This document shows, piece after piece, positions 1 through 64,000 of a DNA stretch of 64,000 nt (position 1 is the first letter of the stretch; each line of letters starts with the position of its first letter). This DNA comes from Telmatactis stephensoni. Taxonomy: Eukaryota > Cnidaria > Anthozoa > Actiniaria > Isophelliidae. The notes under the pieces were generated by a model, which was not told the DNA's origin, did no database searches, and saw nothing but the letters and a program-made list of their open reading frames with translations. The stretch covers positions 682,001-746,000 of the forward strand of contig JALIZF010001813.1 in assembly GCA_029948255.1 (NCBI GenBank). Reading direction: 5' to 3'. Made by a program: the position numbers and the translations under genes.

Positions 1-2056
1 AGGCGCTGTTGTATTTCTACGACTCGTGAATGAGAGACAAGAAGTAAACGTATCGCTACTGTACGGTCAGTCAAAGTTAGCTCCCAGCAAAACAACAAGC
101 ATTCCCCGCCTAGAGTTGTGTGCCGCGGTTATGGCCACTCAAGCAGTGAGGAAGATCATGAAAGAGATTGAGCTGAAAATCGACGAAGTAGTGTTCTACA
201 CCGAGTAGTTCTTGGTTATATAGAGAATGAAAGTAAGAGATTCTACGTGTACGTGGCGAACAGAGTGCAACTGATACGAAGCCTGTCAGAGCCCCACCAG
301 TGGAGATACATCGAAACAGACAAGAACCCAGCAGACCTCGCCACTAGAGGCATCGACGCAGACAAGCTAGCCGGTAGCATGTGGCTGAGTGGCTCGGAGT
401 TCCTACACCAAAGGAGCCTACCAAAACCCACGACTAAAGAAACTCACCTATCTGAGGACGACCCAGAGGTAAGACAGATTTCAGTCAAGACCACTGCTGT
501 CGAGCCTTCATTCGATTCAGCGAAATTCACCCGCTTCTCAACCTGGATGTCCCTTGTCCGAGCCATAGCGCTGCTGATTGCAAAGGTCAGACACCAGAAA
601 GGCACCCGTGACAAAGCCGCAGACCTCACTTCGCCCCTCGGTTGCGGAGCGAACCAAGGCTGCAACACTTGTAATAAAAATAGTGCAAGCAGAAGCATTT
701 CCAGATGAAGTAAAGATGTTGAGTGACGCAACGCAGCAATGCCACACCGCCTGTGAAGACACAAGAGCCAAGAAGAAGTCATTAAAGAAGTCACGCCTCT
801 ACGACCTTGACCCTTTCATCGACGAAGGTGTCCTACGTGTCGGTGGAAGACTCAGACGTTCGTTAGGCTTGGCAGAGAAACATCCAGCCATCCTGCCTAA
901 AGACCACCACGTCTCGAAGTTGTTGATTCATCATTTCCACCGAGAGGTCCACCATCAAGGCAGACGAATAACGCACGGAGCTGTAAGACAGGCTGAATAC
1001 TGAATCATCTCTGGACACGGTGCAGTCACAAAGTTTCTAGAGTCGTGCATCACCTGCAAGAAGTCGAGAGGGAGAACTCTGACGCAGTTCATGTCAGACC
1101 TACCGGAAGACCGAATGGAACCCAGTCCTCCCTTCACAAATGTCGGGATCGATGTCTTTGGTCCCTGGTCAATAAGTACACGTAAGCTAAAAGGAGGGGC
1201 AGCAAACTCAAAACGCTGGGGATTGCTGTTCACCTGTCTGAGCTCCCGATCCATCCACATTGAGCTACTGGAAAGTATGGACGCCAGTTCGTTCATCTGT
1301 GCCCTACGCAGATTCGTCGCTCTACGAGGACCAGTGTCAAGAATCCGGTGCGACAGAGGTACCAACTTCATCGGTGGAAAGTCGGACCTGACACAGTCCC
1401 TGACAGAACTTGATGCACAGAAGATCCAGTCTTATGCAACAGAGCAAGGCTGCGAGTGGGTTTTCAATCCTCCCCATGCGTCTCACTTCGGCAGAGTGTG
1501 GGAACGTCAGATACGTACCATTCGCTGCGTCCTCGACGGCATGCTGACACAGATTGGCAGTTCTCAGCTGACCCACGAGCTGTCGTCCACCCTTATGGCA
1601 GAGGTTACTTCCATCGTAAATTCACGCCCACTCACCGCGGTACCATCAGAAGCAGATGACCCCCAACCGCTGTCTCCATCGATGCTGTTTACAGCGAAGG
1701 AAAGACCCCTCAGTCCACCACCAGGAAAATTTGTCCCATGGGACCTGTACGCTAGAAGGAGATGGAGACGAGTGCAGTACTTAGCGGACCAATTCTGGAG
1801 CAGGTGGCGTCGAGAATATTTACAGAACCTCCAGAGACGAACCAAGTGGCAGGACACCAGACCAAACCTAGCAGTAGATGACCTAGTAATCGTTAGAGAC
1901 ACAGACGTCCACAGAAACCACTGGCCCCTCGGAAGAGTGGTTAAGGCTGTTAAAAGTGCTGATGGTAAGGTCCGCAAGGCTGAAGTACGTCGAGCTGATG
2001 GAAAGACGATGCTCAGACCTATCAACGAATTGGTGTTCCTGACCTCAATGAAGTAA
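1..2056 (+). pseudogene. BEL/Pao retrotransposon pol, 3' half
   Basis: Reverse-transcribing element; the protein would supply RNase H and integrase for particle-mediated copy and insertion. Visible in order: an RNase H-like stretch with the Pao signature SIPRLELCA (about 95-125), then NRVQLIRSL and NPADLATRG (about 255-345), the integrase zinc-binding region, a core with GIDVFGPW and RCDRGTNF (two Asp), and a DUF5641-like tail ending in LRPINELVFL before TAA at 2054. The 5' part lies outside the window. Breaks: a small deletion/frameshift near 205, a second frameshift near 620-630, and an in-frame TGA at 1001-1003. From 1004 to 2056 the frame is open. Family identity is firm; the copy is inactive. 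Confidence 0.9.
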
Positions 2057-2074
2057 AGAGAGAACCATGCTACA

Positions 2075-2607
2075 TGTTATGAACCTTTAGAATTTATAGT
2101 TACAGTTTATTATTGATTGAAAGTGATTTTGTTATTTCTATTGTAAAGCAAAAGGTTAGTAGCAAGGATGATATCCTTGGGCGAGGAGTGTTGTGTTTTG
2201 TAATTCGCTGGTCCCTTTTTATAGTTTGTTTATTAATTTACTTAAGCTTCGATGCTATATACATTGTAATCATTAACTCGAGTTTACATAGTAATTCAGG
2301 TATTTCCGGAGTAATCCTATACTTTAGCGTCCTTTCAGCTCGTGCTTTGGAGTAGTTAGGCCACAAGATGTAAGTCTCTTAGTTTATCGTCTCTTTGTCG
2401 CTTATTGTTTCATTGTATTCGTGATTTGCTTTTTTGTTTCTCCTCGCCAACTATTATTGTATTTGTCCTAGTTTTCACCGCACGCTACATCAATAAACGA
2501 GAATAACTGGAGTTGTTTTGGAGTCTCTATAATTTGTACCCGTGGTTGACACTCTCTGTAAGAGATCAATATCGGACGTCGTCCTCGAGCAGAACAAAAC
2601 TACTACA
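2075..2607 (+). repeat. Probable 3' LTR of the BEL/Pao element
   Basis: The non-coding stretch after pol begins TGTTATG, just downstream of a purine-rich run (AAAGAGAGAA, about 2055), and ends ACTACA. It contains AATAAA at about 2491. These are LTR-like features, but the 5' LTR is outside the window, so the boundaries are estimates; TG at 2068 is an alternative start. Confidence 0.45.
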
Positions 2608-2640
2608 CACTAACATTCATATTTTTATTTCACAGGTTTC

Positions 2641-2936
2641 TTGACTTCACTCTAAATAAATAGATTTTTGATACTAAGAGCTAATTTATGACACATTCAT
2701 CTACTCTACCTATTTACACTTCTTTGTGGGCGAATGTGTGGATAGGTAGAGTAGATGAATGGATGAATGAAAGGATGGATAAATAAAGAAATAAATACAT
2801 AAATAAGCAAATGGATAAATAAATAAATAACTTAATTAATTAATCAATCAATCAATTAATTAATTAATGGATAAATTAATAAATAAATAAATGGATTTTT
2901 GATACTAAGAGTTAATTTATGACACTAAGAGTTTGT
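2641..2936. repeat. AT-rich simple repeats, hairpin and short direct repeat
   Basis: A perfect 19-bp inverted repeat (2695-2713 against 2742-2760, 28-nt loop) is followed by (AAAT)n, (ATTA)n and (AATC)n runs. A 33-34-bp direct repeat (TTTTTGATACTAAGAG core) sits at about 2663-2694 and again at 2894-2925, bracketing the whole block. No coding capacity seen. Confidence 0.75.
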
Positions 2937-3392
2937 TTATACCCACATACTGCTTTCAAGGCGCTTAGTTAAGATGTCTTTCTTTCCACCAGTTGAAAGA
3001 TTTCTTTTCTTGAGTTCTGTTTTCAGCTCTGCAACACTCATGTCATTGGGATTTTTGCTGCTCCAGCCAGCATTGTATCCATTATGGAGCAACTCATGTG
3101 CATGCAGATCAACCTCATCAGCAAACCTGTGACCACAGTCTGGCTCACCACAAACAAATGGCTTGAAAATCTGTACAAGCTGCGGGGATAATTGCTGCTG
3201 CTGAGCTGAATTGATGTTGTTGCTTTCAATGCATGTATTGCAAATATCTCTGCCCACTTGTTTCATTCTACCACAGTTACAAACATCTTCAGAAACGGGA
3301 GGAAAAAGGATAGCAACACACCAAAGTGAACAGGCATTACATCCTGCACAAACAAACTTATACACGACATGCGAACGCATTCCCATGGGCAA
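2937..3392 (-). CDS. SAP-domain protein with C2H2-type finger (fragment)
   Basis: A 151-codon open frame. The N-terminal third is Cys-rich (CxxC pairs around residues 15-53). A C2H2-like finger follows (VCGEPDCGHRF...HAHELLH, about 78-102), then a SAP helix-turn-helix near the C-terminus (MSVAELKTELKKRNL, about 118-132), a DNA-binding motif common in nuclear and transposon proteins. It has no known partner in cis, but a SAP domain also starts the YqaJ protein at 24.6 kb, so this may come from a related mobile gene. The first Met may not be the true start; an upstream exon is possible. Function not assigned. Confidence 0.55.
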   Translation of the reverse strand: MPMGMRSHVVYKFVCAGCNACSLWCVAILFPPVSEDVCNCGRMKQVGRDICNTCIESNNINSAQQQQLSPQLVQIFKPFVCGEPDCGHRFADEVDLHAHELLHNGYNAGWSSKNPNDMSVAELKTELKKRNLSTGGKKDILTKRLESSMWV

Positions 3393-3399
3393 GGGGTCT

Positions 3400-4740
3400 T
3401 TGTTACTAAAATGGCTCTTTATCTTATGTGAAGTGAAGGCAAGTCTGATATTAATATCTTTGATATTAATATCTTTGCAATTGCAATTGATGATAAATCA
3501 TTCACCCCGAAATTCTTCAAGTCAAAACACATGGACAAAAATGTGCCCCATCTTTATCTGTTGAGTAAACCTAGACAATTTACAGATGTTTTACCTCCAG
3601 ATGATCATGATGATGACTTTCTCCAGTTCCCATTTGACATGAACGAGCCAGATGAAGCTGACAAACCACCAGTTATTCTTATTCATGATGGGTTGATTGG
3701 GACTTCAGAAGAATGAAGCGAGTACTTCAAAGAACTCAAAAAAGCTGTTGAGGCCTCATTAAAGGCTGACCAAGAAAAGGCTGCCAACTCACAAAAGGAA
3801 AAGGCTGATGGTACAAAGACAGCGATTCACATGGAAGAGTATGAAGAGGCACATAAAGAATCAGAAGATGATGATCTACAAGATAAATGTTACAGACTGA
3901 TGGAAAGACGATTAAAAAGTACCACCAGAACCATCAGAGGATGAAACTAAAATTGAAGTTATAGGCACCTAAATGGACAAACATTGAAAAGAGCATTTAG
4001 AGCCAACGAACAAGTATTGGCAGCATACTGGGTCAGTTCATTGTATCCTGAACCACCCTACTTCTCTTTAAGAAAATGGCCTAATGTCAAACTATTTCCC
4101 CAAGATTCCATTGCAGTGGCCTCCAAGAGTGATGCAGGTATTGTTTATATGGCAAAAGAAGACCAACCAACAAATCTTTCCTCAGATGAGGCAGATGTCT
4201 TCTTTGAGGGGGATGTAAATGTTTCTGAACTGGAAGACACACAAGATCGTGTCGATGTTGATGTTGAAGTATTGGATGTCACACCCCTTACAGCTGATGG
4301 ATGGTGATGATGATGATGACATAAACATATGCCTCATAGACACTCTTAAAGCAAAAAGGTCATCAGCACATGAAATAATCTCAAAACGGCCACCACGCAT
4401 TATTACTGTTCATCGTGAGAATGTTGTAGATGAAGTACTTCAGGTATATAAGGATGATCACATATTGTTGTGCCCTCTGAAAGTAGAATTTGATGGTGAA
4501 GATAGTAGTGGTGATGGTGTTCTAAGAGACATGTTTTCAACTTTCTGGGACACATGTCGTACCAGATATTGAGAAGAGTCATCACAGTTCTGTTTCAGGC
4601 TGCATATTCCTAGCAGACTGAGGCACTTCAATCCATAGTTTGGATCCCCTGTAGGTGAGACTTCTCTTTTGCCATATTCAGTATTGAAACAGGTTTTTAT
4701 CCAAAATAACCCTAGGTGATTTAATTTGGTCACTTGACAA
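3400..4740 (+). pseudogene. UBX/HECT-type ubiquitin-ligase-like relic
   Basis: Broken plus-strand coding. A segment at about 3500-3930 with an acidic stretch and a charged helix (SEYFKELKKAVEASLK) runs through a TGA at 3714-3716. Next comes a UBX-like segment (GQTLKRAFRANEQVLAAYW, about 3970-4040). Another frame holds a HECT-like N-lobe start: RIITVHRENVVDEVLQVYKD then VLRDMFSTFW (about 4390-4545). Faint further HECT similarity (RHFNP, FGSPVGE) runs to about 4690. HECT ligases transfer ubiquitin through a catalytic Cys; that C-lobe is absent. Frameshifts and stops make it inactive. Similar G2E3-like proteins are multi-copy in animals, so mobile origin is possible. Confidence 0.55.
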
Positions 4741-5131
4741 AATAATTTTTAATTATTATTATTAACATGATTTAATAATAATTCCTCTAGAAGACAACTT
4801 AGGTGGTCTCTTTTGAGTACCAACATACAGACATTTAGTCTTGTCTGGAAGAAGATTTAATATATTGGCTGTCAACACAAATAATTTCTGTTCTCCAACA
4901 TACAACTTCAACATTACTTTTTTCAATGAATTGTGAATTGGGTTCATGATGATCAATAAATTTTGTGGTTTTTAATAAATATTCATGCAATGAATGGGTT
5001 GCCGGTTCCCAGGCTCCACTCATTTTTTTTCCTGCTACGCAAAGGATTATGGGATTGCCAGGGGGTAAACAAATCAACCGCGAACATATAATTATAGCAT
5101 TTTTACATCGTCTGCTGGTATCTTTCTCGAA
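4741..5131. other. No gene seen
   Basis: AT-rich; includes a GGATTATGGGA box (about 5045) shortly upstream of the OTU relic, which could be promoter-like. No supported coding. Confidence 0.5.
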
Positions 5132-5577
5132 ATGTGGAATAAGTCTCACCAAAAAGAAGCTGTTGTTTATGGTGATGGAAAGTGCTTCTATAAGCAATAG
5201 CTTTGTGGCACGATTCTAACAGCGATCAAAATCATGGAGAAATCAGAAGACTTGTGAACTGGATGTTAGAACTCTACCCAGAGAAGTTTGAACCTTTGTT
5301 TCATTCTCCATCAATTGCAGTTCACCATTCTCAAAGTATGCGCTCTGGGCCGAGACGGGATTGCTGCCTGTGCAACGCTTTGTCAGCAAAGTATTTTTGT
5401 TTATTCGATGTCACAGTGTAAATGGAATCGTTTTCCTCCGGTGCTAAAACTGCATCCAGTTACTGATAGTCAGCTTGTTGTTCGTGGTAATAAAACTTGC
5501 TTGTGTCCTATTACGCTTGTTTCACACCAATTAAAGATTGTTGTTCTTCTCCAACTCCTTATAACTTCACACAAAAT
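5132..5577 (+). pseudogene. OTU-type cysteine protease exon (relic)
   Basis: From ATG 5132 the frame reads to VVYGDGKCFYK, the OTU catalytic-Cys motif (GDGxCxYxA). A one-base frameshift at about 5193 leads to IALWHDSNSDQNHGEIRRL. A further shift near 5330 leads to ACATLCQQSIFVYSMSQ and KWNRFPPV, all typical of invertebrate OTU proteins. A GTAAGT donor follows at 5578. OTU enzymes cleave ubiquitin from proteins. Catalytic Cys is visible; the His region is poorly preserved. The same gene may continue into the repeat exon at 6115 and the SWIM exon at 6660. Confidence 0.65.
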
Positions 5578-6114
5578 GTAAGTAAATTCAATATAATATT
5601 ACATCAACTACTTTCTTAGGTTAACGTAACTTATACATCAGTCCCGCAAAAGAAAATAACAGTGACTAATAGAAGTGGGGTAAAAATAAGTAGCGCAAAG
5701 ATAGATATTGTCATGTCATCAGGGATGTACCTAGTTATAAGAAATATAAAACGTGTGTGTAGTCTGCGTGTGATATACTGTACATGATAAGTGGTCTGCT
5801 GCCTTTGGATATGGAAGACAGCGATCCGCGCTATATTGCAAGTATTTTATAAAACCTAATAACTGCAAAATAAAGAACTTCCCACAGATTAGTCATCATT
5901 CCCTTACCTTTTAATGTTCTCACCATGTCTGGTAGCATGCGTCCAGCTGGATTACACATTTGTATTATTTTACTTACATTGACCCGGATTACATTGATAC
6001 CCTTATTTATACTGTTTAGATTTTAACACTCGATTAACATATCTGAATTATTCAGTAAACATATATAATATGTGAGAATAATAATATCAGCATTTTATTT
6101 TCTTTCTATATTAG
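5578..6114 (+). other. Probable intron
   Basis: Starts GTAAGT and ends TCTATATTAG directly before the minisatellite exon. AT-rich, no supported coding. Intron status is inferred from the splice motifs only. Confidence 0.45.
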
Positions 6115-6655
6115 ACTACAAAGAAACCTGTACATCAATCTCAACCTACCAACAAACCTGTACATAGTTAACCTACTAACAAGCCTGTGCATCAACCTCA
6201 ACCTACTAACAAACCTGTACATAGTTAACCTACTAACAAGCCTGTGCATCAACCTCAACCTACTAACAAGCCTGTACATAGTTAACCTACTAACAAGCCT
6301 GTGCATCAACCTCAACCTACTAACAAGCCTGTACATCAAATTCAACCTACCAACAAGCCTGTACATCGTTAACCTACTAACAAGCCTGTGCATCAACCTC
6401 AACCTACTAACAAGCCTGTACATCAACCTCAACCTACTAACAAGCCTGTACATCAACCTCAACCTACTAACAAGCCTGTACATCAACCTCAACCTACTAA
6501 CAAGCCTGTACATCAACCTCAACCTACTAACAAGCCTGTACATCAACCTCAACCTACTAACAAGCCTGTGCATCAACCTCAACCTACTAACAAGCCTGTA
6601 CATCGTTAACCTACTAACAAGCCTGTGCATCAACCTCAAATAAAAACTTGCATCA
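6115..6655 (+). repeat. 30-bp coding minisatellite (KPVHQPQPTN)n
   Basis: About 17 head-to-tail copies of a 30-bp unit encoding the decapeptide KPVHQPQPTN, interspersed with 27-bp variants in which the middle is replaced by AGTTAAC and so contain a TAA. The longest uninterrupted run is about 6388-6609. Unit length and phase keep the frame, suggesting the array was once coding. It lies between probable acceptor (6111-6114) and SWIM-exon acceptor (about 6656) motifs. The reverse strand is also open because the unit has no stops there; I regard that as incidental. Confidence 0.85.
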
Positions 6656-6659
6656 TTTA

Positions 6660-7198
6660 GGTCATTTGATGAGTACTCTCTTTTTCAAGATGGTTATGTT
6701 AGATCTCTAGGCACAAAAACTTTGAATGATAATGATGGATCCATATTTCATGTTATTGTTGGTGAAGTTATTCCAACACAAAAAGAAATTACTCAAGAGG
6801 GTATGAAACACTATAAACTTTGGTTTATTCTACAACCCAATGGGTCAATTTATTCTGCATTTTGTAGATGTAAAGGTGGGGCATACCAGGGCTGCAGACA
6901 TCTTGGTATTGCACTCTTTGAACTTGATGACTTTCTTTCAAATAACAGGATATGCACTACTTCTCTTCCTGCATATTGGAACCCTAAACCCACTCCAAAT
7001 CACAAACCAGTACCTTTTAACCAGATGAACATTTCAAACTCAAAACCAAAAAAGGGAAAGCGTAAGGTCACTCCATATGATGATTCCTGGGTGGACTCCT
7101 TCGACCCTAGACCAAAAAAACACAGGAAACACGGGCCAAAGAGACTATGGAGAGGACAAAAACACTATGGAGACAAAAGCTTACTAGTCTTACTCTAA
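6660..7198 (+). pseudogene. SWIM zinc-finger exon
   Basis: Open frame following a TTTAG acceptor at about 6656-6660: SFDEYSLFQDGYVRSLGTKT, then a SWIM finger (FCRCKGGAYQGCRHLGIALFE, about 6862-6930; CxC...CxH) and a basic tail with YDDSWVDSFDPRP, ending at TAA 7196. SWIM fingers bind DNA or protein. In YqaJ-bearing transposon proteins the order is SWIM, then nuclease; here the nuclease is missing at this site. A matching YqaJ half without SWIM lies at 36.9-37.6 kb. Upstream it may be joined to the OTU exon. Confidence 0.65.
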
Positions 7199-8112
7199 GA
7201 ATTACCAGATCTTAGCCAATCAAAATCGTTTACTTTGAGACGCTTTTGACCACAGTAACATTACTGCAAACTATCCAATGACATGCGAGCTGAGTGGTAA
7301 GAATTACCGCGAACAGTAATGTTACTACTCGCTAGCTCCACATTTCGCTAGCTTAACGAAATGCTGTTAAAATGAAGCTGAAAATTCAATGAAAACGTCC
7401 ATGGCACTAAGTTTATTGAAAAAGAGTGAAAGCTGGCCATAATATATTGTGTTTAGTATAAAACAAAACTTATCATGAATTCTTCCTTGTGACATGTCGT
7501 TTCCGTTATCTGACAAGCTCGCGCAAAATGAACATTTGACAGATAAGGTACGTGTCACGAGAAAAGACTGCCAAATTACATACTTTGAAATACCTAAACA
7601 TCGGCATCATTCAAATCAAAAGTCGTTCTGTAAAATGCAATCATAGTCCAACATAATAAAAAATAATCGTAAATTACTAATTAAAAATAACTGTAAATCA
7701 TATTCGTGAAAAGCTAAATATATAAATTGAAATACTGGATTGCAAAGGTTTATAAATACACCATCTTCGTGCCTTTTCTTTGGCTGTTTAAAATACGATT
7801 GAAATACGTACCAAAACAATTACATTATAAAAGCATGGTTACATCAGTCCTACTCTTCTTCTACTGATCAAAACTGGCTATCAGTAGCACTTACAAATAG
7901 ACAACTTGATACACAATTAACACCGCGCCATTTCTTTGCTCGAGTCTTGTCAGCTGAAAACGATGTACCGATCATGTTTTCATCTGCGATCTGAAATTGC
8001 ACATGCACTGATCGAAACTTTTCCAAAAAGTGGGACTAAATAGAAGTGGAAAAGGAACGAGTAAAATCGTAAGGTTCAACATGTAACAGAACTGACCTCG
8101 TAATTGTAATAG
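7199..8112. other. No gene seen
   Basis: AT-rich sequence between the SWIM relic and the left end of the Harbinger element. It has short inverted motifs around GTAATGTTAC (about 7250-7330) but nothing I can assign. Confidence 0.5.
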
Positions 8113-8151
8113 TAGGGACTTTAAGATATGGTATGGCGATGCTCTACTACG
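8113..8151 (+). repeat. Left terminal inverted repeat
   Basis: 39 bp beginning TAGGGACTTTAAGATATGG; matches the complement of 16785-16823 at 36 of 39 positions. Confidence 0.9.
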
Positions 8152-8262
8152 GCTATTTTGGCCGAGAGGGACTAGTGTGAGTACGGCGTTTTTGCGGTAA
8201 ACACAAATGGTTTAGAATTGCTCTCTGCTTGTTCAGTACGGCAACCATCAGAATTTCAAAGA

Positions 8263-9687
8263 ATGACTTCTTTTAAAGACATAAGGGAGATTATTCTGCT
8301 CTCATACGATATGAAGTTTATTACAGACGAAGAATTTGCTGTACTCTATGATATGTATTTATCGTCAAACTTGGATTTACCGTACAACTCTTTCTCGCCA
8401 TTCGACTTAATTGAACTTCATGAAGATGAATGTTTGGCCCAATTTCATTTTAAAAAGGCCGATATTCCTTTACTTGCTCAAGCTTTACAGATTCCTCCTG
8501 TGGTAAGATGCAGCCAGGGTAGCATATGTGACGGAACAGAAGCACTATGCATGCTCTTGAAGCATGTTTGTTATCCTTGTCGCTACAGCGACATGGTTCC
8601 TATATTTGCCAAGTCTGTACCTGTTATCAGCATGGTCACTAATGAAGTACTCGAATTCATTTATGACAATCATAGTCATCGAATAGAACAGTGGAACCAT
8701 GACCTGTTGAGTCCTCTAAAACTTGAAGAGTACGCAAACGCTGTTTCGGCGAAGGGAGCACCTCTGGAAAATTGCTTTGGTTTTGTCGATGGGACAGTTA
8801 GATCGATATCTAAACCAGCAATGAACCAAAGGATTGTTTATAACGGACATAAACGTGTACATGCAATCAAATTTCAATCTGTTGTCACCCCAAATGGAAT
8901 GATAGCGAATATGTTTGGTCCTGTAGGTAAGACAAAGTAATTAAATATTAATACACTTTTACATTATAACAAGGGGAGAAATGGGAACTGAAATTCACTT
9001 GTTTTTTAGGCTGGGCAATGGAAATTTGTACAGACTTGGGTAATCATGCATCGAGCACTGACAATAAACTGGATTACATTGTATTGCAGTTGTATTGTGT
9101 CATAATTATCACAAAATCATGCACAGCACTGAATTTTCTTTGCTCCTCAACCTTTTTGCTGGCCTGTAGCTAAAGTCCAACTTTTTAGAAAGAGGATGTC
9201 TTAACCCTATTCTAAATTTTCAACAAATCCCACATTAAAAACTCAAATTATCTCATAGTTTTGTCCATTTCAAACCCCATTTTATAATGTTCCTTACTAG
9301 TATTTGTGAATCCTGAGTATACTAATTCCATTGCCCAGCATAACAAGAAAAAAGTGAATCTCAGTTCTCATTTCTCCCTTTCAGGACCCTGCATTAGTTT
9401 TATCTTTTACTAACTCTCTATATAGTAAACACCATATATTTATTTTCTTTATTTCAGAGGGATGCAAACATGATGCAGGGATGTTGGCTGACTCCAACTT
9501 ATTACAAGACCTTAATCAGTTTGCTTATTCAAGAGCTGGTCTTCCAATGTCCATATATGGTGACCCCGCATATCCACTGCGGATCCATCTGCAAGGTCCA
9601 TTCAGTTCTGCAATGAGTTCAGTAAGGGTTTCCGTGGAATGGTTGTTTGCTGATATTGTGAATTATTTCAAATTTTTGGATTTTTAG
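8263..9687 (+). pseudogene. DDE_Tnp_4 (HARBI1-like) transposase, two exons
   Basis: Cut-and-paste transposase. Exon 1 runs from ATG 8263 to 8926 (the frame is open upstream to 8218). The intron 8927-9457 is GTAAGA...TTTCAG. Exon 2 runs 9458-9687. The splice restores phase, giving a GPVEGCKHD junction motif. Catalytic residues visible: first Asp in CFGFVDGT, second Asp in YGDPAYP, Glu in SVEWLF. A TAG at 9685-9687 follows NYFKFLDF where family members continue with a basic tail, so the C-terminus is lost or an exon was truncated. Myb/SANT partner is at 15.4-16.2 kb. Confidence 0.85.
8974..9378. repeat. MITE-like foldback inside the transposase intron
   Basis: About 50-bp imperfect inverted ends: GGGAGAAATGGGAACTGA... 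through GGCTGGGCAATGGAA (8974-9023), and the complement at about 9325-9378. Total about 405 bp, non-coding, wholly within the 8927-9457 intron. Confidence 0.75.
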
Positions 9688-9700
9688 AGAAAATTGAAAC

Positions 9701-9983
9701 GACTAAAAGTTTGCAAAACATGGAACTATACTAAAACCCAATAATTAGCAGAAAATATATTTTAGTACTAGCTTTAGAGTACAAATACTGAAAGTGTGCC
9801 TTTATGGTAACAATACTTCAGAATATTTCGACTGTGATCCCCCACATCTTCTTGAATACTTTGCTTGAATTACAAGAAAGCAAGGACTAAAAGTTTGCAA
9901 AACATGGAACTATACTAAAACCTAATAATTAGCAGAAAATATATTTTAGTACTAGCTTTAGAGTACAAACACTGAAAGTGTGC
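9701..9983. repeat. 99-bp direct repeat pair
   Basis: 9701-9799 and 9885-9983 are near-identical (start GACTAAAAGTTTGC, end AGTGTGC), 85 bp apart, immediately after the truncated transposase. Confidence 0.85.
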
Positions 9984-10761
9984 AACATAAATACTACTAA
10001 ATTAGGTTATTTCTATTGTTAATTTCTATTGTTTAATTAACATTATTTTAGTAGTAAATTGTACAGTTTTGACATTTTTAGCATTTGTACTCTACTGATT
10101 TCAAGCTTTTGGTATTTGTACTCTCCGTGTATTACCCATCATGTATAACAACATCAATTTAATTTATTTTAATGTATTTCAAATGTAAATAAGTATAACT
10201 GCAAAAAGACAGATTAGACAGAAGTCATATAGAGTGTAGCTATCGCTGGCGAAATGCTGGGTTTATTTCTAACTGCACAAAAGGTCGGGTCAAGGGAAAC
10301 TCGGAATACGTGAAGACCAGTTAACGTTAACCCTTTTATTTGTTGCGTAAACTGAAAACATAGATACGAATTTCTTACAATTACAATACAATAAACATAG
10401 CTAAACGAAAATGATTACACGGCATAAATGGTTCTTTACAAATTGACAATTATCATATAACGTAACTTCAATGGATATAACTAGAATCACATGCATGGCA
10501 TATCTTTGCTTATCATCAATTAAGCAATCAACAAACTGGACATTTAAATCACTTAAAAGGGTACGAAATCACTAAAGAATTACTAAAAAGGTACTTACAT
10601 AACTGTCCCAACATAAAGCCTATGGATAGGTCGATTTATTACTTGAACTTGAAAGCTTGACTTAAACTTGAACGTGGACGATACACTAAACTCTGGATAC
10701 TACACGTATCGGAAACTTGATACTTGAACATTCCGTAATCACTAAGTTAAACATTGAAGGC
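9984..10761. other. Harbinger interior, no gene seen
   Basis: AT-rich non-coding interior up to the gypsy insertion point. Its last 5 bases (AAGGC) are the target duplication. Confidence 0.6.
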
Positions 10762-10890
10762 TGTAATGAGATGCATAATATAGTATTAGTGCGCATGCGT
10801 GTGTGTGTTCCGAGAGTGAGAGAGTAATGTACAAGGAATGTACAAAGTATTATACACAGCATAGTTACAAGACCACTCGAGACTATTACA
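10762..10890 (+). repeat. 5' LTR of gypsy element
   Basis: 129 bp, TG...CA, identical to the 3' LTR as read here. Confidence 0.95.
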
Positions 10891-10908
10891 TGGTACCAGG
10901 AGTAAACC
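10891..10908 (+). other. Primer-binding site
   Basis: TGGTACCAGGAG directly abuts the 5' LTR; TGG pairs with the CCA end of a tRNA, probably an initiator-Met-like primer. tRNA identity is not certain. Confidence 0.6.
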
Positions 10909-10911
10909 AAA

Positions 10912-12954
10912 ATGGCTCTCAGTGGAGTGGAAACACCGAAAATGGAATGGAGTGGCGAAAATCTTCGTGAGAACTGGCAACGTTTCAAGCAACATGCCGA
11001 GCTCATGTTCACAGGCCCACTAAAGAGTCGATCAGAAGCAGAAAAATGCAGCTATCTTCTCATCTGGAGCGGCCAGAAAGGACGAGATATCTTAAACACA
11101 TAGCGAGATATAACAGAAGAAGACAAGGTAAAACTACAAACCTATTACAATAGATTTGAACAACATGTCAACCCGAAGTCAAACCCTGTGTTCACTAGAT
11201 ACAAATTTCATCAGAAAATCCAAGGAATCGATGAATCTGTAGAACAGTTCACAACTGAGCTTCAAATCCTCGCACAAGACTGTGAATTCCCGAATAAAGA
11301 AGAAATGATTAGAGACCTTGTCTTCGGTACCAATTCAAGGAAAATCAGAGAAAAATTATTTGATGAAGGGCCAGATCTCACCCTAGATAAGGCAATCACA
11401 ATCACTAGATCGTATGAAACCTCACAAGCACAGCTAAATGTCATGAATCCCGGTATAAAAGAGGAGAAAATCCAAGCTATTTCTAGTTCTCAATCGAAAA
11501 GAAATTCACAACCCAAACATGTGAGTTATACACAGGGAGCCCAATGCCAAACCTCGAAACCTACACAGGGAGCCCAACACCGCCCAATCCAGAAACAAGC
11601 AGACTGCGACAACTGTGGCCGCCCACATAGCAGATCTGAGAGATGTCCAGCCAAGGGACAAACTTGCAACTACTGCAAGAAAAAGAATCATTTCGCTCAA
11701 GTTTGTAGAAAAAAGATGAAATCACTACAAGGAATCCATAGTCTACAGAGTACAGATCCGACAGCTGAAGGAGATTTCGACACCCTGGCGTTCGAGTCTA
11801 TCTGCATTGGTAACATAAATAATGGAAACCACTCTATCAGCAAAGATGAAGTATACGCAACCGTCAACGTTGGTCTACCTGGAAAGGACAAAGATAAGAC
11901 AACCTTGAAGGCAAAATTGGACACCGGAGCGCAAGGAAACGTGTTACCACTGCGACTTTATCGTAAGATGTATCCTCAGAGCATTGACAACAACGGCAAA
12001 CAAAAACAAGGAACACTGAACCAATCAAAAATCATCCTAGTTGCATATGGTGGTTCAGAAATCAAGCACTTTGGCACTGTAAGAATTCCATGCTACTCCA
12101 AAGACAGCAGAGCAACAGCAACTTTCTATGTCACAGACACGTCGGGACCAGCCATCATGGGACTTCACACAGCAACTGAACTCAACCTTCTCAAGTTTAA
12201 TCTAGAAGTCAAGGAACAAGTACCACAGATCGATACCCAGCCAGAGTCCTGCAAACAACAAGTCAACACAGCGCCAATCAGAGACAAACAAGACCTCATC
12301 GCGAAATACCCAGAGTGTTTCAACGGAATTGGGAAATTCCAGGGTGATTACCACATCACTCTAGACCCGTCAGTACCACCCGTGGTTCACCCCCCAAGGA
12401 AAGTACCAATCAGCTTAAAGGACGAAATCAAGAGAGAATTAGATGACATGGTAAAGAACGACATCATAGCCAAGATCCACGAAGGTGAGCCCACTGCCTG
12501 GGTTAACAGCTTAGTGTACAGAAGGAAGTCTAACGGCAAGTTGCGTCTATGTCTTGACCCAAAAGATCTGAACGCAGCAATCAAGAGAGAGCATCACGTA
12601 ACATCAACACTAGAAGAATTACTACCAAAACTGAGTGGCGCTGAAGTATTCTCCATTGTCGACGCGAAATGTGGATACTGGAATGTGGTTTTGGATCAGG
12701 AATCCAGTTACCTAACGACGTTCAATTCACCCTACGGGCGCTACCGTTTCAAGCGTATGCCCTTTGGACTGAAAATGTCGCAAGACATTTTTCAAACAAG
12801 AATTGACCAGACATTCGAAGGCTGTAGCGGTGTAATAGGTATCGCAGATGATATCGTAGTCTATGGTAACTCAGAAGAAGAGCACGACTCCAACATGCAT
12901 GGCATGATCAACCGTTGTAAGCAGACCGGCCTCAAGCTTAATCCTGAAAAGTAA
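10912..12954 (+). pseudogene. Gypsy gag-protease-RT (first part of polyprotein)
   Basis: Encodes capsid, protease and most of reverse transcriptase. ATG at 10912 lies 21 bp after the LTR. In-frame TAG at 11101-11103 interrupts gag after about 63 codons; the same frame then stays open to TAA 12952-12954. Visible: two CCHC-like knuckles (CDNCGRPHSRSERC and CNYCKKKNHFAQVC, about 11606-11710), aspartic protease LDTGAQGNVLP (about 11920), RT with RLCLDPKDLN and the catalytic GIADDIVVYG (about 12838). The frame is lost where a 17-bp insertion begins at 12952. Confidence 0.92.
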
Positions 12955-12968
12955 TTAATCCTTAATCC
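12952..12968 (+). other. 17-bp frameshifting insertion in gypsy RT
   Basis: TAATTAATCCTTAATCC separates two RT segments that are otherwise contiguous in their respective frames. It partly copies the adjacent CTTAATCCTG (12937-12946 and again 12961-12970), so replication slippage is likely. Confidence 0.8.
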
Positions 12969-14990
12969 TGCTTTGTAAAACAAGACAAAATCAAGTTCTA
13001 CGGAATAATCTGCAGTAAAAACGGCATCCAACCGGATCCCAGCAAAGTTTCAGCTCTCAAACAGATGGGACCACCAACCGACAAACAAGAAGTCCAAACG
13101 TTTTTAGGCATGGCCAACTACATGGCTCCATTTATACCAAACTTAAGTACACTAACGGCACCACTACGAGAGTTGGTGACAGAGAAAACATCGTTCTGCT
13201 GGAATGCTATGTACCAAGAAGCCCTAGACAAGGTTAAAGACTCCATAAGCAACGAAGTCACGCTGACGTACTTTCATCCCAAGAAACCAACAGTCCTCCA
13301 AGTCGACGCGTCATTAAAGGGACTAGGTGCAACCTTACTTCAAGACAACAAACCGGTTGCTTTTGCAAGCAAAGCCTTAACAGATGTAGAAAAACGCTAT
13401 GCTAACATTGAGAGAGAGCTGCTAGCTGTTGTGTATGGCTGCGAGAGATTTCATACATATCTATTTGGTCGCACGTTTACAGTTCACTCCGACCATAAGC
13501 CACTAGAGACCATACATCTAAAGCACCTAACAGCTGCACCACCGAGGCTCCAACGTATGCTCCTACGACTACAACCGTACGACCTTGTGATCAAGTACCA
13601 GCCAGGAAAGACGATGGAAATCGCTGACGCGCTATCAAGATTGTCACCTGAAGAAAATGAGGAAATCCCAGACATGAACGTCCAGATACATCAAGTATGT
13701 CCTCAATTTAGCAATGACATGATCAGAAGAATTCAAGAGAATACAAGTAACGACCCAGAACTAACAATCTTGAAAGAACAAGTATACACCGGATGGCCAA
13801 CTGACGTCAAGGAAGTTCCCAACCTCGTAAAACCATACTGGTCATTCCGGGATGAGATAACCATAGAAGATGGCATAATGATGAAACGTCACCGAATCAT
13901 CATTCCAAAAGCTTTGCAGAAAGAAATCCTCTCAAAGCTACATGCTTCCCATCAAGGAACAGAAAAGACAAAACTACATGCAAGAACAGCTGTTTTCTGG
14001 AAAGATCTTAACAAAGACATCGACAATGTCACAAAGACATGCAGCGTGTGTCAAGAGTCGTTGAACAACCAACCAAAGGAACCAATGATCCCAACAGAAA
14101 TCCCTCCAAGGCCTTGGCACACAGTGGGAACTGACCTGTTCTACCTCGATGGATCTGAGTACTTGCTTGTTGCAGACTATTACTCCAAATTTCCATTTGT
14201 CAGAAAGATCCCGCGAAACCAGAGTAATAGTAAAATGGTGGTAGAGATCATGAAACAGATCTTCAGTGAACATGGCATTCCACAAATAGTAAGATCAGAT
14301 AATGGGCCTCATTACGATAGCCATACCTTCAGAGAATTTGCGCAGCAGTACGGCTTTAAACATATAACAAGCTCCCCACACTATCCGCGCAGTAATGGCT
14401 TTATTGAAGCGCATGTAAAAACAGTGAAGAACACTCTGAAGAAGGCTCAAGCAACGCAAACAGATCCCTACATCGCCTTAATGTGTCTAAGAAGTACTCC
14501 TATTGACAGCAAGCTACCACCCCCAGCTGAGCTTCTACTAGGCAGGTCTATACAAGACAACCTTCCAAGGAGAATCAAAAGAAACTACGCAAGTGATGAT
14601 GTAACAGACAGACTAGAATACAGACAGGAACAACAGAGACACTACTACGACAGAGGATGCAAGCCATTACCACCACTTCTCACTGGGCAGCAAGTGCGCA
14701 TCCAAGACCCAACCACCCACAAGTGGAAACCAGCAGTAGTTGAAGAGAAGTTACAGAATCTTCCTCGGTCATACAAGATAACAACACCTGCAGGAAGGGA
14801 ACTACGGCGTAATCATCAACATGTTAGAGAAGCCCCAAGTACCTCTGACGAACCATCGCAAGAACCAAGGCTACAGTCAACACGTCCTCCACCCAACCTG
14901 AGTGAAAGCAAGCAAGAAGAACAGACCAAGCCTCAAGTAGTCACTCGCAGTGGACGTTGTGTAAAAACCCCGGATAGATACGGATTTTAA
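12969..14990 (+). pseudogene. Gypsy RT end-RNase H-integrase
   Basis: Second part of the polyprotein, open to TAA at 14988. RT thumb (FLGMANYMAPFIPNLS), RNase H (LQVDASLKGLGATLL, Asp; ERELLAVVYG, Glu; HSDHKPLE, Asp), integrase HHCC zinc finger (HASHQG...CSVCQ), DDE core (GTDLFYLDG; RSDNGPHYDS; SNGFIEAHV) and a C-terminal SH3-like region. An ATG exists at 13065 but the true product is a polyprotein. The enzyme motifs look intact in this half. Confidence 0.93.
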
Positions 14991-15064
14991 GACATTGATT
15001 AGAGACAAAAAAAAACTGTTGAGTTAAACACTGTAGTACAATAACCTCATAAGAAAAAGGGGGA

Positions 15065-15193
15065 TGTAATGAGATGCATAATATAGTATTAGTGCGCATG
15101 CGTGTGTGTGTTCCGAGAGTGAGAGAGTAATGTACAAGGAATGTACAAAGTATTATACACAGCATAGTTACAAGACCACTCGAGACTATTACA
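15065..15193 (+). repeat. 3' LTR of gypsy element
   Basis: Identical to 10762-10890; preceded by a polypurine tract at about 15051-15064 and followed by the AAGGC duplication. Confidence 0.95.
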
Positions 15194-15429
15194 AAGGCAT
15201 ACTAAAGAATCAAGGGGAGAGGGGAAGAGTGTCCTTTACATAGAGGACAGTTCAAAAATAATTGCATATTGTGTCAATTACTGTTCATATGATATTGTTA
15301 ACATGTTAAAATTGTTCAATTAAAACTTAGTACTGAACCTTTCATGAGTTTTTGTTTCAATTTCAACTAAAATATAAAATTTTGCTTTTGCTTAGCCCAA
15401 CTAGAAAGGAACTGAAACATGAAGAAATA

Positions 15430-16213
15430 TTACTCATTCTTTGAGATCACTTTTTCTAACAATGACATTATTGCCTTATTCTGTTGTGCCATTAGAATTT
15501 GGAGATTCTGGGTTTGCTGCTGTTGCTGTGCTTGTTGTTGCTGCATGGCTTGCATCATTTGGCTAAACTGGTCAGTTTTACCTTCTTGCTCTTTGACTTT
15601 CAGCTCAATTTCTTTTTCTCGAAGTTTCATTTCTTTCTCACTCTTCTCTTGCAAAAACTCAATGGCTTCACTGCCACTTCTTCTTCTTTTCTTTTCCTTT
15701 TTTATTTCAAAATCATCCTCTTCACTTTTCCTTTTCTTTGTTTGACCCATTCATTCCATGGCCTTGGTTCTTATACCTTCAGCAGTAAAAATTAATAAAT
15801 AAACAACAGACTTTATTTAAAAAATATATCTTCAAAAATATACCTTCAGCAGTTGCTTTTTCTTGTTGTGACTTCTTGCTTTCATTATCTCTGCTCTCCT
15901 CTGCAAGTTTTTCTCTCTATATAATGTCTTCAAGCAAGACATCTAGTTCATCAAGCTGTGGTGGAGATATCCCTGAAGCACTAAATTCCTCTCCTTCGTT
16001 ATCCATGAACCTGGTTCGAATTAGAGTGAACCTTTCCCGGACTCCTCTTTGAGAGAAATTCTTTTTGAATGTCAACTGCTTGCATGCCTTCAGAGAATCA
16101 GCTATGGAAGTCCAAATTTTGCCAACTTCATTACTTCCTTTTTTATGCTTGTATGGTTGAAGTGCCAACACTTCTTTGCAGAGTAAAACATCATGGTCTT
16201 TGCTCCATGTCAT
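15430..16213 (-). pseudogene. Myb/SANT-like Harbinger partner protein
   Basis: DNA-binding helper that in Harbinger elements brings transposase to the ends. ATG at 16213. The SANT-like trihelix starts MTWSKDHDVLLCKEV and includes GKIWTSIADSL and RFTLIRTRF. An in-frame TAG at 15917-15919 (after LEDII) is followed by open coding (REKLAEESRDN), a short intron (about 15787-15848; GTATAT...CTGAAG), a TGA at 15751-15753, then a basic NLS-like stretch (KKEKKRRRSGSE) and a Gln-rich coiled coil (MQAMQQQQAQQQQQ) to TGA 15430. Two stops make it defective. Confidence 0.75.
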
Positions 16214-16784
16214 TGTAGTTCTGAAGTGTAATAAAAGTCAATAGAAACATTAGCTCATAATTTTAAAATGTAAACATGCTCTGCCGGATTCTCCCAAAAG
16301 AACTTCAGAAAAGAAAGAAATGATCATTATAGTTTATAATCAACACACGATGACAAACAACACATCATTATAGTATAATTAATCCCACCGCAATATTGTC
16401 AAAAAACAAAATTGAAATGCATCGATTGTATGACTGCAAGAAAGCAAATTTGGCTAGGTACTTACGGAGCTTTGACATCCGCCATCTTGCCTGATCTTGC
16501 TTAAAACTTGCACTTAAGAAATAATAGAATTTCGACTTATATCTGCACACAAAAAAAAAACACAAAAGTTTAAGTTTTTGTCACTAAGGCATTTCCCCTT
16601 CAATTGCACAGGTAAAACAACTCAAACCATTGAGAAAAGCATTAAAATATACTCACTTTTTCTCACGTAGTCTCCACTACGTCGTTTCGACCAAATCTCT
16701 GTATCACATTGCACGGCTACGGCAGGAAACTTCCAGTGAGTACATCTGATGATGTCACCAGAAGTAATTTTCATTTCCGCCCGT
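16214..16784. other. Harbinger right flank, no gene seen
   Basis: Non-coding subterminal sequence between the Myb-like start and the right inverted repeat. Confidence 0.55.
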
Positions 16785-16823
16785 CGTAGTAGAGCATCGC
16801 TGTACCATATCTTTAAGTCCCTA
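16785..16823 (-). repeat. Right terminal inverted repeat
   Basis: Ends TTTAAGTCCCTA; complement of 8113-8151 with 3 mismatches. Confidence 0.9.
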
Positions 16824-17192
16824 TTTTCCCAGTCACAACAGCACGTGTTTGCTGACTCTGTCAGCCCTTCCATGCGGTATAGAACCCTTGTCGTAAATCA
16901 AGCGAAAGACATTTTTTTAGGTTTGGTACTGTCTTTCATCCCAAAGGCTAAAAGGAAGAAGCAGGAATCATGGAGAGATGTCCCTTTTCAGCTCCACTAC
17001 TCCGCTCAAAGCATGTGCCGAATCGTCGACAGCGAGACTTACTGTATTATCAGATCATTCGATAAGATCGAATTTTACACAAGAACTGAAACCGGCATTT
17101 TAGCTTATTTTAAAAGATCTAAAGAGCTGAAATGTTTTGTATTGCTTATGATGCATTATTTAATTCCAAGCAAGTTACCGATATACATGCAT
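16824..17192. other. No gene seen
   Basis: Sequence between the Harbinger right end and the tandem array; short open frames here lack any recognisable motif. Confidence 0.45.
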
Positions 17193-18770
17193 ATGAGGTC
17201 TGAGCACATAAAAAGGCTCTTCTTTACTAAGATCCTTTTGTTCTAGATTGGTTCTAGTATAGTTTGCAGTTGTTTGCTATTGGATACAACAGAATCCTTT
17301 AGAATCCCTTTTATGTGCACATTCCTCATGATGTATTATGCTTCTGTAAGTCATGATCTCGCAACATTTTGTACACTGAATAAATGCAGAAAATACCGAG
17401 AAAAAAGTCCCTTAAAGGTCAAAGCACCATTGGAAAACAGTGCGCAACCTTTACACTCTGTCTCTACAACATAACAATGATGTATTATGCTTCTGTAAGT
17501 CATGATCTCGCAACATTTTGTACACTGAATAAATGCAGAAAATACCGAGAAAAAAGTCCCTTAAAGGTCAAAGCGCCATTGGAAAACAGTGCGCAACCTT
17601 TACACTCTGTCTCTACAACATAACATGAGGTCTGAGCACATAAAAAGGCTCTTCTTTACTAAGATCCTTTTGTTCTAGATTGGTTCTAGTATAGTTTGCA
17701 GTCGTTTGCTATTGGATACAACAGAATCCTTTAGAATCCCTTTTATGTGCACATTCCTCATGATGTATTATGCTTCTGTAAGTCATGATCTCGCAACATT
17801 TTGTACACTGAATAAATGCAGAAAATACCGAGAAAAAAGTCCCTTAAAGGTCAAAGCGCCATTGGAAAACAGTGCGCAACCTTTACACTCTGTCTCTACA
17901 ACATAACATGAGGTCTGAGCACATAAAAAGGCTCTTCTTCACTAAGATCCTTTTGTTCTAGATTGGTTCTAGTATAGTTTGCAGTTGTTTGCTATTGGAT
18001 ACAACAGAATCCTTTAGAATCCCTTTTATGTGCACATTCCTCATGATGTATTATGCTTCTGTAAGTCATGATCTCGCAACATTTTGTACACTGAATAAAT
18101 GCAGAAAATACCGAGAAAAAAGTCCCTTAAAGGTCAAAGCACCATTGGAAAACAGTGCGCAACCTTTACACTCTGTCTCTACAACATAACAATGATGTAT
18201 TATGCTTCTGTAAGTCATGATCTCGCAACATTTTGTACACTGAATAAATGCAGAAAATACCGAGAAAAAAGTCCCTTAAAGGTCAAAGCGCCATTGGAAA
18301 ACAGTGCGCAACCTTTACACTCTGTCTCTACAACATAATTGATGTATTATGCTTCTGTAAGTCATGATCTCGCAACATTTTGTACACTGAATAAATGCAG
18401 AAAATACCGAGAAAAAAGTCCCTTAAAGGTCAAAGCGCCATTGGAAAACAGTGCGCAACCTTTACACTCTGTCTCTACAACATAACAATGATGTATTATG
18501 CTTCTGTAAGTCATGATCTCGCAACATTTTGTACACCGAATAAATGCAGAAAATACCGAGAAAAAAGTCCCTTAAAGGTCAAAGCGCCATTGGAAAACAG
18601 TGCGCAACCTTTACACTCTGTCTCTACAACATAACATGAGGTCTGAGCACATAAAAAGGCTCTTCTTTACTAAGATCCTTTTGTTCTATATTGGTTCTAG
18701 TATAGTTTGCAGTCGTTTGCTATTTGATACAACAGAATCCTTTAGAATCCCTTTTATGTGCACATTCCTC
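17193..18770 (+). repeat. Higher-order tandem array of two unit types
   Basis: Two unrelated units alternate irregularly: A (about 135-145 bp, starts ATGAGGTCTGAGCAC, ends CACATTCCTC) and B (about 138-148 bp, starts ATGATGTATTATGC, ends CTACAACATAAC). Order: A 17193, B 17338, B 17477, A 17625, B 17760, A 17908, B 18043, B 18192, B 18339, B 18488, A 18636-18770. Copies differ at only a few positions. Repeated small open frames across the array are by-products of repetition. Confidence 0.93.
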
Positions 18771-19498
18771 ATATATATGCATATATGCTTTCTCTCTGGA
18801 TCCCCCAGGACGTTAGAACTGATTACTAAGTAACGTTACTTGATGGCTGCCTTTTATTGGATACGCTGTAGTAACATTACTTCAACTTGGTAATACAAGC
18901 GGGAAAAATTCGAACAGAAACAATGCTGCAGTCTTTAAGTATAAGTGATATATTTTACTGTTACGACCTACAGTTCAATAATATTCATATTTATTTACAG
19001 TTGACTTTCGTACATCGTACCAATCCTGACCAATGCTGATTCTTTGTTGGCTATTTTAATTAACCGGCAGCCAGACATGGACCTCAAAATACTCAAAATA
19101 TATTTGTCCTTCAGTTCTTTATTCTTGAAAATTTCTCAAAGGAAAAATGTGCTCGATTCAAAGTATTCTATCGTAAAGAGAGCTGTTAGCTAGTAGAGCT
19201 AGAACTAGCTATTTCGACATCACCACACAATCTCTTACCATTTCTAAAGAAGGATACAAACCTTGAACGGAACACAATTTTCATTTTAGGGGAAATTTCC
19301 GAAAATTGAAAACGTGAGATAGACTGGCTGCCGTCGTTTAAACACTTTATTTGTGAACTGATTAGTTAGAGGTGCAAATCTGTTATTGAACTGGCTCCTC
19401 TTAATTTATAAATCAACACGGTATGCCCGATTACAAATTTCTTCCGACTTGCACATAGAAATTTGCAAACTTCGTAGATTTCTAAATTTGGGTCTTGT
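18771..19498. other. No gene seen
   Basis: Begins with (AT)n next to the last A unit. Has GTAACGTTAC and GTAATGTTAC-like palindromic words. No supported coding. Confidence 0.5.
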
Positions 19499-20181
19499 AC
19501 TCAAGTACCTTAAGGCCAGGCTTGGGGCCAAAATCTACAAAATCTACTTATTTTTGTTACGAGCAAATGTCTGAACGAAACCCTACCAAACTTCGTCCAT
19601 GAACAGACATTCATCTACTGATCAAACCTTAAGTGATGATTTGGGAGTTTCAGTGGTCACGTGACCTGCAGCGATAATTATAGGACATGCATAGTTTTTC
19701 GTAAATGGGGCCACGAGTTTTTCTGATCAGACCAAACTAATACATGAAATAAGCTTTAAATATGTCACTTCATAATTGTACGCTTAGACATTTTGACATT
19801 CAACTTTCTTTAAGCAGTTATTCAACAAAACAGGTCACGTGACCAAATAATACTCTTTTATATTTTTAAATATCTCCCACACTATCCATGATAAACATAA
19901 TGTCTAAGCGTAGGATGTTGAAGTACCATATGGCAAAGATTTTAAATGTATAACGTTTACCTGGTCAATAAAACTCGTGGCCCCATTTTAGAAAAACATT
20001 TTTTCTCCAGTACTGGTCACGTGATCACTGAAACTCCCAAATCATCACTTAAGGTTGATCAGTAAATGGATGTCTGTTCATGGACGAAGTTTGGTAAATT
20101 TTCGTTCAGACATTTGCTTGTAACAAAAATAAGTGTATTTTGTACATTTTGGCTCCTAGCCTTGCCTTAAGGTACTTGAGT
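19499..20181. repeat. Foldback element with E-box palindromes
   Basis: Long imperfect inverted repeat of about 290-bp arms (ACTCAAGTACCTTAAGG at 19499; complement ending CCTTAAGGTACTTGAGT at 20181) around an AT-rich centre. The innermost paired words are CGCTTAGACA (19781) and TGTCTAAGCG (19901). Three GGTCACGTGA(C/T)C-type sites sit at about 19656, 19832 and 20013. Non-coding. MITE-like; no target duplication determined. Confidence 0.85.
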
Positions 20182-20771
20182 AAACGATATGCCAATGAAC
20201 TTACTAGAAGAGTAATTTGGTAATGTTACCGATCAGTGTGTCCAATATAAAGATGAGATCCTAGTAAGAATTACTGAGTCGTATCGTCTAGCTTGTTTTT
20301 TGGCCGGTGGCTCTTCATGTGAATTTGAAGCCGACGTTCGCTTTGACTTCACCTTCCTTGCTGTTGTCGTTCGGTCTTTTGGTGGCGGTCTCGTCGTCTT
20401 GTTACTTTCTTTGTATCCCTTCAGTTGGCGTACTACAAGAATCAGATCTGTTCAATATAATCCAATTATACGAGCAGACGAGAGGACAATAGAAAGGGCT
20501 GTGTTGCCTACCCCTCTCACTTAGAGTGATCTTAAGTCGAATTTGATTAACTTATTACTACTAATCGCTAACTAAAGTTTGGCGGAGCAGGAACTGGACC
20601 CCAACTGCAAACAAGTATCAATATTCAAACCGTTGGAACGTTCGTTTGACCAAAGATAAAGCATTATAACAGCTAGAACAGAGGCCAGAAAGGTCAAAAA
20701 CAGAGGAAACAATGTGACTTCAGAGCTTCAAAGGATTGACTGCAGATAAGTACAATTTTTAACTTGATTTA
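20182..20771. other. No gene supported
   Basis: A short frame at 20300-20524 shows no recognisable domain; I do not call it a gene. Confidence 0.45.
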
Positions 20772-22105
20772 TTACACATAAACACAACGACTTTGTCCTA
20801 GTGCCCTTGCTTTGATGATCAATTGCTGTATTTCCAACTTCAGCATTTCTTTGTGATAGCCATCAGGAATATTGTGTAGTTGATTCACAACATACTGACC
20901 AAAACTGACATCAGCATCTCTTTTTTCTTCATTTTTCGGTTTCTTAAGCTCTTGAATACATGATGATAATAGTTTCTCTTCTAAACTCAACTGAAGTTTT
21001 CTTTTGCTCTTCATTGATGCAGTTGGGTTATTTGTAGAGAAGATAGATTTTATATCTGTATTCTCATCTGGTGGATCTGGTGATTAATTACTCTGTTTTG
21101 GTTGGCAATCAACATCATCTTCTGCCTCCAAGGGACTCATGGTGCTGCTTGTTTTTCTAGGTGTGATGTTATCTTTGAGAAAATGAGGCCAATTGGAAAC
21201 ATACACCTTCTTAGCACCAGTTCCATTGACCTTTGATGCCTTCTCTTTTCCAGATTCTTTACCATAATATGTTCTCAAACATGCCATTTTCTTCTGTGAT
21301 TCAGCAATAGTGAGTCCTGTAAGCAGAGTAATCAATCAATAAATGACAGCTTTAAAAATATAATTCCATAGAAAATAAAAATAATCAATATTATTTTATT
21401 TCAAATTTCATGATTTGTCATAATGTCTTAGTTATCCTTGTTGTTTATTTAATTTTCCCATTTTAGCTTTTCATACTTATCATTATTTATTAGTTTTCTT
21501 TTATTTTGAGAATCATTGACTATAACTAATAATATTTGCTCTTTTTTTTTTTGTTGATAGAAATTATCCAATCATCGAGTATTTAAATCGTATTCAATCA
21601 ATCATATTACATTGTTCACAAGTTTTAAAAATTGATTAAAATGAGCAGAACATGCTTTATCTGGGCTTTATATTTACAAGAAGTTAATTGATATAGTGTT
21701 TTATGGCAAAAATTCGACACCAATTCAAAAATCCACAAACAAAAATGTATGGAAATTAGTCATGTTTGATTTTATCGAGTTCAAATCCAAAATGGCCGAC
21801 ATAGTCAGCGGACCAAAATATTAAAGAAATAAGAAATGGAACCTCCAAATGGTCTACACCGTCAATTTATCAATTAAATACTTTAAAATTCGGAAATTTA
21901 TCAACAAAGTAAAAACATCACATGTATTAACATGAAAACAAAGTATTAAAGTCACAATCACTTTCTTACCTTCTTTCAACAGTGAGTAGCACTCTTTGGT
22001 CTTTGTTGAAGTATTCACTGTGTTTACACAGCTGTTTAGTTTGAATAAAAATTGGACATTCGGTTCCAGGCTTCGAAGCGCGCGGTTCGCTCGTGCAAAC
22101 TTCAC
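20772..22105 (-). pseudogene. MADF/BESS-like DNA-binding protein gene relic
   Basis: Minus-strand, at least two exons. The upstream exon ends at 21970 (donor GTAAGA) with TKECYSLLKE. The acceptor at 21317 (TTACAG) gives an in-phase continuation GLTIAESQKKMACLRTYYGK, like the C-terminal half of a MADF (Myb/SANT-like) domain. YVSNWPHFLKD follows. A TAA at 21084-21086 interrupts; the same frame reopens and ends with a BESS-like motif (VSFGQYVVNQLHNIPDGYHK) to 20772. The MADF N-terminus is not clear, so start 22105 is provisional. Either the stop is real and the tail is lost, or this is a relic. Confidence 0.55.
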
Positions 22106-22668
22106 GAAAACGAGGCTTTGAAATTGAGGGGCAAAAGTAGAAACGTGCAGTGAAGAGGTGGTCGAAAAAGTACTTTTTTTTGGTATTTATTCAACGTAGT
22201 ATTCCAATTATTTTTTGATAAGATATTCAATGGGAACACAAGAGATTGTTTGAGGAGTTTTCAATTGAAAATTAATGTACAAGACAGATTATTTATTGGT
22301 TTCTGAAATACGCATTTGTGGAAAAGAAGATGGCGCCTTTGTAAACACGCTCTGATGGCTCTCAAAAGTGAGTTTTTATTGCTAGTTAGGAAGTTTTTCA
22401 CAATGAAGGTGAGTATTTAATGCATGTAGAATTTACTTCTTATATCAGATTTACAAATCTTGTGTTACTAACTATTTTTTTAACAAAGTTATGTCATATC
22501 TACAAACAACAATTTTTGAAATGTCGGAAGCACGGTCTTTCGTTCTATTCATTTTCGCACTGTTTTAGTTTTTGTCGCGCACGCGTCAAGTTTTCCCACC
22601 CTTGAGGGCGGATGTAATTTGCTGTAGCTTGTGGAGTTGTGGTTCTCAAGGTGGCGTTTCTTTGCAAA
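22106..22668. other. Upstream region, no gene seen
   Basis: Lies between divergent genes; could hold promoters for both. Contains ATGAAG|GTGAGT near 22400, which could be a leader exon, unproven. Confidence 0.4.
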
Positions 22669-23034
22669 ATGGAGGCTCAGGTGTTTTTGGAGATACTTGA
22701 GGAGTATGTTTCGTTTTTCGTCTTTGGTCCCTATACATGTAAAGAAACATTAATTGTTAAACAATTTATATTTTGTTCTAGAAAGAGGAAGAAGAAGAAA
22801 GAAATTGTGTTTATAGACAAAGAACTGTAAGCTAGTTTGTCCTTTTCGTTAGTGTGCAAAAATTCAAGTTGAACTGATGCACGTTGTTGTTTACCTAACT
22901 AATTTAGATCAGATGAAGAGAAACAAAAACAAAAGGAAAAAGAAGAAGAAAGAAGAAAGAAGCTTAAGAGGAGGCTAGAAGAAGAAGGAAGGAAGAAGGA
23001 TTTGAAAATGAAAACAAAAAAAATAAAGTTATAA
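22669..23034 (+). CDS. Small Lys/Glu-rich spliced protein (68 aa)
   Basis: Three exons give an uninterrupted frame: 22669-22703, 22782-22826, 22908-23034. Introns are GTATGT...TTCTAG (78 bp) and GTAAGC...ATTTAG (81 bp), both splicing in phase. The product begins MEAQVFLEILEE and becomes a highly charged helix (EKEEERRKKLKRRLEEEGRK) ending KTKKIKL, with AATAAA overlapping the stop. Likely nuclear by charge; no family recognised. Its end is 38 bp from the tail-to-tail end of the gene at 23072. Confidence 0.5.
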
Positions 23035-24066
23035 AGTTATAAGAACTTAAAAGCTTCTTTACCTGCCATTATTATTCTTCAGCTTTTTTCTTTCTGTGTT
23101 TAACTTCTGGAACTCTGCTGACATTGGCAGTGTGACATCTTCTGTGATGCTCAAGAATAACACATTTCAGTTGTTCAACTTTATTTCTGATGGAGGAGTA
23201 TGTCCTCATCAGTTCATTGATATGGTGGTGTATGGACTCTACACCCTGCTCTCCTAGCAAGCCAACACCAGTTCTATATGCTTTAACCCAGTCAACCAAG
23301 TGATCTTCTAAAAAGTGCATTTTTGGAGGAATGCTTGCTTCAGGGAAAAATGTGCGATATAGTTTCATAAAGAGGTTAATGTCGAAGTCTGTGAAGTAAA
23401 AAACTCCAGTTATTTATAAATTAAAGTGCTTTAACACTGATTAATTGTGGAGCATTTTGTAGTTTTGCAAACAGCTTGTCAAAACAGTTATTACTTGCCT
23501 AGCTTTGTTATTTGTTGTTCATCAAGTTTCTCAATTCCATTAATAGCCTTGTGAATTCGACTGTAAACTGTTAGTATCTGGCTGAACTGGTCTTTAACAA
23601 TATCAGCTTCACATTCAAAGTTTGGATCTAGTTCTTTGCACACTTTAACAGCAACATTTGTAAGTAATATGATGTTCTTTTCCTGAAAGGCAAAAAGATG
23701 TGAATATTCTAAACATTGTTTTGCCTTAAGTCACCGCGTTGTTGTTGAAACTTGTTCATGTGCAATGTATGCATGTATGCTTCTCTCAGAAGTGTTTATA
23801 CCATTATAGAAATTATATAAGGCATGTACACATGTTTTACCTTTGCTTAAATATATTTTTGTTAAACAATGTATTACTAACTTTAATTAATATTTTCAAA
23901 AAAATTATTAACTAACCTTAAGGCATTTGTGAGTGTGATTGCCATTGAAAGTATCACCATGATAGGCCTGCCTGTCTGCTCCAATGCTTTTTAACACTTC
24001 TTCTAGTTTTCCAACACACAAGCCATCTCCTGTCTTAAGACTATCCTCTAACTCTGACTGCTTTTT

Positions 24067-24480
24067 CTGATGAAAAGAATTGCAATAACAGAGAAATTTC
24101 TAGTTGTTATCTTTAGAGGAAGCTGATTATTGGAATGATTTTGTCTGGTTGAAAGACTGAGTCATAAAGATTTCCATGCCACCATAAGAATTCCTGGAAT
24201 AATACTTCAATGTTTTTTTGCTTATTTTCATTATTTTCAAGACCAATGTTTCTGCTTTTTTTAACAGTGCTTCTGCATGCTCCTTCCCCTCATTTGAGTT
24301 TAGGATCTGACAAACTGCATTATCCTTATGTCCTTTTGATATCATCAAAATGACAATGAAATTAGTAACCAGAGTACCAGTAAATAAAGAGGTGCTGTAA
24401 TTTCTAACTCAGAAAATACTCTAGATAATAAGCGAAATCGGAGTCTGGGGCAAGCATCTGAAATGTTTTATAAGAAGCGT
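24067..24480. other. Intronic/unassigned
   Basis: A 73-codon minus-strand frame (24127-24348) lies here, and another frame reads EFLWWHGNLYDSVF; neither can be joined confidently to the surrounding exons. Confidence 0.35.
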
Positions 24481-24507
24481 GGGGACTGGGTACGATTCGG
24501 GATAAAA
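24481..24507 (+). repeat. ISL2EU left TIR
   Basis: GGGGACTGGGTACGATTCGG..., paired with the complement of 28966-28992. Confidence 0.8.
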
Positions 24508-24588
24508 TCTTGAGAAACAAAATGGCGGACTTTGGAAGAATATAAGTCTTGAATTGTTTTCCTTCTGTTATTGTGATTCATTTTCATC

Positions 24589-26460
24589 ATGGCTCAACTA
24601 TCGGATGAAAAAAAGTCTCTTGATGATTTTAAGATGTGGAAAGTTCCAGAATTAAAAGAATTTTTACGAAGACGAGGATTAAAAACTACTGGCAAGAAGG
24701 AAGAACTAACTGCCCTCGCATTTGGTGCCGAACAGTGTTCAATTCCTTTGAAACTGACTGAAAAGGAGGAGATGTTGGCTAAGGCAGATCAGTACAAGAG
24801 TATTTTGAATGTTAACGGTCAGCAACTACCCGATCCTTTTGTTGATATCGAAGAAAATAAATGGCTTTGCGAGCAAACAGGAATGAAAAAATGGCCACCG
24901 ATCTTTCAATTGCAGATCGCTGAGTTCATACTCACCATCGACCAGGGAAAAGATCTAGGAAAACGACTACCTATTTTTTTTTTATTTTATTTTAATTCAA
25001 TATTTTAACAGGAGCATCTAATTTAGCTGTAGCTAGTTTGAATAGAGTCCTGTGTACTTAGCGACTACATAGAGGGAAAGGCTTACAGCTATTTTGATTC
25101 TAAATGGCTTGGGGAGGTATTTTATCATGACATTTCCTCGACTCAATAATTTTGCTTCTTGAAATCTGAATCAAAACCATCACAGAAAATAAACAATGTT
25201 CCTCATAAAATGTGGGTATGTGCGAACAAAAATAATGGCTCAGTTGAGAGTGCATACTGTACATGCTTCGCAGGGTTAGGATCTACATGCAATCACATAG
25301 CAGCTGTTCTCTTCAAAGTAGAGCATGCCTGGAAGAATGGTTTAACATTAGAAATTTCTCCCATATCAAAACTATGTATGTGGAATAACTATGGCAAACG
25401 AAAAGCTGTTGAACCCAAACGAATAAATGAAATGAACTGGAAAAAAACTCACTACAATAAAAAGGGAACAACTACTCAAATAAACCATCCCTCAAGGCAG
25501 TTATTTTCAGTAACAAAATCGCCTGTTTCTCATGAAGAAGAAGAACCATGTTTACGTGACTTAGTAAATGTGTTTTATGGCAGTATCCCAGATGCCAGTG
25601 TTTTTTGGTATACTGATATTACTGCAACAGGAGCTCTAAAAGTTGAAGACGATTCTAATGTGGATGTAATCATTGAAGTGGAAACTACTCAAATACTTCC
25701 TACTATTCAAGACCTCTGTTCTCAAGTTACTAATGTAGATGATTTAATGCAAAATTTGCCTAAACTTTCTACTGAGGAAGTGCAGATGCTTGAGGAACAC
25801 ACAAGGGGTCAGAGAAATAACACTAGCTGGAAGTCTCATAGAACTGGACGAATTACTGGATCAACAATTCACAGAGTTAAGACTAAGGTACAATCATTGC
25901 ACAGAAATCAAGACTCTACAACTTTTCCATTAGTTAAACAGTTAACATCTGAATCACCGTCTGATGAATCATATATCCCTGCCATACGATATGGCAGGGA
26001 AATGGAGGAAGAAGCTTGCAACATGTATATCAAAGAATTACATTGCTTAAATCACAAAAACATTGATGTTAGTTCGTGTGGATTATTTGTTTCTCAAAAT
26101 AAGTTCTTTATTGGTGCTAGTCCTGATAGACTAGTGAAATGTAGCTGCTGTGGTATGGGTCTACTAGAAGTCAAATGTCCTTTTAGTATTGCTAATCAGG
26201 CCCCAACTGAAGAAAACCTGCCTTACTTACAAAAGAATGCTGAGAAGGAAATTAAACTTAAACAGAACCATCCATATTTCAGCCAAGTACAATCACAAAT
26301 GGGCGTCACTGGGTGCATTTGGTGTGATTTTTTTGTATATACTAGACATGGTTTCTACTTAGAAAGAATCAACTTTGATCCTAACCTGTGGCAGGAACTT
26401 ACTGAGGCTGCTGAATACTTTTTTGTAAATCATATGGCTCCTGTGCTACTTACTCAGTAA
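24589..26460 (+). pseudogene. SAP-SWIM-YqaJ nuclease protein of ISL2EU
   Basis: Accessory nuclease. ATG at 24589. SAP motif KVPELKEFLRRRGLKTTGKK (residues about 18-37), and the first block ends at TAA 25006-25008. From about 25051 the same frame gives YIEGKAYSYFDSKWLGEV, is stopped by TAA 25147-25149, then continues open to 26460. It has SWIM (AYCTCFAGLGSTCNHIAAVLF, about 25252-25314) and YqaJ: RITGSTIHRV, AIRYGREMEEEA, GASPDRLV and LLEVKCPFS (the D...ExK nuclease core), then QVQSQMGVTG. YqaJ enzymes are lambda-exonuclease-like. The SAP-SWIM link may be an intron I cannot place. Confidence 0.85.
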
Positions 26461-27201
26461 GATGTAGCTCTAATTAATTTTATTATAACTTAAAGTGTAA
26501 AATCTTTTTTTCATGGGTTTACTAGAGCAAGGTCATTAAACCTGTGAAACAAGAGCAATTAGATAGACACAAAAGAAATAATGCAATTAGATTGCACTAA
26601 GATGTAATATCCATTTCATTTATTTGGTTTTGTCCTCTTACTAGAGTGCTAAAAGTAAATCCTTGAAACACTAATTACTATTTTGTACAAAATAGTGCTA
26701 ATTAAACAATAGAAAACAAAGGATTTTGTACAAATTAGCACAATTTTGTTTTACAAAAGTTTCACGGATATACCATTTGCACTCTAGTATTATGCTTTGC
26801 TAATTATATTGTTTATAGGTGAATTATTTTGTACAACACTTGAACCTCATTAAGACCATATGGGAATTTGAAGTTGACTTCTTAATAGAGATAACTAAAC
26901 ATGTGTTTTAGAATTTCTAGTTTTCTAGTCACATTTCGTTGTGATTTTAAATGACAAGCCATTTCTAGAACAAATACTTGCTCTCCTGTTTGATCAGCAT
27001 ATTGAAACAAATGGATTAAAAAATTCAGCTATGCCTGTTTTTTAATTCACTTCTGGGAGTTAAAACATAAGTGCAAATGTTTGAACTATACATAACTTGA
27101 TATTTTCTAAAAAATGAATACAAATGTCAAATAAATGCATTTTTTAACTTGCAATGACAGTTTGATTTTTGAGTAGAGGGTTCTTGATTGGTTATAAGAG
27201 T
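26461..27201. other. Convergent 3' spacer of ISL2EU
   Basis: AT-rich, between the ends of the two converging genes. No coding seen; likely shared 3' UTR and polyadenylation region. Confidence 0.5.
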
Positions 27202-28800
27202 TCATTTAACCAATGGCTTATCGAGATTGTACAGGGCAGCACAAACAACTAGAATGTCATCGATCAATGGAATTAATGTAATTGGAAGGGTATGCTGAAT
27301 GATAAACCACTTCGTGCGTCCAATAGCTCTTTCTACGTGGATTCTAGCATTGGCAATTTTTTTTGTGCGCTTTACATTGTCTTTTGTCATTTGTTCTAGA
27401 CCTGAGCTGGGGGGTGGGATGTCAAGTGTTGCTCTACGCAGCATTATATCTTCCTTTATCAGAAAGCCTCTATCAGCCAATATCAAGTCATTAGGATCAA
27501 TTAAGTTGAGAAAGCCTGATTCCCTTGTGATTAGCTGATCAGAAGCACGGCCACCCCATGCCTTTGATAAAAAACTTATCATGCCATTTGGTGCAATTCC
27601 AACAAGAAACTTCACAGTATTATGTTTTTTATAGTCTGACCAAGTCAGTGCTTGAATTTCCAATTCTCTTGGACGACCAATAAATACTTCGCTGCAATCT
27701 ATGGTACATCTAAGGTTTGGGTAATCTTTTCGCAGTGATGCAGGTAGGTGTTGTTGGATAGTTTCTTTAGATGGCCAAAAGATGAGGGGCTTTAATAACT
27801 TAGCCAAGAATTTTGTCCATGTGTTGAATATCTGAGATGTAGTAGTAGTTCCAATAGAAAATAGATCAGCAAGCATTGGATTTATAATAGCTAGTCTTAG
27901 CTTTAACAAAACTAATAACAGTTCCTCCTTGACAGTTAGCTTTCTTTCTGGCCCAGATTATTTTGGTAATTTTTTGAATCTTCTTTTTACTTTTGCTGAT
28001 GTAATCTTTAGCTTTTTGGCCCCACACCAATACCTGATCTTCTTTGCTTTAGGAGTGACATAATTAACCAGAGCTTCAAACGCTTTTTTACTTGAAAGGC
28101 CAGTATATGTTCTTACTTTTTTTGTCATTTTCGATAAATTTATTGAAGATTTTTGGCTGCTTTTGTTTTGACTGCAGTTTTTGACTGAGAACTGAATTTT
28201 CAAACTCTAACTGGTCTATTTTGTTCTGCTGTTGGAAAATATTTTTTTTTCTTTCGTCACACCCTTCACATGTTTGTTTACCTTGAACAAAAGTATATGC
28301 GTGATCGTGCTTTATATGATCAAGAGCTGAGCTAGACGTCTGGTTGACTGTTTGGTCATTAGGTTCGTCTTGAGGCTCGATAATGGTGATTACTGGATAA
28401 ATATGAACGGAGCTGACATTTTCAGTTGGTTTTCCGGCGCTAACTTCTTCTTTTATCTTTTATTTCTTTTCTTTTGGCAAAGTTTCTCTTATCTTTGGAG
28501 CTGGCCTTTTTGATTTGAAGCAGTCATCTTTGGTCTTGTAACCCAAGTTTAGCGTGGGAAAAGGGTAAGAAGTCGTTGGCTTTCCCTCTACGAAATGCAC
28601 GGAGCAAACACGATCGTCAGCAGATGGAAGCCAATTATTACCTGTCTTTGGATCCTTTCGATTGACTGCTTTTATCCACCTCTGTCTTTGCTCTTGATTA
28701 CTTTTTTCGGTCGGGAAAGGGAATAAAACAAACGGCGGTGTACATAAACAAGCAACCTGATCATGGCGGCATCCATGTTCTATGCACTCACTATTTTTCC
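27202..28800 (-). pseudogene. ISL2EU transposase (THAP + DDE_Tnp_4)
   Basis: Cut-and-paste transposase. N-terminal THAP-type zinc domain in one frame (about 28800-28560): FVLFPFPTEK, QRWIKAVNRKD, DDRVCSVHF. A TAA near 28460 and a shift near 28120 precede YTGLSSKKAFEALVNYV. An in-frame TAA at 27958-27960 precedes the HTH_Tnp_4-like and catalytic part, open to 27202. Catalytic Asp in TIDCSEVFIG, Asp in ILADRGF, Glu in HVERAIGR; KAWGGRASDQ is also family-typical. At least two stops and one frameshift. Confidence 0.85.
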
Positions 28801-28965
28801 ATTTTTGAAGGCGATAAGTACCATTACTACAGCCTAGGACGGCACAAAGACGGTGATTTCAATTGGATAAAATATGAACAAAATATAAAATTTGTGACGG
28901 TTTTGCTTACGGGACTAACAGAGCTGATAGTTCTGTCCGTTGTGTCGCCCGTTCTCGCACGTTGG

Positions 28966-28992
28966 TTTTATCCCGACTAGGTACCAGTCCCC
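28966..28992 (-). repeat. ISL2EU right TIR
   Basis: Complement starts GGGGACTGGTACCTAGTCGG; two further C residues follow at 28993-28994. Confidence 0.8.
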
Positions 28993-29781
28993 CCTCATTT
29001 ATGCTTTGTGTGCATGCGCTACCGAAACACCGATTTCGCTTATTAAAAGTGGACTTTATCTTATACCTTTTGCCTCCTCCATTAAAATCAAAGCCTTGGC
29101 TTTTTTTCCTCTGACAACTTTATTTTGTTGATGAAGAATTGAAATCCGGTGCTTCCAACCTATGTATGCGTGATTTCATTTCACAGATTACATGGATGTA
29201 CATGTAAATGTATTAAATTTAATTATTGATCCCACAATCTATTGGAAATTCTGTAACTCCTGACATAGAGGGGAAGGGGGTTGAGGGAGCTGGATATTTT
29301 CTGGAACACCCCAGTGAAACTAAAATATTGTTAAAGCACCCATTTTGTTACTAGCTTGACAGGAACCAAGTATCTTTCTGTCTAATGAAATGTATAAAAC
29401 TAGTTTTCCTTTGAATGAATGAATTACTAGCACTTGACATTGATTTTGTTGAATTATGCACAGCATTATTTGACATTTACAGTGCTTTTTGTTTTCATTT
29501 TAATGTACACTGAACTTAAATTATTACTGTTCTCACTTCTTTGTCTGTGGTTGCCAGGTAGTTGCCAGCAATCAGAATGTCTATCCTGTGGTATGCTTGT
29601 GTCAGCATCAAGTAAAGGCGGTTGAAAATGCCAATGCTGATGTGTAAACCAGGCAATACAACCTGTGTTTAAAATTTGGATTGTAAGTACAATTGTACTA
29701 TTTTGCTCAATTAGCTTATAGATAATAATTAGTGTTTTGAAACTTGGATGTGATATTGTATGACAGTAAAAAAAGATCTAC
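28993..29781. other. Intronic flank, no gene seen
   Basis: Sequence between the ISL2EU right end and the next exon of the split minus-strand gene. No supported coding. Confidence 0.45.
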
Positions 29782-32724
29782 TTGATTAAGAGGAATATTA
29801 AGAATTGGTGGTCTAATTGCATTGTTGTAAAGCTTTGCTTTTGTGAGCTTTGAGCCATCATCTCTGAATTTTTTGTTATCTTCCACAAGCATTTTCACTG
29901 TCCGACAGGTACTTGGTTGTCGATTAGCTTTCGGCTTGTTCATGTCAGATTGGGTGATAGTACACCAGAGACAGCAATGTCTTCTTGAAATAGAATAAAG
30001 GGTTTATTTTGATTATTTTAAATTTTATTCCAATTTTTTTATTTAAGTTATTTGTCACAACTGTAAGTGTAGTAAACATTTTGGCAGTTTTGAGAAGTAT
30101 TTACATACCACTTGCTCCAGAAATGCCATAAAGTGCAGATAAAAATGCATAGTCTCCTCATCTTCCATTCTCTGCAAATAGTTTACATTTTGTTTACATC
30201 ACAGCGATTTGCAAAAAAAAAATGTGAACATCCTATGAGTTCGCATAATTTCGGAAATTGCTAAAACTGGGTATTGGAAAATATCATTTTATTTTACATG
30301 CATGAGTAGATATAATCTTTTTGTTTGATAGTTTTTGCATGTGTAGATAAAATATACAAGTTACTGACAAATTGCTAATGTGGCTATATTAAACTGGTTA
30401 TTTCAGTCTCAAGCATGTTAAGGCATGTTTTTTTTTGAAGAAACACATTTCCTGTAATAGCTCTTTCAATCTTAAACCTATGGAATTAAGTTTTGGTCCT
30501 GAAGTGATAAAATTTTAAGCTTGGTCGTGCTGAGTTTTGGTGGTCATGTGACCTCATGGGGAGAAAAATAGAAATTTCAAAATCTGGATCTCTAAAGGTC
30601 TCCATGCTAGCAATATGACTCTGTTTGGAATGGTTGTCTATCGCAGGCTATTGCACTTAAAATCTGTATCTCTCATCTATACATCTATACATACCTCCAC
30701 TTCTCAGTCTGAAGGCTTTTAAAGTCACCTATATAACGATCTATTCCAAGTTTGATGTTGTGTGGTGTATCAGGAGCCTCAAATGAGAAAATGATTGTGT
30801 TCCTTGTGGAATTTGGATTTTGGATGTTGGCTATTTCAAAGGCCATCTTGCAACTTCCTCCTAATGATATAGAATAACATGTATTGCTTTTTGTTGTTGT
30901 TAGATGATTTTTTGTCTAGTAATTGATTTTTAATTGAATGTTGATTTGTATATTATGTATTAAGACTACCCTATGATCGATTGGAATTTTATTTCTATTT
31001 TGTTAAATTCAATTTCTAAAACGTGCCAGTGCAAATCTATTGGGTAGTGTTTTAAACTAAGGTAAAACATAGGGGTCACCATTATGGGACTTGTGAGTTG
31101 TTATACAATAAGAAGAAATAAGGAAATTAATATGGAATAATCTCATTTTCACTGATCAAGTAACTATGTACAGTTATGTATTTGTTAAGCAAGCTTTTGA
31201 CCATTCTCTTTTCAGTGTTTGGTTAGCTCCTATAGGAGCTGTTTTTTTATTCTCTATCATCTTCAGCTTCTTGGTAAGTCTTGTTGGTGTCAGCTACAGT
31301 GTAGACTGTCCCATTTGAGCAGCTTTGGGATTGAAGGGATTGTAGAATTGTTGTAACATTCCACCTATAAGCATCTTAATTAATCTTCTTGTTCTTTCAA
31401 TGTGTACTATAGGTGTTTGAAAGTTTTGTTTTCATTTCATTCACTGTGCTTGTAGTGTCCCTTCTGGGCAGGCTCTGGTTATCCATGTTCCCCTTTTTTT
31501 GCTTGTAATGTAAGCTTCTTCCTTTCTCAAACAACAACAACAACAACAAACCAACCAACTAGGTTTATGACATTGAAGTGTTTTATATGTAGTAGTATTA
31601 TAAATTATAATTGACTTTGAAATAATTTTGTAAATAGAGATTTCTTTGCATATTTGCTGTCTTACCCCCCTTATCCCCTCCAATCTTCAGCCATATTTCA
31701 TCTTGTGGTATTATACCATCATGTCATGTCAATCTATTATACCTGAAACAAAAAGTTCACATTTATGCATTTTCTTTACAGCAACGTCACACCAAGGAAA
31801 TGACAAATTACTTCTTGTTTTCCTCTAAATGGCCATATATCATTTTCCTTTAGGTTTGATACTTGAGCACAAGCAGCCAAGCGAATTTCAGTTGTTTCAT
31901 TTGCCTTTGAAAAGACAAATGGCATAGCATCACAGCACACCTAGGAACATAAAGAGTAAGTAATAGCATTTTATCTATTATTATATGTGTTCTTGTCAGA
32001 GCTTATGAGTTATTAATTTTGTATGAAGGCAGCCAGTCCAGTAAACAGGCTGGCCTCGTATTGTGTCCTCCAGGGAAAAGAAGACAATATAGGCCAGCAT
32101 GCTTACTGGGCTGGCTCAACTCAATATAAATCCCCTTAAATATTGTATTGTTGCCCTATGGGTATCCACATCTTGTAAAGAATCAGGACTAGGTCTTTTG
32201 CAACAACTGGTAGTCTCCTTCGCAGCCACTTTTAGTCTTGTCACGCCAGGCGAATAAAAACGGCTGCGAAAGAGACTAAACAACTGGTGACATTGGTACA
32301 AAATCTGTTATTGTGGTGGGCAAAATATGCACTGGGAAATCTGAAACAATGACGTGTCAAGCTTGACTGGTTGAAATCCTTTAGTTTTTGAGGCTGTTGC
32401 ATTCCTTTGTCCACCAGAATAGTAGATTTTGTACCATGTGACCAGTCGACGAAAAAGGCTTATTGCACCTTTAATTTGTAGATGCAGTCAATACAATGCA
32501 TATTGACATGAATTAAAACAATCTCCAAACTCACATCAACAAATATCTGTTTCTTGGCAAGCGTTCTTTGTTTTTGTTCACTTGAAAACTGAATACCCCA
32601 GCTGGACAACCACCCGTGTTGTTTAAAATTTCTGTTAAATTAAAAAAAAAAAAACAATAGAAAGGCTGATTGTACTTTGATAACGAATTTTAGATACAGT
32701 ACCAGACATCATTCACAACAACAC

Positions 32725-32871
32725 TGTTGTGACCGGTAGTTGAGGTCTTATAAACATAGACTGAACAACAAGTCTTTGGTGTCTGCCATATTTTACTACA
32801 ACAAAGCACGTGTCCCGTATGTGGGGGGACTAGTAACTAATACATTTACATATATAAATACTGTCATAACA
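32725..32871 (-). repeat. 3' LTR
   Basis: 147 bp; TGTTATGACAG... on the element strand; four differences from the other LTR. Confidence 0.92.
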
Positions 32872-32993
32872 TCTCCTCTTCTTACAGATTAGTAGTTGCA
32901 AATATATCTTGAGATTTCAATATGAAATGTGTTTCAACTTATAACAACAACAACAACAAATTATGTGTTCTAATATTCATTAACATAATGTTC

Positions 32994-34780
32994 TTATCTT
33001 GGGACATAATCTTGCAAATATGCTGGTCTTTGTCTTTGTCTTTTGGGTCTCTCTGGTCTTGTTTGGGGGCTTGGTCGGTTCTCTGTTGCTTGGTCGTTTG
33101 ATCTTTTCTCTTTCCTTGCTTGTGGTGTCATCTCATTGAGATCTTGGTTGTCTGTGGTCTTGCTCTGTTGCTCTTCTTCTGCTGTGTTCTTTAGCAGCTC
33201 TTCTCTCCAATCGTTTGTCGTATCTGTAGTTGTCTCTCCCATAGAGTCATCTCCGTCTTTCTGCATAATGGTATTTGCAAGTTTGAAGTAGCTTGCATCT
33301 CTTGTTAATTCACGTCCATCTTGAATACGTCTCGGAGTAACGGCTGATCTATTGATCTTGATAACAATATAGAATGATGGTTCATATGGTGTTGTCCATT
33401 TGTTGAGCTTTCTTTGCTTTATCAGAACATAATCACCTTGGATGAAACTGTGTTCTTTGACTGGTTTCTTTCTGTCCATATTTGTACAGTTCATCTCTCT
33501 GGTTGATGTTTTGGTCTTGTATACTTGGCTCTTCTTTTATGGGTGGTATGTAATCCAATTTTGTCCGAATTGGTCTGTTGGTCATGGCTCTGTATGGTGA
33601 GACACCTGTTGCTGGATGCGGAATATCTCTGTATGCCATTAGCATTTCTTGCACTGCTATGCTTCTCCCTTGTTTGTCTTTATTCTGCAGATGGGCGATC
33701 TGTTCTGTCTTATTTAGCAGTTGCATAAACCTCTCTGCTTCTCCGTTTGCTCTTGGATGTAGAGGTGTGACTCTGTGATGTACAAATCCTTCTTTCTCTG
33801 CGAAGTCAGCAAACTCCTTCTCGAATATGTCTTCTTCTACACCCTGATCAAGCCATTGCTTTAATGGGGTCTCTAAGTAGTAGGGTACTTGGCGTGGTTT
33901 CTGAGCGATGGGAACTGCTTCTGGTTTCATGTTGAATTTTCCATACATCTCTTTGTCCTTTTTCTTGTCATGTATTTTTCCAATACCTTCAAACACATGG
34001 TTGTATTTATCGATAATGTTCATCATCTCTTGTTCTTCTTTTTGAAGTTTTGCAGCTTTGACGTGTGAGGGCTCATGCTGTATTTTCATGTTGTTTGGTT
34101 GGGCTAAATCTCCATCGTGTTGGATTTTCATCATGCCGAGTTGTATCAGAGTGTCCTTGCATATCAGGGGTGGTGAATTTATATGTCCACGCACAACAAC
34201 AAATCTTGCAGATTTTCCGCATGTCTGGTTTCTGATAATAGTTTGGAATTCTCCTTTAACTTCTAGCTTATGCTGTAAAGTGCTAAGTTTTGCTTTGCTG
34301 GGTTGCAATGTTAGTTTAGTTGTGCTTCTATTGGCAAGGGCTTTGAACTGGTGTTCGTCCATTAGATTGATATCTGCTCCACTATCTGGCTCTACTTTTA
34401 CATCAACATCATCTAGTCTCACAGTCATTGTTTTCTCACTGTCTGGAGTGTCACTGACCTTTTTGGCATGTAGATTTAATTTGACAGCTTTCTGGAAATA
34501 TTCATCATCTGAGCTTGTCAAATCTTCCTCTTTCTCTGCCTTTCTAACTCTTCCCTTGTACTCCTTACCAGGGTTTCTGGGTTTTTGATGATCCTGTGAG
34601 CTGTTGCTAGATGACTGACACACTGATGCAAAGTGATTCCACTTGTTGCACTTACTACATTTTTTTCCAAAGGCTGGACAGCTGTCATGTCGTTTGTGAT
34701 CATATCCACATTTGTTACATTTGCTTTGTCTACCTTGTTCCTGGGTGTGATTTGGTCTTTGGTGGTTTGATCTGCCTCTT
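32994..34780 (-). pseudogene. Gag end-protease-deleted pol of LTR element
   Basis: The frame carries two CCHC knuckles (CNKCGYDHKRHDSC and CSKCNKWNHFASVC, about 34730-34625), an aspartic protease (EPDSGADINLMD, about 34380) and the start of RT (PRQVPYYLETPLKQWLDQG). At about 33820 it jumps in frame to the end of the integrase core (TPLHPRANGEAERF, catalytic Glu). RT palm, RNase H, integrase finger and both Asp are gone. A frame change at about 33440-33490 leads to the integrase C-terminal domain (GDYVLIKQRKLNKW) and a polar tail to 32994. Cannot be autonomous. Confidence 0.88.
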
Positions 34781-35668
34781 CGGGTTTATAGTTGGCTGGT
34801 CTTCGATTCTGTACTTTAGCTACACTCTTTTCCTCCTCTTTGGCTGTTTTCATCTCCCTTACTTGGCGGTTAACATCTTCAATCTGACTAGCTTCCTGTA
34901 GGAATTGGGTTAGGTCCCATTTCTTGTTGATCGTTTTCTGTATAATTGCTTTGTTAACAATTGTTTGGATTACGTGTTCTAGTATTCTCTTGTCATGTAC
35001 CTCTCCAAACTCACATTTCTTGGCTTTTTCTCGAAGTCGGGCTGTGTATGCCGTTATTGACAGAATACCATCTACTTCGTCTAGGTCATAAATCGCTGTG
35101 GGACCCGTTGTTCCCAGATTACTTGAAACTCGAAAAACGCCAAGCCCTCCCCCAGCTGCGGTCAAGTAGTGCTGTAAACCTGGTCACCCCTCTTGAAAAA
35201 GGAACATTCCAGGATAACTGCTCAAAGATATTCAATGAACTACCGAAAATTACCAAGAATAACAGTGACTTTAAATCATTCACAAAACAAGTATACAAAA
35301 CATTAATGAACAAAGCCAAACATCGCTTACAAATTCCTTAATGACTAGATTGTCATTGTCATTATATTTCTATATTCATGATTATTCTTCTATTGTGATT
35401 TCTACATTGTATAGGAGTTGGATGCCTGGAGCGGGGCGATAGCCTGACCTAGCTGTTGGCTAGGCTGGCTTCTCGCCCCGGTCGAGTTATTCAACATATA
35501 TTTATACTTAATCTATATAGTGTATATAACTTTTATAAATACAATATATATATACAGCATTTTCCTTTATATAATATTTTATTTATTTTTTCACTTAATT
35601 ATGTTTCATCTTTATTTTACTTAGTATTGAAGATGTAGAGCTACCCTGTAGATATGCTTCAATAAATC

Positions 35669-35701
<33 letters not shown>

Positions 35702-36066
35702 GTTATTGACTCTCCTGTTGTAGGTCTCATCTTTAGAAACTGATATCTAGCATGGTGCTTGTTTTGTTTTGGTATGAAGTGGTTATTGAGCTTTGTTTTC
35801 AATTTTTCGTAACTATTCCCGTCAGTAGGGTCAGGTAAGCTCTTCTTTAATCATGCAATCTCCTTACCTCCATATATAATGAGTGCATCTTTCTGGTCCA
35901 TCGGGTTAGCTATTTTGAAGTAGCGAAATTCTCTTTCGATTCCATCGATCCACTCTTCCCACTCTCATCCGATTGTGTTTGCATCTTCTGGTATAATGAA
36001 CGGTTGAGATTTGAGATTCCTTGTTTCAGCAACGATGTGAACCTGTGGTGCTGCTTCCTCTGCCAT
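34518..36066 (-). pseudogene. Gag of LTR element, split by a LINE
   Basis: The probable start ATG is at 36066-36064 (MAEEAAPQVHIVAETRN). Frame TGA stops occur near 35970 and 35850. The capsid-like region reads WEEWIDGIEREFRYF, then NNHFIPKQNKHHARYQF; it is interrupted at 35112-35713 by a LINE and resumes with YDLDEVDGILSITAYTARL to about 34780, where it meets the zinc-knuckle frame. Retroviral-type gag; defective. Confidence 0.75.
35112..35713 (+). mobile_element. 5'-truncated LINE (3' end of non-LTR retrotransposon)
   Basis: Starts in coding resembling a LINE ORF2 C-terminus (DYLKLEKRQALPQLRSSSAV, then FNELPKITKN), stop TAA at 35339-35341, then a 3' UTR ending in (ATT)n at 35669-35700. Flanked by an 8-bp near-duplication (CCCGTTGT 35104-35111; CCTGTTGT 35714-35721). 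Joining the flanks across one copy keeps the gag frame, which supports the boundaries. Confidence 0.75.
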
Positions 36067-36244
36067 ATTTTAGTCGGTAGAAATCTATGCCGTCGAGTGT
36101 TAACGTTGTTTTCGCTGTCACGTGGCATTGGTTTACGAGCGAATTTTCTAGTTTTGGCGGTGATTTACGTCGAATCCAATTTCCAGGATGTCGAGTAGAT
36201 TGCTTTCTCTGTCGTTTAAGTTGATTTTTAATCCTCATCGCCAA

Positions 36245-36391
36245 TGTTGTGACCGGTAGTTGAGGTCTTATAAACATAGACTGAACAACAAGTCTTTGGT
36301 GTCCGCCATCTTTTACTACAACAAAGCACGTATCCCATATGTGGGGGGACTAGTAACTAATACATTTACATATATAAATACTGTCATAACA
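36245..36391 (-). repeat. 5' LTR
   Basis: 147 bp; followed on the element strand by TTGGCGATGAGG, a possible primer-binding site starting at TGG. Confidence 0.92.
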
Positions 36392-36865
36392 AACACCTGT
36401 TTAGAATTATAAGAAATTTCAAATTTGGGTGATGATTGTAATTGTTCCATTTCAGTTATTGATATAAGTTACCAATCAAAACATTTTGATTGAGAGTTGA
36501 GAGTACCGAATTTTGTAAAAAAATAGAACTTTCCTTCATTTCGTACTTATCCTCCCTAGCTCTCATCCCCATATCCGTGAAAAAAATCGTTTTAGAATTG
36601 ACCGGTTTTTATTTTTGATACAAGCCAATACTAAAACAAACCTTCTTATGTGCCTGATTTTGTTCCAGGGAATTCCCAGTTCACACTTCATCGCGAGACC
36701 TTCCTCAGGTGGTATCTCAAATTTCAAACCAGCCTGACAAATGGAGAACATAAAGGTTCAAGATGAAGACCTGCATATTTCAGGGACAACTACAGCAACA
36801 ATTTTGAGGGAAGAGGGAAGAGGGAAGTTTGATATCACAACCTGAAAGACACCCTTCCAGATTCC

Positions 36866-37629
36866 TGCTTTGCTGTTCATCAAAAGGCAGAATATGAAGA
36901 AGAAGCTTATGGTCCTCTGAAGGATAAATCTCTTCATGAGAAATCAAGTTTTAGTGAAAATGAAATTGCTGAGATTGAAAAAAACACTATTGGACAAGCA
37001 GAAAATAAACAATGGCATTCATTCAGAAAAGGCAGAATTACTGCTTCAAACTTTTATAAAGTGTACACAAGAGTTGAAACTCTTAAGAAATCAGGGGAGA
37101 TGCTTCCAATTTGGTTGCCTCAATTTTAGGTGAAATTTCCCCACCAGAAAATCTACCAGCTCTGAAATATGGCAGAAATATGGAAAAAATTGCTAAGGAA
37201 AAGTACCTTAAAACATTTAAGAAAGAACATAATGATGTGAGCAGTAGAGAATGTGGACTGTTCATTTACAAAAGTAGTCACTGCCTTGGTGCATCACCAG
37301 ATTTATTAATTGAGTGTTCTTGTTGTGGGCAAGGCGTTTTAGAAGTAAAAAGCCCTTATTCAATTGCTAATGAACAACCCACACCAAGTAACCTTCATTA
37401 CTTGACAAGCAGTAATGGAAAGGTGTCCTTAAAAAAGAACCATACATACTATGCACAAATTCAAGGACAAATGGCCATAACAAACAGGAAATGGTGTGAG
37501 TTTCTTGTCTACACCCATAAGGGAAGTCACGTAGAGTGGATTTTATTTGATATAGACTACTGGCAGAAGATCGAAGAGAATGCAGTGTGGTTTCATGAAA
37601 ACTATTTGGCGCAACCAAGAATGTTATAA
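36866..37629 (+). pseudogene. YqaJ nuclease relic
   Basis: Frame one: KAEYEEEAYGPLKDKSL, then FRKGRITASNFYKVYTRVE (YqaJ N-terminal motif). A frameshift near 37105 leads to a frame open to TAA 37629: ALKYGRNMEKIAKEKY, GASPDLLIECS, VLEVKSPYSIANEQP (the D...ExK core), QIQGQMAITN. No SWIM or SAP domain here. It lies head-to-head with, and only about 130 bp from, the first recognised exon of the minus-strand GDY/GEQG gene. May be the missing C-terminal half of the SWIM exon at 6.7 kb, or another ISL2EU fragment. Confidence 0.8.
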
Positions 37630-38100
37630 CTTTGCTATACATTATCATACTGGGGTGTACCTAGAAGGGGGACCTACGGTGCCTGTAACCCCCCCCCCCC
37701 CCCCCCAGTCAAGTCAAGATTTAAAAGTAGAAATTGTACCTGTGACCCCTCATTTGAAAATTCCTTGATACTCCCCTGGGTCTGGTTGTTTGAAAGTGGA
37801 TTAGCATTAACCCAGGATGAACTGTGATTGTTTTCTTTAGAGCTAACCCTGGATTAGTGCTAAATGGTTTTCAAACAACCGGGCCCTGTCATATACATTT
37901 TGCAAAAATCAACAAGTCCTGATTGGTTGAAAAATGTGCTCTTAATTACCAAATTTTTACACTTTTGAATTTCAAAGAACTAGACGATCTGCGATCGCTT
38001 ACATGGGCTTCCTGATTATTTTCACGCCAAGATCACATGTGACAGAGTATTAGTCAAATAATTAAAAACAAAATACAAACTATAATTATTGTGGTAAGGC
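37630..38100. other. Non-coding, with poly(C) tract
   Basis: A run of 18 C at 37689-37706 (G-run on the minus strand, G-quadruplex-prone). Otherwise no features. Confidence 0.7.
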
Positions 38101-38455
38101 AAGAGAGTAAGAGTGTCAGACGCCTTGTTAATTTCCATTTGGGGTATTTTTAGAAACACCAAATCTTCGCGCGTTACTCTCACCACAGGAAGCCCACACT
38201 TATATAAACTGAATGAAAAGCAAGAAAAATTGTTAGAAACCAATTCAAACTTTTTAAAATGCTCTATAATTGCTTTATTTAACAATTTAAAGGGTTTAAA
38301 AAAATAAGTGTATTCATAGTTTGCTTTTTCATTCAGTTTATGAGTTTGGGTTCCCTATGGCGGGAGTAGCGTGTAGAAATCTGGTGTTTCTAAAAATAGG
38401 CCAAATGGAAATCAACATGACACGCGACCTATTAATCAATTCAGACTCTCTTACT
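38101..38455. repeat. Foldback/MITE-like element
   Basis: Imperfect inverted arms: AAGAGAGTAAGAGTG at 38101 against TCAGACTCTCTTACTT ending 38455, with further paired words TTAGAAACACCA / TGGTGTTTCTAA and AACTGAATGAAAAGCAA / TTGCTTTTTCATTCAGTT. About 355 bp, non-coding. Confidence 0.75.
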
Positions 38456-39452
38456 TATGCGCTCTTTGGAAAGGTTGATGTTTAGTTTAAATTCCTTATA
38501 TAATGTAGTTGCTGTGACATAACTGCATCACAATGATAACATGCTAAATTTTGTCACCATTGTTATCAGCAATGCACACAATACATTCATGTCTGCCATA
38601 TGAAATATCTTCAATTAAAAATTTTAAGAAGCTATATAGTTCTTAGTAAATATTTGAAGCAAGGTGCTATTATTTAGAATGTAGTGAGTTTGATCTTAAA
38701 TCAGAGACATATTTATAATTGCACTCAAAGCACCATTTGAAATAAAATGAGAAAACAATTTTTTTTTATTCAAGTGATTTATTTAACAAAAATGATCAAC
38801 AATGTGGAAAATCAGTATTATAACAAGAACGTACTTATTGGAAACTTGGAATATAGCTATTTCAAAAAGGGTTGTCATCAAATATATGTCGTTGAAGAAT
38901 GGTAGGAAACACACGTACATGTAAATAAGAAAATGTATGCAATTAGCATGGTCAAAGTGTCAAAGTTCAATGAAAACACAACATACCCATAAAGTAACAT
39001 AAGTACTATAATATAAAATACGCATCTTGTTAGTGTGCAATATACGATCTTAAGAACTCATAAGCACAATCTTTTGTCATCTTGGAATGCATGACTTATC
39101 AATAATGGCAGAGTTTTTTGAAATAGCTATGTTTTGAAACAGTATGAACATATATGAATAACTTTGAAACTGTCACTTATCCTCAAAGTGAATAGAAAAT
39201 GGTTCTCTTATGCTGTTGGTTATGGTGAATAACGGATTGGAATTGTCAAAACAACTGTATAATGTCAATTACTTTGATCCTTGCAACTGTATTGACCCTT
39301 ATGTTATGGTACACATTCAGTTTCAGAACATAACGTAAATGTTACACATTTATGTACTGGTACAATGTAACTAGCTTTCAAGATAAAACACAAGATAAGT
39401 ACTGTGACTAATAATTGCTAAGCATACAAAACATGCTTTAAGTTAGGTGATC
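38456..39452. other. No gene seen
   Basis: AT-rich, 1 kb downstream of the RPA-like gene. No coding or repeat structure recognised. Confidence 0.5.
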
Positions 39453-41062
39453 TTAGTTGAAAGTAACAGCAACAACATTGCCAATGCTGTTTACCTTCAA
39501 TACCATATTTCTTAGGTGTAAGAATATCTTACACAGGGTGTTTTCGTCAATGGTTGCAAGATCTTCTTCTACTCCAGATGTTTGCTTATAGTGATGCAGC
39601 ATGTCTTGTAGGTGGTTGGGAAACAGTGTATACCAAGCCGTTTCTTCTTGTCTTTTAATGGAGATGCGTGCAGTGATGGACTTCGTGCTGTTTTCAATAA
39701 GAAATCTGGATTGACAATGGTTGCACCTGAGCATGGATGTACCGCACTGGAAGGGCACTTTCTTTATACATGTTACGCAGTTGTAGTAAGTGTTGACATC
39801 AATACTGTGTATCTGTTCAACTGGTATGGCCTGGAGAGTGAGTTTTGCTCGTGCATCTTGAAGTATCTCAGCTGATATGTGTGGATGGTCAGCCACTTTG
39901 TTGAATATGGTATCTGACGACGAGGTTAGATATTTTTCTCCAAAGTACTGGCGGAGACGGGCATTTTGGACTTGATAAAACCCTTCCTGTACAGAATCAA
40001 TCTGCTCGTTCCATATTGTGAGGCGTATAGTGCCATGCTGGTCAACAAAAATGCCTTCTCTTTTGGTAAGATCTTTCTTGGTTGCTATTGGTTCAGGATT
40101 GTTATCTCCAAAAGCGATGAAACCACGCACTGTCACAGATTGATGGATTTGGATATCTTGGAGGTCTTTAGTTGTAGATATCAAACATGGTTCATCACCG
40201 ACGTGTTCAGACGAAAAGTCCACTGAAGTTTCTAAAGCGTCCTGTATTTCAGTGTTGGAGTTCACCCAAATTACGTTTTTTTCAGTTTGATGTGGGGTGT
40301 ACTTCGTTAGTTTGCATGGGGTGGCACTTTCAGCTTTCGCTTCTACCATTAATTTGTGTTTCTTCGGTTGAAAACAGAGTGCTTTGGTCATTTGGTCTTT
40401 CTGCTGCAGTTGAAAGGAAAAATATGGTGACCCTTTACCAGATATTTTGGTGGGGCTGACGTTTTTTATGTAGCCGACAAGGAATGGCAGGTTTGTAGCT
40501 TCATTGCCGGCTGATTTGGTGGGAGTCGTTGGGGGAGTCTGTTTTGTCGTCGCCACTACTGTCGAAGAAGACTGTTTTGATGTAGATGGGAATGAACTGT
40601 CGAAGAATGGAACGCTAAAAGCAGGGCCTGATGGCATAGGTGATGGTGGCAAGGATAAAGGAGGATCTATCTCGACTTCAGGATGGTTTATGTTAGATGA
40701 TGTTGACGCTGCTGAGGAGCGTGAAGATGTTGAAGACTTCATCGGAATCTTACTTGAAACTAGGAGATAAAAGGAAAAGTCATCTTTGATCAAAACGTAT
40801 TTATATGATCTACAATACTTAAACCAATACCTTCTGATTCCATAGGTGATGGCAAGGATAAAGGAGGATCTATCTCGACTTCAGGATGGTTCATGTTAGA
40901 TGATGTCGACGCCGCTGAGGAGCGTGAAGATGTTGAAGACTTCATCGGAATCTTACTTGAAACTAGGAGATAAAAGGAAAAGTCATCTTTGATCAAAACG
41001 TATTTATGATCTACATGATTTAAAGCAATACCTTTTTTCAGATTGGGCGGCTTCTTAGACAT
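39453..41062 (-). CDS. RPA70-like ssDNA-binding protein, 3 exons, 489 aa
   Basis: Exons 41062-41032, 40962-40831 and 40759-39453 join in phase to an uninterrupted 490-codon frame ending TAA. N-terminus MSKKPPNLKK, then a Ser/Pro-rich linker. OB-fold-like segments include LPFLVGYIKNVSPTK and VTVRGFIAFGDN, and a C4 zinc ribbon is near the C-terminus (CVTCIKKVPFQ...LRCNHC). RPA-like proteins accompany many Helitrons and bind the displaced strand; a Helentron on the same strand begins 1.1 kb away. Exon 2 is a copy of the start of exon 3. No break seen, so it could be functional. Confidence 0.75.
40760..41031 (-). repeat. Tandem duplication of an exon plus intron in the RPA-like gene
   Basis: About 201-bp direct repeat: the start of exon 3 with its upstream intron (about 40640-40830) and exon 2 with its upstream intron (40831-41031) share near-identical sequence, including splice sites and SSKIPMKSSTSSRSSAASTS. 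Phase 1 on both sides keeps the frame. Confidence 0.85.
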
Positions 41063-42155
41063 TATAGCCAGTAAAAGTACAAATAGACCACAACAACCAA
41101 GTACGTTTACAGTCTTGCAGAAATGGCGAGCGTGTCAAAGCACATGGAAAAATTCGTCGAATCATTACGGCTTTCCGCTACGCTGATTGGTCGAGTATTA
41201 TGGCGATGCTCAGGCGGACTGACGCCGACAAGTCCGCCGACAATGGATTGTCACACTCGTAAGCACTCGTAATTACTCATAAAATAACAAAAGTCTATCC
41301 CCTGCAGTGTAGGGTAAGTTGGCACAAATTTGGCGTTCTTAATCTAGCTAGTAGGGTCGGCCCGGCCAGGGCTGCCCGGGGGAAACTCGTGTTCCCATTC
41401 CCTCTCGGTTCGACGAGGCTAGACTTGTACGTTCTGACCTGGTGCTTGGCCTTCTTGTATTATTATTATTGTATTATTATTCATGGGGACTCTTGACAAT
41501 CATGCAGACTTTATCTTGTGAATCTTTGTGATCTTAGGAGTCCTTGGTGGTCTATCCATTTTAAAGATGAAGTTCTTGAAGAGGTAAACTTACATTAGCC
41601 ATCCATGCATAAAATGTTAATTTCATGTTAACTCATCTTGAGATAAGCTTAATTGTGTCGTGACAATTCTCAATTATTAAGCGTTAACAGTCTTCAAGTA
41701 GCTTCTGAAGTTGTTGCTATTGGTAGAATATGAAGCTTAAGCTTACAATGTAAAACTGTTGTATTCTTTGAAGGATGCATATCATATGGAGTCAGTTAAA
41801 TTTAATACTTGCTTCTTGGAAGTGAATATTTCTGTAAAAATGCAAATTTCAAGTTAGTATAAATTATAATGGTGAATTATGCATTTAACTTTCTTTATTA
41901 ATTCAATCAAGTTGATTGCGAGCCAATCAGAGAGTGTGTAGTATGTAAGTCACATATTAAATAATTACTAAATGCTTTACACAATAATATGTCTAACATT
42001 AAGTCTTACCTTAGGTGATGTAAAACACACATTAGTCAACAAACACCTTAAGGTGCCTGTTATAGATGATGGCCCCACTACTGTGGGAGTTAAAAAAATA
42101 GCTAAAATGCTATCTAGCAATATTACTTGTGTTCAATGTTTTTGGAATAAATTAA
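41063..42155. other. Spacer with a retroposon-like tail
   Basis: About 41340-41482 is GC-rich, has GGTTCGACGAGGC (B-box-like) and ends in (ATT)n, as in a SINE or LINE 3' end. The rest is unassigned. May lie inside the Helentron between its RPA-like and Rep/helicase genes. Confidence 0.45.
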
Positions 42156-42782
42156 TTAAGATACAGAATTAATTGAAATTGTAATGGCATCATGATCTGA
42201 ATAGTAAACTGGTAATACTGAGCACGTTATGATATTTCTGTAAGTCTCTTTTATATAAACATGGTCTAGTAGACTTCCAGAGGATATAAATGTAGGACTT
42301 TGTACAATTTGTAGATATTTTTTTGATTTCATTAATTGTTGAAGTGGTTTCATGCCATCTTCATTGCAAAAGTTTATGTTGAAGTCGCCTAAAATCATAT
42401 CAATATCATAATAAGATAGTATATTTTCAATGTCATTGATATATTGAGGTATACTACCTCAATATATCTCTATAAAGTAGCATAATAGATTTGGTTATAT
42501 TAGTCATGTTGTTAGTGATTATAAATTTGATACCATTGATAGCTGGAAAATATTCATATTCTTTGAGTTCTATATGATTTATATACTAGAAAATCTGTCT
42601 GTTGGATGATCTTGTCTTAATACTGAGAATTGTGGTAAATTTTGTTTTATATCATTGTCATTAGAATGAGGGAGAAGCTGAGTCTCTGTAAGAGCTAGAA
42701 CATGACTGTTAGATAGATGGTAGTCATATTTGATATCAATACTGTGTTTAATCAAGGACCTGACGTTAAGAAGACTGATCAC
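42156..42782 (-). pseudogene. Helentron C-terminal EEP endonuclease domain
   Basis: AP-endonuclease-like domain found at the C-terminus of Helentron proteins. The first piece starts MISLLNVRSLIKHSIDI and has LALTETQLL (catalytic Glu region). The second piece (42398-42156) has MILGDFNINFCNEDG, SGSLLDHVYI and YYSDHDAITI (Asp/Asn and terminal Asp-His). Separated by about 180 bp in other frames and stops, so decayed. Confidence 0.75.
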
Positions 42783-42794
42783 TAGTTTGTCTGT

Positions 42795-44514
42795 TTAATC
42801 ATTCGGATTTTGACTACATGGTGCATATTGAACACTTAATTGTGAAATGTCATTTCTTAATCTTTCATATTCTTCATTTACTTTTGCATTTGCTTTCACA
42901 TGTTTATGTTGAATATTTCCAAGTATATGAATACCTTGCAATGTTTTTGCACGACTTAATGCAACATATATCTGTCCATAGTTGAAATTTTTTTGCTTGT
43001 TTAAATCAAAGCTAATTACCACTTCGTCTAGAGTCAGCCCTTGTGTCTTATGCACTGTACATGCCCATGCAAGTGTTATTGGAAACTGTATTCTTTGTAT
43101 TTCAGGTGATGATGGCTTATTTGGTCTCACTTTAATTTTCACTAGTATTGGTTCTATGGGTACAACATTGTGTTGTTTGGCATACTGGTTATTACTATTA
43201 TTTATCATATTTTGCCCTGCTTTGCTGTCATCAAACTTAATGTAAATTATTGAAGGTTTTTGTGTGTGTTGAATAAGATGTATCTTAACTACAGTACCAA
43301 TTTGACCATTGATCAATCTGCTATGTCATAGTAGCTGTAAGCATCACTCTAGCACTTTCTTTTATATGAAATTCATAATGTAGTCCTCCTGTTTCAGATC
43401 TTCCTCTTGTTAATACTCTTTCAATGTCTTGTTTGCTTATATTCTTAGGAAATTGACCATTTGCCCTTACTTTAAGTAGAGGTTTAGATATAGCATCTAG
43501 TTTTTTAGTGTTATGTTGTTCAACAGGAACATTTTCTGCCCATATATGTAAAGCATCTGATGGATAGTTATCATCATGTAGGGAGATCCTTTTTGACTGA
43601 ATACAATGAATGTCTTCTTCTGTCTGAGTTGCTGTTCTAAATATATTCAAGAGCTCAGTGAATGGGTGGTCATTTTTCTGTCTCATGATTTCCGTGAGCT
43701 CAATCATTTGAAACATGTGCCAAGGATGACAAAGATTGAAAGCATCATTTTTATAGTTTTCAAATACCATTCTTCTGCGAATTGCTGGTAATTGATATAA
43801 ATCCCCGACTACAATAATACTTATTCCAGCAAATAATTTTGAATTTGTTGTTCTAAAAATCTCTTTAAGCCGTTGATGAATATCAAGCAAAGCTGTATTA
43901 GCAACCATCGAGACTTCATCAAGAATCAGTAGTTTCAGGTCAGATAATGATAATCTTAATTGCGTTCTTTTTTGGTCTGACATAGCTGGTAAGGTATCAC
44001 CAGTATTAATAGGTATTGCTAATGCTGTGTTTATTGTTGTTCCATCAATATTAATAGCTGCTACTCCAGTAGGCGCTGTTAGCAGTACTGTAGGTTTGTT
44101 AGGATTCATTGGTGCATATCTAAAGGTCTTTGATACAGTATGATAGATTGTTTTGATCAGATGACTCTTTCCTGCCCCTGCACCACCAGTGATGAATAAA
44201 TATAATGGATCAACATTTTGTGGTGTTAGGCAGTTCAAGCTTTTCATTTTATTTCTACACCATGAAAGTACAGTGTTATATGCTGTACGTTGCATTTTGT
44301 TTAATGATCTAACTGATTGTCTTAATTGGTCATCAGTCATTTCACTAGGATTTTCACTAGATGTTAAATTTGGTGCAAGATGTTGTGCTACCTGTTCATT
44401 AAATGACTCATCCTCGTTGACAGTTTTATCTTGTATATCATCATCATATGATTGAATGGTTCTATTTTCACTGATTCTAAGCTGTTCTAGTGCTTCAGCC
44501 AGAGTCTGGTTCAA
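42795..44514 (-). pseudogene. Helentron Pif1-type helicase
   Basis: SF1B helicase unwinding DNA during rolling-circle transposition. Walker A in FITGGAGAGKSHLIK, LLTAPTGVAA, Walker B LLILDEVSMV, GDLYQLPAI, then (second piece, after a frame change near 43320) NGQIGTVVKI, WACTVHKTQGLTLD and YVALSRAKTL, the conserved C-terminal helicase motifs. Split only by one frameshift; motifs themselves look intact. Confidence 0.9.
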
Positions 44515-46720
44515 ATATTTTTCTATTGCATTCTACAATCTCTTGTACTTCTGGGTCATTAAACTTTGATGCATATGTGTTGTCGTTACCAAGGAGATTA
44601 CTTTCATTTGTCCATGGGTAATATAACATGAGCAAATGATGAAAAAACAATTCAGGTTCTTTTGTTTTATTAGGTCTGTGGTATCTAATAACAGCTTTTA
44701 TCTTCATTCGTTTCATAGTCTCATTACTATCCTTTAGTATTATTTTCAAAGGTAATAATGTATCATTATCTATGTTATTTATATCATGGTTTATTTCAAC
44801 CGTTTCATCCGTTAGTACTTCTGGTTGTGCATCAATAGTTTCACTATTTTCTTTTTTGTAATCTTTATAATAATAGGCTGCAAATTGTGCAAGACAGAGG
44901 TTTTGGATAATACTAATTGAGACTGGTCTAATACTGTATCGCTCTATGATGTTGGATTTGAATATATCAGTACTATCATCATCTAAATCATCAAGTTCTT
45001 CTTTTTTTTTGGTAACTCGTATACGTTTCTCTGCTGTGTCAGTATTAACAAAGACTGTTTGAGGAAATATTTTTCTTAACCAGAGTTCTGGCATGCATCT
45101 GAATACACATTCTTGTGAGCTGACTTCTCTAGTGGAAAGAAATGCTGCACCTATTTTCCTTAGTCCATCTCTAATATTCATATTAGTTGCTTTTGCTTCC
45201 TTTGCTGCATTCATTATTGCCTGTGAACATTCTGTTTCATCTTTTGTGAAATATGAACAAATGTAAGTTATGCACTTATAATGATCAAACACTGGCTGTA
45301 GATCAACATTAGCCTTGAATCCTTTTATGCCTGCAATGAAGTAGTTATTTATAAAGCAACTGTCAATTGGCCTTTTTAGATGCAACTCATAGTTGCTGTC
45401 TGGTGAAATTGCTAATGCTGAGTAATATTGTTCTTCTGTAATACCAATAGAGTTGAAAATGTCATGTTGAGTTAGTGAAGAATTATAGTTAGCTTTACTT
45501 GGATTTAATACTTCATCTATTTTCTGTTTCACTGAAGAAAGAATATCTTGTCTTTTCTCTAAAATATTAGTTTTTACAATCTCATCAAGATCATCAGGAA
45601 GAGGTTCAGCTACAATTGTAGTATTAGTAAAAAATTGACCAAAATTAAACCTACACTGAATGTTTTTGTACTTTCTACAGGTTTTAGAGTGGCTATGTTT
45701 TTGGTATGTTTTTACCAAGTTGTGTAATTCATTCTTTCTTCTTCTCTTCTTCTCTCTTGTTTAATAACTGGTCCCATTAAATCATAATCATAATTTTCTT
45801 TGTTTTCATGAGTTAGCTTGGGACAGTCCTCAGTCCATATCAATGCATGTAAATGAGGAGAGCCTCTCATTTGGAATTCAATACGGAGTGCGTAGTAAAC
45901 TACTTTACCTATTGGCTGAGCATTTGTGAGCAATACCTCAGTGAAATAAGTCTCAACTCTATACTGGAAGTGTTTAGCAACTATGACAGGATTGAGATTA
46001 AGCATTTGACACCTCTCATTGTAAGACAGTGCATCAACTTGTTCATCAGTCAGGTTCTTGCCTTGTATTTTTGCTAATATTTGAAATAGTTCAGGCCATC
46101 TTAAATCAGCACAAGATAGCGTCATGAACCATGTAGGAATGCCAAGTTGTTTTACCATAGCTATGACTTCAAACATAAATTTTTGCCAGTATGGAGGCGT
46201 TCCAGGTACTTGTCTCAAAAACAAGTATGCTTGATCTTGACAAATGAGATTTGCTAAGTTTTGAACATTGTTTTTTAATTGAGAAGCAGTAACTGAGTGC
46301 CCATGTACCTTCTTCAGAGCAATGTTAATACTATCTGATACTTTCTTTTGTTCAATTATGAACTGTGCAAAAAAGAGATATTCTGGATTAGTTGCAAATC
46401 TTCCACTGTAATGTAGAAGTCGTGCATTGAAATATTTCACTGGTGATAATTTAACCTCTCGTTCAACTGTATACCCAAATCTTCCTTTAGGAAACAGTAC
46501 TGGAAATGCTAACTCCTCACATTGTTTATCAAGCATGAATGAGAGAGGATGTTTGTTTTCTCCTGGTGCGATACTATAGATTTCACTTCCTGTTGACTGC
46601 TGATTGTCATCTGTGGTAACAGGATAGTTAGGTATAATGGACTGTAAGCATGTCTCTTTCACTGGGGCTCTATATTCATTTAAAGGATCTTCATTTTCTT
46701 CTTCATCATTATATGCTTTA
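44495..46720 (-). pseudogene. Helentron Rep (HUH endonuclease) region
   Basis: Rolling-circle initiator. The 46662-45712 frame carries the Helitron_like_N region (EELAFPVLFPKGRFGY, TWFMTLSCADLRWPELF) and the HUH motif in RGSPHLHALIW. After a frame change at 45715, 45718-44495 has the Tyr region (CITYICSYFTKDE, YxxxY) and PELWLRKIFPQTVFVNT. Overlaps the helicase frame slightly at 44495-44514. Frameshifts at both joints suggest inactivity. Confidence 0.88.
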
Positions 46721-46732
46721 TCAACTTGTGGA

Positions 46733-47188
46733 TTATTTCACATTTTCATTGTTGGTACTTATTACATTTACATCAGTGTTTGGTGTGACATGTTGATCAT
46801 CAACACTGTGATTTGCATCATTTTGTAAAGCCATAAGGCTGCAATCAATATCTGTTATGTTTATTTCTATGTCTTTGTAGAGTGGATTATGTGTCTTAAG
46901 CCAAACTAGTACTTGTTGCAGTAGCTCTGGCCGTACTGCCTGAAAGTACACATGCCCTCTAAATTGTAACTTTCGCTTCAGTTTTAACATTATAATACCA
47001 GATCTCTCAGGTGCACGGGGCAATTGGTTACATGTCTTATCACATTCTACTGGTACATTACATATTGCACCTTTAATTTTTCTCTGCTGTCCTTTTGGCA
47101 TGATAATAATCTTCTGAAAAACTATTCTAATTACCGGAAATAAAGACGGATAATTAACATAACAATGAGATCCCACAATGCTTTGCAA
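46733..47188 (-). pseudogene. Helentron DUF6570-like region
   Basis: Frame with IIIMPKGQQRKIKGAICNVP, LPRAPERSG and LKRKLQFRGHVYFQAVRPE, the segment that precedes the Rep domain in Helentron-type polyproteins. It ends at TGA 46733 in a frame different from the Rep frame. Confidence 0.75.
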
Positions 47189-47618
47189 CGCATATATTAA
47201 TCAGCCCTCAGGCTTTTGTCACAGTTCCTCTTGACAACCGAGGAGCAAACATCTCGACTTTTGGAATCTTTCCTGATCGCGACACGCCGTCATCTCACTT
47301 ATGGATGTTCAATTTCCTCGAGTTAACGATCAAGCACCCGGCGTTGCTCATGCAAGGTCAATTCCCCCCAAAAGGAAACCTTGAGGTAGGTTCTAATTCA
47401 ACTTAATCGGTACGCTGTGTGTTCGTACAAGCTCATTTTCTTTTACAAATGTAGTGTTGCACGCTGTGTGTTCGTGCTAGGAGATATATTTCTGAAAGCC
47501 CCTAAGAGAACCACACCAAATAATGTCCAGTTGATTGTATTGCCCCGAAATCGTACCAGGATTAGAACGCTGTTAGAATTGCCCAGAAGCTCATTTGTTT
47601 CAGTTACCACCCAAAGAG
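47189..47618. other. Gap in Helentron coding
   Basis: No clear continuation between the zinc-finger leader and the DUF6570-like region; may be an intron or unrelated insertion. Confidence 0.4.
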
Positions 47619-48185
47619 TCAAACAACATTGTAAGTCAAAAACTGAACTGACTTTATAGTGACATGTCTTGCATATATACTCCTTTCCATCATATGACTT
47701 TTTGGTGTTTTCTTATATAGTAGTCGATGACATACATTACATATAAAAAAAGGTCCTTTTCTTATCTTTATATTGAACTGTCTAATGCATGATTCAATTG
47801 ATGATCTTTTGATTTTGTTATTTTTTCTATTCTGTTGTCGCTTACTTTGCAATTCAGCTTTTCTAACTGTATCCATGGATTTGTAATTTTCTCTCAGCTT
47901 ACTTAAGAATTCACCCTTTTTAGTTGAGTCCATTGATTGATAATTTTCTCGATTCTTATGTAGTAATACATTCTTTTTAGTCAAGTCCATTGATTTGTAT
48001 TTTTCTCGTTTCTTAGCTAGTAATTCATTCTTCTTAGTCGGGTCCATTGATTTGTAATTTTGTCGTGTCTTAGTAATTGATTCTTTTTAATCAAGTCCAT
48101 TGATTTATAACTTTCTTGTTTCTTTAATAGTAATTGATTCTTCCTAGTTGAGTCCATTGATTTATAATTTTTTTGGCGCTTCCTT
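47619..48185 (-). pseudogene. Helentron leader: 57-bp Lys-rich repeats and zinc finger
   Basis: Repeated 19-residue units (MDPTKKNELLAKKREKYKS, MDLTKKNVLLHKNRENYQS and others, about six copies from 48160 to 47860), then KIRKGPFFICNVCHRLLYKK, a CxxC finger typical of the Helentron leader. Reading continues upstream in fragments at 60.6-61.2 kb and 63.3-64 kb; here it is cut at 48185 by element X. Confidence 0.7.
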
Positions 48186-48360
48186 AGTAGTATACAAATG
48201 GCGGTTCTGCATCCGGTGCGATCCGGTGCGCGCGGTGCAAGGGGGGAGTCACGCCCCCGATAGAGGGGAGGTCACGCGCCGGTGCAAGGGAAGTCACATG
48301 ACTAAAAGGACAGGTACCCAACACGTGACAGCACGTCATAATTTGATAACATGTACATAA
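48186..48360 (+). promoter_or_regulatory. X end and ORF A upstream region
   Basis: Very GC-rich for this window (GATCCGGTGCG repeated, GGTGCAAGGGG repeated, GGGGGCGTGAC-type words), then TCACATGACT, ACACGTGACA and an AT-rich step before ORF A. Repeated at 60430-60588 and 63150-63305. Likely terminal repeat plus promoter; promoter role is inferred. Confidence 0.55.
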
Positions 48361-48391
48361 GCGTAAGAAGAAAAGTCATGTACTTTATTTC

Positions 48392-48730
48392 ATGATGGAG
48401 TTAAGAAGTGGTCGCGTTCTTAACGGGAAAATTGTGTCAAGCGATGAGATCATCCAAGAATGCAAGATTTTTTTCAAATTCTTGTTTTATGAATTTAGTG
48501 AGAATTTTGCCTACAAAGTTTGGATTGATGACATTGAAAGAACCACAGGAAAGAAAACCACCATCCTTGAACTGTTACAATGGGAGAAAAACAAAGCGTT
48601 TTGGGTAGGAAGCTTCAACCGAGTTTTACGCCTCATGAGAAACGAACTACCCTTATCAACACTCCTGGCTGCCTTTGAGTACTTCATGAAGTACGAGTTC
48701 AATCTTCAAAAGGGAGAAAAAGGGGGTTAG
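48392..48730 (+). CDS. X ORF A, arm 1 (112 aa)
   Basis: Starts MMELRSGRVLNGKIVSSDEI; mostly helical, basic and aromatic (FWVGSFNRVLRLMRNELPL, LLAAFEYFMKYEFNL), and ends KGEKGG at a TAG. Beyond the TAG the frame reads EQNMRARSKRSDAMNTDYA and stops, and in arm 2 that tail is joined without a stop, so the ancestral protein was about 140 aa. AATAAA at about 48859. No family recognised. Three copies in the window keep the frame with a few replacements, suggesting it was coding until recently. Confidence 0.6.
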   Translation: MMELRSGRVLNGKIVSSDEIIQECKIFFKFLFYEFSENFAYKVWIDDIERTTGKKTTILELLQWEKNKAFWVGSFNRVLRLMRNELPLSTLLAAFEYFMKYEFNLQKGEKGG

Positions 48731-49048
48731 GCGAATACGAAATCGTATCGATTTTTAGAGCAAAACATGAGAGCGAGGTCGAAACGCAGTGATGCGATGA
48801 ATACAGATTATGCATAGTAATTAGAAAGTTTATTGACTTTGTGTTTGTTATATTAACAATAAAACCACCAGCACGATTTTGTTTCTCTTTTTGGTTTTTA
48901 TTCCATAACACATCTAAATGAGTATGTACAATTGTATATTAAAAATTAGATTGTTTCTAAAGGTCCTTAAAATATGTCCAGCAGTAAAAGGTATACACAT
49001 TACTGTAATAATTTAGTTGCCACTGATTTATGTTTGTTTTTACATCGA
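48731..49048. terminator. Convergent 3' region of ORFs A and B
   Basis: AATAAA on the plus strand (about 48859, after ORF A) and AATAAA on the minus strand (about 48897-48902, after ORF B) lie within 45 bp, so the two transcripts would overlap at their 3' ends. The arrangement recurs in arm 2 and the half copy. Confidence 0.6.
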
Positions 49049-49417
49049 CTAATGTAAAGTCAACCAGTTTTTAAAATCCTCGCCGACGACTTTATTGGTC
49101 GTTACAACTTTCTTCTTATTCTGTTTCACTTTGGTCTTGGCTACTTTCCCTACATTACACTGTCTTGGTTGCGATAACTCGTAGACCCTTTCTTGTTGTT
49201 TCGGTGTGTTTATATTGGTATTGTTTGCATCTGTTGTTATATTTTGGTACACAACGAATTTAACTTTCGGTTGTAATCTAGCTTCTTGTAAATACTTTCG
49301 CCTTTGCTCGATATCCAGTAAGTGTACATCCGCGAGATGGTTTGCCAGTCTTACGAGATATTTTGCTCCACAATCTGGTATAGGACAATCGCGACAAACA
49401 CGTTTAAACATGTTCAC
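49049..49417 (-). CDS. X ORF B, arm 1 (122 aa, C2H2-type finger)
   Basis: Starts MNMFKRVCRDCPIPDCGAKY; Cys and His spacing (CPIPDC...NHLADVH) suggests one C2H2-like zinc finger, followed by LQEARLQPKVKFVVYQ, an Asn/Thr-rich linker, and a basic tail with KVKQNKKKVVTTNK and FKNWLTLH. Likely a nuclear DNA-binding protein by composition. The copy at 62076-62441 differs by one Gln. Function not assigned. Confidence 0.65.
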   Translation of the reverse strand: MNMFKRVCRDCPIPDCGAKYLVRLANHLADVHLLDIEQRRKYLQEARLQPKVKFVVYQNITTDANNTNINTPKQQERVYELSQPRQCNVGKVAKTKVKQNKKKVVTTNKVVGEDFKNWLTLH

Positions 49418-49598
49418 AGTTTGACGAACAGACCCAAAATGAGTTGTTTTCTCCTAAAACTCTATTAAAAAGAAGGCCAGCAAGGCCGGAAAACAGACAG
49501 AAAAGGCCATTAACAGGCTAAAAAGGCCAAAAGCAGGCCAAACGGGTAGAAAAAGCCAGTCGGGCCAAAATCATAGAGTAACGTATCTTTGTCTGTAC

Positions 49599-49619
49599 AA
49601 ACATGCCCGAGGCATGTTT
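49599..49619. promoter_or_regulatory. Consensus p53-family response element
   Basis: AAACATGCCC-G-AGGCATGTTT: two perfect RRRCWWGYYY half-sites with a 1-bp spacer. Conserved at 51142-51162 and 61874-61894. Confidence 0.6.
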
Positions 49620-49642
49620 AGCCAGTCTTTTGTTATCGATAA

Positions 49643-49650
49643 TGACGTCA
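49643..49650. promoter_or_regulatory. CRE palindrome
   Basis: TGACGTCA within AATGACGTCATAATT; conserved at 51111-51118 and 61843-61850. Confidence 0.6.
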
Positions 49651-49735
49651 TAATTAAATCGCTTAGCTTGCTGAAAATCATTTTAAATAGAGGAGTCAGC
49701 TAGACTTTTTGTTATTCTGTGTTACAGGGATCCCA

Positions 49736-50400
49736 TCTAGTCTAGAATCTTGTCTACTGTAAATTCTAGTCTAGATTCTCGTCTACTGTAAATTCTAGTC
49801 TAGATTCTCGTCTACTGTAAATTCTAGTCTAGATTCTACTAGACTATAGCTAGATACTAGATTCTAGATTCTATAGCTAGATACTAGATTCTACTAGATA
49901 CTAGATTCTACTAGATTATAGCTAGATACTAGATTCTACTAGATTATAGCTAGATACTAGATTCTACTAGATACTAGATTCTACTAGATACTAGATTCTA
50001 CTAGATACTAGATTCTACTAGATTCTAGATTTAGATTCTAGATTCTAGCTAGATACTAGATTCTACTAGATACTAGATTCTACTAGATACTAGATTCTAC
50101 TAGATTATAGCTAGATACTAGATTCTACTAGATTCTAGCTAGATACTAGATTCTACTAGATACTAGATTCTACTAGATACTAGATTCTACTAGATACTAG
50201 ATTCTACTAGATTCTAGATTTAGATTCTAGATTCTAGCTAGATACTAGATTCTACTAGATACTAGATTCTACTAGATACTAGATTCTACTAGATTATAGC
50301 TAGATACTAGATTCTACTAGATTCTAGCTAGATACTAGATTCTACTAGATTCTAGATTCTACTAGATTCTAGATTCTAGCTAGTAGATACTAGATTCTAG
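49736..50400. repeat. CTAG-rich tandem array, arm 1
   Basis: Begins with three 29-bp-type units (TCTCGTCTACTGTAAATTCTAG), then mixtures of TAGATAC and TAGATTCTAC, mostly as a 17-bp pair, with TAGCTAGATAC variants and longer blocks repeated. About 665 bp. Inverted counterpart at 50550-51025. Confidence 0.92.
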
Positions 50401-50433
50401 AGTGATTTTCATCGGACTGTGAAACAATTACTA

Positions 50434-50516
50434 ATAGTCAGTGTTTAATAGTGTCTAATAGTTGTATTGCAACAAAAGAAAACAATGGGTTCAGAGTCTA
50501 CTAGTGTCTATTAGCT
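50434..50516. other. Central spacer of the palindrome
   Basis: 83 bp, the only unpaired segment between the arms; flanked by a perfect 38-bp inverted repeat (50396-50433, 50517-50554). The same spacer starts the half copy at 61210. Confidence 0.85.
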
Positions 50517-50549
50517 TAGTAATTGTTTCACAGTCCGATGAAAATCACT

Positions 50550-51025
50550 CTAGAATCTAGTATCTACTAGCTAGAATCTAGAATCTAGTAGAATCTAGAA
50601 TCTAGTAGAATCTAGTATCTAGTAGAATCTAGTATCTAGCTAGAATCTAGTAGAATCTAGTATCTAGCTATAATCTAGTAGAATCTAGTATCTAGTAGAA
50701 TCTAGTATCTAGCTAGAATCTAGAATCTAAATCTAGAATCTAGTAGAATCTAGTATCTAGTAGAATCTAGTATCTAGTAGAATCTAGTATCTAGTAGAAT
50801 CTAGTATCTAGCTATAATCTAGTAGAATCTAGTATCTAGCTATAATCTAGTAGAATCTAGTATCTAGTAGAATCTAGTATCTAGCTATAGAATCTAGAAT
50901 CTAGTATCTAGCTATAGTCTAGTAGAATCTAGACTAGAATTTACAGTAGACGAGAATCTAGACTAGAATTTACAGTAGACGAGAATCTAGACTAGAATTT
51001 ACAGTAGACAAGATTCTAGACTAGA
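50550..51025. repeat. CTAG-rich tandem array, arm 2
   Basis: Inverted version of the arm-1 array, about 190 bp shorter. Confidence 0.92.
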
Positions 51026-51425
51026 TGGGATCCCTGTAACACAGAATAACAAAAAGTCTAGCTGACTCCTCTATTTAAAATGATTTTCAGCAAGCTAAGC
51101 GATTTAATTATGACGTCATTATCGATAACAAAAGACTGGCTAAACATGCCTCGGGCATGTTTGTACAGACAAAGATACGTTACTCTATGATTTTGGCCCG
51201 ACTGGCTTTTTCTACCCGTTTGGCCTGCTTTTGACCTTTTTAGCCTGTTAATGGCCTTTTCTGTCTGTTTTCCGGCCTTGCTGGCCTTCTTTTTAATAGA
51301 GTTTTAGGAGAAAACAACTCATTTTGGGTCTGTTCGTGTTCCAAAGTGAAACAGAATAAGAAGAAAGTTGTAACGACCAATAAAGTCGTCAGCGAGGATT
51401 TTAAAAACTGGTTGACTTTACATTA
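51026..51425 (+). pseudogene. X ORF B, arm 2: promoter kept, ORF largely deleted
   Basis: The leader, p53-type site and CRE are intact, but at 51339 the sequence jumps from before the ATG to the last codons (AAAGTGAAACAG onward), losing about 290 bp compared with 62069-62356. Only the C-terminal tail remains. Confidence 0.85.
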
Positions 51426-52006
51426 GTCGATGTAAAAACAAACATAAATCAGTGGCAACTAAATTATTACAGTAATGTGTATACCTTTTACTGCTGGACA
51501 TATTTTAAGGACCTTTAGAAACAATCTAATTTTTAATATACAATTTGTACATACTCATTTAGATGTGTTATGGAATAAAAACCAAAAAGAGAAACAAAAT
51601 CGTGCTGGTGGTTTTATTGTTAATATAACAAACACAAAGTCAATAAACTTTCTAATTACTATGCATAATCTGTATTCATCGCATCACTGCGTTTCGACCT
51701 CGCTCTCATGTTTTGCTCGAAAAATGTATACATTTTCGTATTCGTCAAACCCCCTTTTTCTCCCTTTTGAAGATTGAACTCGTACTTCATGAAGTACTCA
51801 AAGGCAGCCAGGAGTGTTGATAAGGGTAGTTTGTTTCTCATGAGGCGTAAAACTCGGTTGAAGCTTCCTACCCAAAACGCTTTGTTTTTCTCCCATTGTA
51901 ACAGTTCAAGGATGGTGGTTTTCTTTCCTGTGGTTCTTTCAATGTCATCAATCCAAACTTTGTAGGCAAAATTCTCACTAAATTCATAAAACAACACTGC
52001 TTGAAA

Positions 52007-52766
52007 AAGAGCGTGTCATGGCTTTGAAACGAAGTGATACGAACCCGGATTCTTTGAAAATATTTAAATTTCCGCTCGTGTCGTGCATCTGATATTCGAC
52101 GTGTACAGGTCGTATCAAACCAGGATTCTTCCCGAATCGAACTGGGTTGTCCGGATCAGGAAGTGTCGTGATGGTGACACGCCTGTAAAATTTATAGTGT
52201 CATGTATTGGAAATCTCTCGGTTTTCTTTGATACGTAAGAAATATGTTGGTGCCAGTTATATGAAATTCTTCTGCACTGACATCTTCATTCTGTGTCACA
52301 GAATAATTTTTTATTGGAAATATAATTTTTCTGTAAACTTTTTTTTGGAGGTTCTGCTATGACTCTCCAATGGATGCTGATCAAAAATATTAGAGAATTT
52401 CAGAGAATTTCTTGCCCCGTAATTTTATAATACTCCACAAATCAGGAAATTTCGCGAAACAGAACTTCCGCTCACAACTCGTGTCTTTGAGTGCCGGATC
52501 GTATAAATTCAATGATACGTCAGGTTCCATTAAGTTTCCACTGCCCGTCTACACAACAAATATAGTTAATTCGCACATTTTAGTATACTTCAAACTTTTA
52601 TTTAGTAATCAAAATGCATATAACTCTTATTAATATTTACAAAAGATATTTAAAATTGAAATTAAAAATAGCGTCCATGAGATTTCAGTCATCAGGCTTA
52701 ACTTTAACATATTTACATGCATCATCAAACTCATCACAGCGTGTTATATTAACAGTCCACAACTAT
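52007..52766. other. CACTA left subterminal region
   Basis: Short CG-containing words (CGTGTCATG, CGTGTCGTGC, CGACGTGTACAGG) recur here and inverted near 60.1-60.25 kb, as expected of subterminal transposase-binding repeats. No supported ORF. Confidence 0.45.
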
Positions 52767-54966
52767 TCATTCATTGAATTGTGGAGACACTTGAACTCTA
52801 GATCTCTTTCTTTTCTTTCTTTGTGGCTCACTAGTGTTTGCAAGACGCCGGAGTTCAGCTGTTAAGCTGCGCGGTCTCACAGGTGCTCTAGGAGTCTCCT
52901 CTGATTCATCCACATCACTTGATGGCACACAGCTGTGTATTTCCAAGCTTTGTAATGCCCAAGGAGGACATGACGATGGTGGTTCTCTCTCGCATGGTGG
53001 ACCAGGGATGCGTTTATTCTTAGGATGCTTTGAAGTATCGTCGCTAGCCTCAATTCTGGCCTGGAGTCGTTTGATAAGAACATTGGCAGCATCACTTCTC
53101 CATGATGGAGATCTGACAACCCATGTTCCTCGTTCAGCTCCAGTGCCGTCTTCTTCGTCACTCATGACAAGGGGACTTAGTTCTTTCCATCGCTGCTTTT
53201 CTTCTTCTGATGTGCAGGCTTTCTTTCTGGTAACATATAGCTAAAAAAAAATTAAAGTTAGCCACCTTTACAGTACAGCTTGGATCTAAGTAATATTGGG
53301 ATTGACATGATTACAGTAAGTTATCATGCAGTAATCAATCATATGATATTCTTATTCATTTGAAGGACACTGAGAGGAAAATGCCTCTGCTCTCAGATAA
53401 CAAACTCCATAGAAAATGAAAGTATATCCTTTGCATACCTTCTTCTTCTCGATGTCATCTTCTTGTCTTTTTTCCTCTTGTTTGCTGATTCTTGTCTTTC
53501 AGGCAAGCTATCCAGAAACGCTTGCCTTTTTGACTCGTAGTGTCTTGCTATCCCACCTAAAATAGTAAATTAATTTGTTTGAGGCTAACACGTTATTTGC
53601 GAAAATAAATTCTGATACTAATTAAATTCTACTGTTACAAAAGTGCCGCATTATACGGCCAAAACAAACAGATCGGCAAAACTGCATAGCCGGCACGGTC
53701 TTTTAGCAAAAAGACAATTAGGACCGCAGAATTAAGTGTCCACTTAATTAGAAATTTTAACTATAAATTCAAAACAAGAATATTTTTATTCGGTACATAA
53801 GGGCATATTCTTATTTTGAGTTTGAAGTAAAAACTCAAAATTCCTACATGACGCAATGTTTCGGGAAAAGAAACACGTTGGACTATTCAAAAAAACACAG
53901 ATTGAGTGACGACAAAAGAGCAAAACGGCTTGTAACAGCTTTAATTCTTTACGAATATGTTTGCTGTGGAAAGAAAAGCCCAGTCATCCTTGCTTCAAAC
54001 CGGTACTACAGTACTTCAAATTTGTTTTGGCGCGGCAAAAAGGTTATGAGATCCTGAGTTTGAGGGTTCAATGAGAGACCATGTTTTCCAAAATTCAGAA
54101 TAAAATCTAAAAGTGTAGGCAATGGCAACTCTCGCACATAGACACAATACGCTGCATGCTTTGGGATAATTTAACTTACGTTGAATTGTAGACTTTGCGT
54201 GACCAGTAATTTCTTGTTGCAACTCATGAAGGAGGAAACCTCTCACTCTTGCGTTATGTGTGCTTTCAATGCTAAAAGAAAAATACAAAATCACAGTTGA
54301 GGACTGAGATTAATCAAAGCGGCCACCAAAATCATCATGTAGTTACCTTTCACTTCCTTTGAACTGATTGCTCGTGTCTTGCTGGTTATGGAGTAGACGT
54401 ACACCATCTTAAGATATAAAAATGCGTATGATTAAAGATTGGTAATTGTCACATGTTGAATATGCAGATTAAGAGCGCGAAACACGGCATGGTTTCAAAT
54501 AGCGCAATGGCATACTTTGCAGCCTCTTGATCAGTCAAACCTACAATCTATATACCTTGACTTCCTTTGGTACTGGTCCATAATGCGTTGAACACTCAGC
54601 ATCTTTATCTTTACTGTGGTCTGCTAGTAGTTCGAGTTGGCTTTTCAACTGGACGACTTCACTTTTCACACATTCTAGATCTGCCGCCATTTCATCGATC
54701 TTGTCGTTTTGCCGCCGTGCTAGAGTGCTCAAATCTTTTAACCCCTCAAACAGTTGACGCACCTCAGCTGAGGACACGACCAAATTCTCACGATTTCTTC
54801 TAGTATGATTCGGCGTTGATCCACGCTCATCAGAGCTTGATGATCTCGAGTTGCTAAGACTGCTTCCACTACCACGATCACTTGGGTTTGGAGTTGTCAC
54901 AATTGGAGTTGTAACTCTGTTGCTACGGCTCCCACTTGAAAAAAACGAGCTTGTTGAGTGAACCAT
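52767..54966 (-). pseudogene. CACTA accessory protein gene, five exons
   Basis: Exons 54966-54556 (Ser-rich MVHSTSSFFSSGSRSNRV, then a coiled coil LSTLARRQNDKIDEMAADL), 54407-54347 (LLHNQQDTSNQFKGSE), 54271-54180 (ARVRGFLLHELQQEITGHAK), 53556-53451 (RHYESKRQAFLDSLPERQ), 53240-52767 (RKKACTSEEEKQRW, SPSWRSDAANVLIKRLQARI, RKKRKRSRVQ). Splice motifs are good; exons 2-3-4 agree in phase, but exon 1 to 2 and the end of exon 4 do not, so at least one indel exists. No enzyme motif. Divergent from the transposase gene, 325 bp between ATGs. Confidence 0.55.
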
Positions 54967-55290
54967 CTTCTACAACTTTAACACTTGTAACCGAGTTTTT
55001 TAAAGAACTTTTAAGTATTGAAATAACTCTAACAAATTGAAGATAACTTAGGTCAATTAACTCTATCACCGACAAGCACGCTAGATGAAGCAAATGACTT
55101 GTGATTTCACGCTGAAAAGCCCGCTATTTTAGAGACAACCAATAAAAGTCTTCCAAAGCAATGACGTCATGTATTGTTCTCATGAACTACTCGTGACTGG
55201 CGGCGCAAGGCCTTCCTGGGAAAGGTTTTCAATTGTTTGCAAACTAAAATTCATTTTAAACTTTCTACTTTTTCATCGCTCTAATGACAC
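54967..55290. promoter_or_regulatory. Bidirectional promoter region of CACTA
   Basis: 324 bp between divergent start codons (54966 minus, 55291 plus); contains AATGACGTCAT (CRE-like) near 55161. Promoter role inferred from the arrangement. Confidence 0.4.
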
Positions 55291-58200
55291 ATGGATAACG
55301 GCTTTTCAAAGTCAAGACAAAAATTCTGTACACAATGCAAATCATGGATGCCCAAGAGTACTTACTACGATCATTTAACAAATCATGCGAAGTGCAACCT
55401 TCAAGATCAGGACACAACAACAACAGCGGGGTCAACCCGAGGTAAGCCCCTATAATCAGAACCAGAATTCTGATTCTCACAATGATCGTAAAGGTCTTTG
55501 TTCATTCAACTAGCCGCTAAATACAGGAATACATCGTTGCCTTTCGAACACCTTGTACCACTTTGCTCTGTTTGCTAACATCGTCCGATAGCTCGTTATA
55601 AACTTTGATAGACGTGTGTCCGCCATTCCCATCACTTTGACTTCTTGCAACTCTGCTCTATTCAGATGGATTTCTAAAATTTAAACTTCAATAAACAGCA
55701 GCTATGAACACCCGTTTGGGGACTGAAAATAAGAGCAGTGTTAGTATTTTAACTACATTTTTGAGACAGCCTGTTTTTCACAAATGGCTAGCTATAAGCT
55801 TAATAATTTCGAAAATTCGCGTGCGAATGTTTTGTTTAGAAAAGCCTACATAGCTTTCTAATTTTCATCATAGTTAGAGTTCTAAAGAAGACCGACGTTA
55901 ACATGCAAAATTTTGAAAATCCATCAAACCAGAACAAGTCAAATTGATGGGAATTCAGCTTGAACCGTCTATATTATATAATATTTGATTGTGAGAACAA
56001 AAAGGATCATGACATGTGCATAACAGTATAATTATTAAAGCTGTTTTATTTATGATATGTGGTTATAATTTGTTTTGATGTAACAAGGCTTTTTTTAATT
56101 CAACAGGCAATTCAACTTCCACGTCTACAAAGACTTTTTATTGTAAGCATTGCAATAAAACAGTAGGAAAGACTACATTCTATGAACATCTTGCTCTTTA
56201 TGGAAATAATGAAACCTCAAGTAATTTACAAAATGAAGTGAACTATGATGACTGCATATTAGATTCTGACATAAATGAAGATTTTGAGCCTGAAGAGAAT
56301 AGGTTTGGTGATGAGGACATGGTGTTTTTCTCTGATGATCATGAAACAGATGACAGCAGTGATGAAGAGGAAGGAATAACTCAAGATGGCCCTCCAGTCT
56401 TAGAAAGTCATGATGAAGAAATAGTCCAGGTAAGATTAAAAAATAATAATGAATGCATTTGTTATGAGGGATATTAAGCAATTATTGGATGAGGTCGAGT
56501 AGGATATGGGGAATTATTAAGGCCGAGGTTCATGTTATCTGCCGAAGCCGAATGCTGAGGCTTTCAACATTTTCATAACTCCAAATTTTGGCAGCTAGCC
56601 GGCGACTATGATAATTTATCCGGTGGTTCTTAGCCAATCAAAACTCTTGGATTATTTTCAAAATATAATATATAATATATATATATATATATTTATTATT
56701 TTTTTTGTAAAATTACAGCACCTTAGAAGTCAGTCTTAAAGTGGCCCCTTTGCAGTTCTTTTGAAATAGAACTTTGGCCATAGCATTTTTTAATATTTGC
56801 CTGATGAGCTATCAGACTTGAAGGAAGCTACATTATTTGTTAAAATATCATTCACAGCATGAACAAGAGAGTATAAGCAGGAGACTGAGACACGCGGATC
56901 ATACAACAACATGTTGGTCCACTTTGCAATATTTTTTATCACTATCCACTATCCACTGTTTTGAATGTTTATTACTCAAAAAGTAGATAAACCTCAGCTT
57001 TCAAGAATATTAAACATTTCAAATTATTAATAAATGATGATGAAAATTTCAAATTAGGGGTTATGGATGCTTTGAATAGCTCTGAATGGACTGTAATGTA
57101 CAGGTGTGCAATGATTTTTGTGTTGTGGTTTAAATTACTGAATGATTTAGGGATAATTAGAAATATTAGATATATTTAGATATATTTTAATCAGATGGAT
57201 TTTTACTTACTCTTACTAATGTTCTAGATTGTGATCTTGATCAGAAAACAACAACAACAACAACAACAACAAAAGAATGCAAAATCTAAATATTGCCTAA
57301 AATTATATTCTGTTACATATTATTTGACATCTGCAAGTTATTGATCCTGAAATGACAAAGATTGGAAACTAAGATCACTTACTACTGTGTCCATTCTAAT
57401 TAAGTTACTTTTTTATACAAATTATTGTAGGGTTCCTAACTATAATAATTTTCTTTTGTTTATTTATATATGTGTCAATGTGACTAACTCTAGTCAGAAA
57501 GTCCAAACATGGCCTAAATTTTCTTTTAATTGTTTGCTGTTGTTTGCTGTTGGAATTGACTGTTAACATTTTTTGATAGTCATATTTACATGTTGTATCT
57601 TCTTTTATCTCTCCTAAAGTAAAGACTGGGTTGTTTTGTCACACTTAAATGTTATATATAATTCACTGTATGTTTAGGTGTCCAGATGATGAGAAAATTC
57701 TTGAGAGAAAAAGCTTTAATGGCTACCGAATTCCCAGAGAGTATGAATGATATATGGTGCCTTCTCGATACTGCTGTTAAACAGAAAGGAACTCTTCTAC
57801 AAATTACTGTTGATCCAAAACTGTATACCTCCATCACAGAATCTGTAACGGGGAACCCTCTGGATTTTGATTTCTCAAGATCTGATGCTCAGCTACCACT
57901 ACCTCCAATTAAGAAGAGTGCTTTGGATAGCAACAGTGTACTGAAACTGAGGAGGATGTATGAACAAGTCTACCCCCAAGAAAGAATACTTCAGGTATCT
58001 AGCTTCTGTGAGAGGTCTAGACACCTTGTTTGTGCTGGAACTCACTACAGAGCTGGTGATGAACACAGCAATCAGGCATCTACTGTCAGTGCAATTTGGT
58101 TTGATGAAACAAGCAGACCTGCTATCATAAGGGAATTCTTATCTCATGATGTTGTAATTGTTAAAGAAAATGGCAAATCAGGAAAAATCACCCACATTGT

Positions 58201-58429
58201 AGCAGAAGTCCAGTGGTATGCTAGACATCCACAGCATAGTAGGTACTCAAGACCAGTAGAGGTATGGGCAAGCCATTTTGAAGGAATTGTTCCACCACAT
58301 GCTTTCTATATGCCTGTAGGAAGAATTCAATGTAATTGTGTGGCATTTCTTCATCAAGTTCCATTGGTAGGACGTCAGTGTCAAAGAGCAAATGTAATTA
58401 TTCCATTACCCAAGTCAGCTAGAATATAA
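55291..58429 (+). pseudogene. CACTA transposase-type gene lacking its core
   Basis: Exon 1 55291-55441 (MDNGFSKSRQKFCTQCK...YYDHLTNHAKC) and exon 2 56107-56429 (FYCKHCNKTVGKTTFYEHL, then an acidic stretch) give two CxxC...H fingers, joined in phase by a GTAAGC...CAACAG intron. The last exon, 57678-58429, matches the C-terminus of animal CACTA Tnp2-type proteins (RSRHLVCAGTHYRAGD, AEVQWYARHPQHSRY, FYMPVGRIQCNC, NVIIPLP). The central DDE exon is absent: 56430-57677 has no coding. Non-autonomous. Confidence 0.75.
56430..57677. other. Region where the transposase core is missing
   Basis: AT-rich, with (TA)n near 56669-56692 and (CAA)n at 57247-57271. No trace of a catalytic core. Confidence 0.6.
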
Positions 58430-60290
58430 TTTACTAGATGTGTTTGACTCTCTCGCTCTACATGGAAACATATATTGCTTCTATAATTAACTAACTAAAA
58501 TGATTGTTTGTATTGACTGCTGCAATATTTTTGTCCAGTGCTTGAAGAAGTATTATTTTTCTAAATCAAAGGAAAATGTGTGCACCTTCCATTAATCAAA
58601 CAGCTGCTGGTCATTCTTCCTTACTCTGACAAGTAAAGTGATGACTTTGTGGTGGTTAATAATTAATATTACTTGATAGTATTGTATGGAAACAACATGA
58701 CTTCATTCTTGATATCAAATAAAAAATCTGTTTCTCTGACAAAAACAGAATAGCTAAGTCCATAGTTTGGTGTGCAATGATTAATGGGAAAACAACTTTT
58801 TTTTTCTCATTTGAATATTCTATAGACTGAGGGAAATACCATGGATGTACTTTAGGACATGTATACTTAATGGAGAATGTGCAGTTACATAGCAATATTG
58901 TATTGTGCATTTTTGGTGAAAGGAGGTTGTGCATTAATCAAAGGGAATTAAAGCTAAATCTCTGAGTGCACACACAATAGGATATAGGAAAAATCCCTGA
59001 CTCAAGTGAGATTGGGAGTTTAACCATGCAAGAGAACGGAATATAAAACAGTTTTCTGCGGTGTTTGATAGCTTCACCAAAATGCGTCATGTGAGGACGG
59101 GATAGGAACGAGTGCTTTCACAGCTCTCGAGTGTTTCCACAACTTCACAAGTGTTTTGGTTATGCTATACTATCAGACGCAGAATACGTATAACGGAAGT
59201 AATTTTCGTCAAAAACAGTCGACTCTTCCATTTACCGACAAAAATTGCGCGCGCTAGACCTGACGTAGATTCGTGTTTTGATACTAAGCATGGTTTTTTT
59301 CGCCAATCAAAGCGCACGTTTTGTATGTTATCTTCCAAATTATTTGAAATTATGTTCTTTTATAAGTGTAAGAGTTTTTGGTGACCTAAAAAATACCCCC
59401 TTCCCTTTTTAATGGCTTGTAAACCATAAAAATTCCTTTTTGTATTTATGAGCATGCGCAGACCACAGCTAAAACGTCCCACATGAAAAGCGCGCTTTGA
59501 TTCATCAAAGCAATGAACCACTAAAATTTCTGTGGCTGCACTTAACGAAAGTCAGGTTCTATCAATGTGCGACGGCACTATTATAGGCTTTGGGTCCTGG
59601 TAGTTTCCTCCCATGCAGTTAAGTGAAGGCACCGAAAGTTCCTCGGAACTTCAAAGACCTTTTAAGGTGCCCCGACATCCGAGGAAGGCCAAAGGTTCTG
59701 GCTCTCGCTTTGCAGAGAAGCTCGTTGCTTCACCTGTAGGCAGAGAGATTCTGCAACTTTTGTGCTGTGGTCTAGGGGAATTTTATTATAAAACAAGACA
59801 ATAATGACTGTTCAAAAGATCGAAGCCTGAACCTAGATTTTTTTGAACTACTGTCTGCGTATAATGAAACTTTTGTCGTGTCAGAAGCGAACTTTAAAAA
59901 TTGATAAGACAAAGTCTATTTCGGTGCCAGAGTTAAGCTGCTCTCTTGTTGCACTGAACGAGACTACCATTATATACCATGCATTTCGAGCTCATGATCA
60001 GTGCCTCTGGTATTTACCTCAACATGCCGTGCCCATACATATCATGATTCTGATTTGCCCTGTCACTTGATAGCATTCGTGTCTGAAGCCCGAAAACTCT
60101 CTGATACGCCGTGCATCAAGTGTCAGGAATCGGACATATCCTGACATTCGGTGTAGAAAGAATTTCAATTCCTGGTACGTCATGACACGTTACGTTCCTG
60201 TACACGTTGCATTTCAAACCCTTGACACACTCAATTTCACGGAAGTATCACGATACGGAAATTCCAGGAAATCCTTTATTTCAAGCAGTG
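58430..60290. other. CACTA right flank and end
   Basis: Non-coding; small frames such as 59613-59804 have no support. Ends with the inverted CACTG repeat. Confidence 0.5.
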
Positions 60291-60594
60291 CAAGAATTTG
60301 AAAAAAATCTTGCATTCTTGGATGATCTCATCGCTTGACACAATTTTCCCGTTAAGAACGCGACCACTTCTTAACTCCATCATGAAATAAAGTACATGAC
60401 TTTTCTTCTTACGCTTATGTACATGTTATCAAATTATGACGTGCTGTCACGTGTTGGGTACCTGTCCTTTTAGTCATGTGACTTCCCTTGCACCGGCACG
60501 TGACCTCCCCTCTATCGGGGGCGTGACTCCCCCTTGCACCGCGCGCACCGGATCGCACCGGATGCAGAACTGCCATTTGTATACTACTTTCCTT

Positions 60595-61205
60595 TGTAAA
60601 ACACTCTTTTTAGTAGAATTGATTGATTGACGCCTCTTTGTTTGTTTACTATTTAATTCTTTCTTTTTTGTGATGTGCATCTCTGAATATCTTTTTTGAC
60701 TTTCTTCTAAAATCTTTTTTTTGGCAGCAGGTTCCATTGTGTCATAATGATATTTTTTCTCTGTGTTTTCTCATTATACTTTTCCTTTCATTTTCAGTAA
60801 TAGTACTAGAACAGTTAATAAATTGAATTATATATGTTATTACAGTTTTACTTTGTGTATTTTGAATCAACATTACTTATTGTTTCTGTAAGTACATTGA
60901 TACCATTTATATTTTTTGTATGTTTTATTTCAGGTGTGCTGCTGTTAGAATATACAAGAGAAAACAAATGCTTTAGCTTGGAATTTTTTTGATTTATACA
61001 AGCTATACAGCAAGTTGAAGTTGATATCAGAAATCCTGTATTTTGCATATGATTATTTGATATCAAAGTCTCTAACATTTTCTTACTGTTACATGAATTC
61101 TGTAATACTTCCTTGCTTTGCTTGTTACATTGTATTCTTAATTTGATACCTCCACAAATATCAAGAGATTCTGGTATGTCATGTGCAGTAAAGTTAAATT
61201 TAGAT
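60595..61205 (-). pseudogene. Helentron leader upstream part, copy 1
   Basis: Starts after the X duplication site. The minus-strand frame MEPAAKKKILEESQKRYSEM, ITKKKELNSKQTKRRQS runs into X at 60594, continuing the Lys-rich repeats found beyond X at 48185. Upstream, another frame (61078-60848) reads MLETLISNNHMQNTGFLIST and STCCIACINQKNSKL. Duplicated at 63306-63924 with about 2-nt indels. Confidence 0.6.
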
Positions 61206-61325
61206 AGATAATAGTCAGTGTTTAATAGTGTCTAATAGTTGTATTGCAACAAAAGAAAACAATGGGTTCAGAGTCTACTAGTGTCTATTAGCTTAGTAAT
61301 TGTTTCACAGTCCGATGAAAATCAC

Positions 61326-61758
61326 TCTAGAATCTAGTATCTACTAGCTAGAATCTAGAATCTAGTAGAATCTAGAATCTAGCTATAATCTAGTAGAATC
61401 TAGTATCTAGTAGAATCTAGTATCTAGTAGAATCTAGTATCTAGCTAGAATCTAGAATCTAAATCTAGAATCTAGTAGAATCTAGTATCTAGTAGAATCT
61501 AGTATCTAGTAGAATCTAGTATCTAGTAGAATCTAGTATCTAGCTATAATCTAGTAGAATCTAGTATCTAGCTATAATCTAGTAGAATCTAGTATCTAGT
61601 AGAATCTAGTATCTAGCTATAGAATCTAGAATCTAGTATCTAGCTATAGTCTAGTAGAATCTAGACTAGAATTTACAGTAGACGAGAATCTAGACTAGAA
61701 TTTACAGTAGACGAGAATCTAGACTAGAATTTACAGTAGACAAGATTCTAGACTAGAT
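61326..61758. repeat. CTAG-rich tandem array, half copy
   Basis: Same units and orientation as 50550-51025, slightly shorter. Confidence 0.92.
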
Positions 61759-61873
61759 GGGATCCCTGTAACACAGAATAACAAAAAGTCTAGCTGACTC
61801 CTCTATTTAAAATGATTTTCAGCAAGCTAAGCGATTTAATTATGACGTCATTATCGATAACAAAAGACTGGCT

Positions 61874-61894
61874 AAACATGCCTCGGGCATGTTT
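61874..61894. promoter_or_regulatory. p53-family response element, half copy
   Basis: AAACATGCCT-C-GGGCATGTTT: two RRRCWWGYYY half-sites, 1-bp spacer, upstream of intact ORF B. Confidence 0.6.
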
Positions 61895-62075
61895 GTACAG
61901 ACAAAGATACGTTACTCTATGATTTTGGCCCGACTGGCTTTTTCTACCCGTTTGGCCTGCTTTTGGCCTTTTTAGCCTGTTAATGGCCTTTTCTGTCTGT
62001 TTTCCGGCCTTGCTGGCCTTCTTTTTAATAGAGTTTTAGGAGAAAACAACTCATTTTGGGTCTGTTCGTCAAACT

Positions 62076-62441
62076 GTGAACATGTTTAAACGTGTTTGTC
62101 GCGATTGTCCTATACCAGATTGTGGAGCAAAATATCTCGTAAGACTGGCAAACCATCTTGCGGATGTACACTTACTGGATATCGAGCAAAGGCGAAAGTA
62201 TTTACAAGAAGCTAGATTACAACCGAAAGTTAAATTCGTTGTGTACCAAAATATAACAACAGATGCAAACAATACCAATATAAACACACCGAAACAAGAA
62301 AGGGTCTACGAGTTATCGCAACCAAGACAGTGTAATGTAGGGAAAGTAGCCAAGACCAAAGTGAAACAGAATAAGAAGAAAGTTGTAACGACCAATAAAG
62401 TCGTCGGCGAGGATTTTAAAAACTGGTTGACTTTACATTAG
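62076..62441 (+). CDS. X ORF B, half copy (121 aa)
   Basis: Intact, identical to the arm-1 protein except for one fewer Gln in a CAA run (TPKQER against TPKQQER). Same C2H2-like finger and basic tail. Full promoter block upstream. Confidence 0.65.
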   Translation: MNMFKRVCRDCPIPDCGAKYLVRLANHLADVHLLDIEQRRKYLQEARLQPKVKFVVYQNITTDANNTNINTPKQERVYELSQPRQCNVGKVAKTKVKQNKKKVVTTNKVVGEDFKNWLTLH

Positions 62442-62760
62442 TCGATGTAAAAACAAACATAAATCAGTGGCAACTAAATTATTACAGTAATGTGTATACC
62501 TTTTACTGCTGGACATATTTTAAGGACCTTTAGAAACAATCTAATTTTTAATATACAATTTGTACATACTCATTTAGATGTGTTATGGAATAAAAACCAA
62601 AAAGAGAAACAAAATCGTGCTGGTGGTTTTATTGTTAATATAACAAACACAAAGTCAATAAACTTTCTAATTACTATGCATAATCTGTATTCATCGCATC
62701 ACTGCGTTTCGACCTCGCTCTCATGTTTTGCTCTAAAAATCGATACGATTTCGTATTCGC

Positions 62761-63099
62761 CTAACCCCCTTTTTCTCCCTTTTGAAGATTGAACTTGTAC
62801 TTCATGAAGTACTCAAAGGCAGCCAGGAGTGTTGATAAGGGTAGTTCGTTTCTCATGAGGCGTAAAACTCGGTTGAAGCTTCCTACCCAAAACGCTTTGT
62901 TTTTCTCCCATTGTAACAGTTCAAGGATGGTGGTTTTCTTTCCTGTGGTTCTTTCAATGTCATCAATCCAAACTTTGTAGGAAAAATTCTCACTAAATTC
63001 ATAAAACAAGAATTTGAAAAAAATCTTGCATTCTTGGATGATCTCATCGCTTGACACAATTTTCCCGTTAAGAACGCGACCACTTCTTAACTCCATCAT
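62761..63099 (-). CDS. X ORF A, half copy (112 aa)
   Basis: Same length and TAG end as arm 1, with replacements (SENFSYKVW against SENFAYKVW; KYKFNL against KYEFNL). Convergent with ORF B. Unrecognised family. Confidence 0.6.
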   Translation of the reverse strand: MMELRSGRVLNGKIVSSDEIIQECKIFFKFLFYEFSENFSYKVWIDDIERTTGKKTTILELLQWEKNKAFWVGSFNRVLRLMRNELPLSTLLAAFEYFMKYKFNLQKGEKGG

Positions 63100-63305
63100 G
63101 AAATAAAGTACATGACTTTTCTTCTTACGCTTATGTACATGTTATCAAATTATGACTTGCTGTCACGTGTTGGGTACCTGTCCTTTTAGTCATGTGACTT
63201 CCCTTGCACCGGCACGTGACCTCCCCTCTATCGGGGGCGTGACTCCCCCCTTGCACCGCGCGCACCGGATCGCACCGGATGCAGAACCGCCATTTGTATA
63301 CTACT

Positions 63306-64000
63306 TTCCTTTGTAAAACACTCTTTTTAGTAGAATTGATTGATTGACGCCTCTTTGTTTGTTTACTATTTAATTCTTTCTTTTTTGTGATGTGCATCTC
63401 TGAATATCTTTTTTGACTTTCTTCTAAAATCTTTTTTTTGGCAGCAGGTTCCATTGTGTCATAATGATATTTTTTCTCTGTGTTTTCTCATTATACTTTT
63501 CCTTTCATTTTCAGTAATAGTACTAGAACAGTTAATAAATTGAATTATATATGTTATTACAGTTTTACTTTGTGTATTTTGAATCAACATATTACTTATT
63601 GTTTCTGTAAGTACATTGATACCATTTATATTTTTTGTATGTTTTATTTCAGGTGTGCTGCTGTTAGAATATACAAGAGAAAACAAATGCTTTAGCTTGG
63701 AATTTTTTTGATTTATACAAGCTATACAGCAAGTTGAAGTTGATATCAGAAATCCTGTATTTTGCATATGATTATTTGATATCAAAGTCTCTAACATTTT
63801 CTTACTGTTACATGAATTCTGTAATACTTCCTTGCTTTGCTTGTTACATTGTATTCTTAATTTGATACCTCCACAAATATCAAGAGATTCTGGTATGTCA
63901 TGTGCAGTAAAGTTAAATTTAGATGCACTGTTTTCAATTGCTTGTAAAGTATTTGACCTCCAATAATTGCAAGGTGCAATGACTGAGTAACAAATAGAAT
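63306..64000 (-). pseudogene. Helentron leader upstream part, copy 2 (runs off the window)
   Basis: Frames 63454-63310 (MEPAAKKKILEESQKRY) and 63797-63459 (MLETLISNNHMQ...TSTCCIACINQKNS) plus upstream coding on the same strand (APCNYWRSNTLQAIENSASK, ESLDICGGIKLRIQ) to the window edge. In Helentron polyproteins a cysteine-protease-like region precedes the Lys-rich repeats; this could be it, but no catalytic motif is clear. Beyond 63924 it is not duplicated. Confidence 0.5.

Follow-up and report, generated by a model that had tools for sequence, protein, structure and literature searches.

According to a widely shared view, Polintons are viruses that have become integrated; to our knowledge, little is known of how Polinton DNA is copied in animals. 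Adenoviruses give rise to palindromic or snapback defective genomes. Snapback and palindromic defective genomes of AAV are treated in PMC8235507, and for the rve integrases of the Polinton group a passage in PMC12220804 gives a 6-bp target duplication as typical. Among the papers listed in literature searches, mostly outside subscription journals, no report of palindromic Polinton satellites was found.

Here, a palindromic element, named element X, was analyzed in a window of 64,000 nucleotides from Telmatactis stephensoni (C133:682001-746000 of a 483.5-Mb assembly). In the following, W denotes element X in the window, L031-L051 denote relatives retrieved from the genome, and C with a number denotes a contig. 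Element X is read here as a probable non-autonomous Polinton of palindromic form.

Structure of element X

Element X occupies positions 48186-60588 (12,403 bp) and measures 4,104 bp without an 8,296-bp CACTA-type insert and the 3-bp duplication of this insert. Its termini read AGTAGTATAC...GTATACTACT. The inverted pieces are 97.3%, 97.9% and 99.0% identical, which is far above chance. The features are as follows, with the strand where one applies.

48180-48185, left copy of the target duplication TTCCTT
48186-50434, left arm of element X (2.25 kb)
48186-48705, + strand, left outer segment, a Polinton end (terminal inverted repeat and 5' part of Polinton ORF1)
48392-48730, + strand, ORF1 fragment of 112 aa, in which the start of Polinton ORF1 (276 aa) is preserved in truncated form
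48706-51770, palindromic core, both ends TCAAAAGG when read inwards
49049-49417, - strand, C2H2-like zinc-finger ORF of about 120 aa, directed outward from the centre and convergent with ORF1
49829-50399, left-arm array of CTAG-rich 17-bp tandem repeats, adjoining the centre
50435-50515, central spacer of 81 bp, identical in copy L044
50516-51994 plus 60294-60588, right arm of element X (1.77 kb)
50516-51994, - strand, inner right arm with a 289-bp deletion taking out most of the zinc-finger ORF
50549-50933, mirror array of the CTAG-rich 17-bp repeats
51995-60290, CACTA-type transposon (CACTG...CAGTG) of 8.3 kb with target duplication CAA, in the right arm and foreign to the element
60294-60588, - strand, outer right arm, a Polinton end 99.0% identical to the left end
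60589-60594, right copy of the target duplication TTCCTT
61209-63305, - strand, second right half-palindrome from centre to terminus, without the CACTA insert and without the 289-bp deletion

The initial annotation had described a palindrome with inverted arms, defined ends, a 6-bp TTCCTT duplication and a CACTA insertion, all of which was confirmed in sequence; the spacer, given there as 83 bp, measured 81 bp. A mirrored convergent gene pair had been assigned to each arm. This pair is intact in the left arm only, where the last codons of the ORF1 fragment fall within the core. In the right arm, the 289-bp loss corresponds to left-arm positions 49135-49423 and destroys the zinc-finger ORF, and the other ORF is interrupted by the CACTA insert.

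Outside this insert, element X contains only four ORFs of at least 90 aa (100-122 aa), two of which were searched against Pfam and matched no family above the cut-off. No genes for PolB, integrase, ATPase, protease or capsid were found in the element, and a search of Rfam yielded seven weak matches, all below the gathering score. Element X is at most a non-autonomous Polinton derivative and does not itself encode PolB and an rve integrase.

Insertion site and second right half

The host site of element X is a gene with KSMDxTKK motif repeats, located beside a DUF6570 ORF; we take this flank to be a Helitron gene. When the flanks were rejoined with a single TTCCTT, a frame of 114 aa spanned the joint and the KSMDxTKK motif carried on, while the same frame covers 55 and 58 aa in the flanks alone. 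Other frames, not spanning the joint, are as long as 155 and 116 aa. Since the rejoined flanks give a motif-continuing frame through the joint, the boundaries of element X are right.

The second right half, absent from the initial annotation, begins at 61209, where the sequence switches from the right flank straight to the palindrome centre. After it the right flank occurs once more (60594-61205 equals 63311-63924). The repeated stretch is 99.45% identical over 918 aligned bases, a figure that takes in 298 bp of the outer arm. Within the core, the second right half is 99.9% identical to the left arm and 98.1% identical to the inner right arm. The likeliest reading of this repeat is that two haplotypes were set in tandem by the assembler; a genuine duplication is the less likely one.

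Polinton ends and helper genes

The outer 523 bp of element X are 97.5% identical to the end of Polinton L031. Five Polinton ends showed identities of 94.8-97.6%, with L031, L034 and L035 compared over 523 bp, L033 over positions 28-523 and L043 over 139-523. With the first 745 bp as probe, the genome yielded 50 listed places, scoring having covered 40 of the 330 first-look candidates. Among the matches listed outside C133, similarity breaks near position 521 or at 450. Two weak matches, on C569 and C411, begin at 503.

Five of the left-end matches (L031, L033, L034, L035 and L043) sit at the ends of larger elements, the listed ORFs of which resemble an ATPase with an N-terminal zinc finger, an adenain-like protease, a capsid-like protein, an integrase and PolB. 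These labels were assigned partly by eye, and those of the ATPase-like ORF, the capsid-like ORF and the C-terminal PolB-like piece of L031, for which Pfam returned no significant family, entirely so. One ORF of L035 matched rve (2.5e-15) and Chromo (6.1e-8) in Pfam, and a Peptidase_C5 match in a Polinton ORF (0.0019) was under the curated cut-off. A PolB match (PF03175) lies at C204:652560-653948, past the end of L043, and the genome contains 88 PF03175 matches. Four middle ORFs of the relative L040 searched against Pfam, and one against PDB, gave nothing useful. The genome carrying element X also holds rve integrase and PolB helper genes, and the terminal repeats of element X are common to integrase-bearing elements. 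The initial annotation had assigned the element to an unrecognised class, which is not supported, given that integrase-encoding Polintons with these ends are present in the same genome. The initial annotation had also proposed to look for a longer relative with a transposase; these Polintons, with their integrase, are such relatives.

Target duplications across insertions

Counting alleles once, 12 sites were considered (window, L036/L037, L038, L039/L040, L041/L042, L044, L045, L046, L047/L048, L049, L050 and L051). Both ends were readable at seven of them (window, L036/L037, L038, L044, L045, L046 and L047/L048), and at all seven a 6-bp duplication was found immediately outside AGTAGTA...TACTACT, i.e., outside AG...CT ends (ttcctt, agagta, tgtata, aacatt, acagca, gaatag and cactgc). 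The duplication count covers these seven sites, and the full-length Polintons were represented by one end each. L038 is a deletion derivative of 1,077 bp that kept both Polinton ends and a 6-bp duplication.

Thus, the 6-bp duplication noted for element X recurs at other insertions. The initial annotation had treated copies with different termini as a sign against the element. The terminal sequences of L045/L046 and L047/L048 do differ from those of element X, yet they start with AGTAGTA and are flanked by 6-bp duplications. The differing termini fit an exchange of ends better than a misplaced boundary.

Family size and the zinc-finger gene

A 36-base probe from the zinc-finger gene hit the genome 96 times (reversed control: 0), giving 34 facing pairs and 28 single hits, the latter including extra same-strand hits on C22 and C850. 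A core-end probe gave 95 hits (control: 0), forming 33 facing pairs, no back-to-back pair and 29 single hits. Among these 33 are the pairs on C122 and C157, contigs with a single hit of the zinc-finger probe; C122 is a rearranged Polinton end and not a palindrome. Pair counts exceed the number of distinct insertions, as L036/L037, L039/L040 and L047/L048 look allelic. Complete palindromic copies measure 3.5-4.1 kb without large inserts (window, L036, L037 and L044-L048). A palindromic mobile element with copies genome-wide and no transposase of its own found, as initially proposed, is borne out.

For the zinc-finger ORF, 217 relatives were found among 220 candidates in public data, 120 of them listed, without genomic context; for ORF1, one homologue was found. 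Viral contigs searched with both ORFs yielded no relative. In an alignment of 24 relatives with the zinc finger of the window, C15, H26 and H31 were invariant and C10 nearly so. Eight of 13 extracted ORFs were compared for dN/dS, which was 0.17-0.49 against L036 or L050 (dS of at least 0.2); shallow comparisons were uninformative. These ratios indicate purifying selection on the zinc-finger gene. For its protein, AlphaFold gave a poor model (pLDDT 50). In L031, L033, L034 and L035, the ATPase-like Polinton ORF opens with a zinc finger that is related to this protein, at 46-48% over 46 aa.

The two arms of a copy evolve together

Core arms within nine retrieved pairs, with alleles taken apart, were 99.1-100% identical, the inner right arm of the window excepted, and identities between copies ranged from 78.5 to 100%. 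The value of 100% stems from L045 and L046, which share an identical core at different sites. The inner right arm of the window is, in the core, 98.1% identical to its own left arm and 99.8% to L044. In three copies the arms are 99.9-100% identical over 1.5-1.6 kb (L044, with 2 mismatches in 1,544, L045 and L046). As a rule, the two arms of one copy thus resemble each other much more closely than unrelated copies do.

The same end variant was present on both arms in 28 of 33 pairs (shuffles: mean 5.8, maximum 15), the five pairs with unlike variants being those on C133, C171, C111, C122 and C157. L036 and L037 carry unlike ends on their two arms, the right ends lying outside the core-end pattern. 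Where gene-probe pairs contained mismatches, seven of nine had the same ones on both arms, the exceptions being the window and C890. In the tree, L050, C890 (L041/L042) and L048 each had their arms clustered by copy. The left arm of the window clustered with the second right half. The L044 arms were identical to each other, as were the four arms of L045/L046. L036/L037 and L047 with L048 clustered by locus with alleles mixed, and the alleles L047 and L048 were not cleanly sorted by arm.

The strongest evidence for arms evolving together comes from joints that are private to a copy and symmetric. Among the 50 matches listed, the ORF1/core joint of the window occurs only at C133, on all three arms there, and the joint of C890, at another position of ORF1, is present on both of its arms. 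The symmetric joints are most simply explained if one arm served as the template for the other. W and L044 have an identical 150-bp centre and different yet symmetric outer ends. L047/L048 match this centre at 106 of 150 bp, and centres differ in L036, L050, L041 and L045/L046.

Exact core ends and microhomology at the joints

In the window and L031-L051, 27 core ends representing 14 distinct joints were found. All 27 start with TCAAAAGG, one of them in the form TCAGAAGG, and TC comes first in every one, although the search on the retrieved loci left the first two letters free. Eight further weak matches of that search lay elsewhere, without the rest of the core. TC was likewise present in all 95 genome-wide core-end hits, the pattern naming TC while tolerating three mismatches. 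A Helitron was considered for the core, as it starts with TC, and rejected. Helitrons insert between A and T, and of the 14 distinct joints, 13 have T or C before TC and one has A.

Fourteen different sequences are joined to the core end, among them ORF1 (at three points), the ORF2 start, sequence just before ORF2, PolB, sequence of the right end and terminal repeats of two other types. The unjoined native sequence, located for eight of the 14 joints, has TCA in six, TC in one and T in one (L049 left). For the L041 joint, TCA is present in seven of nine relatives, and for the L050 joint in one of four (L040 alone). TCA occurs at 2.1% of random Polinton positions (binomial 2.6e-9, calculated post hoc with n=8 joints). 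Partners are symmetric in W, L044, L045, L046, L050 and C890 and unlike on the two sides in L036/L037, L047/L048 and L049, as if each end had been gained separately.

Discussion

Element X is probably a palindromic Polinton satellite that is mobilised in trans, the core of which would have gained helper ends by microhomology-primed copying and one arm by copying from the other, a mechanism inferred from sequence. The helper rve integrase would insert the element, and copying would start at the borrowed terminal repeats, carried out by the protein-primed PolB of the helper. Single strands displaced in the process may fold on the palindrome, so that one arm would be copied from, or corrected against, the other. 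The 3' end of the core (...CCTTTTGA-3', ...TTTTGA) could pair with TCA in a helper strand, and its extension would run to the helper terminus. In this way the core would acquire a further Polinton end at one of its sides, which subsequent hairpin passes would copy across to the other. More tentatively, and with a lower probability than its negation, the core itself may be a linear, palindromic replicon in its own right, with defined termini (5'-TCAAAAGG) and a zinc-finger gene. It would be a hyperparasite of Polintons that takes the replication and integration ends of active families via TCA-primed copying and mirrors them through the hairpin.

Ordinary chromosomal gene conversion, as in Y-chromosome palindromes, may instead have kept the arms alike. 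Arm-to-arm conversion is known in chromosomal palindromes, as PMC3723533 describes, and after insertion it could also yield arm identity, which makes it a fair rival. It would need whole-arm conversion soon after insertion to explain the 99.9-100% identical arms of L044, L045 and L046, and the symmetry of the private joints also speaks against it; we regard it as possible and rather doubtful. A palindromic core that is a mobile element of its own and entered Polintons by normal transposition is unlikely. The core ends are exact and conserved in the retrieved copies and the genome hits alike, but the four loci with two different flanks showed no clear duplication around the core (L047, L049 and L051 share none, L036 shares 2 bp), and where flanking genes could be identified, the two flanks were different genes and not halves of one site.

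Three further readings have lower probabilities still. Each copy could have turned palindromic independently from a non-palindromic Polinton end, as the differing centres of some copies would allow; the single centre behind the different outer ends of W, L044 and L047/L048, and the facing orientation of all core-end pairs, make this improbable. An assembly artefact from fold-back reads is highly implausible: the repeated right half and duplicated flank in the window do resemble two haplotypes joined in tandem, but the palindromes have different flanks on their two sides together with 6-bp duplications, and the same palindromes occur on separate, apparently allelic contigs (L036/L037 and L047/L048). 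Equally implausible is a cut-and-paste transposon of the Foldback/Galileo type that has lost its own transposase. The arms are long, inverted and internally repetitive and no transposase was found in element X; against this, every readable site has 6 bp where a passage in PMC3573991 gives 7-bp duplications for Galileo, the ends match those of integrase-carrying Polintons, and the longer relatives that were found encode an integrase of the rve type.

Two aspects of element X and its family look new, namely that the arms co-evolve and that the core stops at one exact nucleotide. Heritable palindromic satellites would provide a record of Polinton copying, with the arms logging hairpin copying and the joints logging template switching. 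They also suggest that Polintons are themselves parasitised, by elements whose ends can be exchanged, comparable to giant viruses and virophages or to adenoviruses and AAV.

With Galileo, Foldback and Tetris, element X shares the architecture of its arms; Galileo has a P-superfamily transposase (PMC3573991) and element X has Polinton ends. Ginger2 resembles it in its Gypsy-like integrase family and 6-bp AT-rich target, and was rejected on its TGTNR termini, as given in PMC2836005, compared with AGTAG here. Polintons/Mavericks are alike in terminal repeats, AG...CT termini and the 6-bp duplication, and 523 bp of end with part of ORF1 are Polinton-derived; element X differs in being a palindrome with a mirrored zinc-finger gene and no core Polinton genes found. 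The palindromic or snapback defective genomes of adenovirus and AAV likewise depend on a helper and mirror a viral end, whereas the family described here is integrated, heritable, diversified and multi-copy, and carries a conserved gene.

Features of the window and of locus L038

Next to the palindromic Polinton derivative, positions 61209-63924 of the window hold an extra right half-palindrome, after which the right flank is repeated. This repeat probably represents two haplotypes placed in tandem by the assembly. The following features were annotated in the window and in L038, another locus of the same genome (TSD, target site duplication):

Window 6116-6639: 30-bp array
Window 17328-18636: tandem array with units of about 149 bp
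Window 51995-60290: CACTA-type element with CACTG ends and the TSD CAA
L038:7134-8210: Polinton internal-deletion derivative of 1,077 bp with both ends kept and the TSD gaatag

A Pfam search with the ORF at 57686-58429, inside the CACTA-type element, returned no match.

Related loci in the genome

Locus L044 contains, besides its Polinton palindrome, a further one at a distance of about 1.8 kb (L044:1-1304), with arms of 578 nt and 100% complementarity; this further palindrome matched neither the window nor L031-L051. At C22:812533-821083 and C850:126314-134760, which are possibly allelic, an additional match to the 36-base zinc-finger probe lies about 5.4 kb upstream of a facing (mirrored) pair.

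A non-palindromic relative of about 6 kb with a Polinton end was observed in L039 (contig C388) and L040 (contig C635). Its zinc-finger gene is present once and is interrupted, and four of its ORFs gave no significant Pfam match. One arm of the palindrome may have originated from an element of this kind.
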